This document shows, one piece after another, positions 1 through 39,916 of a DNA stretch of 39,916 nucleotides. How positions within the stretch are numbered: the first letter of the stretch is position 1; each line of letters starts with the position of its first letter. Source of the DNA: a virus; IMG/VR virus record IMGVR_UViG_3300036804_000279, positions 1 to 39,916 of that record. The stretch is one strand, 5' to 3'. The position numbers and the translations under genes are program-made. The notes beneath the pieces are model-generated. The model saw nothing but the letters and a program-made list of their open reading frames with translations. It was not told the DNA's origin and did no database searches.

Positions 1-464
1 GTCGCATAAGGCAGAGGCGGCGCCACCGAGAGGTAAGCCGTCAGGTCCACGATGCCGTTCGTTCCCTGGTATCCGTGATCTACGCACGGCGGCGGGTTAG
101 TATAAACGCCCGTGGTGCAAGTGATCGGCAGCGGCATGGACAACTGAAAGCACGGAATATTGCTGCCTGCCTTCGCGCACAAGGTAAAGTTCCACGCTGA
201 AGGCGTTGGCGTGATCTGGCCGTTGTCGGCCATCGTATAAGTGAAAAAACCATAAGAATTAATCGTCGTAATCGCATTCTGAGGAAATGTCGAGCCGTTC
301 AGCAACGGCAGTTGTGGTGAGGTGTTCTGATTCACGAAGTAAGATGTGACCGTGCCGCCGCCCCATCCTGGGAGCGTTCCCTGCACCGTCACATATCCGT
401 TCCCTTGCCCCAATGCAGGCAGGGAAATAAAGAGTAAAAGCACCAGGCGGCAGAAGAGTTTCAT
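1..464 (-). CDS. Secreted fibre-like protein, 3' part cut by window edge
   Basis: Partial gene: 154 codons read before the left edge. The start ATG at 464 lies 8 bp after the stop of the spike gene, and a GAGGA ribosome-binding sequence overlaps that stop. Residues 1-20 form a Sec signal peptide (Lys near the start, an L/F-rich core, cleavage expected in ALG|QG). The next roughly 100 residues follow the spike's N-terminal domain: GYVTVQGTLPGWGGGTV against GYTAVTANVGSNYSGGTV, then LNGSTFPQN against LNGASFPQN, then P(T/S)PS.W and a Cys-containing strand. It is therefore a paralogue of the spike N-terminus, probably a second fibre or an assembly partner. What the missing C-terminus does cannot be seen. 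Confidence 0.85.
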   Translation of the reverse strand, partial: MKLFCRLVLLLFISLPALGQGNGYVTVQGTLPGWGGGTVTSYFVNQNTSPQLPLLNGSTFPQNAITTINSYGFFTYTMADNGQITPTPSAWNFTLCAKAGSNIPCFQLSMPLPITCTTGVYTNPPPCVDHGYQGTNGIVDLTAYLSVAPPLPYA

Positions 465-472
465 CTGTGTCC

Positions 473-3400
473 TCAATTGATCGCCGCCCGCTTCACTACT
501 CCACCGCCGCTTCCATTCGTAGCGCAGAGATAGAGAAAGCTCGCGTCTGATCCGACGATGCTGCCCGGCGGCTGAGAGCATGCCGCTCCGTCTGTCGGAC
601 TGGCTACGGGAAGCGTCACGGACTGCGGCACAGGGACAAAGCTGATGTAGCCGATCTCAATGCTGGTGGCTGCTGTGCTGGTGCCGTTGATCGTCATCTG
701 CAACGCGCATCCCGTCGCGCTGCTGAAATCAATCACCCCAATCGCCACGTTGGTCCAGGTGGTCGAGATAGGAATGTTGGTGTGGGTTTGGTCGAGATAT
801 CCGCAGCTCGTGGAGGCGTAGGCCCCGAAGGTCTGCGCAGATCCAGAAGACTCGCGCAGCCCCATGGTCCAGATATACTTCCCGGCCGCCATCGCCTGAC
901 CAGGTCCGATGGTTGGCGCTTGCTGCGTCCTCCCGTTAAAGAAGAGAGAGCATTGCACCGTGTTCACGCCGGTTCCCACCCCACAGCCGGAATATCCCTG
1001 CGTCATGTTCGCCGGCGTTCCGTCGAACGTCCAACCAAACCCCGTCCCCGCCTGACTTACCGGGTTCAGCGTGTCCGCCGCAAAGAATCCGCCCTGTGAA
1101 TTGACGTAAGGCGCTGTCAGGTTGCCAGTGGCCGCGAATTCGTTGGTTTGTCCATCCACGGTTGCGGTGCTGTTGCCGTAACTCAGCCGCCCGTCACCGC
1201 TAGGCGCCCCGCCTCCGGTCACCTTGTTGTTCGGCCCCCACGCTAGTACCGGGCTTGCTCCCCACTGGTTGCTGATGCCGGTGTTCGCGAGCGAGTCAGA
1301 AGCGAAGTCAACGACTTCGTTCGAACCATCGATAATCAGCGGAAGGCTGTCCCCCTGCGAGAAAGGCCCGCCGCTGATGTGGTTTCCAGTTCCACCAAGA
1401 TAGTTCACTCCTCCGCCCATGTCGGAGAGTCCCGTCCATGTCGTGCTCGAGAAGTCATATACACCGATCGGCTGGGTAGTGTTGAGCGCTCCAGTCTCCG
1501 CTTCGCAATAGTTATTGCCCGAAAACTGTGCGTCGAAGATCTCCGATCCCCACGAGTACTGCCCGCGATTCAGGCCAACCGTGTCATCCGGGCCATAAGC
1601 GCTCATGTAGGCACATACCGCGGAGCCGGACGGTGCGGCTGGAGTGTAGGGATACCACCCGCTGTTTGGCGGCCCGTTCTGCGAGAAAAGTTGGTTGTTC
1701 GTGAAGGCCATCGTTCCGCCGCCAATCAGCCCCACCGAGTAGCCGACAGAGATATGATTGCTGTCGAAGATGACCGTGTCCGAGGTTGGCACGCCAATGT
1801 AATCGTGGTTGTTCTGCGCCGCCACGCCCTCCCAGATGCCGAACTGCGGCCCGGCGATGTTGTTCCGCTGGAACCAGCTATTGAAGGGCAGCGGGACTAA
1901 GTACATTCCCGCCGTCGAGTTGGTTGACTGGAAGTTATAGGCGTTCTCACCGCTGCCGCCAACGTTCGGCCAAGCGGCAATAGTGTTTCCAACGATGTGG
2001 GACTCCGAAAATGCTCCCGCGCCGGAGAATCCTGTGCCGTCGGGCACCGGCTGCGCGATCGCCGCGTTGCCGATATTGAATGCTGGGTAATACTCCGCCC
2101 CTGCCGGCGTCTGATTGCCGGTACCGTTGATCGTCGTCACCGGCCAGGGAAGCGACGGCATGAACGGATTCAGTGGAACAATCGCCGCACCCACGCTGTG
2201 CGCTGCCGCTGAAGTGCCGTTTTGCGCTCCGGCCGTGAGCTGCAACCACTGACCGTTAACGGCGGGGTAAGAGGAGGTCTGGTAATACTGAAACTCCTCG
2301 CCATCAATCTTGACCAGGCCGAACGGGGCGAAGTCCGATTCAGCGCCCGGCGCCGGCGCCATCGGGTTCAACAGATTAACCGTCATGGGGAAAGTGCGGC
2401 CCGTGGCCGGAATTGCTGTGTTGATCTCCTGCACCGCTGTCCCGCTCGCCGCCGCTCCACGAGCCTCACCCCAGAAGTATTCAGCCTGTGCGACTGTGGC
2501 AGGGATGGCGGCATTCAGCGTGACCGGCGTGCCCGTCCCGCAGCTTCCCGTGCTCGTAATCACGGTAGTGTGCAGCACCGAAGTCAGGTAGGGAAAGACA
2601 ATATCCGCGCCCACCGGAGGCACGCTTCCTGCCGCGCTGAGCACGCACATATTGGCGGAGCCTGAAGTCGTCGAAGCCACGCCGTTATAGGCGTACAACC
2701 CGTAAGGCTCCGATCCGCGTATCCAGCCCGGCCCCAGCGGATTGTTCGCGCTCGGCGTCATCACTCCAACCGGCCGATACAGCGGCGTCTGCGCGGTGGT
2801 CGTCCCGTTGTTATCCCAGTTCCAAGGATGCGTCGCATCGATACGCGCATCGACATAGAACTGCATATATTGGAGGTAACCGCTCGCTCCTTGCGTGGTG
2901 TCGAGTCCGGCGCCGCCGAGAATGCCTCCGTTGGGCAACCCGCTCATCGGTGCGCCACTGAGCGCTAGCGCAGCCGTGCGCGACCAGCAAACACTGCCTG
3001 ATGGATTGCCGGGAAACTGCAGCCTCAAGTCCCCGTTATGCGCGAAGGAGACCGCTTGAGCCAACCCAGCAGTGTCGTCATGGCCGATGGTGACCGAGTA
3101 GTCCGTCACGGAGAACGGAGCCGCAGCCGACATGGTCGCGGTGGTGCCCGGAGACGCTGCGGTGATGGAAGCGTCAAACCGCGTCGGCACACCGCCGACC
3201 AGGCCAACCATTGAAATCCACTTCGGCGTGGTCGTATCGGCATCGGTGGCCGCAAAGGTGTAGCCGCTGTTGATGGTGATGGTCGTGCTCGAAGCCGTGA
3301 CGGTTGCAAACGCGAGCACGGCATCGCAGGCCGCTCCGGAGCTGGTTACGCTCCACGGCTTCGCGCCGATCCTGTTGTCCTGCACTGGATTGTTGCTGGT

Positions 3401-5881
3401 GTTTGCAAACGGTGGTTCCGGCCCGTTGATATGTAGCACGCTGCCGCTCTGCGCGTTAACCGCGGCCTGCATCTGTGAGCCGCTTAACCCGGTCGGGACC
3501 GTGGAGCTATTGCCGTTCGGCCCCACAGTGGTGCTTGATCCGGTGTTTGGTCCAAAAGCATCCTGATACTGGTTGAACGATGCGACCGCTCCTGTGCCAG
3601 CCGCGCCTGTTTGCGAGATCGTTGTGGTACCTCCAACCGTCGAAACAGAGATTGTCCCGGCTCCGGTAACCGTCTGCGCCCCGGTCGATCCGTTCAGGCT
3701 TGGGATCCCAGTTGGCGGCGGTGCAGCCCAAGTGCAATTACCGCTCAAGAAAGTTGAGCTGCTCGGCGTTCCCGTAGGGGTTGCGGTGCAATTGAAATGC
3801 TGCAACATCGCAAACGTGCCGGCAAGGTCGGGGATGGTGTTGTTTCTTGCGATGCTCGCCGAGGAAACAACCCGACTATACCCACCGTTGCTGCTGCCGA
3901 GAAGATAGCCCGCACTAGAAGAAATTTCTCCAGCAACATCTAAGCCTCCGTCCGAATAACTGTCATAGAAGGACGGGATCTTATTTATACCGACATACGC
4001 CAGTTTGAACGTCCCGCCGCCGAAGATATCGACGTCCTTCCGTGCGGCGAAACTGCCGATGACTGTGTGCTCCCAGCTATTTGCTCCGTTTGTGGCATCG
4101 ATGCCGAAGTAACACTCTGTGCACGATTGATAAACCCCTATTATGTTGGATTGAGTTCCTGCATCTACCAGAACACTCACGTTCGTGTTCGTCGGCCCAG
4201 CCTCACATCGCACCCGATCTAGTTTGTTGAACGCTGCGTTATTAGAACCATTCGCGGCAAGGTGAACGCAGTTAGTTGTCCATCCTTCCAATCCTACGCT
4301 GGAAAGAAGGCTATTATTAGCCCCATCGGCAAGAAAAGATATTCCAGTCGCATTGACCGAGCCACCGTAAAAGCGAGTGTCATTTGCCCCGTTGGTAAGA
4401 TAAATCCCCATCCCGCTGTGTGCTGTTCCCACGTCGTTCGAGTTGAAACTATAGAAATCGTTGAAGTATGCACCGCCGTTATAGGTTCCATTTGCGCCGT
4501 CAACAACGGCAACCGCCGCCGCGCCAAGCTGAGTCGAGATCACTGCTGTACCTGAGCAGGTGGCCGTGCCGCTTCCGGCCGTGGCCGAAGTGGGCGCTGC
4601 CGTGGCGCCCGTCCCCAGCGAGGTCATCGAAAGCGCCGTTCCGCTCGCGATCGTGTTTGTCCCGGTCAAAGTAAGCGTTGCTGTGGCCGTAGAGCCATTG
4701 TTGAAGCTAGTCAAAGTGCAAGTCTGCCCTGGAGCTGTACCCACCGGCCCCGAACCAGTGGCTGTGATCCCAGAAGTGTAGGTACCCCCGTTGACTATGC
4801 CTGCTGGATTGGTCTGACTACCATCCGTGTAGACGTTCACGTTTACAATTTGCGACCACAGGGAACCTTTAAGGTATATCCCACCCAGGGCCGCGGAATT
4901 ACCGGCGATTGAGAATGTGCAGTTATGAATCTTCAAGTTATGGATTGCATTGGTCGCGGGAGTACCGCTCGTCAAGTTAGCTCTGGGGTTATAAACTGCC
5001 CAATTAGGCCCCGTGATATCGAAGATCACGCCGCCGTCAGCGGAGATGCTACCGCTTGCGCAGTCGATTGTCTGATCGGTATAGACCGCTAGTCCCGGAG
5101 TCGAATATGTTTCTGACGGAAAATAGACCCGGCTTCCAGCGCCTCCGGCGTCAAGGCAGGCTTGCGGAGTTGAGTATTGCGCGCAGTTCAGCTCGCCGTT
5201 GACCGATTTCGCAACCGCAGCTCCAGGGACCATCAGATTCTGTCCCGTCGCGTCTGTGGTTATGCTGGAACCCTGGATGTTGGTCCCCGGAGAGTTGTAC
5301 TGCCCCAGTTGGTGTTGGGTCGCCGGGATAACTCCGCCGCCGCCGCTGCCGCCCAGTTGCCATCCACCATTCACACACGCGTAGAGATTTGGCGGCGTCG
5401 TAAGTTGCGTGTAGATTTGGTTGTTCGTGCAATGCCCCGTCGGCACCGCCGCGCCGGAACACGTCGGGCCCTGGCAGTTCGTAGGCAACACAAGAGAATT
5501 GCTGATATCTTCGCTGGTCCCGCTAATGGTCAAGAGCGTAGGCGTGCAGGGCGGCCCGGCGCCGGTCGCGCCGCACACAATAATCTTCCATTGCGATGGA
5601 CTCGGAATGACCAGCGCATTGCTCGCCAAGGTCAGGGAAAATGCGCCCGTCGCCGAAATGTTGGTCGGAACATTCTGCGGGAAGCTGGCGCCGTTCAGGT
5701 TCGGCTTGGTTGGCGAGCTGCTCTGATTCGCAAACTGCGCCGTCACCGTCCCGCCGGAATAGTTGCTGCCCACGTTGGCCGTAACCGCGGTATAACCGCC
5801 GCTCTGCGCCAGGGCCGCTCCGCAAAGCAAGGCGAAAAATAGGAAGTAGAACAGAACCCGCCAGACCTTCGCTGTCTTCAT
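473..5881 (-). CDS. Giant beta-helical tail spike/fibre with Sec signal peptide (1802 aa)
   Basis: Residues 1-25 are a textbook Sec signal (hydrophobic LFYFLFFALLCGAALA, cleavage before Q26). About 26-125 is a small beta domain shared with the next gene. About 225-680 contains a pectate-lyase-like entry (ACLDAGGAGSRVYFPSETY, then IDCASGSISADGG and IHNLKIHNCTFSIAGN), typical of right-handed beta-helix spikes. A second helix-like half spans about 760-1560. Near the C-terminus is a jelly-roll-like segment (GFGWTFDGTPAN, SFVPVP), and the end GSDASFLYLCATNGSGG resembles the tip segments of phage fibres. It is the largest gene in the late operon. Its start overlaps the previous stop (ATGA). Likely role: receptor binding and surface polysaccharide degradation. 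A signal peptide is unusual for a protein expected to assemble in the cytoplasm. An alternative is a secreted adhesin. Confidence 0.85.
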   Translation of the reverse strand: MKTAKVWRVLFYFLFFALLCGAALAQSGGYTAVTANVGSNYSGGTVTAQFANQSSSPTKPNLNGASFPQNVPTNISATGAFSLTLASNALVIPSPSQWKIIVCGATGAGPPCTPTLLTISGTSEDISNSLVLPTNCQGPTCSGAAVPTGHCTNNQIYTQLTTPPNLYACVNGGWQLGGSGGGGVIPATQHQLGQYNSPGTNIQGSSITTDATGQNLMVPGAAVAKSVNGELNCAQYSTPQACLDAGGAGSRVYFPSETYSTPGLAVYTDQTIDCASGSISADGGVIFDITGPNWAVYNPRANLTSGTPATNAIHNLKIHNCTFSIAGNSAALGGIYLKGSLWSQIVNVNVYTDGSQTNPAGIVNGGTYTSGITATGSGPVGTAPGQTCTLTSFNNGSTATATLTLTGTNTIASGTALSMTSLGTGATAAPTSATAGSGTATCSGTAVISTQLGAAAVAVVDGANGTYNGGAYFNDFYSFNSNDVGTAHSGMGIYLTNGANDTRFYGGSVNATGISFLADGANNSLLSSVGLEGWTTNCVHLAANGSNNAAFNKLDRVRCEAGPTNTNVSVLVDAGTQSNIIGVYQSCTECYFGIDATNGANSWEHTVIGSFAARKDVDIFGGGTFKLAYVGINKIPSFYDSYSDGGLDVAGEISSSAGYLLGSSNGGYSRVVSSASIARNNTIPDLAGTFAMLQHFNCTATPTGTPSSSTFLSGNCTWAAPPPTGIPSLNGSTGAQTVTGAGTISVSTVGGTTTISQTGAAGTGAVASFNQYQDAFGPNTGSSTTVGPNGNSSTVPTGLSGSQMQAAVNAQSGSVLHINGPEPPFANTSNNPVQDNRIGAKPWSVTSSGAACDAVLAFATVTASSTTITINSGYTFAATDADTTTPKWISMVGLVGGVPTRFDASITAASPGTTATMSAAAPFSVTDYSVTIGHDDTAGLAQAVSFAHNGDLRLQFPGNPSGSVCWSRTAALALSGAPMSGLPNGGILGGAGLDTTQGASGYLQYMQFYVDARIDATHPWNWDNNGTTTAQTPLYRPVGVMTPSANNPLGPGWIRGSEPYGLYAYNGVASTTSGSANMCVLSAAGSVPPVGADIVFPYLTSVLHTTVITSTGSCGTGTPVTLNAAIPATVAQAEYFWGEARGAAASGTAVQEINTAIPATGRTFPMTVNLLNPMAPAPGAESDFAPFGLVKIDGEEFQYYQTSSYPAVNGQWLQLTAGAQNGTSAAAHSVGAAIVPLNPFMPSLPWPVTTINGTGNQTPAGAEYYPAFNIGNAAIAQPVPDGTGFSGAGAFSESHIVGNTIAAWPNVGGSGENAYNFQSTNSTAGMYLVPLPFNSWFQRNNIAGPQFGIWEGVAAQNNHDYIGVPTSDTVIFDSNHISVGYSVGLIGGGTMAFTNNQLFSQNGPPNSGWYPYTPAAPSGSAVCAYMSAYGPDDTVGLNRGQYSWGSEIFDAQFSGNNYCEAETGALNTTQPIGVYDFSSTTWTGLSDMGGGVNYLGGTGNHISGGPFSQGDSLPLIIDGSNEVVDFASDSLANTGISNQWGASPVLAWGPNNKVTGGGAPSGDGRLSYGNSTATVDGQTNEFAATGNLTAPYVNSQGGFFAADTLNPVSQAGTGFGWTFDGTPANMTQGYSGCGVGTGVNTVQCSLFFNGRTQQAPTIGPGQAMAAGKYIWTMGLRESSGSAQTFGAYASTSCGYLDQTHTNIPISTTWTNVAIGVIDFSSATGCALQMTINGTSTAATSIEIGYISFVPVPQSVTLPVASPTDGAACSQPPGSIVGSDASFLYLCATNGSGGGVVKRAAIN

Positions 5882-7491
5882 TGCACTCCCGGAAAGCCGT
5901 CGTCTGCCGGCGCCGCCGCCGGCTTCCGCTCGTTGATGGTGAGTTCGTCTACTCCGTAAGGAACGGCGCGGATCGCGCCCGCTGCGGCCGTGCGCATCGC
6001 CCGCAGCATCGCCGCCGAAACGCCTGGCCGGGTCAGCGCTTGCGCTATCAGCCGCATGGCGCCCACCTCTCCACCGATTGACACCGCCGCGTCTACCGCG
6101 CTGTGGGTCATCCCCAGCACCAGGCCGGCCGTGCTGCCCAGCGCGATCAGCATCCGCATGGTGTGCATCTGGCCTTGGGTGCTGTGTGCTCCGCCAGCCT
6201 GGATCTTGTTCAGTAACCGGCTCGCGTCCATCACCTGCTCGTATTGCTGGCCGAAGATGATCCGCCCCCGGCCCTCGCCCAGGCTCTTCAAACTCTTGGC
6301 CAGGTCGCGGTAGCCCAGCGCTCCGGTCTGTGGATCGGCGGCGCGGTCCAACATGCTTTCCAAGGTGCTGCGGGCTACGTTCTGTTGCACCTGCGGCGGC
6401 ATGACCGTACGCAAAATGCGCAGCTCGTCCAGCCCGGCGTTGCGCACATAGGAGCCGATAATCTCCGGTTTGTTGGTCTTCAGGATTTTCGCGAACGTCT
6501 GAATGTCCACCGTCTTTCGCGCATCGCGCCAGGCGTTGCGCGCGGCCTCGAGCTTTTTCACCGTCTCCGCGTTCGATTGCCCGAAGCCCTTGTAAAACTC
6601 CGCCTGTTTCTGCACCGCCGCGTCCAGCTCCTCCGGACTCAGGTTTTCTCCCGCTCGTCCGAGCAACTGTTTTACTTCCTCGAATTTCGCTGTAGCCGGC
6701 CCGATCGCCTGTTTGCGGTAGTTGGCGATTACCTGTTTCACCGCGTTCCCGGTTTGCTCCGGAGTCAGCTTTTGGGTGCTCAGCGCGTCGAGTTGTTTTT
6801 CCAGCAGCGCTTCCGCTTCCTGTTCCTGCGCCGCGCGGAAGGTGTGCAGCGGGCCCATCGCTCCCGGAACATGTCCCGCGGCGCCTTCGACCATCTGCAG
6901 GCCTTTGGATCCGGAGGCCTCGCCCGGAGTCAGGCGCACGCCGTTTCCCGCCACCGCGTCACGCACTGTTTGTGCCGACTTTTCGAAGGGAGAAGCGAGT
7001 TTGGAGAAGACCTTCCCCGTGCCTCGCGCCGTCAGCTCCGCCGCGGCGTTCATGCCTGCCTGCTCCGCCATTTGCTTGGCTGTGCCCCCGCGCGTTGTGG
7101 GCAATTCGTCGTTGCCGAAGATCGCCGAAGTCAGCAGCTCGCGCACACCCTCGCCCATCGCTCCGCCGCCGGCAGCGCCCAGCGGAGCTCCGGCCACCGC
7201 GCCCGGTCCCGTAGCCATCCCTCCAACCAGGCCGCCCACAGTTCCTCCCACCGCCGGCAACAGCGGCAAAGCCTTGTTCGCGATCGCGTAGCCTTTTTGC
7301 CGGAACCAGTCTCGAGTACCCATCGCCGGCGGAGCCGAGATTGCATCCTGTGCGGCCGGCGCAGCGGGTGCCGCCGGCGCGGTGGCCACCGGTTTGGCCT
7401 GGCCGCGGGCAACATTCTTGATCTGCCCATCCGCTGTCCGGACCCGCAACGATCCATCGGCATTCGTGCCAACCACTGTTCCCGTGGGCAT
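5878..7491 (-). CDS. Probable internal/ejection virion protein (537 aa)
   Basis: The N-terminus is a short basic/Ala-Pro-rich region. Residues about 75-115 are a Gly/Ala-rich zipper (VGGTVGGLVGGMATGPG and on), typical of proteins that insert into membranes. Residues 180-400 are helical and charged (KLTPEQTGNAVKQVI, EELDAAVQKQAEFYKGFGQ). A second hydrophobic Ala/Gly-rich stretch (about 445-500) precedes the C-terminus. Its start overlaps the previous stop as TAATG, and its stop overlaps the spike start as ATGA. The location between tail genes and the spike, plus this composition, fits the internal proteins that short-tailed phages eject into the host envelope. No enzymatic motif is visible; the family assignment is by context and composition only. 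Confidence 0.6.
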   Translation of the reverse strand: MPTGTVVGTNADGSLRVRTADGQIKNVARGQAKPVATAPAAPAAPAAQDAISAPPAMGTRDWFRQKGYAIANKALPLLPAVGGTVGGLVGGMATGPGAVAGAPLGAAGGGAMGEGVRELLTSAIFGNDELPTTRGGTAKQMAEQAGMNAAAELTARGTGKVFSKLASPFEKSAQTVRDAVAGNGVRLTPGEASGSKGLQMVEGAAGHVPGAMGPLHTFRAAQEQEAEALLEKQLDALSTQKLTPEQTGNAVKQVIANYRKQAIGPATAKFEEVKQLLGRAGENLSPEELDAAVQKQAEFYKGFGQSNAETVKKLEAARNAWRDARKTVDIQTFAKILKTNKPEIIGSYVRNAGLDELRILRTVMPPQVQQNVARSTLESMLDRAADPQTGALGYRDLAKSLKSLGEGRGRIIFGQQYEQVMDASRLLNKIQAGGAHSTQGQMHTMRMLIALGSTAGLVLGMTHSAVDAAVSIGGEVGAMRLIAQALTRPGVSAAMLRAMRTAAAGAIRAVPYGVDELTINERKPAAAPADDGFPGVQ

Positions 7492-8996
7492 TAGAAATTC
7501 ACCTGGGTCCCTGGCTGAATCTCACCGCCGCCGCCGCCGGCGCCAGGAGCCGCGTCGTCGCCCTTGGGAAAATAGCCGTACTTCATCGCCGTGGTCAGCT
7601 CTTTGTGCAAGAGGCCCATTTTGTAGCGCGCCTCGGCGTAACTGACTGTGGTTGCCGGATCGGGCAGATCGGTAAGATAGCGGCCCATTTGCGCCTCGCT
7701 CGCGTTGCCGCCGGTGATTTTCCGCAAGCCTCCCATCAGCGATCGCACGTAGTTGAGCTGATCGAGGAAAGCTTGCTGGCGGCTGTTCAACAGCAAAGCC
7801 TTACGTGCGTGGTAAGCCATCCGGCCGGTCGAGCTCTCTGGAGCATCCGGCGTCATGCCTGACATCCAAAATCCACTGAAGCCGCCGAGCGTGCCCAGCA
7901 GCTTCGGATCCATCAGCTTCACGACCGCCACATCCGCTTCCTGGATCTGCAGTTGCTCTTTCGGCGTTAGCGATCCCTGGCCCTTCCAGCCGTAGGCCCG
8001 CGCCACCGATTCAGCCGCGCCCCGCGCCTGCACGGGGATTTTGGCCGTGTCCTGCCCCTGAATCAGGTCGGTGGCAAACTGCCGCACCAGGGGATTCAGC
8101 CCCGGCCGGTCCGGAATGGCTCCATCCTTTCCATCCCACGTCAGTCCGCGGTAGGTCCCGACAGTGAGCGGTTGTCCTGCCGCCGGCGGCGCGCTTTTCC
8201 CGGTCCCGGAGGTTGGAGCCGGCGCCGGCGGCGCGCTTCTCCCGGTCCCGGTCCGGGCGGGCGGTGAAGTTGGACGCGGCGCGGAAACCCCACCTTGCCG
8301 GGGCGCTGCAGGGCCGCCCTGCACGCCCGGCGCTCCGGGAGACCCAACTCCCCCTAAATAGCTCTGAGGGGCTGCTGGAGCGCCCCCCAGGCCGCCGAGT
8401 AACGGTCGCCGGATCGATGTACTGGTAGTGGGATTGCCAAAAATATCGAACCCGGTCCGCGTCGTCTCCGAAGGAATCAGCGAGCGCGGCGGCGCCGTCG
8501 CCGCCTGCCAGACCAGGTTCCCGTCTGCGTCGTAGTAATACGCCGAGCAGCCGCTCGCGTCGCATCTGACTTCCCGGTGCTCCGCCTGCCTGCCCGTCAA
8601 TTTCCGCACTACCGTCTGGCTGGCGTCTTCCTCGGAAAGCCCGATCGCCGTAAGCCCGCGGTACATCGTCTCCTGCGCCGTCTCCGGAGGTCCCCCGGGC
8701 AGCTCCCGCAAGCTCACTTCCCCGGTCACCGGATTCTGCATCCGCTGCCATGTCTTGCCCCGGGCCACGAACGGATTGCCTAGCGTAGTCGGCTGGCGCT
8801 CCGTCTCCGCGGTGAATTCCCCTTGCTGGACTTTTTGTTGGAGGAGCTTTTCGTTGAGTGCGCTGGTCCGCTGTTGTTGCGCGGTGGCTAGCCGCTTAAC
8901 CAGCTCGTCCCGCGCGGCATCGGTCGCCTCGGCCTTTTGTGCGCCCAGATTGCCCAGGGCGCCGAGTCCGCCGAATAGTCCTGCCAGTGCTCCCAT
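7491..8996 (-). CDS. Probable internal virion protein (501 aa)
   Basis: It starts with a Gly/Leu-rich hydrophobic segment (GALAGLFGGLGALGNLG), followed by a helical Gln-rich stretch (residues 20-60), a compact middle with an RCDASGCSAYYYDADGN hairpin, and a long Pro/Gly/Ala linker (about 205-275). The C-terminal half is globular and helical (NPLVRQFATDLIQGQDTAK, GMTPDAPESSTGRMAYHARKA). The end is Gly-rich and reads into the next start (TAATG). This arrangement resembles the T7/P22-type internal virion proteins. I recognise no catalytic domain. It sits in the same operon as the other putative ejection proteins at 5878, 9007 and 9600. Confidence 0.6.
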   Translation of the reverse strand: MGALAGLFGGLGALGNLGAQKAEATDAARDELVKRLATAQQQRTSALNEKLLQQKVQQGEFTAETERQPTTLGNPFVARGKTWQRMQNPVTGEVSLRELPGGPPETAQETMYRGLTAIGLSEEDASQTVVRKLTGRQAEHREVRCDASGCSAYYYDADGNLVWQAATAPPRSLIPSETTRTGFDIFGNPTTSTSIRRPLLGGLGGAPAAPQSYLGGVGSPGAPGVQGGPAAPRQGGVSAPRPTSPPARTGTGRSAPPAPAPTSGTGKSAPPAAGQPLTVGTYRGLTWDGKDGAIPDRPGLNPLVRQFATDLIQGQDTAKIPVQARGAAESVARAYGWKGQGSLTPKEQLQIQEADVAVVKLMDPKLLGTLGGFSGFWMSGMTPDAPESSTGRMAYHARKALLLNSRQQAFLDQLNYVRSLMGGLRKITGGNASEAQMGRYLTDLPDPATTVSYAEARYKMGLLHKELTTAMKYGYFPKGDDAAPGAGGGGGEIQPGTQVNF

Positions 8997-9006
8997 AGCT
9001 GTGGCC

Positions 9007-9588
9007 TCATGCCGCTAGTCCGAAAGGTGCGCTCTCATCGCCGGTTGAATAGTCGGTGTACGGGTTATCGGGTGTCGAAAAAGATTCGGGATTGTAACCG
9101 CTGCCGTTCAGCGGATTGGTGTTGTTCTGCAACTGCAGTTGCTTCATGATGCCGCTCAGGTTCACATAAGGCAGCGTCGTGCCCTTGGAGCTGCCCAGCA
9201 GGCCCAGCGAGCTCAGCAGTGTATTCAGCGCCGTACTCTGGTTTTGCTGGATGTACGGCGCCTCAGCCTGGGTTAAGGCCGAGGTAATCGCCGCCGGCGA
9301 CGATCCCAGCCCCTGCTGTGCCAAGGTTCCCTGCACCTGATTCTGCAGCTCGTCCGTCAACCCCGCGGAAAGCGGCTGCTGGTAGGAGGCCGCCGCCGCC
9401 GCCATCTTGGTCGGATCTTTGACCAGGTTGGAGATGTAGCTTTGGTTCTGTTGCTGTTGCCGCTGGGTCAGAAAGTTTTGGATGCCGCTGTAGACATTCG
9501 TTCCCGCGCCCGCCAGCCCCAGCAGTGAATTCAGGCCCTTGCCGTTGTTGGTAAAGAACGAACCCACCGAGCTAAGAATGTCCGACAT
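9007..9588 (-). CDS. Gln/Ser-rich virion-associated protein (193 aa)
   Basis: The amphipathic N-terminus (SDILSSVGSFFTNNGKGLNSLLGLAGAG) is followed by a Gln-rich linker (TQRQQQQNQSYIS) and an Ala/Gln/Leu-rich helical middle (QNQVQGTLAQQGLGSSPAAITSALTQAEAP). The C-terminus is Asn/Pro/Tyr-rich. The composition matches small ejection proteins such as the P22 gp7/gp20 class. I infer the role from composition and from neighbours, not from a motif. It lies 10 bp upstream of the 501-aa gene and 11 bp after the 144-aa gene, so they are co-transcribed. Confidence 0.6.
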   Translation of the reverse strand: MSDILSSVGSFFTNNGKGLNSLLGLAGAGTNVYSGIQNFLTQRQQQQNQSYISNLVKDPTKMAAAAASYQQPLSAGLTDELQNQVQGTLAQQGLGSSPAAITSALTQAEAPYIQQNQSTALNTLLSSLGLLGSSKGTTLPYVNLSGIMKQLQLQNNTNPLNGSGYNPESFSTPDNPYTDYSTGDESAPFGLAA

Positions 9589-9599
9589 AGTTCCCGCCT

Positions 9600-10034
9600 T
9601 TATGCAGCCTGCTTCAGCAGGTCCGTCAGGCCCTGCAAGTCGTTAGGATTCCCCGGGCTGGAGTTCGGCGTGGTCGTTCCCCCGGAGATAGGCCCGGACG
9701 ATCCCCCGCCGCTACCGCCCAAAGATTGCAAGATGGACTGCAGATTTGCTTGCGGAATGCCCGCCTGGTTGGCCGCGAAAGTCTGCGTTCCCCCCGGTGT
9801 CAAGCTCCCCCCGGTCTGGGAGTTGATGTTGTTCTCCGCCGCCAGCAGCGCCGCTTTTTGCTGCGCTGCCGTCTGCGCTGCCTGTTGTTGCTGTTGCGCT
9901 GTCGCCGCTGCGGAGGAGCTGCTCGACGATCCCCCACCGCTCGCCAGGTCGTAACCCGTCACTCCGAGCGAGGTCGCCGCCCCGATCCCCGTTATCAGCG
10001 GCACCAGCCACGGCAGCGCTATCAGTTGCGGCAT
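9600..10034 (-). CDS. Small Gln/Gly-rich virion-associated protein (144 aa)
   Basis: A hydrophobic N-terminal segment (about residues 4-30) is followed by a Ser run, an Ala/Gln tract (ATAQQQQQAAQTAAQQKAALLAAENNINSQ) and a Gly/Ser/Thr-rich tail. The start ATG follows a GGGGAG sequence. The composition is like the neighbouring 193-aa protein, so both may be ejected or stabilising virion components. The first 323 nt of this gene also lie inside an open frame of the upstream gene (see 9712-10470). I take this frame as the real one here because its low-complexity pattern is coherent. Confidence 0.6.
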   Translation of the reverse strand: MPQLIALPWLVPLITGIGAATSLGVTGYDLASGGGSSSSSSAAATAQQQQQAAQTAAQQKAALLAAENNINSQTGGSLTPGGTQTFAANQAGIPQANLQSILQSLGGSGGGSSGPISGGTTTPNSSPGNPNDLQGLTDLLKQAA

Positions 10035-10470
10035 CCCATCTCCCCACTACTACCGAACACGTATCCCATTTCTCATATCCCGAGGTGCGAGAATCATGGA
10101 TCAGAAGCTTTGCCAGTTGGATTTCGCTTTGCTTCTGATTGTCCAGGAAGGCCCACACCCCCACAATCTTTTGCTGGACGCATACGTGCCGGATGTGACG
10201 CCACAGCGGGCGCAGCCACGCCCCGCCGGAACCGAGCATCCGCACCAAAAACAGGGTCTTGTGTACCTCGGCTGCCACGATCGCGCCCAGCACCGCGCCG
10301 TACTGTTCCGCCACCCAAACCGTCCGCGGATCGAGCTGCTCGTTTTTCCATCCGATCGCACTCTCCGGAAAAGGCAGCACCTCGCCCTCCCGCATCTGCC
10401 GGCAGATCATCTTTCCTACCTGATTCTGGTCGCATATCAGGTGCGCCATAGCCTCAATCTCGCGGAACAT
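9712..10470 (-). CDS. GNAT-like small protein with run-on C-terminus
   Basis: The ATG at 10470 lies 3 bp after the stop of the 59-aa gene. The first about 145 residues look like a compact domain (WVAEQYGAVLGAIVAAEVHKTLFLVRMLGSGG, then RHIRHVCVQQKIVGVWAFLD), reminiscent of the beta-strand/helix order of acetyltransferase-like phage proteins; this resemblance is weak. After VVVGRWDAATD the frame runs on for 109 residues of out-of-phase type (GDRGGDLARSDGLRPGERWG) on top of the start of the next gene. The natural stop was probably lost: one codon near the next start, TGG at about 10037, is a single change from TGA. The protein may therefore be about 145 aa with a 3' extension, or the gene carries an indel. 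Confidence 0.5.
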   Translation of the reverse strand: MFREIEAMAHLICDQNQVGKMICRQMREGEVLPFPESAIGWKNEQLDPRTVWVAEQYGAVLGAIVAAEVHKTLFLVRMLGSGGAWLRPLWRHIRHVCVQQKIVGVWAFLDNQKQSEIQLAKLLIHDSRTSGYEKWDTCSVVVGRWDAATDSAAVAGAADNGDRGGDLARSDGLRPGERWGIVEQLLRSGDSATATTGSADGSAAKSGAAGGGEQHQLPDRGELDTGGNADFRGQPGGHSASKSAVHLAIFGR

Positions 10471-10473
10471 CTT

Positions 10474-10653
10474 TTACCGCCGGCGCATGCCCCGCGAAGC
10501 CATCTTCTGGAACTTCCGCTTGCCGTACTTCTTCCGCCCGATGGAGGCCGCGATCGCGCGCGCTCGTCCCTTGGAGTAGCCTTCCCGCTTCTCGATCGAT
10601 TCCGTGAGCGCTTCCGTTCTTCCCCCGCCGCCTGCACGCATACTCTTAGCCAT
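10474..10653 (-). CDS. Basic 59-aa phage protein
   Basis: Start at 10653 (MAKSMRAGGGGRTEAL). It contains an SKGRARAIAASIGRKKYG-like block and ends in SRGMRRR. The charge is strongly basic. The pattern of Arg/Ala-rich helix followed by G-R-K-K-Y-G is seen in many small phage proteins encoded near head genes; their function is unknown to me. The stop lies 3 bp before the ATG of the next gene. Nucleic-acid binding is plausible from charge only. Confidence 0.6.
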   Translation of the reverse strand: MAKSMRAGGGGRTEALTESIEKREGYSKGRARAIAASIGRKKYGKRKFQKMASRGMRRR

Positions 10654-10724
10654 TTCGTCAACCCCTTTTTGTTAGCTTCTTGTTAGCTCGTAAGCTCTTC
10701 TTTCCTGCCGCCAAAGCGAATGGC

Positions 10725-10793
10725 TGTCATTCTGAACGAAGTGAAGAACCCATGGGAAGCTGGATGCGCCGTCTCTGCCGGTCATTTTCTGGC
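10725..10793. repeat. 69-bp interspersed repeat, copy A
   Basis: Begins TGTCATTCTGAACGAAGTGA on the plus strand, continues through an AACCCATGGGAAGCTGGATG-type middle and ends near CGGTCATTTTCTGGC. It lies between the 59-aa gene and the small ORFs at 10797-10942, beginning 4 bp after the stop of the acidic one. Six more copies in the same orientation occur in the window. Confidence 0.9.
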
Positions 10794-10796
10794 CGC

Positions 10797-10928
10797 CTAG
10801 TCCCCCTCTTTGTTTAGCCCCGCCGGAATCTCTTCCGGCCCAACTTCTGTATCTTTGGCGGCCGGCTTCCCATCCCGCCCCGCGATCGCGGCCGCGGCGT
10901 GGCTGTCAGCGCCCGCGCCTTTGTCCAT
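10797..10928 (-). CDS. Possible acidic 43-aa protein
   Basis: ATG at 10928, TAG at 10797-10799, just before repeat copy A in transcript order. The peptide begins MDKGAGADSHAAAAIAG and ends in an acidic segment (TEVGPEEIPAGLNKEGD). The ribosome-binding sequence GGGGA is modest. It overlaps, in another frame, a basic 42-aa reading (10814-10942) that has the stronger Shine-Dalgarno sequence. I cannot decide which of the two is translated, or whether both are. Confidence 0.35.
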   Translation of the reverse strand: MDKGAGADSHAAAAIAGRDGKPAAKDTEVGPEEIPAGLNKEGD

Positions 10929-10942
10929 CGTTTCCCCATCAT
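10814..10942 (-). CDS. Possible basic 42-aa protein, overlapping frame
   Basis: ATG at 10942 (with a second ATG directly after) preceded by a strong GGAAGGAGG at 8-nt spacing. The peptide is very basic: MMGKRWTKARALTATPRPR and ending KIQKLGRKRFRRG. It shares its DNA with the acidic 43-aa reading in a different frame. The strong ribosome-binding site favours this one; nothing else does. Compare the very basic 19-aa peptide at 19786-19845, which has a similar leader. Confidence 0.35.
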   Translation of the reverse strand: MMGKRWTKARALTATPRPRSRGGMGSRPPKIQKLGRKRFRRG

Positions 10943-10958
10943 GGCCTTTCCTCCTTCC

Positions 10959-10992
10959 TGCATAAATTCCCCTCTTGTTGCATAAATTCCCC
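10959..10992. repeat. Two direct copies of TGCATAAATTCCCC, 20-bp period
   Basis: The 14-mer occurs at 10959-10972 and 10979-10992, between the NlpC/P60-like gene and the small ORFs. It lies in the leader of these ORFs, so it may be a protein-binding site or a slippage duplication. Confidence 0.7.
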
Positions 10993-10993
10993 G

Positions 10994-11485
10994 CTACACC
11001 GCTTTCAGAATCAGATTGCCTACAAACAGAGGACTGAGGTGCAACGTCTCCGGCGTGACCAGATATGCGTACTCGGCCAGCGCGTTCAGCACCTTCCCGG
11101 GAAAAACCTGTTCTAGACCGAGGGTCACAAACTCGGAACAGATGTCCTCCTTCGCGTTATTCAGTTTCCGGTCGTGAAACAGCAGGCCGGCAATGTCGGC
11201 GTAGTTGTATTTCTTGCCGATCTGCGATTCCGCCCATTTCAGCCACGTCTGATATTGGGCATCCGTGCAGGGAACCCCGTAGCGATACTCGAGCTTTTCC
11301 TTGGCATAGTTCGGGGCGTACTTCTCGATTCCCGTCCCCGCGTGCGCCCCAAGCCACGCCACAATCTCCTGCGCTAAGTTCTCAATCCCAAACTCGGCGT
11401 GCGAGAAAAACGAGTTGGTGATCTCGGCGATGGCTCCAGATACAAAGCCATCAGCCCTGACGAAGCGAACTATGATGCGGGCCAT
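10994..11485 (-). CDS. Permuted NlpC/P60-like (YiiX/papain-like) hydrolase, 163 aa
   Basis: I chose ATG 11485 because a strong AGAGGAG site lies 6 nt upstream, 13 bp after the previous stop. The frame stays open further upstream but reads an Arg-rich shadow. The permuted papain-like layout is visible: His29 in SFFSHAEFGI near the N-terminus, a GKKYNYADIAG segment, and Cys116 in EDICSEFVTLGL towards the C-terminus. In this family the His precedes the Cys, and members act as amidases or peptidases on cell-wall or lipid substrates. Its place directly after the nozzle gene suggests a virion- or lysis-linked role. Substrate is unknown; no signal peptide is visible. Confidence 0.65.
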   Translation of the reverse strand: MARIIVRFVRADGFVSGAIAEITNSFFSHAEFGIENLAQEIVAWLGAHAGTGIEKYAPNYAKEKLEYRYGVPCTDAQYQTWLKWAESQIGKKYNYADIAGLLFHDRKLNNAKEDICSEFVTLGLEQVFPGKVLNALAEYAYLVTPETLHLSPLFVGNLILKAV

Positions 11486-11498
11486 TTGTCTCCTCTTC

Positions 11499-14330
11499 CT
11501 ATTTCTGTATCGAGGGCGGCCGCCCCGTCGCCTTAGCCCGAACGTGCCAATCCACCGAAGCCACTTCAATCTGCTGTGCCCCCGCCCCACTCACCGTCAC
11601 ACTCGCGTTCTCCGCGTCTTGCATAATGTCCATGCGGAAGTACCACTGTGTGCTTCCCAGGTTGGTCGCGATCGTCTCATTCGTAAACCCAACCGGATTC
11701 CCCTCCAAATTGACTGCGATCTTGATCGACGGCTTCAGCACTTTGGCCCGCATGATGATCCGGCGGTAGAACACCGTCGAGCTCGCTCCGTCCTGGAAAA
11801 TGTTCTGCCCGGTAAACGACCACTGCACTTGCGCTCCGGTATCCCACAGCACATCCCCGCCGAACATCCTCCGCACCTGGCCATCGCTCCAGCCCGCCGC
11901 GGCCGTCACCGGCTGTGTCCCGGGCGCGCGAATCTGTTTCAGCGCGCTGATCGGGAAGGGCAAGTCAACGATGGCCCACTGTTTCTGCACCAGGTCATAG
12001 CAGAAGATGCGTGTCAGCGCCCCGGCTCCCACCGATGGAGCTCCCTGGCTCATATCCGCGAACATCACCGTCTGCGCGGTGAAAGAATTTTGCTGGATGT
12101 AGAGGTCTTCGTTGTTCTGCGTCAGTCCCGCATAGACGCGGTACTGAATCCCGGCCGCGGCCGCCGGCGAGGTCACGATAAAGGAAGTCGATCCGGAGAT
12201 GATCGTCGTCTCCTCGGTGATCGCCGTCTCTTCGTACGATCCGTTGGGCTGCATCACCAATTTGGTCGCCCGCAGGTAGATGTAAAGCTGGGTCGCGCCT
12301 GGCGCCGTTCCCGGCAAAAAAGTGAACCCCGTCAGCGCCGTGATCACCAGCGGACACGCCGCCAGATACATCGGCGGATAGACGCTTTGCGCCCCCTTGG
12401 TCAGATAGGCATAATTCCAATCGATCGGCTGGATATCGTCCTCTCCGCCGAAAAGATACGGCCGGATCTCTTCCGAAATCAACTTGTCATTGACCCCGTC
12501 GAAGTAGGCAAAACCCAGATGAGTCAGCCGCGCCAGGCCGTACCCGGGCACGAACGTCGTGGATCTTCCGGCAATGCATCCCAGGTCGGTTTGCGCCTGC
12601 TGAATGGCGAAATCGGCCGCCCCAAAAACCCCGGTGATCTGGAAGGTGGAGAAATTTTTGAACGCGACCAGGCTGCCGGTCGGCGAAATGCCCGCCTCGG
12701 CAATCGTAAAAGTTGCCAAACAGGTGATCTGATCGCCGTCGTCTTTGTTCAGGAAGGCGACGTTCACCGGGTTCCACTGGCCCACCGTGTTCAGGTTCGA
12801 CATTTTCAAGCAGTCGGGACCGTCCAGGTCGTCGCTGGTGCTGATGGGATAAGTGTTGGCCAGCCACAGCGCGCCCGCGTACACGCAAGCGCATGCCGCT
12901 CCGCGTAGCGGCGTGGGTGTGTAACTCACTGCCACGCAAGTCCAGATTGCAGTGCCCGGGCTCACCTCGTGGGTTGTCGCTCCCACCTGGTTGTTGAATG
13001 TCGGGCGGGTTGCTCCGGAGGTGCCCGCCTGGGTAGCGGTAAAGATGCCGCCGGAAACACTGTCCAGGATCTGGCTGTCCGCCACCCAGGAAACGCTTGG
13101 CTGCCAGTCCGGATACTGCGAATTGAAAGCGTTTTGGATGGTCTGGAGGACGCCCGCGCCCGACCCTCCCACGCTGGGATCCTGGTACACCTGCGGCGGG
13201 TAGCCGTTGCCCAGCGCCAGCACCAGGGAGTTGGCGAACTGCAGCAGCACCGGCAGAGGGCAGGTTCCGCGCAGCACCCCGCCTTGGGGATTTGGGCCCT
13301 CCCCGGCCGATCCGCCGCCGATGCCGCCCACAGCTCCCGGAATCCCTCCCAGCATGGGCAGCGGCGAAGGCGGAGCATAACCCAGCACCGTGTTATAACT
13401 CGGCGCCGTCATCTGGTAGATAGCCAGCGCCCGGGTGGTGTTCACCGGCAGCGGAGCTCCGCTGTACACCGGATTGCCGAAGTAGCTCACTCCCACGCTC
13501 AGGTCGATCACGGTCGCCAGCGGCGAAGGGTTCAGGCGGCCGGTTGCCTCCGAGCTCGCGGTCACAAACACCGAATAGCCGAAGGCCAGCGGCACATCGG
13601 TTCCGGTGATCGCGATCGCGTTGTTGGGCGAGGTCAGGTTGATGGTCGCCGCCGCCGAAATCGCCGTCTCCCCGCCAATACCGTCATCGGCTGCCACGGC
13701 GAAGCTATAGTTACCCGGCGCCAGCGCGCTCGAGGGAGCTACCGAGCCGGCCGATGCCGTCACCCCGGAGCCGCCAATAAAGAAACTGAAGCTGGTCGAG
13801 TCGATGATGGTGACATATTGCAGTCCCACCGTATACACCGCCGGCGTGGGCGCGGTAATGGTGACGGTAATGTCGCCGCCGGCGCCGGTGATCGAAGGCT
13901 GGTAATTGAAGTTGTTGCCCACCGCGGAATTGGTCTGCGGCAAGCCATGCGCCGCCGCGCACACTACAGTGAGAATGCCTGCCGCGCTGGTCGAAGCGCT
14001 GGCGATCGCTGCCCCGATCTGGTATTGCGTCAGCGTGGGAGCTGCCGGCGTGCCGATGCTGTTCCCGCTGATCTGGGTGCCTACGTAGTACGCATCCACC
14101 CCCGCCGGCGAATAGAGAAAGAAATCCGTGATTGGACCGTCCGCCGGCTGCGGAGCTCCGTTGTGCGCGAGAAAGACTTCCGAGCCGTCCGCCTGGCGCA
14201 GCGAACCCCGCTTGTCATACATCAGGTTCGACATGCGCGTGATAATGCCCTGCGGCTGCGAAAACTGGCCAAAGGTGGCCTGCAGGCCCTTGATCCAGTT
14301 GCGCTGCGAGATGACTTTGAGCTCCGCCAA
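11499..14330 (-). CDS. Tail nozzle / packaged-DNA stabilisation-type protein (943 aa)
   Basis: TTG start at 14330, 2 bp after the 73-aa gene stop. The N-terminus (ISQRNWIKGLQATFGQFSQPQGI, then MSNLMYDKRGSLRQADGSE) is typical of the P22 gp10/T7 gp12-like tube or nozzle family. An Ig-like insertion follows at about 180-270 (APGNYSFAVAADDGIGGETAIS). The middle has propeller-like blades (GDQITCLATFTIAEA, LVAFKNFSTFQITGVFG, GYGLARLTHLGFAYFDG). A second beta domain occupies about 680-750, and the C-terminus is beta-rich (MRAKVLKPSIKIAVNLEG). It would seal the portal/connector exit and carry the spikes. Family assignment is by pattern and context. Confidence 0.7.
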   Translation of the reverse strand: MAELKVISQRNWIKGLQATFGQFSQPQGIITRMSNLMYDKRGSLRQADGSEVFLAHNGAPQPADGPITDFFLYSPAGVDAYYVGTQISGNSIGTPAAPTLTQYQIGAAIASASTSAAGILTVVCAAAHGLPQTNSAVGNNFNYQPSITGAGGDITVTITAPTPAVYTVGLQYVTIIDSTSFSFFIGGSGVTASAGSVAPSSALAPGNYSFAVAADDGIGGETAISAAATINLTSPNNAIAITGTDVPLAFGYSVFVTASSEATGRLNPSPLATVIDLSVGVSYFGNPVYSGAPLPVNTTRALAIYQMTAPSYNTVLGYAPPSPLPMLGGIPGAVGGIGGGSAGEGPNPQGGVLRGTCPLPVLLQFANSLVLALGNGYPPQVYQDPSVGGSGAGVLQTIQNAFNSQYPDWQPSVSWVADSQILDSVSGGIFTATQAGTSGATRPTFNNQVGATTHEVSPGTAIWTCVAVSYTPTPLRGAACACVYAGALWLANTYPISTSDDLDGPDCLKMSNLNTVGQWNPVNVAFLNKDDGDQITCLATFTIAEAGISPTGSLVAFKNFSTFQITGVFGAADFAIQQAQTDLGCIAGRSTTFVPGYGLARLTHLGFAYFDGVNDKLISEEIRPYLFGGEDDIQPIDWNYAYLTKGAQSVYPPMYLAACPLVITALTGFTFLPGTAPGATQLYIYLRATKLVMQPNGSYEETAITEETTIISGSTSFIVTSPAAAAGIQYRVYAGLTQNNEDLYIQQNSFTAQTVMFADMSQGAPSVGAGALTRIFCYDLVQKQWAIVDLPFPISALKQIRAPGTQPVTAAAGWSDGQVRRMFGGDVLWDTGAQVQWSFTGQNIFQDGASSTVFYRRIIMRAKVLKPSIKIAVNLEGNPVGFTNETIATNLGSTQWYFRMDIMQDAENASVTVSGAGAQQIEVASVDWHVRAKATGRPPSIQK

Positions 14331-14332
14331 AG

Positions 14333-14554
14333 CTATTCGTCCTCGTCTTGGTCTTCGTCGGGTGCGATAACCGCGTCCGTAACCGCGGCTAAAAGTCCCC
14401 TGATTTCCCAGTCAAAGAGGTTGTTGGAGCGGAACTCCACTTCGCCTTCCCGGGCGAAGATGATCACCGCCTTGGTCACTCCATCCAGTTGCCCGAAGGC
14501 CTCCATGCAGGTCTCAGTAGGAGAAATTTGCTTTAGTTCCTTCTCTTGTTTCAT
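14333..14554 (-). CDS. Small acidic-tailed protein (73 aa)
   Basis: Start ATG 14554, inside the last 41 nt of the upstream Zn protein. A charged N-terminus (MKQEKELKQIS) is followed by a compact strand pattern (KAVIIFAREGEVEFRSNNL, FDWEIRGLLAAV) and an acidic end (APDEDQDEDE). I do not recognise the family. Similar acidic small proteins sit beside the nozzle gene in other short-tailed phages, but the role is unknown. TTG of the nozzle gene follows after 2 bp. Confidence 0.6.
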   Translation of the reverse strand: MKQEKELKQISPTETCMEAFGQLDGVTKAVIIFAREGEVEFRSNNLFDWEIRGLLAAVTDAVIAPDEDQDEDE

Positions 14555-14834
14555 GCCTCAAATCTCCAGACCACTTATCGCAAAGCCGCGCCACACACTT
14601 GCGTGAGCACGCCACAAAACTGTTCGCCGCCATCCATTCCCGGTTGTGCAGCCGCGGATCGGTCAACTGAAAAGGCTCCGCCAGAAACAAATCGCCTTTC
14701 CCTGGCTGGTGCGAAAACCCTACCCAAAACCTTCCCTGCAATCGCTCTCCGCACCAGTCGCAGCTAGCACACCGCACGGCCATGATCTCTTCTTCCAAAA
14801 CCAAGGGCATAAGCTCATCCGTTCGCAAACTCAT
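14514..14834 (-). CDS. Cys-rich small protein, putative zinc-binding (106 aa)
   Basis: I chose ATG 14834 (MSLRTDELMPLVLEEEIMAVRC). Cys pairs RCASCDWCG (about residues 23-28) and FVACSRKCVARLC (about 74-84) suggest one zinc site. The middle carries GRFWVGFSHQPGKGDLFLAEPF. The last 41 nt overlap the next gene. One of many Cys-pair proteins in this late region; function unknown. Confidence 0.6.
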   Translation of the reverse strand: MSLRTDELMPLVLEEEIMAVRCASCDWCGERLQGRFWVGFSHQPGKGDLFLAEPFQLTDPRLHNREWMAANSFVACSRKCVARLCDKWSGDLRHETREGTKANFSY

Positions 14835-14862
14835 CGCGCGCGCGCACGCCAAGGCAAATAGC

Positions 14863-14932
14863 TGTCATCCTGAACGAAGTGAAGGACCCATGGGAAGCTG
14901 GATGCGCCGTCTCAGCCAGTCCTTTTCTGGCC
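14863..14932. repeat. 69-bp interspersed repeat, copy B
   Basis: Plus-strand TGTCATCCTGAACGAAGTGA start; the middle and the TTTTCTGGC end are as in copy A. Lies between the stop of the 67-aa gene and the start of the 106-aa gene. Confidence 0.9.
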
Positions 14933-14944
14933 GCAAAACCCGTC

Positions 14945-14999
14945 TCAACCCATATCAACCCATATCAACCCGCAAACCCGCAAACCCATATCAACCCGT
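14945..14999 (-). repeat. GGGTT-rich short tandem repeat, G-quadruplex candidate
   Basis: The minus (transcript) strand reads eight GGG tracts separated by loops of 4-7 nt (GGGTTGATATGGG and GGGTTTGCGGG units). It starts at the 3' end of the 67-aa gene and runs to repeat copy B. Such spacing fits a G-quadruplex in DNA or mRNA. Confidence 0.7.
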
Positions 15000-15194
15000 A
15001 TCCCGCGCGCAAGCCCAGGCCCGCAACCAGGCCTTCGAATCTCCCGAGTTCAGCGCGGTAGTCAATTCCCAGTCATGCTCCTTGCACAGATATGCCCAGG
15101 GCCGGCGCTTTTTGTCGTAACGTGCATGGAGCGCGTGGCGCTGGCATTTCTGGCCGTCTTCGTTCCAGGTGCAAAGCTTGATGATGCGGGTCAC
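14991..15194 (-). CDS. Small Cys/His protein (67 aa)
   Basis: GTG start at 15194 overlaps the connector stop as GTGA. The frame is open far upstream, but that part is a shadow of the connector gene. Residues LCTWNEDGQKCQRHALHARY and WAYLCKEHDWE contain three Cys and several His that could hold one metal ion. The rest is basic. Function unknown; translational coupling to the connector is likely. The stop lies at the edge of the GGGTT repeat. Confidence 0.6.
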   Translation of the reverse strand: MTRIIKLCTWNEDGQKCQRHALHARYDKKRRPWAYLCKEHDWELTTALNSGDSKAWLRAWACARDTG

Positions 15195-16462
15195 GGAATA
15201 ATCAGGCCGCCAAAAGTCCGCGACAATCCGGGGAACACGTCCACCATGGTTTCGCTCTGTGGCTGGATCTGCCGCTCTCCTATGACCGCCTTTTTTTTCG
15301 TTCCCTGTTTCAGGTAGGCATCGAAGGCATCCATCAGCTCTTTCGCTTCCGACTGATTCTGCTCCACCGTGCGGTAGCGGGAGAGCACATATAGGTGGAT
15401 ATAGGGCACCCAGGCCGACGGGATGCGGATGCTGTTGGAGGCGTCTCCCACCTGGTAGTTCTGCGCGGCGCGGAAGCCGGAGAAATAGAGATTCAGCTCG
15501 CCCACCGGAGTGCCTACCGGCCACGCCGCCGCATTCGTCCCTCCCAGGCCGCGCACACAACCGGCCAGGTTCCCGCCCTGAGCGGTATAGCTGACGATTT
15601 CAAATTGCCCGGGGATGCCCGGAACGCCCAGGATCGCCAGCCCGAACGGCAGCACAAAACCCGTCAATCCCGCTGTCTGGGCTACGTTCGCCGTGGCGGT
15701 CATGGCTACGCTGAGAGTGGTCGCGCCGGCTGTGCGCACCGGTTGCGGAAACAGCTCCACAATCAAGCTGTCCGCCACCTGGGTGTAGCTGATCATGCCC
15801 GCCAGGCTGGTGATGGTGTTGTGCCGGTACACCAGCTTTCCGCTGCCCAGGTACAGCGGATAGCCGTCATACCAGGCGCCGTCGAGCGACTGCCAATCCC
15901 CGGGCATCTTGAAGTTGGCTACGCCGACCACGGTTCCAAAGCCGGCCACGTCGGGCACCCCGCCGTTCACCAGGCTGATGGCGTTCAGCGCGCCGTTGAA
16001 CCAGCGAAAGACTTGCTGGGCGCTGGCCACCGGCCCGCTGCTGTCCAGCAGAAACGCGCTGTTGCGCAGCGGAGGCGTGGCCACCGAATAGCCTGTGCCC
16101 AGGACCTGGTAATTCTGCCCGGCAATCACGGGAAACTCGTAGCGCTGCGATTCCGCTCCGGAAGCGAATCCCAGATAGACCACCAGCGACAGAATCATGT
16201 TGAGATACGGCGAGGCGGCGGGCGAGGCTACGATGCAGTTGTTGGGTGCGGTGACCGCCATCACCTGTTCCGGACCAGGCGCGGTCTCACCCCAGGGTGT
16301 CGTATAGGTCGCCTGGACGTAGTAAGTCCCCGCCGCCAGGAATCCCCCTGTGGCCTGAGTCTGCGAATACGCGATATCGGATTGTGCCGGTGCGGGAAGC
16401 GTGCCAGGAAGATCTGGGACCGCTTCCCGCGCGGATAGCAGAATATCGCCAACCAACGCCAC
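15191..16462 (-). CDS. Head-tail connector-type protein with Ig-like domain (423 aa)
   Basis: The N-terminus MALVGDILLSAREAVPDLPGTLP resembles head-tail adaptor proteins of short-tailed phages. Residues about 40-115 are an Ig/Fn3-like insertion (GTYYVQATYTTPWGETAPGPEQVMAV), like the one in the nozzle protein. The C-terminal quarter is helical (VEQNQSEAKELMDAFDAYLKQ), followed by a short beta tail ending FGGLIIP. It lies between the decoration-like protein and the nozzle, as a P22 gp4/T7 gp11-like connector would. The domain insertion makes it larger than usual. Assignment is by gene order plus motif style. Confidence 0.6.
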   Translation of the reverse strand: MALVGDILLSAREAVPDLPGTLPAPAQSDIAYSQTQATGGFLAAGTYYVQATYTTPWGETAPGPEQVMAVTAPNNCIVASPAASPYLNMILSLVVYLGFASGAESQRYEFPVIAGQNYQVLGTGYSVATPPLRNSAFLLDSSGPVASAQQVFRWFNGALNAISLVNGGVPDVAGFGTVVGVANFKMPGDWQSLDGAWYDGYPLYLGSGKLVYRHNTITSLAGMISYTQVADSLIVELFPQPVRTAGATTLSVAMTATANVAQTAGLTGFVLPFGLAILGVPGIPGQFEIVSYTAQGGNLAGCVRGLGGTNAAAWPVGTPVGELNLYFSGFRAAQNYQVGDASNSIRIPSAWVPYIHLYVLSRYRTVEQNQSEAKELMDAFDAYLKQGTKKKAVIGERQIQPQSETMVDVFPGLSRTFGGLIIP

Positions 16463-16488
16463 TGCGGTCCCTCCAGAGCTCTCTTAAC

Positions 16489-16908
16489 TTACGGGTTGGC
16501 GAAAAATTCGGTGCTGACCGTCGCCACCGTGGCCGAACCGGCCAGGGTCACGGTAAAGCTGATCGAGTTCACCTGCAGCTCGGAATAGATATCGATGTGG
16601 ATATCGATGGCCGTTCCCACCGCCGTCACCGCCAGCAGCGCGGCGCTGGCTTGGACCGTGTTGGTTCCGTCGGTCACCGATACCGCGCCGATCGCCGTGG
16701 TCGTCGCCGCGTTGACCGCCGTGGTCTTGATGCGCAGCCGCCCTTTGGTGATCGGAACCGCGTTAATGCCGGCGTTGGCCAGGTTCAGCGTAATCGTGCC
16801 TGTCGCCGTCAGCGCGGTCACGTCAAAAAATGACAGGATCGGCGCGCCGAGTCCGGTCATCGTAGGTTCGGCCGTCTCCACAAAAGGCGTAGTCGCTTGC
16901 TGCGTCAT
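16489..16908 (-). CDS. Head decoration-like beta protein (139 aa)
   Basis: Start ATG 16908 with an AAGGA about 11 nt upstream, after the capsid terminator. It is almost purely beta and Ala/Thr/Val-rich (ATGTITLNLANAGINAVP, TDGTNTVQASAALLAV, INSISFTVTLAGSATVATV). It resembles small capsid cement proteins in size, composition and position directly after the capsid gene. No sequence-specific motif supports the call, so a head-tail joining role is also possible. Confidence 0.5.
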   Translation of the reverse strand: MTQQATTPFVETAEPTMTGLGAPILSFFDVTALTATGTITLNLANAGINAVPITKGRLRIKTTAVNAATTTAIGAVSVTDGTNTVQASAALLAVTAVGTAIDIHIDIYSELQVNSISFTVTLAGSATVATVSTEFFANP

Positions 16909-16925
16909 AAACTCAAAATTCCTTT

Positions 16926-16964
16926 CAAAAAATGGAGGGAGCCCTTGTTGCGAAGACTCCCTCC
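16926..16964 (-). terminator. Rho-independent terminator after the capsid gene
   Basis: On the minus strand a perfect 8-bp stem, GGAGGGAG/CTCCCTCC (16934-16941 with 16957-16964) and a 15-nt loop, is followed by ATTTTTT. It lies 29 bp after the capsid stop. It would reduce transcription of downstream genes relative to the capsid gene. Confidence 0.8.
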
Positions 16965-16992
16965 TCTCTCTTTGGAACGCCGTGACCCAGTC

Positions 16993-17976
16993 CTAGTTGA
17001 CGTTGTAGTACGAACCGCACATGCGCGGCGAGATGCATGAGACCTGCCAGGTCACATACAAGTTCGACACCAGTACCCGCTGGTTCGATGGCTGCATGAA
17101 TGGATCGCACACAAAATAGTCGCCTTTGTGCCAGACCGGGAAAATGTACTTCGAGTTCAGCAGGTAGCTCTTCCCGCTGGGCACGAAGGGATCCGGAAAC
17201 ACCAGAGCCGTGTTGAAGATGAAATGGCTGCGGAAGCCGGCCTGCATCGCGCCGTCGTCCTGGATGTTCTGGGTGTAACGGATGAGCTGGGTGAAAGTGT
17301 TCTGGAAGTTGTAAAACGACTGCACCGGCATGGGCAGCAGATCCGGCAAATCGTAGCCGAACTGCCCGGTCAGGCCGAATGCCTGGTTGGCCACCGTGGG
17401 AGTCAGCGCCGCGTTGGCGACGTTCACCGGCGCCTGGGCTTTGAACCAGGCGTTCGCCGCCTGGCTGCGGTCGATTCCCGCGATCACGTTGTTCTGCTGG
17501 TAGATCCAGCTATCGACGTCGTCGATGTCCTGGCTGGTGTTTTGCGGCGCGATGTGGAACATCGCCCGCGAAAGCTTCATCAACAGCGATCCCGTAGCCT
17601 CGATCCACTTGGTGTTGATGATGTCCATCGCCGATCCGCGGTTGAGCACGATATCGGTCACCGGTATGGATACGTTCTGGTAGTACGGTTTCCACCGCTG
17701 ATCGAGCGGCTGCACCGTGTCGACCACCGCGGGAGTCAGCAGCTCGGTGCCGTAGTAGGCGCCGCCGGCCAGGTTCTCCTCATACATCGCCGGATAGATG
17801 AGCTCGCCCATGCCGAACTTCTTGCCCTGCCTCTGCATCGCCCAAAACATGATGCTGGGCATGAACACGTTGTCGGCGATCACCGGGTAAATGTATTTCT
17901 CGGTGATGGCGTTCATCGTTCCGGTCAAAGCAGCCGTGGGGGTATTGATGCCTGTGCCAACTGCGCCGAATGCCAT
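16993..17976 (-). CDS. Major capsid protein (327 aa)
   Basis: Start ATG 17976 with GGAG about 9 nt upstream. The sequence has the mixed alpha/beta, low-charge look of HK97-fold coat proteins (TLTGTMNAITEKYIYPVIADN, RWKPYYQNVSIPVTDIVLNRGSA, KSYLLNSKYIFPVWHKGDYFV). It follows the scaffold-like gene and precedes the decoration-like gene, the usual order, and it carries its own terminator, as expected for the most abundant virion protein. The N-terminus does not show a long delta domain, consistent with a separate scaffold. I assign the fold by pattern and context. Confidence 0.75.
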   Translation of the reverse strand: MAFGAVGTGINTPTAALTGTMNAITEKYIYPVIADNVFMPSIMFWAMQRQGKKFGMGELIYPAMYEENLAGGAYYGTELLTPAVVDTVQPLDQRWKPYYQNVSIPVTDIVLNRGSAMDIINTKWIEATGSLLMKLSRAMFHIAPQNTSQDIDDVDSWIYQQNNVIAGIDRSQAANAWFKAQAPVNVANAALTPTVANQAFGLTGQFGYDLPDLLPMPVQSFYNFQNTFTQLIRYTQNIQDDGAMQAGFRSHFIFNTALVFPDPFVPSGKSYLLNSKYIFPVWHKGDYFVCDPFMQPSNQRVLVSNLYVTWQVSCISPRMCGSYYNVN

Positions 17977-18053
17977 TGTGCTTTCGCTCCTAAAAAGTGC
18001 GCGTTACCGCTTGTCATTTTGAACGGCCGCGCGATCGCGGCCCCCATTTAGCC

Positions 18054-18134
18054 TGTCATCCTGACACTGAGCCCTGCGAAGTGGAAGGACCCATGGGAAG
18101 CTGGATGCGCCGTCTCTGCCGGTCCTTTTCTGGC
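18054..18134. repeat. 69-bp interspersed repeat, copy C (variant)
   Basis: Between capsid and scaffold genes. Same core, with about 12 extra bases (ACACTGAGCCCTGCG region) after TGTCATCCTG. A further partial start, TTGTCATTTTGAACG, lies just left, at about 18012-18026. Confidence 0.85.
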
Positions 18135-18179
18135 TGCATCTTCCCGCCCAACTTCTGTATCGTCATCCACCACAAAACT

Positions 18180-19034
18180 CTACTGAACCACTCCGCTCAG
18201 AATCGCCGGGTCCTTAAAGGCCGCGTCGATCTGCTCCCGGATGGTGTGAACCTTGCCGCCGTCCGGCTTGCTCGAAAAGTCCTGGCCGGCCACAGGAGAA
18301 AAGTCCCTGCCGGTAAATCCGCCGCTGGGCTGTCCGATCGAGGCCGCCAGCTTCGCCTGGCCGTCCTTGAAGCCGCGCTCAAAGGCTGCATCTTCCAGGC
18401 TCTTGCTTTCCGCCTTGCGCGTCATCGGCTCGGCCGTCTCCCGCAGCACCCGCTTGATGTCCGGCCAACCTACCTCATTTTTGTAGCCCCGCGCGACCGC
18501 GGTCTCTACCGCCTGTTCGAAGGGCAGCTTGAAGCCCTCCGGCTTTTCCATGGTCATGAATTCCAGATACTCCAGCCGGGCGCGATCGTTCTTATAAGTT
18601 CCCAGGGCCGCTCCCAGGCCTTGCCGCACTACCTGCAGGCCTTGCTCGAGCGGCGCCAGTTCCTTGAAGATCGGCGCGTACAGCGGATCCTCGCGCAGCG
18701 GCGTTCCGTCGCTTCCCCGCGCATCGCCCGCGGCCCGCACTGCAGTCGGCCGCAGGTTCGCCGGAATCTCGCCCCGGATGATCTGCTCCGGACTCAGCCC
18801 GGTGACTCTCTGCACGTTTTCGACAATCGCCGCCAGCCGGTCCGCGGCCAGGTTCTGTTCCCGCTGTGTGGTATCGAGCGCGTTCTGCCGCTGTTGCAGT
18901 TTCAGCTCCAGCTCGCCCTGCGAGCTCACGTTTTGCGCGCGGATGGCGGAGAGCGCGACTGGCGTCCCGTTGATCGTGATCTGTAGATCGTCGGGATACT
19001 TCGTCTTGTCGGCGAGAACGTCTTTCCAGTCCAT
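18180..19034 (-). CDS. Scaffolding-like protein (284 aa)
   Basis: Start ATG 19034 with AGAGGAAAC upstream. It is rich in Glu, Lys, Gln and Ala with a long helical centre (GELELKLQQRQNALDTTQREQNLAADRLAAIV), a middle LEYLEFMTMEKPEGFKLPFEQAVE block, and a C-terminal Gly/Ser linker followed by DGGKVHTIREQIDAAFKDP. This fits phage scaffolds, whose C-terminus binds the coat protein. It lies directly upstream of the capsid gene. No protease motif is seen. The alternative is a portal- or capsid-associated chaperone. Confidence 0.6.
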   Translation of the reverse strand: MDWKDVLADKTKYPDDLQITINGTPVALSAIRAQNVSSQGELELKLQQRQNALDTTQREQNLAADRLAAIVENVQRVTGLSPEQIIRGEIPANLRPTAVRAAGDARGSDGTPLREDPLYAPIFKELAPLEQGLQVVRQGLGAALGTYKNDRARLEYLEFMTMEKPEGFKLPFEQAVETAVARGYKNEVGWPDIKRVLRETAEPMTRKAESKSLEDAAFERGFKDGQAKLAASIGQPSGGFTGRDFSPVAGQDFSSKPDGGKVHTIREQIDAAFKDPAILSGVVQ

Positions 19035-19050
19035 GTTTCCTCTAACCCAC

Positions 19051-19497
19051 CTAACCCAGAAGCGCGGCTACGTCGGGCTGACCCTGACGGGCGGTTGCGG
19101 CCGGACCAATGCCGGCGCTGTTCATAATTGGCGCCACGCTTTGCAACGTCTGCGAGGCCTTCTGCGCCTCGGAAATAGCCTTTTCCAGGCTTTCCCGCGC
19201 CTTGGCAATGTGCGGCGGGATGTTGGGCATGCGCATTGCCGCCATCAAATAAACTTTGGCCAGGTCGTTATTCATCGCCCGCAACGAATCGACCAGGCCC
19301 TGGGGATTGGCGCCGTCAAGCTGCGTAAGTCCGCTGTTCACTGCTGCCGCTTGGGGGGATGCCGGCGCCCCGCCAGCTCCAGGAGGAGGAGGAGGCCCTC
19401 CCGGAGGAGGCCCTCCTGGAGACGCTCCGCCGGGACCACCCCCGGCCAGCATCTTGATCAAATTGCCTACTTCCGCGCTCTGTACCGGGGTTGCCAC
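19051..19497 (-). CDS. Pro/Gly-linker protein near scaffold (148 aa)
   Basis: GTG start at 19497, 3 bp after the 57-aa gene stop. A short N-terminus (ATPVQSAEVGNLIKMLAG) is followed by a Gly/Pro run (about 19-50), then a helical domain (DSLRAMNNDLAKVYLMAAMR, HIAKARESLEKAISEAQKASQ). Likely a head-assembly or virion-associated protein; family unknown. The low-complexity centre makes the frame visually convincing. Confidence 0.6.
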   Translation of the reverse strand: MATPVQSAEVGNLIKMLAGGGPGGASPGGPPPGGPPPPPGAGGAPASPQAAAVNSGLTQLDGANPQGLVDSLRAMNNDLAKVYLMAAMRMPNIPPHIAKARESLEKAISEAQKASQTLQSVAPIMNSAGIGPAATARQGQPDVAALLG

Positions 19498-19500
19498 GGT

Positions 19501-19674
19501 TTACTTGCGTTCCCTTCCGCCCTCTTCAGGGAGGTAGCCCATGGGGTCACGTACAAACGGCACTTCGGGATTCGCCGGCGTCCAGCCCTCTTGTCCCTTG
19601 GACGGCCCGATGTACAGCGGCGAGGCCAGCTCCTCTTTGTCAAATCCAGGTCCGAACTTGTCTTTGGCTGCCAT
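19501..19674 (-). CDS. Small hypothetical protein (57 aa)
   Basis: ATG 19674 with GGGAGAG about 8 nt upstream. The sequence starts MAAKDKFGPGFDKEELASPL, continues YIGPSKGQEGWTPANPEVPF and ends VRDPMGYLPEEGGRERK. Composition is balanced and plausible. It sits immediately before the GTG of the 148-aa gene. Function unknown. Confidence 0.55.
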   Translation of the reverse strand: MAAKDKFGPGFDKEELASPLYIGPSKGQEGWTPANPEVPFVRDPMGYLPEEGGRERK

Positions 19675-19785
19675 AACTGTTTCTCTCCCGGGAATTTCTT
19701 TTGAAGTTGTGGCAGCTCCCCCACCACAGGATGCGCGGGCATCTGACCCGCTACTGCCGCAACCTCGTTTGGGTGTTACGGCGCG

Positions 19786-19845
19786 TTATACGCGCCGGCG
19801 TCCACGACGGCGAACCCGTTTCTTAGGTGCATGATGCATGGCCAT
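19786..19845 (-). CDS. Very basic 19-aa peptide
   Basis: MAMHHAPKKRVRRRGRRRV, with a near-perfect AAGGAGG 6 nt before ATG 19845. Ten of 19 residues are Lys or Arg. Reads like a protamine-type DNA- or RNA-binding peptide. The strong start site is the main support; the short length is the main doubt. Confidence 0.4.
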   Translation of the reverse strand: MAMHHAPKKRVRRRGRRRV

Positions 19846-19869
19846 GATTTCCTCCTTTCCGTGCCGGAA

Positions 19870-20187
19870 TTAGGCCACCCCACCACAGGCGGTCCGTTCC
19901 AGTACCTCAGAATCGGAAAGAACACGTCCATCCCGTGCGTCTCCGTAAATATCGAGCATGGTGCGTGCGGACCTTTTCAACCACTCGATCCGCTGCGCTT
20001 CGGGGAACCCCCAAAACACCTCATCGCCCACAGTCAGGGGAACAGTAAGAGTTCCGTTCAGTGCGAGCTGGACGGTAATATGCCCGTCACCCCGCCCCTG
20101 GCGTAACACTTCCATCTCCAGCCCTGGCGCAATCGATCGCAACAAGCTCCTCGTATGTGCCTGATGAGAAGGGATAGCACCGGCCAA
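19870..20187 (-). CDS. Small hypothetical protein (105 aa)
   Basis: TTG start at 20187 just inside the first stop-free stretch, with AGGGA about 9 nt upstream; a TAG lies five codons before. The sequence is mixed alpha/beta (TRSLLRSIAPGLEMEVLRQG, HITVQLALNGTLTVPLTVGDE, RIEWLKRSARTMLDIYGDARDG). I do not recognise it. The next gene in transcript order is the 19-aa basic peptide. The upstream region has repeats. Confidence 0.5.
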   Translation of the reverse strand: MAGAIPSHQAHTRSLLRSIAPGLEMEVLRQGRGDGHITVQLALNGTLTVPLTVGDEVFWGFPEAQRIEWLKRSARTMLDIYGDARDGRVLSDSEVLERTACGGVA

Positions 20188-20300
20188 GTCAATTTTTCCC
20201 TAGACGCATACGTGCCGGGGCAAAGCGGCGGCGTTGTGTCGGAAAGTTTAGGGAGTTTCCTTCAGACTTCGGAAAGTTTCCTTCAGACTGTTTCTTATTT

Positions 20301-20568
20301 GCGGATAGTGGCGCCAAGGCGGATGGTTATGGCGCCAAAAGAAAGTACCCTGTCATTCTGAACGAAGTGAAGAACCCATGGGAAGCCGGAAGCGCCGTCT
20401 CTGCCGGTCATTTTTTGGCTGCATACTTTGATTTGCGGATAGTGGCGCCAAGGCGGATGGTTAATGGCGCCAAAGCAAGTACCCTGTCATTCTGAACGAA
20501 GTGAAGAACCCATGCGAAGCTGGATGCGGCGTCTCTGCCGGTCATTTTCTGGCTGCATACTTTGATTT
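20301..20568. repeat. Tandem duplication, two 134-bp units, each with a copy of the 69-bp repeat
   Basis: Units start with GCGGATAGTGGCGCCAAGGC at 20301 and 20435 and a third partial GCGGAT at 20569. Both carry TGGCGCCAAA followed by the 69-bp repeat (copy D 20351-20419 and copy E 20485-20553). Copy E's last bases supply the TGA stop of the 42-aa gene. Confidence 0.85.
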
Positions 20569-20670
20569 GCGGATATCCATGCAGAACGCAATCATGCCAG
20601 CTACCAAGCCGGCAAGCAGGCCAGCAGCAACGCAGTTGGCTGCGTCGATCAAGATGCGGTCCAGCGTCAT
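20542..20670 (-). CDS. Small single-pass membrane protein (42 aa)
   Basis: ATG 20670 follows AAGGAG at about 9-nt spacing. MTLDRILIDAANCVAAGLLAGLVAGMIAFC and so on forms one transmembrane helix (about residues 11-30), followed by a basic tail DIRKSKYAARK. The final residues and the stop codon come from repeat copy E. Could be a holin-like or accessory membrane peptide. Size and single helix do not allow more. Confidence 0.5.
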   Translation of the reverse strand: MTLDRILIDAANCVAAGLLAGLVAGMIAFCMDIRKSKYAARK

Positions 20671-20805
20671 TGGGGCTTCTCCTTCGGGAGAACGGATGAA
20701 GTCTCGGCTGCGTCTCTATCGTGCTACCTGGGTCCAGGGTGCACCCCGACCCAAGCCACTGCGTTGACACTTAGCCAGAAACTTCAAGAGCTGGCACCGA
20801 GGCTA

Positions 20806-21057
20806 TCACTCAAACATCCCTTGCAGCATCCTTATCGCCTCCACCTGCGCGCTGTTCCCCCAAAAAGCACTGGGACGCCAAACCCTAGCGTTTACGTGAA
20901 AGCTCAGATCGATATCGTCAGCGGTCACAGGAGTTTCGAGCGATATTCCCTGTTCTCCTATTTTGCGATTTATCCCGGCGGCCGATGCCTCCATGAAATC
21001 GTGGACTACTTGCTTATGTTGAATATCTTCTACGATTCGCTCGCAATGTCTGCACAT
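20806..21057 (-). CDS. Small hypothetical protein with CxxC start (83 aa)
   Basis: The start overlaps the previous stop as TGATG. It begins MCRHCERIVEDIQHKQVVHDFM and continues with a beta-rich half (ISLETPVTADDIDLSFHVNAR). A CxxC at the extreme N-terminus may bind metal with His5 or His14. Last gene of the accessory operon that starts at 23089. Function unknown. Confidence 0.55.
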   Translation of the reverse strand: MCRHCERIVEDIQHKQVVHDFMEASAAGINRKIGEQGISLETPVTADDIDLSFHVNARVWRPSAFWGNSAQVEAIRMLQGMFE

Positions 21058-21293
21058 CAGATGATCAAGCCCAACGGAATCGCTTCCACATCTGCCGAAG
21101 GATTCCGTTGTTCAGTGAGCTCGCGCTCAAACTGGCTTAAGTCGCTTTCCAAGGGAGCCGCGATCCGGGTGATGTAGGCATGCACCTTAATTCCCGATTC
21201 CGTCTCGCCTTCCCAGATTCGCGCCTGCACCGAGGCTCCATCTTTCTGCCGGACATACACAATTTTGCTGGTCGATTCAAGATGTACTTTCAC
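21057..21293 (-). CDS. Small hypothetical protein (78 aa)
   Basis: Start ATG 21293 overlaps the previous stop (ATGA). Beta-rich N-terminal half (KVHLESTSKIVYVRQKDGAS, ARIWEGETESGIKVHAYITR), then an acidic C-terminal helix (ESDLSQFERELTEQ). Looks like a small single-domain protein; I recognise no family. Co-transcribed with its neighbours through tight overlaps. Confidence 0.55.
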   Translation of the reverse strand: MKVHLESTSKIVYVRQKDGASVQARIWEGETESGIKVHAYITRIAAPLESDLSQFERELTEQRNPSADVEAIPLGLII

Positions 21294-21589
21294 TGCTTTT
21301 TCTCCCTGTATTTAGCCAAGGCCTCATTGATTGCTTCGGAGAGCCGTTCGGCGGAAGTGCGCTTGTCCAGAAAAGCGCCGTTATGCATCACCCCAGCAAG
21401 AGGCAAACCCTTTTTACGCATGCACCGCAAGCACATAAAGCACCCTTGGTTTTGCTCGACCTTTGTCGCGTTCACAACTTGCACCCAAAGAAATCCGCGG
21501 CACGTAAAGCAGCGCCGCTGCACCGTTCCCCGTTGCGGCCTCCGAGCGCCAACCAATGCAACTTCGTTCATTGCTGTAGTGCGTTCCAT
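21290..21589 (-). CDS. Zinc-ribbon-like small protein (99 aa)
   Basis: Start ATG 21589 lies inside the end of the upstream gene (22-nt overlap). The Cys pairs CFTC (residue 27 onwards) and CFMCLRC (50 onwards) suggest a zinc ribbon, followed by MRKKGLPLAGVMHNGAFLDKR and an amphipathic C-terminal helix (SAERLSEAINEALAKYREKKQ). Likely a regulatory or DNA-contacting accessory protein; no specific role. Confidence 0.6.
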   Translation of the reverse strand: MERTTAMNEVALVGARRPQRGTVQRRCFTCRGFLWVQVVNATKVEQNQGCFMCLRCMRKKGLPLAGVMHNGAFLDKRTSAERLSEAINEALAKYREKKQ

Positions 21590-21792
21590 ATTTCGTTTGC
21601 CGTAAGGTGGATTGTTTTTCCGTGAAGATTCACCTCCAAAAACTCAATGACGTCTAAGTCAATCGAAAGTCCGCTCGGAAGTGGAGTTGACTTTAAATTA
21701 GAGTCGGCTGTCTTCTGCGAATTCATAGGAGTACCAGCCCAAGCCATGAGTCCCGCGATGATTGCTGCACGCCGTGTAAGGTTGTTGCTCAC
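21568..21792 (-). CDS. Small protein with Tat-like N-terminus (74 aa)
   Basis: I chose GTG 21792, giving VSNNLTRRAAIIAGLMAWAG: twin Arg followed by a short hydrophobic stretch, so a Tat-like signal or a membrane-anchored leader is possible. The rest (SIDLDVIEFLEVNLHGKTIHLTANEIWNALQQ) is a small mixed domain. Upstream is 10 bp of non-coding sequence after the 164-aa stop, and the site is weak (GAGGT). The twin-arginine call rests only on the RR-plus-hydrophobic pattern. Confidence 0.45.
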   Translation of the reverse strand: MSNNLTRRAAIIAGLMAWAGTPMNSQKTADSNLKSTPLPSGLSIDLDVIEFLEVNLHGKTIHLTANEIWNALQQ

Positions 21793-21802
21793 TGGTTGTA
21801 CC

Positions 21803-22297
21803 TCACCCTTCGTATGCGGTGATTTTCTCCGCGTTCTCCGCGGTCCAGGCCTGAACACAATCCGGCTTGCTGCATACGGTGTGGAGCTCATCCGCCCATG
21901 CGCACGTTTCGCCGCTGGGAAGCATACAAGCGGCAGCATCCGTGCATCCGCAAACCTGGCACTGTCCGGGAATGGGAATTCCGCACCTTTTCAGCGCGTC
22001 AATGCCTTTTTCAAGGGCTGCAAAACACTTATCGCAATAAGGCTTCGCTTCGGCGCTCAGTGTCGAAAGAATCGGCCGCCCGGCCGCATCGGAAAGTGTC
22101 GCGCTCTCGACGGCCGAACCAAAGGAATCTAGCACAATCGGGAGGAGCGCTCTAACCGCATCTGTGCAACAATCTACCAGCTCCTTCAGCGCAGCCATAC
22201 TGTCCGGCGCGATCTTGCCTACAATCTCATCCCCATACCTTAGCCAGATTTCCCCGATGGGAACCTTGTCCGAAGCAACGATTTCAAATTCCCTCAC
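21803..22297 (-). CDS. Cys-rich protein with CxxCGCTD zinc motif (164 aa)
   Basis: GTG start 22297 overlaps the upstream stop (GTGA). N-terminal beta half (FEIVASDKVPIGEIWLRYGDEI), a central helical segment, and YCDKCFAALEKG. The C-terminal half has CQVCGCTDAAACMLPSGETC, then LHTVCSKPDCVQ, a Cys arrangement seen in many phage-encoded small zinc proteins. About ten Cys allow two metal sites. Function unknown; DNA or RNA contact is plausible. Confidence 0.65.
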   Translation of the reverse strand: MREFEIVASDKVPIGEIWLRYGDEIVGKIAPDSMAALKELVDCCTDAVRALLPIVLDSFGSAVESATLSDAAGRPILSTLSAEAKPYCDKCFAALEKGIDALKRCGIPIPGQCQVCGCTDAAACMLPSGETCAWADELHTVCSKPDCVQAWTAENAEKITAYEG

Positions 22298-22470
22298 TGC
22301 CCACGCTCCCGCTCCGCCGCTCTCCGATCCAGCAGCTCATCCAGCAAATCTCTCAGCACTCCATTCCTCTCCCGCACCGACTCCGGCGCCACCTGCCTCG
22401 CCGCGATCCAGTCAAAGCCATCGCGCAAAGCAGAAACTTCCATATCGGCGATCTCCTCCGCGACCGTCAT
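22294..22470 (-). CDS. Small hypothetical protein (58 aa)
   Basis: ATG at 22470 overlaps the upstream stop (22467-22469, ATGA) and its own stop overlaps the next GTG (GTGA). Reads MTVAEEIADMEVSALRDGFD, then WIAARQVAPESVRERNGVLR and DLLDELLDRRAAERERGQ: an acidic and basic helical protein. The two tight overlaps support it. No family recognised. Confidence 0.6.
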   Translation of the reverse strand: MTVAEEIADMEVSALRDGFDWIAARQVAPESVRERNGVLRDLLDELLDRRAAERERGQ

Positions 22471-22889
22471 GCCAACGCCTCCACTTCCGCCCGCACTTCC
22501 ACCGGCTGCACTTCAAACCTTCGCGGCCCCCGCTTGCGTGCAGCCAATACCCTCACCCGCTCCAGCACATCAGCCATGACGCAGTTCGTCATAACCATGG
22601 TTGCCGAATAGTCGACCCGCCGGCGCAGCAGGCTAGGCAACACGGTCAGAATAGGAATCTCCGGACAATAACTCGCCAGCCACTTCCCAACCCGATTGCT
22701 GTCCTGGCGTCCCAGATGCACGATCACACACGCATCCGGCAGCGCCGACTGCATCGCGATCTGTTTCAGTTCTTCCATTCGGCTGCACCCCACCGGCTGG
22801 AAGTAGTAGCGCACCCTGACCACAAAACACAGCACCGACAGCTCGCCCTTGTCCGCACAGAAAATCAGGATTTTTTTTCGCGGCCTCAT
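22467..22889 (-). CDS. Receiver-like fold protein of unknown function (140 aa)
   Basis: Start ATG 22889 overlaps the upstream stop (ATGA). Alternating strands and helices (KKILIFCADKGELSVLCFVV, DACVIVHLGRQDSNRVGKWL, EIPILTVLPSLLRRRVDYSA) resemble a CheY-like Rossmann arrangement without obvious Asp/Lys catalytic placement. It may be a degenerate receiver domain; this is a pattern impression, not a match. Confidence 0.5.
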   Translation of the reverse strand: MRPRKKILIFCADKGELSVLCFVVRVRYYFQPVGCSRMEELKQIAMQSALPDACVIVHLGRQDSNRVGKWLASYCPEIPILTVLPSLLRRRVDYSATMVMTNCVMADVLERVRVLAARKRGPRRFEVQPVEVRAEVEALA

Positions 22890-23089
22890 CCCACGTCTTT
22901 CTTAGCGAAATACGCGATCCTGCTTCTGGCTTTGCGGTACCGGCTTCGCTGCAGCATTTTCAGCTCGTTGGCTACAAACTCATCCAGAAACGCTCCCGCG
23001 AAACCCATCTCCACTCCACGCGCCCGCGCGTGTTCCCGTTCTTCGTCGCTGGCCATATCTCTCGCGGATGGATAGTCGGGCTCTCGCAT
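22886..23089 (-). CDS. Small helical protein (67 aa)
   Basis: First gene of the accessory operon; ATG 23089. Two helices: acidic (SARDMASDEEREHARARGVE) and basic (VANELKMLQRSRYRKARSRI). It lies just downstream, in transcript sense, of an A/T-rich block with a possible minus-strand promoter (TTGACG, 17 bp, CAAGAT; weak). Function unknown. Confidence 0.55.
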   Translation of the reverse strand: MREPDYPSARDMASDEEREHARARGVEMGFAGAFLDEFVANELKMLQRSRYRKARSRIAYFAKKDVG

Positions 23090-23778
23090 GATTTCAAGGT
23101 GTAAACAACATCTTGCGTTTTTTTTAAAAGCGCGTCAAATCATGGTTTTTTTCTTTTTTTTTATTTTTTCGCACACTCCGGGCTAGTGGGTCTTGAGTAG
23201 CAGATCCCTCTGGAGTCACTGCTGTCCGTCGAGCTACTTACTTCTCCTCAGCACACCTAACCCGAAGCAGTGTGCTGTAAGGCATGACGTCGATCCTATT
23301 GGCGCTTCTCACGGCGCATCTGGCGCTTTTCCCTGTTTTCGGTGAGGTCGTAAAAAAAAAAACCGAAAAACGGGTGCTCGGCCCAGTTTTCAGATCGTCG
23401 GGAGCCAGGTCCCCCTGGCCCCGCCGCCGCTGTGGCGGCCAATCCCTGCAGGTGTCCGTCTTCGACACCCAGTTGAAGCAAAAAAACTCGATTTCCTGTC
23501 TCCCGTTGTGTCAGCTATCTACACTGTCGGCGCACGGGATCTCCCGGGGAGCGGATCGCCATACCCCGGGGCGCGCGTTGAGGTTTTTCGACAGGAGTGA
23601 CCGGTGGTGTTCTACCCACAAAAGGTGTTATTGCGTCTCTGATACCAAAATGATAGCTTTTGAGACGAGGACCGCCTGCGGTCTCCTGAAGACCGGTGCC
23701 CGCGGCCACGATCCCGCTTTGGCGAGCGGAATCATTGGCTACAAAGCTGTTTTCCCGTAAATGCGATGAGTTAGCTCT
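23090..23778. other. Long non-coding block with A/T tracts, hairpins and iterons
   Basis: About 690 bp without a convincing gene. It holds T-runs at 23119-23170, an A-run at 23353-23363, several GC-rich inverted repeats (GGTGTC..GACACC at about 23450-23470; GACCGCctGCGGTC at about 23669), and two 11-bp iteron-like units at 23640-23661 flanked by GTCTC/GAGAC. A 158-codon plus-strand reading from 23284 exists, but its composition is not protein-like. Candidate roles: origin, packaging site, or structured leader of the operon below. Confidence 0.6.
23640..23661. repeat. Two 11-bp iteron units (TGATACCAAAA, TGATAGCTTTT)
   Basis: Match the TGATAYCAAAR units of the early region; only the first is close to consensus. 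They lie in a region with no gene and are flanked by GTCTC and GAGAC. Confidence 0.6.
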
Positions 23779-23970
23779 TCACCTCTTTCCCGGGGTTGGA
23801 AGCGAAGAAAAAAAGGCGGCTTCTGGACAACTGATCCAGAGCCGCCCTTTTTCTGTGCGCACCACCGTCAGACCCGCCTCCTGTAGCAACCCCTCGCGGA
23901 TGATCTGATACATACGGCTGCGCGACTTCCCTAATATTTTTTGAAATTCCGGCACGCTATAGAAGCTCAT
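23779..23970 (-). CDS. Small excisionase/HTH-like DNA-binding protein (63 aa)
   Basis: Start ATG 23970 overlaps the portal stop (ATGA). It reads MSFYSVPEFQKILGKSRSRM YQIIREGLL with a MerR/excisionase-like helix-turn-helix (VPEFQKILGKSRSRMYQII), followed by a short beta wing (AGLTVVRTEKGRLWISC). Its 3' third lies on a strong hairpin that would end transcription (see 23811-23852). It is unexpected to find a DNA-binding regulator after the portal; it may control the late operon or the nearby non-coding block. Confidence 0.6.
   Translation of the reverse strand: MSFYSVPEFQKILGKSRSRMYQIIREGLLQEAGLTVVRTEKGRLWISCPEAAFFSSLPTPGKR
23811..23852 (-). terminator. Strong hairpin-plus-T terminator inside the HTH gene
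   Basis: Stem 23815-23826 with 23836-23846 (GGCGGC-t-TCTGG against CCAGAGCCGCC, 9-nt loop). On the minus strand it is followed by TTTTTTT, and the plus side also has CTTTTTC. It lies within the last third of the HTH coding region, about 30 bp before the gene ends. It would terminate the terminase-portal transcript. Confidence 0.8.
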
Positions 23971-25637
23971 CGCTTGCCTCCGTGCGGCTCGTTCACCGCC
24001 CCCAAGGCCGCGAGCGCCCGGTTTTCATCAATCTTTTTCCCGATCTTCGCCGCATCGGGATAGCCCAGCATCTCCAGGCCCGCGCCCACCGGCAGCGCGC
24101 CCTTGGCCATGAGCTGCTCCGCGATCCGGCGCACGATCGACTGGCTCTTGACATGGAAGCTGCCATCGTCGACCAGCATCGTGTACTGATCCAGCGCATC
24201 GGCCGGCTTCCGGTAGTCGACCACTTCAAAACTGCCGTTCTGCTTCAGCCCCATCATCTGGCTGGGCATGTACTCGATCATGGTGCTGGTGATGCCCTCG
24301 ACACTACGCAGCACGCTGAAGGCGCCCATGCGGCCGCGGAGCTGGGTCAGCCCCTGGCCCTGCAGGACCGAGGCGTCAAATAGATCGCTGGAAATATTTC
24401 CGTCCCCCGGCTTGCCTTGCCGGGATTGGTTAAACCCTTGGATCTGTCTCGCCTTTTCCAAGAGCGTCTCGGGAAGCTTGCTCGCCGAATCCGGAAACGC
24501 CGGCGGGGTCACCAGGTTGGGAGGCTTATCCCCGTCATACATCTGCTTTTCACCCGCCACTCCACCAAAATCCGATTGCGAGATGCCGGAGGCCTTGGGG
24601 ATAAACCACACCCCGTTGTTCAACCTGTAGAAATTTTCAAAGGTCTGGGAGTACATCTTTTCCGCCAGCACCTGCAGGCTCTCGGTGTACCTGGTGGGCG
24701 GCACTGCCCATGGCCCGAAGAGCGGCGGGGTGCCCCACACCGGAGCCACCGGAAACGACTGAAACGGGCATTGTCCATCCGCCATGCGTACGCCCTCGCA
24801 GTCGATGACCACCCGGCCGCGCGGATAGACCCAGCGGTACTTGGCAAGCGCGTCCGGATCGGCAGGCAGGTTCCCGCCTTCGATCTCGCGCGTATAGTCC
24901 AGGCAGAAAGTGGTCCGCAGCCGCGTGGCCAGGCCGCGCGTCGAAGAGATGTTGTTGAAAGGCGGCATCGACTGGTAAGGTCCATCCGGCAAGCGGAAGC
25001 CCTGCTGGCTTTCCGTGTTGCGGATGTCCTTGGTGGTGTTGGTGGGGAATTTAGGCAGGAACTTCGCCCGCTCCGGAAACCGCTGTTTCACCAGGTCCAG
25101 GTGGACCCAGTCTTCCAAAATCAAAAAACTCGGCTTGAAGGTGTAATCCGTGTTCGGATCCAGGTGAACCGTCTTAGGATCGCGCGATTTCGCCCACATC
25201 CGCCCCCGGTTTTTGCTTTCATAGGGATCGATTCCCCAATTCAAAAAACCGGTCCCAAAAAATTCGGCCGTCAAAAAAGCAAAAAGCAGGTGGAAGGGCA
25301 CGAACATCTGGTTCCACTGCGCTTGAAATCCTTTTTGGATTGACTCAATCTCCTTCCCTGAAGAAGAGTCGTAAATGTAGGCCTGCGGCTGGTACTCGGA
25401 AAGATCGTTCGCGTCCCGCATGAGCATGGTCTGCAGCTCGGGCACCCTGACCGTCGGCCGGTACCGCGGCCCGATCTGGGAATCCGACATAGTGAAGAAA
25501 GTCTTGGTGTCTTCGAAGAAATTGATGCCCAGCGCATCGGCCCGCTTACGTTCCGAGAGCTGTTGCCATTCGTCGATATGATCGATCACCGGATCCCGCT
25601 CCGGCTGTGACTTCCGCACTGTGTTGATGAAGATCAA
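23967..25637 (-). CDS. Portal protein (556 aa)
   Basis: Start ATG 25637 overlaps the upstream stop (ATGA). The pattern is that of short-tailed phage portals: an Arg/Asp-rich N-terminus (DPVIDHIDEWQQLSERKRAD), an amphipathic stretch with FHLLFAFLTAEFFGTGFLNW (about 115-135), a CEGVRMADGQCPFQSFPVAPVWG wing, and a helical C-terminal half with QSRQGKPGDGNISSDLFDAS and QLRGRMGAFSVLRSVEGITSTMIEY. Size (about 556 aa) and position after the terminase fit. It forms the dodecameric ring through which DNA enters. Confidence is in the class, not the subfamily. Confidence 0.8.
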   Translation of the reverse strand: MIFINTVRKSQPERDPVIDHIDEWQQLSERKRADALGINFFEDTKTFFTMSDSQIGPRYRPTVRVPELQTMLMRDANDLSEYQPQAYIYDSSSGKEIESIQKGFQAQWNQMFVPFHLLFAFLTAEFFGTGFLNWGIDPYESKNRGRMWAKSRDPKTVHLDPNTDYTFKPSFLILEDWVHLDLVKQRFPERAKFLPKFPTNTTKDIRNTESQQGFRLPDGPYQSMPPFNNISSTRGLATRLRTTFCLDYTREIEGGNLPADPDALAKYRWVYPRGRVVIDCEGVRMADGQCPFQSFPVAPVWGTPPLFGPWAVPPTRYTESLQVLAEKMYSQTFENFYRLNNGVWFIPKASGISQSDFGGVAGEKQMYDGDKPPNLVTPPAFPDSASKLPETLLEKARQIQGFNQSRQGKPGDGNISSDLFDASVLQGQGLTQLRGRMGAFSVLRSVEGITSTMIEYMPSQMMGLKQNGSFEVVDYRKPADALDQYTMLVDDGSFHVKSQSIVRRIAEQLMAKGALPVGAGLEMLGYPDAAKIGKKIDENRALAALGAVNEPHGGKR

Positions 25638-25951
25638 GCGGATACCTCTTCAGGTTGGGATCCGCGCAAAAAGGCCTGCAGCCGCTCCTCATTGTCCTGT
25701 TCGTTGTCGCCCTCGCCTTGCACCCCTTCAAGCGAGATGAGCGAGGCAATCAGCTCTTTGAGAGTGACGAATTCATTGGTGATCAGCTCGCTCGCGTTCT
25801 TCGCCAGCCGGTCCTGAAGCACACTGAAACCGACGCTCGCCCCTTGCTCCTGGCGGGCGGCGCGGAAATCGTCGAAGATTCGGCCGAGAATCGGCCCGCC
25901 GGCTTCAGCCTGTTGCTCGCGCAGCTCCTCTTTGAGTTGCTTGGCGGTTAC
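25634..25951 (-). CDS. Connector-region protein lacking a standard start (about 105 aa)
   Basis: The coherent part of this frame runs VTAKQLKEELREQQAEAGGP, then ILGRIFDDFRAARQEQGASV, then NASELITNEFVTLKELIASL and an acidic end, and overlaps the portal start. In this frame I find no ATG, GTG or TTG near the beginning: the first codon after the shadow stretch is GTA (25951-25949), exactly overlapping the previous gene's stop. The first GTG is at 25822, internal to the helical part, and CTG occurs at 25924. The upstream 255-aa gene is in the frame that a -1 shift would link to this one. So either a non-canonical start or a programmed frameshift is involved. Confidence 0.5.
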   Translation of the reverse strand, partial: VTAKQLKEELREQQAEAGGPILGRIFDDFRAARQEQGASVGFSVLQDRLAKNASELITNEFVTLKELIASLISLEGVQGEGDNEQDNEERLQAFLRGSQPEEVSA

Positions 25952-26715
25952 TCGCCCCGCTCCACCCTCGACGCTGCTTCCCTTTCCTCTTGCGCTATTC
26001 GCCGGTCCTTGCCCATCACCTGGGCTGTCAGCGCGTCCAGGTCCACCGGGCCCGCGTCCGCCGGCGAGTTGCCGCTCTGAAATGGAAATACATACGGCTT
26101 TGGCGTCGCTTCCGCCGGCGGCGGCGCCGGCATCGGCAACACCGTCGCTCCCTGCTGAGCTTCCGCTTGCGCGGGAGCTGGACTTGGCGCCGGCCGGTTG
26201 TGCAGATCCAGCAGTTCTTGCGCCGGGTAGCCTGCCGGCAGGGGTACGTACTGTTCGGGAGTTGGAGTTTGGCCTGCTTGCCATAGGGGAGCCTCTGACG
26301 ATCGGATGATGCCGCTTTCTGACGAAACCACCGTGACTTCGAGCATTTTGCCGTCCAGGGTCCGCGCGAACAGTATGTTGTAGTCTGTATCGTTCAGATC
26401 CATGTCCAGCTTGGAAAATTTAGCCGTGCCGCCGCAGCGGAACAGCAGCGCCAGCAAAAAAGCGTACTGCAGGCGGCCGGGATTGTTGACGAATGCGGGA
26501 TCCAGTTCGATCGGCTCCTGGCTCTCCGGCGTCTTGCGCAGCGTCTTGTAGGGACCTCTCGCTTTGCGGCGCAGACGAAACTCCGGCACCGCCGGCGTCA
26601 TCGTGGGATTGCGGTAGGTGCTGCCGGCGGCGTTCTTTCCGCCGTCAATCCCCTGCCCGGTCCGTTCCGCCACCGGAATACCTTTGTCAGCCCGCGGCTT
26701 ATCTGATTTGGACAT
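25948..26715 (-). CDS. Hypothetical head-module protein (255 aa)
   Basis: Start ATG 26715, 17 nt inside the terminase end. The N-terminus is Lys/Arg-rich, then a compact core (FVNNPGRLQYAFLLALLFRC, KFSKLDMDLNDTDYNILFAR, TLDGKMLEVTVVSSESG), a Pro/Ala-rich linker (about 175-215) and a charged C-terminal helix (TAQVMGKDRRIAQEEREAAS). It lies between terminase and portal. Its end overlaps the odd-start protein above, and the two may be made as one shifted product. Family not recognised. Confidence 0.6.
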   Translation of the reverse strand: MSKSDKPRADKGIPVAERTGQGIDGGKNAAGSTYRNPTMTPAVPEFRLRRKARGPYKTLRKTPESQEPIELDPAFVNNPGRLQYAFLLALLFRCGGTAKFSKLDMDLNDTDYNILFARTLDGKMLEVTVVSSESGIIRSSEAPLWQAGQTPTPEQYVPLPAGYPAQELLDLHNRPAPSPAPAQAEAQQGATVLPMPAPPPAEATPKPYVFPFQSGNSPADAGPVDLDALTAQVMGKDRRIAQEEREAASRVERGE

Positions 26716-28444
26716 AGTCCTTCTCCCATCGTTTTAGCTTGTCCAGATGCGCCTGCAAGTTCATCGTAAGAATCCCCGAGCTCGTATCGAACGGAGATTT
26801 TTGGTGCGCGATTTTGCTCAGAGCATCCTCATACAAGCCATCATCGTAGCTGCTGGCATAGCTTTCGCATTTAAGTGGGTGCCACTGGTCTTTGGCGATC
26901 CAACCTAGTAACCCCGCAAAAAGTATTTCGTCGAAGCCTGCGACCGCTTCAAAGCGGAAATCTCCCTCCCATTGCGCCGAGCTCATCTGCTCTGTAAACG
27001 CAGCGTCCAGGGGAATAGCTTCCCTCCTCCGCAGCGCGGTCAGAAAGGCGTTCAGCATCATCCGCCGGGTATAGTCCTGGATGGTGAAGCCCAGGCTGTT
27101 GCTGGATTTGGCGGCATTGACCTGGTCGTTACGCCCCTTCCAGCGGTACTGGTTGGGGTACCGCCAGCGGTCGCGTAACTCTTGGAAGATCCGTGAACCG
27201 AAGCCGCCGCCGCCGTCCTCGCAGGCCACCTTAGCCATGTTGAAGTAGGCCGCCAGGGCATAGACCGAGGCGCTGGCAGTCTCCTGGCTCAAGCACATAT
27301 GCGCCCGCGCGGCCAGGGCGCCCGTCTCGCCGTTCCACACCACCATCGCCAGGGTGTCATCCCAATTCGTCGAATCGGTGTCCTGGCGGTCGCCGTGGCC
27401 GATCATGACGCCGGCGAAGTAGTGAGCTTTCTTGTCCGGCCGCTCGAACAAGATAAACCGCCCGTTGCGGTGATCTTGTGCGCGGACCCGCCGCTCGGCC
27501 GAGTCGCCGATCTCGAGCTCCACCTGGCGGCAGGCTACATCGTCCGCGCATTTTCTCGACCAGGACAGATCGTCGAAGCTGAACACCGGATCTCCGGAGA
27601 CCTCGAAGGCCTCTTCCGGATTGCCCGGGTACTCTTTGCGCCACTTGTCCAGGTTGCCGCCCAGCCTCGAGTGCAGCACGTAGCGGAAAAAAGCAATCCG
27701 CTCTTTGGGCAGCTTCAGCTCGCGCATCAGGAACTTTTCATAGTCGTTCCGCGGCGCATCCTTCGCGCCCGCCGGATCGCGCACGTAGTCCGGATCGTCG
27801 TGCCAGGGCAGAAACTGGGCCAGATACTCCGTATCTCCGCGCTCCGATGCGTCCCATAGCTGGTAGTACGCCTGGCCGGGTCCTTCCTTGCCGTTGGGAG
27901 TGGTCTCCACGATGCCCATGTTCTCCGGATCGTCGGAAAGGGTAGACGAGACCGCCGTAAAAACCTCCGGGTTCTGGTAATAGGCTGCCTCCGACATGTG
28001 CAGGAAGGTGAAACCCAGGCCGCGCGATCCCACCACGTTGTTCGCCGTCTGCCAGGAAATTTTCGATTGGGTCTTGAAGAAGTTGATTTCCTGCTGGGTG
28101 TACTTCCAGGATGTCTTCTTCAGCGGCAACTGTTTCGCCAGCAAGTGAGACTCTTCATAGAGAGCTCGCGCGGTGATCTTCTGCTGGGCCAGGATCAGCC
28201 CTTCGGAGTAGTCTTTTTCGAGTAGGTGCGCCTGGGCCAGCATCCGCGCCCAGGTGGAGACACCCAGCCGCCGTCCTTTGAGGAAAATAACGAACAGCCG
28301 GCGCCGCTTCGCGACATGCTGCTTGCACGCCTCCATGATTTTTTGCTGCGAGGGATTCAGGCGGAAAGGAATCGGCCGGTTCGTTTGTCGGTTACGAACC
28401 GTGAACGACGCGAAAAACTTTTCCGCCTGGGCCAGGTTGATCAT
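26699..28444 (-). CDS. Terminase large subunit (581 aa)
   Basis: I chose ATG 28444 because it overlaps the previous stop (ATGA) and because the sequence turns protein-like there (MINLAQAEKFFASFTVRNRQ). The longer frame upstream is a shadow. Walker-A-like KGRRLGVST (residues 56-64); Walker B region FTFLHMSEAAY (145-155, Glu152); coupling motif IVETTPNG (178-185). The C-terminal nuclease-type domain has FAGVMIGHGDRQDTD and ACEDGGGGFG acidic groups and ends with a GFDEILFAGLLGW segment. Motor for DNA packaging at the portal. The small subunit is not recognised with confidence among the nearby Cys-rich proteins. Confidence 0.85.
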   Translation of the reverse strand: MINLAQAEKFFASFTVRNRQTNRPIPFRLNPSQQKIMEACKQHVAKRRRLFVIFLKGRRLGVSTWARMLAQAHLLEKDYSEGLILAQQKITARALYEESHLLAKQLPLKKTSWKYTQQEINFFKTQSKISWQTANNVVGSRGLGFTFLHMSEAAYYQNPEVFTAVSSTLSDDPENMGIVETTPNGKEGPGQAYYQLWDASERGDTEYLAQFLPWHDDPDYVRDPAGAKDAPRNDYEKFLMRELKLPKERIAFFRYVLHSRLGGNLDKWRKEYPGNPEEAFEVSGDPVFSFDDLSWSRKCADDVACRQVELEIGDSAERRVRAQDHRNGRFILFERPDKKAHYFAGVMIGHGDRQDTDSTNWDDTLAMVVWNGETGALAARAHMCLSQETASASVYALAAYFNMAKVACEDGGGGFGSRIFQELRDRWRYPNQYRWKGRNDQVNAAKSSNSLGFTIQDYTRRMMLNAFLTALRRREAIPLDAAFTEQMSSAQWEGDFRFEAVAGFDEILFAGLLGWIAKDQWHPLKCESYASSYDDGLYEDALSKIAHQKSPFDTSSGILTMNLQAHLDKLKRWEKDYVQIR

Positions 28445-28686
28445 TTCGCTGCCTGTACACCGCTGTACGCAACAAATCCGGTAGTATTGCAAGCCCCGCA
28501 GGCGTCGCCTTTGAGCAGCCCGGCGCCGTCGCACTTCTGGCAGGTAATCACCTTGCCGCTGCCTCGGCAGATCATGCACGTAACCAGGCACCGCATCACC
28601 TTCTTAGGTTTGTCGGTCCCGCGATACTCGTTGTACAGCCGCGCATGTTTGCAGAAGCGCACTTGCCGGACAGTGGCGGTTTCCAT
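28441..28686 (-). CDS. DnaJ-type zinc-finger small protein (81 aa)
   Basis: ATG 28686 with GGGAG about 10 nt upstream. Contains CMICRGSGKVITCQKCDGAGLLKG and CGACNTTG: three CxxC motifs, two in the CxxCxGxG style of DnaJ zinc centres, preceded by a basic N-terminus. Overlaps the terminase start (ATGA), so the two are co-translated. A small DnaJ-like zinc protein next to terminase could assist assembly or packaging; this role is inference. Confidence 0.7.
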   Translation of the reverse strand: METATVRQVRFCKHARLYNEYRGTDKPKKVMRCLVTCMICRGSGKVITCQKCDGAGLLKGDACGACNTTGFVAYSGVQAAK

Positions 28687-28692
28687 AAGCCG

Positions 28693-29169
28693 TCATCTCC
28701 CTGCCGGCGGCGGAAACGGAGCCGAGGCCTTGGCCGCCGCTTTATGGTTGGCCGCGGCCGGAGACTTCATGGCGATCAGGCAGGCCTGGCTGCAGGCAAA
28801 CTTGTTGTAGATTCCTCCCGTCGCCGGATCCTTTACTGTTTCGCGGTTGTACCAGGGCTGCGCCTTGCTGAATTGGAATCCGCAATTTGTGCAGATTTCG
28901 CTGGTCCGCTGTTTTTGCAGCCGCTCATCCAGGATGCGTCCCGAATTCTCGTAAAGCTTGCGTATCTTCTGGTGCGCCTCCATCGCTTTGTCCAGGTCCA
29001 CAGTGGTAAAAAACTCTTGTGCGGCCTGTTCATCCTCCTTCTCCAGATCCCATCGCTGGCGTATTCTCAGCCGCGCTTCTTTGACCCGTTTAGCCTTGGG
29101 CACACTGGCCCACCGCGCCTTGGCTTTCTTACTCTGACTAACGGAAACTGACGATTCGACCACTTGCAT
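28693..29169 (-). CDS. Zn-finger protein with coiled-coil-like middle (about 158 aa)
   Basis: Start ATG 29169 (a TTG at 29178 in frame is an alternative). Basic N-terminal half (SQSKKAKARWASVPKAKRVK), a charged helical middle (FFTTVDLDKAMEAHQKIRKLY), then ICTNCGFQFSKAQPWYNRE and KFACSQACLIAMKSPA, a CxxC...CxxxC zinc site. It overlaps the previous gene by about 30 nt. May be the small terminase subunit or a packaging-linked DNA-binding factor; position supports this but no HTH is clear. Confidence 0.6.
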   Translation of the reverse strand: MQVVESSVSVSQSKKAKARWASVPKAKRVKEARLRIRQRWDLEKEDEQAAQEFFTTVDLDKAMEAHQKIRKLYENSGRILDERLQKQRTSEICTNCGFQFSKAQPWYNRETVKDPATGGIYNKFACSQACLIAMKSPAAANHKAAAKASAPFPPPAGR

Positions 29170-29398
29170 CCCTGTCAATTGATGCCGCCTTTCGCGTGTT
29201 CTTGTGAATCAGAACCGCGCCGCTGCTCTTGGCAATGACGTGGAGCTGAGGTTTCCGGAACGTCTCCGTGCAAAGCCTGCAAGCAAAACAAAAAAAACCG
29301 TTGTTCTCTTCCAGAAAAAACATCGTGTCCGTGCTCGACCCCCGGGGATGATTCAAGCTGGCGCATTGCAGCCGTCCGCCCGGCGCCATCTCGCTCAT
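29138..29398 (-). CDS. Cys-rich small protein (86 aa)
   Basis: Start ATG 29398 (MSEMAPGGRLQCASLNHPRG). Residues MFFLEENNGFFCFACRLCTE hold a CxxCxxC group. Basic, Lys/Arg-rich end. Overlaps the next gene by about 30 nt. Function unknown; one of the cluster of small metal-site proteins upstream of terminase. Confidence 0.55.
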   Translation of the reverse strand: MSEMAPGGRLQCASLNHPRGSSTDTMFFLEENNGFFCFACRLCTETFRKPQLHVIAKSSGAVLIHKNTRKAASIDRDASGRIVSFR

Positions 29399-29510
29399 TT
29401 TGGGCACAGGTCCATCCCCCAAAAAAAATCATGGTTGTGGCGCCAAAGCAAATAGCTGTCATGCGAATGGTTGTGCCAAGGCGAATAGCTGAGGCGCAAA
29501 AGCGAATGGC

Positions 29511-29580
29511 CGTCATTCTGAACGAAGTGAAGAACCCATAGGAAGCTGGATGCGCCGCCAGTGCCGGTCATTTTCTGGCT
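29511..29580. repeat. 69-bp interspersed repeat, copy F
   Basis: CGTCATTCTGAACGAAGTGA start, slightly diverged middle, TTTTCTGGC end. Lies between the 55-aa zinc protein and the 86-aa protein. Several diverged bits of the flanking motif GGCGCCAAAGCAAATAGC precede it at about 29438-29510. Confidence 0.9.
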
Positions 29581-29618
29581 GCAGATCCACGACCGGGCCC
29601 GCAACCACTCTTCAAGCT

Positions 29619-29786
29619 TCACCACAAATTGCATTCACAGCCCGCTTTCTCCTGCCCGCAGAACTGACAAACTCCAGTCAAGCAATCGATACACTCGAAG
29701 GTGTATCGGGCAACGCATCTTCCCGGCGCCTCGTCACAACGCCATATTTTGCGGCACACAGGGCAGTAATGTTCATGCGCCCTCAC
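29619..29786 (-). CDS. Ten-cysteine zinc protein (55 aa)
   Basis: GTG start at 29786 overlaps the stop of the 135-aa gene (GTGA). MRAHEHYCPVCRKIWRCDEA, PGRCVARYTFECIDCLTGVC, QFCGQEKAGCECNLW. Ten Cys in 55 residues (positions 8, 11, 17, 24, 32, 35, 40, 43, 50 and 52) strongly suggest two zinc sites. A small double zinc-finger protein, likely nucleic-acid or protein contact. The stop TGA lies at 29619-29621, 38 bp before repeat copy F. Confidence 0.65.
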   Translation of the reverse strand: MRAHEHYCPVCRKIWRCDEAPGRCVARYTFECIDCLTGVCQFCGQEKAGCECNLW

Positions 29787-30190
29787 CGCCGCCGGCGCGC
29801 GGTAAAGGACATATCTTTCCCCGTGAGTTCGCTCAGCTCCTTCGTTGTTGGCCTTGGTGGTACCCTTCGGTGGCGTGCCAATCTAGCCGTCCATGGAGCT
29901 TGCCAGATCCGTTTGAGACTACGTTTCCAAAAACTCCAGCGCAATAAATCGCTTGGGTGATATCCCCCGGCGCAGGTATCGAACATTCCCAGGGACATCT
30001 CCATCAGCGTCTCCGCCGGCGTTGTCAGCAGAAGTGAGAGCCAGTGATCGCCGGAAATCGGGCGGCGCACCAGGTTGTAACCGAGACTGGCAGCCATTCG
30101 CTTTTTGAGCCAGAACGGAGTCCGCTGCATCATCCCCGGCGTGAATGATTCGTACATGATGCGGTAAACCGTATTCATCCGTTCACTCAT
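29783..30190 (-). CDS. Hypothetical basic protein (135 aa)
   Basis: ATG 30190 overlaps the upstream stop (ATGA). The sequence is helical with many Met and Arg (SERMNTVYRIMYESFTPGMM, TPFWLKKRMAASLGYNLV, HWLSLLLTTPAETLMEMSLG) and a basic end. Family not recognised. Stop overlaps the 55-aa zinc protein's GTG. Confidence 0.55.
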   Translation of the reverse strand: MSERMNTVYRIMYESFTPGMMQRTPFWLKKRMAASLGYNLVRRPISGDHWLSLLLTTPAETLMEMSLGMFDTCAGGYHPSDLLRWSFWKRSLKRIWQAPWTARLARHRRVPPRPTTKELSELTGKDMSFTARRRR

Positions 30191-30645
30191 GGCCTTACGA
30201 ACCTCCTGCCATTGCACAGCGGGCAGAGTGTTCCGCGCGCGGTCTTGCCTGTGCCCGCGCACCGGGCGCACATCCCTGGAGTGCTGGTTTCAACAGATGG
30301 CGATGCGGAAGAGAGACCATTATTCCCCGGCGCCGACAATGCCGGCATTTGATTGGGCCCCAGGCGGTCCGCCTGCTGCATCGGACTCTGAATCGGACTC
30401 GCCGCCGCGGCCGGCGCCGCATTTCCCGATCGCTGCGCCAGGATCATCCGCTCCGGCGTCACAATCCACGATTGCCCGATCGTCTCCACCAGCGCCTGGG
30501 CCAGCGGCATGTGTTCCTCGCTCACGATCCGGATCACTTGCGCCGGACTCCCGTACACCGTCAGAATCGGAGACTGGTCGCCGAACGGCGGCTTGCCCCG
30601 CTTGCCGTTCGTATGCACTGCCGACGCGCGTAACATACTCGCCAT
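30187..30645 (-). CDS. Pro/Ala-linker protein with C-terminal CxxC zinc motif (152 aa)
   Basis: Start ATG 30645 (MASMLRASAVHTNGKRGKPP). A compact N-terminal domain (ILTVYGSPAQVIRIVSEEHM, LVETIGQSWIVTPERMILAQ), a low-complexity Ala/Pro/Ser linker (about 78-125), then CARCAGTGKTARGTLCPLCNG, DnaJ-like zinc ribbon. Its first 326 nt overlap, in another frame, the run-on 3' part of the 226-aa frame. The zinc motif and coherent linker argue this frame is the true one here. Confidence 0.6.
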   Translation of the reverse strand: MASMLRASAVHTNGKRGKPPFGDQSPILTVYGSPAQVIRIVSEEHMPLAQALVETIGQSWIVTPERMILAQRSGNAAPAAAASPIQSPMQQADRLGPNQMPALSAPGNNGLSSASPSVETSTPGMCARCAGTGKTARGTLCPLCNGRRFVRP

Positions 30646-31000
30646 AATCCTCGCCCTCAAGCATTGGGGGATGCGGTGACTCTTTGTATATCCCCGGCCC
30701 CATAAAGACACTGGCTTTGGCGAGGAGCTGGTCCAGCTCTTCTTTGTCGCTGGCTACCTCCTCAGCCGGGATAGGCGTAAACGTAATGTTCTTGTTCTCG
30801 GGCTTCCACTCTCCGTCGTAAGTGCGGATGCCGACCTGAAACGGAGTGGCGAATCGAGTGCCGTCCTTGCCCGCTACGGAGTAGTCGACCGGCATCTCAT
30901 GCTCGTCAATCCACTTCATCCTGGCTTCGCGCAGACGCTTGCGCTCGGCCATGAAATCTTCCGCTACCACGCTTGAGACGATTTGGGCAAGGGGATTCAT
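30320..31000 (-). CDS. First gene of late region; run-on C-terminus (226 aa)
   Basis: Start ATG 31000. The first about 120 residues are sensible (MNPLAQIVSSVVAEDFMAER, RFATPFQVGIRTYDGEWKPE, then EEVASDKEELDQLLAKASVF), ending around DYGEYVTRVGSAYERQAGQA. From there the frame is Arg/Gly/Asp-rich and non-protein-like, on top of the 152-aa gene, for 326 nt. I think the true end was lost by an indel or stop-codon change near 30640, or the genes overlap with a frameshift. No ribosome-binding site is clear at the start. Confidence 0.5.
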   Translation of the reverse strand: MNPLAQIVSSVVAEDFMAERKRLREARMKWIDEHEMPVDYSVAGKDGTRFATPFQVGIRTYDGEWKPENKNITFTPIPAEEVASDKEELDQLLAKASVFMGPGIYKESPHPPMLEGEDYGEYVTRVGSAYERQAGQAAVRRPVSDSDGVRESGASDPDRERGTHAAGPGAGGDDRAIVDCDAGADDPGAAIGKCGAGRGGESDSESDAAGGPPGAQSNAGIVGAGE

Positions 31001-31199
31001 GCAGACCCATAGGGACCGAAAAAATACGCAGAACAGGGATAAGCAGAACAGGTACTACAAAATAAACAGAAAGTGTGCAATTAGTTGTACATCGAAAGGA
31101 GTTCTTTAGGAAAGTTTTTAAGCGCGGTTTTTTGCACAGTTACTCAAACATAAATAAAAAAGGTTACTATCCACGGTTGCCTATTCGCCTCGCGTAAGG
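31001..31199. promoter_or_regulatory. A/T-rich intergenic region with paired GCAGAACAGG repeats
   Basis: No gene seen. Two copies of GCAGAACAGG lie at about 31030 and 31045, about 15 bp apart. The minus strand contains A/T tracts and a weak TTGCAC-17-TAGTAC promoter possibility. It is the natural start point of the whole minus-strand late region. Confidence 0.45.
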
Positions 31200-31270
31200 T
31201 TGTCATTCTGAACGAAGTGAAGAACCCATGGGAAGCCGGATGCGCCGTCTCTGCCGGTCATTTTCCGGGC
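31200..31270. repeat. 69-bp interspersed repeat, copy G
   Basis: TTGTCATTCTGAACGAAGTG start; TTTTCCGGGC end. Its right edge supplies the last residues and the TGA stop (31258-31260) of the RusA gene. Confidence 0.9.
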
Positions 31271-31632
31271 ACAAGCGTTCGAGCAAATTCACGCACCCAA
31301 ATCTCCGTGCGCGGATTGTTCCAGTCCCGGTCCAGGTGCATGATCCAGTTCTTCACCGCGGCGTCGGACCGGATCACGCCGGCGTCCTTCAAGCCGTCGC
31401 CGATACATTTCCAAAGATTATCGCCATCGCCCTTGCCACCCTTGGCAAAATAAACTCTCGCCTCGACTTCATAGAATTCGGCCTGCACCACCGTGCCCTG
31501 GGCGAAGACCGCCACCGCCCACTTAAAGGCTGTGGCCTGCTTGGAGACCGTTGTCTTTCCCCAAGTGTGGCGCAGCTTGTAATGGTTCACGCTGGGCGGT
31601 ATCAGCGGAATCACCAGATGGAGCTCTTTCAC
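31258..31632 (-). CDS. rusA: RusA-type Holliday junction resolvase (124 aa)
   Basis: GTG start 31632 overlaps the ATPase stop (GTGA); the upstream continuation is a shadow. N-terminal PPSVNHY is typical of RusA. The catalytic set is visible: GDGDNLWK gives Asp69, Asp71 and Lys75, and RSDAAV gives Asp90, matching the spacing of the classic D70, D72, K76, D91 set. Cleaves Holliday junctions or branched DNA as a dimer, here likely to tidy replication or packaging intermediates. Its C-terminus and stop are formed by repeat copy G, so the final residues may be altered. Confidence 0.85.
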   Translation of the reverse strand: MKELHLVIPLIPPSVNHYKLRHTWGKTTVSKQATAFKWAVAVFAQGTVVQAEFYEVEARVYFAKGGKGDGDNLWKCIGDGLKDAGVIRSDAAVKNWIMHLDRDWNNPRTEIWVREFARTLVPGK

Positions 31633-33338
31633 CGCCGCTCCAGGTAGATCCAAGGATCGATCCGCACCGTGCTGTTCTGGCCGACTTCGAGAAAGCCAAG
31701 CTTGCGCAGCCGGGAGATATGCCTGCGATAGGCCGAGGATGTAACACTTTGTTCCGTTCTCTCCGCCAGGCTCTCGCGGTCCAGCCAATCATCCAACTCG
31801 ATCAGCACCTGGAGAATACGGAACGATGCCGGCTCAAAGAGCTTCCGCAAATTGTTCACCAGCAGCTCCTTGGTCAGGTTAGTTTCCTGAATGGTCAGTT
31901 CCATTCCCGCCAGCGTCAAGCTGACATTGCCCCGCGAGGGAAAGCCAATCCAGCCGGCCACATTCATTTTGCTGATGTGCATGCGATAACCCGAGCTGGT
32001 AGGGCTTAAGCCGGTGCCGATCGCCAGCCAATTGCGTGGGATCTCCGTCATGCCCCGGCTGAGCGCTCCTTTCAAGACTCCGATCACGCGAATCCAGTTC
32101 TTATCGAAATCCTCCGGCACGTTAGGGTGGAAAACAATGGGTAATGACGGCGTCAGGACGCCCTCGTTTCTCAAGGTGTCTACAACCGGGTGGAAAACCT
32201 CCTCTGGCTTCAGATAACGGACTTGGTTATCTGGCAGCTCGGCGAGTTTCCGGACCTGGTTGAAAAAATTGTTCAAATTGGCGCTATAGCTGCCCGCTTG
32301 CTCCTGAAAATTCGACACCACCTCTTCCATCTGCGCAATCTTTAAGGGATTCACGGTTGTCGCCCGCATCTCCTCGAGCTGCCGGGTCAGCGTCTGCACT
32401 CTCGCCCGTAACTGCTCTTCCGTGTTCAGCTTCTCCTTGGCCTCGCTCTCGATTGCCGACAGTTGCGGCATGAAAGCTTGGATCTCTTCCGGCCTGGCCG
32501 GCGACGCATCCTGGATGTCTCCCGGGCGGATGTGCGTGGTCTGGGCTTCAACCGGAGAAATCAGCACCCGGTCCGGGCTGATGGCGATTCCCTGCCCATA
32601 GAAAAAGTGATCGTGCAAGTTCTTGATTTCCCTGAAGAACTGGTCTTTGTCCTGCTTGTTGGTGACCCCCAGAATCTTGGCAGCGCGATCGCGATCCGCC
32701 TGCAGCGTGGTTCGGCCGATCAGATAATTTTGTGTTTCCGAGGCACACGAATTCGATAGCCGGCTGAGGCGCTGTGTGGCCAGGCAGACGAAGAATCCCC
32801 GCTTGCGGCCGCGCGCACACAGATTCTTGACTGACTGCAACGCCAGGGATGTCGCCTCGCCCTTCTCTGGCGCCCACAGGTGCGCTTCGTCCATCAGCAT
32901 GGCAAAGGGACTCCACAGCTCCCGCGGAGCGCTCATAAGCGAATCTAGGAAGATTTGCATCCATTGGTGCTGTTCGGCTACCTCGAGGCCCGACAGGTCG
33001 AAGATGGCGGACTTGCGCCACTCCAGAATCTTCTGCGCCAGCAGCCCCGCCGTGCTGACGCTCATCGGCGCATCGCCGTTTTCGCCGAACAGCAGGAAGC
33101 TGAATTTCTCCCGCAGCGTGTAGTACTCTCCTTCAGGATCGAAGATCAATACCGGCATCATGGGAAAGAGCATCTCCGCGAACACTCGCAGCCGGTAGCT
33201 CTTGCCCGATCCGGAGACGCCGGTCATGAGTAAATGGCTCCGCCGCAAGACATCCGCATCGGCAAAAAAATCCCGGTTCTGGGTTTTGCCCAGGAGAATC
33301 TGCAACGCGCTGCCGCCCTTGGCGCGGGGTGCGATCAT
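31629..33338 (-). CDS. HerA/DUF87-like ATPase with two winged-helix repeats (569 aa)
   Basis: I chose ATG 33338 because it overlaps the 80-aa gene's stop (ATGA); a longer frame upstream is a shadow. Walker A GVSGSGKS (40-47), FDPEGEY (66-72), Walker B FAMLMDEAHL (145-154, Asp150/Glu151), sensor and finger region RGRKRGFFVCLATQRLS (176-192): HerA/FtsK-like superfamily. Residues about 290-365 look coiled-coil. The C-terminal part has two related winged-helix segments: LSPTSSGYRMHISKMNVAGWI (444-464) and SVTSSAYRRHISRLRKLGFL (531-550). Such ATPases translocate DNA as hexamers. The partner nuclease NurA is absent; RusA is next to it. A role in segregation or recombination is inference. Confidence 0.8.
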   Translation of the reverse strand: MIAPRAKGGSALQILLGKTQNRDFFADADVLRRSHLLMTGVSGSGKSYRLRVFAEMLFPMMPVLIFDPEGEYYTLREKFSFLLFGENGDAPMSVSTAGLLAQKILEWRKSAIFDLSGLEVAEQHQWMQIFLDSLMSAPRELWSPFAMLMDEAHLWAPEKGEATSLALQSVKNLCARGRKRGFFVCLATQRLSRLSNSCASETQNYLIGRTTLQADRDRAAKILGVTNKQDKDQFFREIKNLHDHFFYGQGIAISPDRVLISPVEAQTTHIRPGDIQDASPARPEEIQAFMPQLSAIESEAKEKLNTEEQLRARVQTLTRQLEEMRATTVNPLKIAQMEEVVSNFQEQAGSYSANLNNFFNQVRKLAELPDNQVRYLKPEEVFHPVVDTLRNEGVLTPSLPIVFHPNVPEDFDKNWIRVIGVLKGALSRGMTEIPRNWLAIGTGLSPTSSGYRMHISKMNVAGWIGFPSRGNVSLTLAGMELTIQETNLTKELLVNNLRKLFEPASFRILQVLIELDDWLDRESLAERTEQSVTSSAYRRHISRLRKLGFLEVGQNSTVRIDPWIYLERR

Positions 33339-33577
33339 TGCGGCCGCACCAGGCCGGAGGGCTGTTGTCCCGCGCGTAGATTGATCATGGCCGTTTCCAG
33401 GCACCCGGCCGACTGCATCACCAGTTGCAGATAAGGAAAGTTCGCTTTCGCGCCGCCCTCGATTGAAACAGCCAGCAAGCGGTGCAGCGAAAGAGAAATC
33501 TTCTCCAGTGCCTCCATGACCTCGTTTTCGTTCATGCCGTTGCGCAGCCGGATAAGTACTTCGTCTTGAGTGGGCAT
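33335..33577 (-). CDS. Small helical protein before the ATPase (80 aa)
   Basis: ATG 33577 with GGGAG about 12 nt upstream; first gene of the divergent minus-strand operon. Helical (TQDEVLIRLRNGMNENEVME, ALEKISLSLHRLLAVS), then a beta/loop end (KANFPYLQLVMQSAGCLETA). Family not recognised. Coupled to the ATPase by ATGA, so it may be its partner subunit. Confidence 0.6.
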   Translation of the reverse strand: MPTQDEVLIRLRNGMNENEVMEALEKISLSLHRLLAVSIEGGAKANFPYLQLVMQSAGCLETAMINLRAGQQPSGLVRPQ

Positions 33578-33681
33578 TGATTCTTTGTGCTCCCGGTGAA
33601 ATTAAAGTGATTAGGAGCCAATATACATAAAATGTTGTCCTGTGGGATACTCGAAAACAACATTTTGTGTACGGGTGATTC
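33578..33681. promoter_or_regulatory. Divergent promoter region with inverted-repeat operator
   Basis: Separates the ATPase operon (minus) from the early operon (plus). Inverted arms ACATAAAATGTTGTC (33625-33639) and AACAACATTTTGTGT (33656-33670) match at 13 of 15, with exact 10-bp cores AAAATGTTGT and ACAACATTTT. A repressor bound here could silence both directions. No clear -35/-10 pair was picked. Confidence 0.7.
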
Positions 33682-34368
33682 ATGCATTGTAAAGACTGTT
33701 CTTTCTGGGTCCGAAAAGAAGAAAGCTATGGAGAATGCACGCGCCGCGGGGAAAGCGACGCGCTGTTTCGCATTCGCCTGCTCGACGATGCAGGCACTCC
33801 CAGGGATGTCCTTGGCGCAGGTTGGATGGCCAAAGACCAGTGGAATCCAGTTATGGATGCAGTCCTGTTCACCGATGCGCGTTTTGGCTGTGTCCAATTC
33901 GCTCCCAAAGGACAGGTGAATGCGCAAGCGTATGTCGACGCCTGGAATGAGCTATGCGGCAAACTGGCCCGGGTAACCAAACTCACCGTTGACCGCCGGC
34001 GCAAGGTGCATGCCCGCGCCGGCGAAGGCCTGACCCTCGAAAACTTTCGCCAGGCGGCCGAGCTGTGCTCGCGCACCCCTTTTTTGATCGGCCTCAGCAA
34101 AGAGCCGTTCTACGCCACCTTTGACTGGTTGATCCAGAACGATACCTACTGGCCCAAGGTGTTGGAGGGAGCCTACGGGGTGCCATTTGCCAAGCCCAAG
34201 TCGAAAGAACAGCTCGCCGCGGAGAAGGCCGAGAAAGAGCAGAAGGATGCGCAACTGTACGAAGACTTTATGCGTGGCCGCTCCGAGAAACTCGCTGCCG
34301 GCACCAGGTACGGTCCCGAAGATGTGCGCGAAATCAGGAGATGGGAAACCAAACAGCTATCAAAATGA
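33682..34368 (+). CDS. Phage replication-type protein with N-terminal Cys cluster (228 aa)
   Basis: First plus-strand early gene, ATG 33682. N-terminal CKDC (Cys3, Cys6), Cys19 and Cys70 could bind zinc. The C-terminal half (LTLENFRQAAELCSRTPFLI, then STFDWLIQ-style FYATFDWLIQNDTYWPKVLEGAYG) is the FDWLI...KVLEGNY-type segment I associate with phage replisome-loader or initiator proteins. The end is a Lys/Glu helix (SKEQLAAEKAEKEQKDA). No helicase Walker motif. Its last codons and stop overlap the first iteron group (34355-34398). Confidence 0.65.
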   Translation: MHCKDCSFWVRKEESYGECTRRGESDALFRIRLLDDAGTPRDVLGAGWMAKDQWNPVMDAVLFTDARFGCVQFAPKGQVNAQAYVDAWNELCGKLARVTKLTVDRRRKVHARAGEGLTLENFRQAAELCSRTPFLIGLSKEPFYATFDWLIQNDTYWPKVLEGAYGVPFAKPKSKEQLAAEKAEKEQKDAQLYEDFMRGRSEKLAAGTRYGPEDVREIRRWETKQLSK

Positions 34369-34398
34369 TTACAAACTGATATCAAAGTGATATAGTGC
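34355..34398. repeat. Four 11-bp iteron units in register
   Basis: Units AGCTATCAAAA, TGATTACAAAC, TGATATCAAAG and TGATATAGTGC, 11-bp period. The first unit overlaps the end of the replication-type gene. The next gene starts 15 bp downstream. Confidence 0.75.
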
Positions 34399-34412
34399 GA
34401 CCAGAGGGAAAA

Positions 34413-34715
34413 ATGGCATACAACGACTTCTACGAAAACGACCCGAACTGGATCGCTGCTAAGGAAGCAGAACCGCGTAGTGAATGCGCAGCTTGCCACG
34501 CTCCCATTTTTACGGATAAAGAAGGTTTTACCCACAAAGGTATCGCGCGATTGCAGCGAGGGGCTATCGAAATTGTAGATAGCGATGGCGAGATGACAAG
34601 CGATGATCCATCGCGCGAAGACATAAAGTTCGAGTACTACCTTTGTGAACGCTGCTGGCTGGAGGATGAGGATCTGTGTCGATTCTTCAATAAAATCGGC
34701 TTGCGCGTACGCTAG
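34413..34715 (+). CDS. Small zinc-site protein (100 aa)
   Basis: I chose ATG 34413 with GAGGGA immediately upstream; an in-frame ATG at 34395 lies inside the repeat. Reads MAYNDFYENDPNWIAAKEAE, then CAACHAPIFTDKEGFTHKG and YLCERCWLEDEDLCRFF: a zinc site of CxxC plus CxxC. Acidic overall. Directly downstream of the iteron group, so likely iteron-controlled. Function unknown. Confidence 0.65.
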   Translation: MAYNDFYENDPNWIAAKEAEPRSECAACHAPIFTDKEGFTHKGIARLQRGAIEIVDSDGEMTSDDPSREDIKFEYYLCERCWLEDEDLCRFFNKIGLRVR

Positions 34716-34729
34716 GGAGACTTTTAACC

Positions 34730-35776
34730 ATGGGTGACCGCACCAAAGTTGAGTTTGCAGACGCTACCTGGAACCCGCTGCGCGGTTGCAGCGATCTCAG
34801 CCGCGGCTGCCGCAACTGCTTTGCCAAGCTCATCGCGGCGCGCATGGGTGCGCCAGGCAAGCCCTTTGAAGGCTATGCCTTTATGCAGGACGGGAAGCCT
34901 TTCTGGACCGGCAAGGTAAAGATCGTCGAAAGGGTGCTGATGGAGCCTCTGACCTGGCGCCAGGAGCGCGCTGTGTACGTCGGTTCCATGTCCGACCTCT
35001 TCCATCCTGAGTTAGCCCAGGACGAGCGCGACGCCATCCACGGCACCATGGCGTTATGTGGCCAGCACACCTTTCAAATCTTGACCAAGCGGCCGGAAGC
35101 GATGTGCGCATATTATGGCGATCCGGAGGTTTGGGCGCGCATCGAGAAATGGGCCCGCGCCATCTACCGCATGCATCACGGCCGGGAGTATCCGAGCCAG
35201 GGGCATCTCCGCGGCCCTATGCCGAATATCTGGGCTGGTACCTCGATCGAGGACCAGAGAACCGCCAACCGGCGCCTTCCCTGGCTCCTGAAGACCGTCG
35301 CCTGCAGGCGCTTCGTCGCCTATGAGCCGGCGATCGCGCCCGTCGACGCTACGCTGTACCTGAATGCCTGGAAGAGCGAGCCGGAGATTCCGAAGATCGA
35401 TTGGCTCGTCTGTGGCGGAGAATCCGGACCCTATGCCCGGCCCCTGCATCCCTACGCTGCGAGCTGGATACGCGACCAGTGCCTGGCGGCCGGCACATCC
35501 TTCTTCTTCAAGCAATGGGGGGAATGGTCTCCAGTACTGCGTCGGGGAGCTCCCTTCGAGCAATGGGGGTACTACGATCAGGACGAGAAATTTCATCCTC
35601 GCCGGCGGATATTCCTGCAAAGCGAAACGGCGCGGCAACATCCTGTCAAAATGTGGCGGATCGGCAAAGAGGCTGCCGGGCGCGAGCTCGACGGCCGCGT
35701 ATGGGACGAGATGCCGGAACCAATCCTGCACCTGAAACCAACTGGAGGACCTGTTCACCTTGAAAATCACCCCTGA
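34730..35776 (+). CDS. Phage Gp37/Gp68 family protein, DUF5131 (348 aa)
   Basis: ATG 34730. The family signature is near the N-terminus: ATWNPLRGCSDLSRGCRNCFA, with Cys20, Cys27 and Cys30 in the three-Cys pattern CX6CX2C, followed by KPFWTGKVKIVERVLMEPLTW, VGSMSDLFHPEL, TKRPEAM, WAGTSIEDQ and WLVCGGESGPYARPLH. The family is radical-SAM-like in fold and typical of phages; the reaction is not settled to my knowledge. In some genomes it pairs with the partner TcmP; none is visible here. The last 17 nt overlap the next gene. Confidence 0.85.
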   Translation: MGDRTKVEFADATWNPLRGCSDLSRGCRNCFAKLIAARMGAPGKPFEGYAFMQDGKPFWTGKVKIVERVLMEPLTWRQERAVYVGSMSDLFHPELAQDERDAIHGTMALCGQHTFQILTKRPEAMCAYYGDPEVWARIEKWARAIYRMHHGREYPSQGHLRGPMPNIWAGTSIEDQRTANRRLPWLLKTVACRRFVAYEPAIAPVDATLYLNAWKSEPEIPKIDWLVCGGESGPYARPLHPYAASWIRDQCLAAGTSFFFKQWGEWSPVLRRGAPFEQWGYYDQDEKFHPRRRIFLQSETARQHPVKMWRIGKEAAGRELDGRVWDEMPEPILHLKPTGGPVHLENHP

Positions 35777-35954
35777 ATCCACCAAGAAGATTGATGCGCT
35801 TGTGGCTGCGTTAAAGTCCGCCAATGAGATGTGTGAATACGCGCTCAAGAAGTTTGACTGGGGAAATTCTGCCTTAGACGCGAAGGCAATACAGCAATTG
35901 AACGAAACCCCAGGGAAGATTCAGAAAGCACTCAGAGAAGCAGGCGAACTATGA
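35760..35954 (+). CDS. Small helical protein (64 aa)
   Basis: TTG start at 35760, GGAGG about 12 nt upstream, overlapping the Gp37/Gp68 end. Helical throughout (MKITPESTKKIDALVAALKS, ANEMCEYALKKFDWGNSALD). No family recognised. It ends 36 bp before the iteron array. Confidence 0.55.
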   Translation: MKITPESTKKIDALVAALKSANEMCEYALKKFDWGNSALDAKAIQQLNETPGKIQKALREAGEL

Positions 35955-35989
35955 AGCTGATTCTCTAGCTCTCGCGTGTACTAGCATTC

Positions 35990-36045
35990 TGATACCAAAG
36001 TGATACCGGAGTGATATCAAAATGATTCCAAGCGTGATATCAAAA
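35990..36045. repeat. Five 11-bp iteron units upstream of ParA operon
   Basis: TGATACCAAAG, TGATACCGGAG, TGATATCAAAA and TGATTCCAAGC in exact 11-bp tandem at 35990-36033, one extra G, then TGATATCAAAA at 36035-36045. The membrane-protein start lies in the array. Best candidate for the partition centromere and its autoregulatory operator. Confidence 0.8.
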
Positions 36046-36291
36046 ACAATAATATGGTTTGCGGTCGTCGCTCTCGTGGTGATTGTGGTGATTGACTACG
36101 TGGCGCGGCCCAAGCATAGGTTTGAACACAATACAGTTCACAATGCGACCGGGATGGGGATTTATATCCAGTCAAGCTCGGATGTGGACAAGCCTTGCAC
36201 TCCGGGAGATACGTTTGTGGACGAGAAAGGGCAGCTATGGTCCTGCGTGGCTCCTCCGCCAAATAAGTGGGGGAAGCAGGCTACGAAATGA
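36022..36291 (+). CDS. Single-pass membrane protein upstream of ParA (89 aa)
   Basis: Start ATG 36022 lies inside the iteron array. Residues 1-27 form a transmembrane helix (MIPSVISKTIIWFAVVALVV IVVID), followed by a soluble domain (HRFEHNTVHNATGMGIYIQS, SDVDKPCTPGDTFVDEKGQL). Its stop overlaps the ParA start (ATGA). Might localise plasmid or phage DNA, or be unrelated; function unknown. Confidence 0.55.
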   Translation: MIPSVISKTIIWFAVVALVVIVVIDYVARPKHRFEHNTVHNATGMGIYIQSSSDVDKPCTPGDTFVDEKGQLWSCVAPPPNKWGKQATK

Positions 36292-36947
36292 TCATTGTGG
36301 TGGGAGGGATCAAGGGCGGCTCTGGCAAGACCACCGTCGCCACGAACCTTGCCATTCTGCGCGCCGGCGCCGGCCGGGATGTCTTGCTGGTGGATGCTGA
36401 CGATCAGGAGACGGCCAGCGACTTTACCCAGCTCCGAAGTGAAAAGCTGGGCAGCGCCGGGTATACCTCGATCAAGCTGAATGGCCTGGCGGTGCGCACC
36501 CAGCTCCTGCGTATGCGGCAGAAGTACCAGGACATCCTCATTGACACCGGAGGCCGGGATACAGCCAGCCAGCGGGCAGCGCTATCCCTCGCGCATGTTC
36601 TCCTGGTGCCCTTCGTGCCTCGCTCCTTCGATGTGTGGACCATTGGCGCGGTCTCCGGGCTGGTAGCGGAGATACAGGCTGTAAACCCGTCCCTGCATGC
36701 CTATAGCTTTCTCAACCGCGCCGATCCGCGCGGCCAGGACAACCAGGATGCCGGCGAAGTGCTGCGCGAAGTGGCGGAGCTGAAGCTGATGAAAGATGTC
36801 TCCATCGGAACGCGCAAGGCCTTCGGCAATGCCGCCGCCGCCGGCCTGGCGGTGAACGAGCTCCGGCCCGCGGATCCCAAAGCGGTGGAGGAGATGATGC
36901 TCCTCTACCGATATACATTTGATATCAAAGTGAAAGGCAGGAGCTGA
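36288..36947 (+). CDS. parA: ParA-family partition ATPase (219 aa)
   Basis: ATG 36288 overlaps the upstream stop (ATGA). Deviant Walker A KGGSGKTT (residues 9-16, with Lys at the signature position), VLLVDADDQETAS (32-44), and YQDILIDTGGRD (about 77-88) are the ParA/MinD hallmarks. Short, without an N-terminal HTH, so it is like the type Ib ParA or ParF class. It would segregate low-copy DNA using a nucleoid gradient with a small DNA-binding partner, here the RHH gene immediately after. A single 11-bp repeat (36920-36930) sits at its 3' end. Confidence 0.85.
   Translation: MIIVVGGIKGGSGKTTVATNLAILRAGAGRDVLLVDADDQETASDFTQLRSEKLGSAGYTSIKLNGLAVRTQLLRMRQKYQDILIDTGGRDTASQRAALSLAHVLLVPFVPRSFDVWTIGAVSGLVAEIQAVNPSLHAYSFLNRADPRGQDNQDAGEVLREVAELKLMKDVSIGTRKAFGNAAAAGLAVNELRPADPKAVEEMMLLYRYTFDIKVKGRS
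36920..36930. repeat. Single 11-bp iteron unit TGATATCAAAG inside parA
   Basis: One perfect consensus unit in the coding end of parA, followed by a diverged neighbour (TGAAAGGCAGG). Could be a remnant or a low-affinity site. Confidence 0.6.
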
Positions 36948-37259
36948 GTGGCTATTACCAAAAAACCGGTGAAAAGCAAATCCAGAATGGCGCCGCCGGC
37001 GGCGGCCGCCAGGGTGTCCAATGGAAGAGATGTGGAGGCGGTGATTGCCAAGGGTGGCAGTATGCCCATGCCGCCGCCGCAGAGGGACTGGGATGAGCAC
37101 GATCAGGAATTCGTACCGTTTGTGTGTCGCGCCCCCCGTCATCTGCTGCGCCAGGTGGATGAGGCTGCCAAGAGCCGTCAAATCCGCATCTCCCGCCAAA
37201 CCTGGATGCTCGAAGCCATCTACGAAAAAGTCGACCGGGAGAAAAGCATAAATGGCTGA
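36948..37259 (+). CDS. Ribbon-helix-helix partition partner (103 aa)
   Basis: GTG 36948 follows the ParA stop directly (TGAGTG). The Ala/Pro/Lys-rich unfolded N-terminal half resembles the flexible ParA-contacting tails of ParG-like proteins. The C-terminal half (FVCRAPRHLLRQVDEAAKSR, RISRQTWMLEAIYEKVDRE) has the strand plus two helices of a ribbon-helix-helix fold. I infer it is the centromere-binding protein and binder of the 11-bp units. The fold is by pattern; no alignment was run. Confidence 0.65.
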   Translation: MAITKKPVKSKSRMAPPAAAARVSNGRDVEAVIAKGGSMPMPPPQRDWDEHDQEFVPFVCRAPRHLLRQVDEAAKSRQIRISRQTWMLEAIYEKVDREKSING

Positions 37260-37542
37260 CTTTTGGGTAAATGGAATCGTCGCTATACGCAATAAGCAGC
37301 CCTATATCCAGCTCTCAAACGAGAAGGGCATGATCGCCCAGCTCTCCATGAGCGAGGCTCGGCAGATCGCCAACGACATACTCCTGATGGCGTCGCGTAC
37401 TGAGGCAGATGCGATGATCTTCAGGTTCTTCGAGGCTCGCGAGTTGCCCAATGAGGCTTCCGCACTGCTGATGAATGAATTTCGTGACTACAGGATGCAG
37501 CTTGATCAGGATAAAGCCCAGCGCTCGGAGGGAGATGTGTAA
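37252..37542 (+). CDS. Hypothetical early protein (96 aa)
   Basis: ATG 37252 within the RHH end. Reads MADFWVNGIVAIRNKQPYIQ, then LSNEKGMIAQLSMSEARQIA and NDILLMASRTEADAMIFRFF, with a helical end. Small two-part protein, no family recognised. Last gene of the early operon; it ends just at the terminator. Confidence 0.55.
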   Translation: MADFWVNGIVAIRNKQPYIQLSNEKGMIAQLSMSEARQIANDILLMASRTEADAMIFRFFEARELPNEASALLMNEFRDYRMQLDQDKAQRSEGDV

Positions 37543-37581
37543 AAAAAAGGGACAGGTTTAAGCAAACCTGCCCCTGTCCCC
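37540..37581 (-). terminator. Terminator for the minus-strand cassette
   Basis: Minus strand: stem GGGACAGG (complement of 37573-37580) with CCTGTCCC (37549-37556), containing an inner AGGTTT/AAACCT hairpin, followed by TTTTTTTT. No T-run on the plus side. It overlaps the end of the early operon. Could also be a REP-like hairpin. Confidence 0.8.
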
Positions 37582-37589
37582 AAAAAGAG

Positions 37590-37883
37590 CTACCGGACAA
37601 TGTACCAGTAAAATGCTGTATCTACGCTTAGACTGATCATCGCTGCAGTTAAGATTGCAAAATACGGAAGGTTCTGGAAGGCAGGATTTTTTACGGAGGC
37701 AAACGACCTGAAAAATACTGCCACCAGAAACACGTCCTTCAGAATTTCCAGACCAAAAGGGACTATCTGACTGGATAGCCCTAACATAGCCAAGTGCTTC
37801 AGGACTATGGCGCTCCAGCAAAAAGCGATTCCGGTCATGGAAATCAGGATCACTTCACTGTTGCTTATCCTCTTCATTTTCAT
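37590..37883 (-). CDS. Small membrane protein of moron cassette (97 aa)
   Basis: ATG 37883 with AAGGGGG about 9 nt upstream. At least three hydrophobic stretches (VILISMTGIAFCWSAIVLKH, VPFGLEILKDVFLVAVFFRS, YFAILTAAMISLSVDTAFYW) suggest three transmembrane helices; the ends are basic. It lies downstream of the Tat-exported protein. Such a pair could be an exported effector with its membrane partner or immunity protein. Composition is more A/T-rich than the surroundings. Confidence 0.6.
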   Translation of the reverse strand: MKMKRISNSEVILISMTGIAFCWSAIVLKHLAMLGLSSQIVPFGLEILKDVFLVAVFFRSFASVKNPAFQNLPYFAILTAAMISLSVDTAFYWYIVR

Positions 37884-37896
37884 TAGAAGCCCCCTT

Positions 37897-38655
37897 TTAA
37901 CAGATGATGCCCAACCCAACACTCGCTCCCCAAGAAATCAGAGAAAGAATCGCTACTGTTGGACAGATGATCTCGAATGCCGGTTCTAGTGGAGCACAAC
38001 CAAAAGCCAATGCCCCCACAGCTATAGAAAGTGGGATGCCGATAGCACAGGTGGTCCCCACTACACCATTAGGTTCCTCAAGTACGTCAACCTGCAAAAG
38101 TTTTGCTGATAAGCCATGACCTGGCTTAAAACTAATTGCACTTGCCTTCGCTGCTGCTGTCTGAAACATGCTCTCGACCACGGACAGCAAAGGAGTATAC
38201 CCTGCAGTCTGAAGTTGGCTGATTCCACCTGCCAGCTTATCCGGGCTTACAAATAGCGAGGCTTGGAGTTCGGACAGGGTCACGGTTGAGTCATAAGTGT
38301 GAGCGGCTTGGTAGACCTGTTCCGCCACAGCTTCATTGTTGAAGCTGTTGGGGGTGAACTGCGACATTACCTGCCTGAACGCAGTGTCAAAGTTGTTCTC
38401 CATCATGTGCTGCCGCAACAATTCTGCGAACAGCACTGCTGAATTGAAATCGCTGGGCGTGGCCGTTCTTTGATGGAACTTCGCGCCCAATACGCCCAGC
38501 CCTTTGCTGACTCCGTTGAGCACCGCTGGAGACAGCGTACTCGCTGCCTTGGGAACACCGCTACTATCTTGAATTGTAAGTCCCAATATGTTTGGTGAAA
38601 GGAGCGGAATTGCTCCGAAGGCAACGCCAGACTTGAGAAGATCTCGACGATTCAT
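37897..38655 (-). CDS. Tat-exported protein with hydrophobic Cys-rich C-terminus (252 aa)
   Basis: I chose ATG 38655: MNRRDLLKSGVAFGAIPLLS is a strong twin-arginine signal (RRDLLK) and AAGGAG lies 8 nt upstream. The body is helical and Gln/Ala-rich (LFAELLRQHMMENNFDTAFR, SKLLQVDVLEEP-like turn). The last about 60 residues are hydrophobic with four Cys (GTTCAIGIPLSIAVGALAFG, EIICPTVAILSLISWGASVG, then GLGIIC). The tail looks like a membrane-active or bacteriocin-like segment, which is inference. Possible role: lysogenic conversion, superinfection exclusion or exported toxin. Confidence 0.6.
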   Translation of the reverse strand: MNRRDLLKSGVAFGAIPLLSPNILGLTIQDSSGVPKAASTLSPAVLNGVSKGLGVLGAKFHQRTATPSDFNSAVLFAELLRQHMMENNFDTAFRQVMSQFTPNSFNNEAVAEQVYQAAHTYDSTVTLSELQASLFVSPDKLAGGISQLQTAGYTPLLSVVESMFQTAAAKASAISFKPGHGLSAKLLQVDVLEEPNGVVGTTCAIGIPLSIAVGALAFGCAPLEPAFEIICPTVAILSLISWGASVGLGIIC

Positions 38656-38901
38656 AAAGCTTTCTCCTTGTGACACTCAATTCTCAGCAGAAAATTGGTT
38701 TACCCAAGGCAGAGGCTTCTCTGCGGTCGCTGTATTTCCTTTTCGTTTGCGCTGTTAAAGGGGGGGAGGGCCCAGCCCCGCACTGGTTACTGTGGCAAAT
38801 GGTAAATCCGACCACAAAAAGTTGTCAAGGGGAAATAAGAGCATAAAATGGCTGATGGCGGATAGAGGGGTTTCAAATGAGGGCGTATTGGAATCGTTCC
38901 G
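38656..38901. other. Intergenic region left of the Cys-rich pair
   Basis: About 245 bp without a convincing gene. GTGGCAAATGGTAAATCCGA at 38792-38811 has a 19-of-20 match at 38938-38957, a partial duplication about 146 bp apart. Expected to hold the moron promoter (minus) and the start region of the plus-strand pair; no clear promoter picked. Confidence 0.4.
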
Positions 38902-39111
38902 GTGGTTCCCCGGCCAGGCGAAACCGTTCATGACTACGTGGCAAAGGGTAAATCCGATTCTCCTGGCGGATACCGCATCAATGAAGCGCCAGAAGCTCCT
39001 GGAGGCCGTTCTATCACTTGCCTGGGCTGTGGGCGTACCAGCTCCAATCCAAATGACGTAGAGCGTCGCTATTGCGGCTTCTGCCACAGGTTCCTAGACG
39101 ATGCCAATTGA
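38902..39111 (+). CDS. Zinc-ribbon-like small protein (69 aa)
   Basis: GTG 38902. Contains RSITCLGCGRTSSNPNDVER and RYCGFCHRFLDDAN: two CxxC pairs in the arrangement of small phage zinc ribbons. A competing plus-frame reading (38792-39061) lacks such motifs and is rejected. Overlaps the next gene by 11 nt. Confidence 0.6.
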   Translation: MVPRPGETVHDYVAKGKSDSPGGYRINEAPEAPGGRSITCLGCGRTSSNPNDVERRYCGFCHRFLDDAN

Positions 39112-39319
39112 ATACATGCTGTTGAAAGATGCGTCAGTCCCGCTGGACGCCTGCCCGAAATGCAGCGCGACGCCGTTTTATCCATTCATGCGCGGCCAGG
39201 TGCAATCTGCCTGGCGCAGATTCTTCCGCAAACCATACTGCTGTCTGATCTGCTGGAACTGCAAAGAGATAGTGGGCTACGAGAACCCTCGCGCTCACAA
39301 ATATCTCAGCGCGAAATAG
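39101..39319 (+). CDS. Cys-rich small protein (72 aa)
   Basis: ATG 39101, inside the previous gene's last codons. MPIEYMLLKDASVPLDACPK, KCSATPFYPFMRGQVQSAWR, RFFRKPYCCLICWNCKEIVG. CPKC and CCLICWNC form a likely zinc site. Converges with the DUF3307 gene, sharing 25 nt of 3' ends. Confidence 0.6.
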   Translation: MPIEYMLLKDASVPLDACPKCSATPFYPFMRGQVQSAWRRFFRKPYCCLICWNCKEIVGYENPRAHKYLSAK

Positions 39320-39705
39320 TTGATGGTCAAATGCAAGATGTTATCGACGATGATTAAAAGCCAGACGGCAAGCCATGCCGGAGGCCCTTTGCGGTCTTCA
39401 GAAACAAATCCTGTACCCTGACAAGCCTTCCAGCTCATGCGTTGCTCCCAGCACGACGGCGACCAAAGCGGTGGCTCCCGGCCCTGATCCACGCTCTGCT
39501 GTATTCCCTGACCTTCCTGCTCCTGCGGCCTTCCTGGGCGGCGTGGTCTGTGATCTTCGCCACGCACATGCTTATTGACCGATTCCGGGTCGCCCGGTAC
39601 CTCGTCTGGCTCAAAAATTGGCTTGCTCCTTTTAGTTTTGTTTTCGGCCATCCAGTGCGACTGCAAGATGTAATCGCCCCACAAATGACAAAGTAGTTGA
39701 TTCAT
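39295..39705 (-). CDS. DUF3307 membrane protein with its middle inverted
   Basis: I take ATG 39705 (MNQLLCHLWGDYILQSHWMA), the conserved DUF3307 beginning; GGAGGG sits just upstream and longer TTG/GTG starts are possible. The C-terminal part (KGPPAWLAVWLLIIVDNILH LTINYFALRYL) is also family-like. The middle of the present minus frame (KPIFEPDEVPGDPESVNKHV and on) is not. The expected middle (LIHALLYSLTFLLLRPSWAA, HMLIDRFRVARYLVWLKNW) is encoded on the opposite strand at 39469-39621. Turning that segment around restores a 136-aa protein in frame. As it stands the gene is open but its helices are disrupted, so it is probably non-functional. Confidence 0.8.
   Translation of the reverse strand: MNQLLCHLWGDYILQSHWMAENKTKRSKPIFEPDEVPGDPESVNKHVRGEDHRPRRPGRPQEQEGQGIQQSVDQGREPPLWSPSCWEQRMSWKACQGTGFVSEDRKGPPAWLAVWLLIIVDNILHLTINYFALRYL
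39469..39621 (+). other. Precise 153-bp inverted segment of the DUF3307 gene (51 codons)
   Basis: The plus strand reads RWLPALIHALLYSLTFLLLR, PSWAAWSVIFATHMLIDRFR and VARYLVWLKNW. On both sides the minus-strand codon boundaries coincide exactly with the segment edges. Edges share only AAGC/GCTT (4 bp inverted). Confidence 0.85.
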
Positions 39706-39827
39706 ATCCCTCCAGACTTTCACGAACAATCCAGAACAAAAGTGAACACAAGTGAACTAGCGATAGGTAACCGTGAAAGAGATAATAAAGACAAATGTAA
39801 CAGTGACGATTGCAAAATCCAGGAAAA

Positions 39828-39860
39828 TGATATCACGATGATATAAAAATGATATAACCC
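39828..39860. repeat. Three 11-bp iteron units at the right end
   Basis: TGATATCACGA, TGATATAAAAA and TGATATAACCC in exact tandem; a looser CGATTGCAAAA lies upstream at 39807. The group precedes a promoter-like pair at 39882-39911. A 10-bp period AAGTGAAC repeat (39740-39759) lies further left. Confidence 0.75.
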
Positions 39861-39881
39861 AGCCCCGACCACGCAGCGGAG

Positions 39882-39911
39882 TTGACAACAAGAGCGGTCT
39901 CTCTCTAAAAT
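39882..39911 (+). promoter_or_regulatory. Sigma70-type promoter at the right edge
   Basis: TTGACA (39882-39887), 18-bp spacer, TAAAAT (39906-39911), reading rightwards out of the window, just after three iteron units. An iteron-regulated promoter for genes beyond the edge is likely. Confidence 0.65.
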
Positions 39912-39916
39912 ACATA

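Follow-up and report, generated by a model that had tools for sequence, protein, structure and literature searches.

A short reversed segment inside a DUF3307 gene of an uncultured phage

A gene divided between two strands

How does a phage gene come to have its two ends on one strand and its middle on the other? The question is raised by a DUF3307 gene near the right end of the window, by which we mean the whole stretch of DNA analysed, one IMG/VR virus record (39916 bases, classed as linear) from an uncultured tailed-phage-like virus. The first-pass annotation had described an exact inversion of 153 bp with codon-aligned edges at 39469–39621, and offered three readings of it: a rare spontaneous inversion, a phase-variable switch, or an assembly error. 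The locus is composed of the following features.

39295–39705, minus strand: DUF3307 / phrog_6676 accessory membrane-protein gene, broken, recognised by profile matches (ATG at 39705, in-frame TTG at 39729)
39631–39705, minus strand: N-terminal part of the gene in normal orientation (MNQLLCHLWGDYILQSHWMAENKTK), by profile match
39469–39630, plus strand: inverted segment, best estimate 162 bp (54 codons), from a breakpoint scan against a 73-relative HMM and the invariant K..H spacing
39295–39468, minus strand: C-terminal part of the gene in normal orientation (LWSPSCWEQRMSWKACQGTGF...WLAVWLLIIVDNILHLTINYFALRYL), by profile match
39442–39696, plus strand: ORF of 84 aa created over the inverted segment, with a phrog_6676 match, carrying the family middle and a hydrophobic stretch

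In a profile search, the minus-strand ORF at 39295–39729, whose frame is still open across the inverted segment, matches phrog_6676 with its terminal pieces only, the middle being left out, and matches PF11750 only over a 27-residue N-terminal stretch (20.1 bits, below the cut-off of 23 bits); as it stands, the gene gives a continuous match over most of its length to neither profile. The plus-strand ORF matches phrog_6676 profile positions 27–90 (E 9.6e-20), and the family middle that it carries retains its family match without a stop codon. Once the middle is re-inverted, the gene encodes a 136-aa protein with one continuous phrog_6676 match (profile positions 11–131), scoring 133.7 bits with edges at 39469–39621 versus 140.9 bits (E 4e-41) with the corrected edges described below, and with a continuous PF11750 match over most of its length (35.6 bits). 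The mixed-strand arrangement is confirmed in the sequence, far beyond chance. The complementary phrog_6676 matches bear out the earlier description of family-like ends on the minus strand and an intact middle on the plus strand, and the continuous match of the restored protein agrees with its claim that re-inversion gives a full protein.

Edges and length of the inverted segment

The edges were located by a breakpoint scan, in which left edges 39430–39499 were combined with right edges 39595–39664, the segment between them was re-inverted, and each product was scored first with an HMM built from 9 relatives and then with one from 73 distinct relatives (only edge pairs whose frame reads on for at least 80 residues were scored). 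With the 73-relative HMM, the best axis (left + right = 79099) reaches 191–192.4 bits, versus 183.7 bits for edges 39469–39621 (a difference of 7–9 bits) and 188.7 bits for the best of any other axis. Equivalent edges lie at 39464–39472 on the left and 39627–39635 on the right, giving a length range of 156–172 bp.

The spacing of conserved residues gives the same answer. Relatives carry the motifs K-T-K-R-W-x-P-A-x-x-H and K-N-x-L-A-P; the window has ...RPKRWLPAL...KNWLAPFSF... on the plus strand and ...ENKTKRSK... on the minus strand. The conserved K and the conserved H are 9 residues apart in all 71 scoreable relatives, and in the restored protein they are 12 apart with edges 39469–39621 and 9 apart with the corrected edges. 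The former edges produce KTKRSKRWLPALIH, with 3 surplus residues, at one join and KNWLWSP, with AP lost, at the other; the corrected edges restore KNWLAP, AP being the commonest pair after KNxL (29 of 62 scoreable relatives). Because the spacing and the HMM scores agree, the inverted length is ~162 bp (156–172) and not 153 bp, and the exact edges first proposed have to be given up. With re-inversion about a single axis the protein regains the full family length as well as the K..H spacing. KNWLAP is followed, in the best reconstruction, by a length-variable stretch that exceeds that of typical relatives by ~6 residues, and given these extra residues a small additional change at the right junction is possible.

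Homology and reading frame at the edges

About the corrected axis the edges share scattered identities only (C.AA..GG.G, 6/10). Inverted homology near the best edges does not exceed ~2–3 bp (AA/TT, GG/CC, or AAA/TTT offset by one base), as expected by chance, and no inverted repeats of at least 8 bp are found in 39380–39720. A 4-bp microhomology had been proposed to flank the segment.

39466–39469, plus strand: AAGC, partner of GCTT at 39621–39624, the proposed microhomology, at chance level

This AAGC/GCTT pair belongs to another axis and lies 3–14 bp inside the corrected right edge, away from the corrected edges. An exact match of at least 4 bp between two 16-bp stretches 160 bp apart is obtained in 875 of 2000 random placements in the contig (~44%), and the family spacing together with this chance frequency rules out the pair as a recombination site. 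The codon-aligned edges likewise lose the meaning attached to them: several edges are equivalent, and among the contig's larger minus-strand ORFs 64% of in-register 54-codon antisense segments have no stop, so that the open antisense frame is unremarkable and codon alignment is ruled out as a sign of design.

Relatives and sibling phages

The restored protein is about 45–59% identical to relatives over its full length and contains the N-terminal, middle and C-terminal motifs of the DUF3307 (PF11750) / PHROG 6676 membrane proteins, among them Streptomyces phage Rainydai gp28, Gordonia phage GAL1 Orf78 and Streptomyces phage Yaboi gp122. All parts of these relatives lie on one strand in every match, whereas the window gene has its middle on the other strand. 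The first-pass annotation had proposed looking for the restored 136-aa protein in relatives, and such relatives were found: each of the 129 matches in phage records spans 80% or more of the query at a single location, and the best 80 IMG/VR matches are near full-length and on one strand. Neither an inverted copy nor a family member with the same mixed-strand arrangement, which the annotation had named as evidence against its reading, occurs among these ~209 relatives (129 phage records and the best 80 IMG/VR loci), a tally biased toward full-length matches because the searches rank such matches first. The search with the restored protein gave no near-identical relative, only matches at ~50% identity or less; the chimeric ORF as it stands, used as query, returned normal relatives alone and no inverted form; and an exact 27-mer of the middle retrieved no near-identical contig in the other orientation from IMG/VR.

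Sibling contigs were found via the major capsid protein (87–90% identical) and the terminase (66–70%). The DUF3307 gene is absent from the sibling contigs searched, which are fragments; they therefore cannot show the ancestral state, and the gene appears to be accessory in this phage group. In the DNA comparison with the siblings all matches have the same direction, which shows that the window is not scrambled as a whole, and no further flipped segments are seen in the parts of the window alignable to sibling phages. The right half of the window has no similar DNA in phage records, and no prophage with this capsid protein was found in bacterial and archaeal genomes.

A shared, apparently palindromic end

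The inverted segment lies 280–450 bp from the contig end (right edge ~280–288 bp away), and this end has features of its own.

39879–39916, no strand: likely natural genome end, half of a palindromic/hairpin terminus ending in ...TACATA, from comparison with two sibling contigs
39830–39860 of the window, with counterparts at L111 3435–3455 and L112 2745–2775: TGATATCA-like motifs

Two siblings, G001 and G002, have in common with the window a gene at ~38959–39111, just before the right end. The window ends in ...TAAAATACATA and G001 in ...GTAAAAGTACATA, at the same homologous point, while G002 continues across a near-perfect palindrome of 84 bases with ACATATGT at its centre (L112 2788–2871); the window and G001 (L111 end) stop at the axis of this palindrome, which folds at -41.4 kcal/mol (z -16.5). 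All three contigs carry a TGTCAA motif ~30 bases inward of the TATGT end. Judged by sequence, the shared right end looks like a natural end of the genome, palindromic or hairpin, in this uncultured phage group, in keeping with the ParA-type ATPase gene at 36267–36947, as in linear phage-plasmids. No match to protelomerase (PF16684) was obtained in the window or the siblings (contigs incomplete). The shared end point of these phage contigs may matter more than the inversion.

Close to the shared right end, on its inner side, each of the three contigs also has repeated TGATATCA-like motifs (GATATCA, TATATCA), possibly binding sites. The ParA-type ATPase gene is followed by a 103-aa ORF without a Pfam match (36267–37259), a pairing that suggests a phage-plasmid lifestyle.

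Origin of the inversion

We consider a one-off, gene-breaking microinversion of ~162 bp (156–172), which flipped the middle of the DUF3307 gene by template switching, to be the probable origin of the arrangement, with appreciable room for doubt. Template switching during replication, or repair-type copying of the opposite strand, would reverse the segment without a recombinase, and the edge homology of only ~2–3 bp fits such copying rather than a recombinase. Microinversions have been proposed to arise when template switching or break-induced copying takes place at inverted repeats that are very short or imperfect (PMC8755829). The case here resembles primate microinversions in the precise reversal of a short segment; the primate ones have very short or imperfect inverted repeats at their edges (Potapova et al. 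2022, PMC8755829), to which the chance-level ~2–3 bp here may correspond. Human–chimpanzee microinversions, however, measure 17–33 bp (PMC8755829) versus ~162 bp in this phage, and this length counts against a microinversion, as does the need for two switches to give a clean reversal on both sides where flanking homology is almost absent. We infer that the event was biological, recent and inactivating. Since the middle keeps its family match and has no stop on the plus strand, it would have had little time to decay. The inversion would have removed the first strongly hydrophobic stretch and put a hydrophilic, antisense-derived sequence in its place: the hydrophobic stretch at ~residues 35–48 of the restored protein is absent from the present frame, where the C-terminal one alone remains. 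In its present form the protein very probably has no function, and the gene is in effect inactivated. If real, this is a clear case of a microinversion that breaks a protein and is seen in a wild phage before the sequence has decayed; gene callers would report the broken gene as a normal 144-aa ORF.

The inversion is known from a single assembled contig, and the assembly error among the original three readings accordingly has to be weighed. Inverted-type joins occur among phi29-amplification chimeras. Chimeric fold-back molecules could have joined the segment backwards and been followed by the assembler, helped by a segment of about read length and the nearby palindromic end, an explanation that we regard as doubtful but of some weight. 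The gene would otherwise be intact, the segment is close to an apparently palindromic terminus, and chimeras in phi29-amplified DNA typically join nearby parts with short overlaps (PMC4595205), the distance peaking at 250–300 nt and the overlap at 6 nt (Tu et al. 2015, PMC4595205). The likeness lies in very short overlaps and in neighbouring parts joined in the wrong order within a few hundred bases (PMC4595205); however, the published chimeras are junctions in reads (PMC4595205), whereas here the reversal is clean on both sides and sits in an assembled contig, and the comparison would hold only for an amplified sample. A chimeric origin would require both junctions to be artefacts that lead back to one place with nothing lost, the overlap at the junctions is only ~2–3 bp, and no other segment is flipped in the parts comparable with siblings. 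We prefer a microinversion to a chimera because two artefacts would have to match to give a reversal that is clean on both sides.

Closeness to the palindromic end could promote a microinversion or a chimera alike. A more specific proposal, which we think improbable, is that the flip is a by-product of the palindromic or hairpin end itself: copying of such an end would turn the last few hundred bases into an inverted duplication, head to head, and a switch of strands from one arm to the other could reverse a short end-adjacent stretch. Recurrent small inversions would then be expected in the end-proximal accessory genes of such phages.

A phase-variable intragenic switch (inverton), in which a recombinase flips the segment and turns the membrane protein on and off, is very improbable. 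The segment length is divisible by three, and both states leave the frame open, as in the intragenic invertons described in bacteria (Chanin et al. 2024, as cited in PMC11868660), where an inverted segment likewise lies inside a gene with an open frame; but in the present case no inverted repeats, no recombinase and no second state were found. The two main recombinase families, serine resolvases (PF00239, Resolvase) and tyrosine integrases (PF00589, Phage_integrase), had no match in the window or three sibling contigs, in a profile search whose positive controls gave matches (the contigs are incomplete, and a host could supply the recombinase). The high frequency of stop-free antisense segments, the tally of relatives and the absence of the DUF3307 gene from siblings also speak against it. 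With no repeats, recombinase gene, other flipped segment or inverted relative found, a recombinase-driven switch is unlikely, and the spontaneous inversion is the best supported of the three original readings. The observation is true with corrected edges, of an ordinary kind and no new switch.

That two unrelated genes simply overlap on opposite strands without any inversion, and resemble the family by chance or duplication, is refuted for practical purposes: open frames do run through the region on both strands, but the matches cover complementary, non-overlapping parts of one profile, re-inversion yields one continuous match, and the breakpoint scan stands against it as well.

Other genes in the window

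Two ORFs, at 26699–28591 and 31629–33683, both match terminase-labelled PHROGs. The latter also has a HerA/FtsK helicase domain match (PF01935) and may encode an ATPase for translocation instead of a terminase. At 34730–35776 lies a DUF5131 gene of full length (PF07505, E 6e-74).
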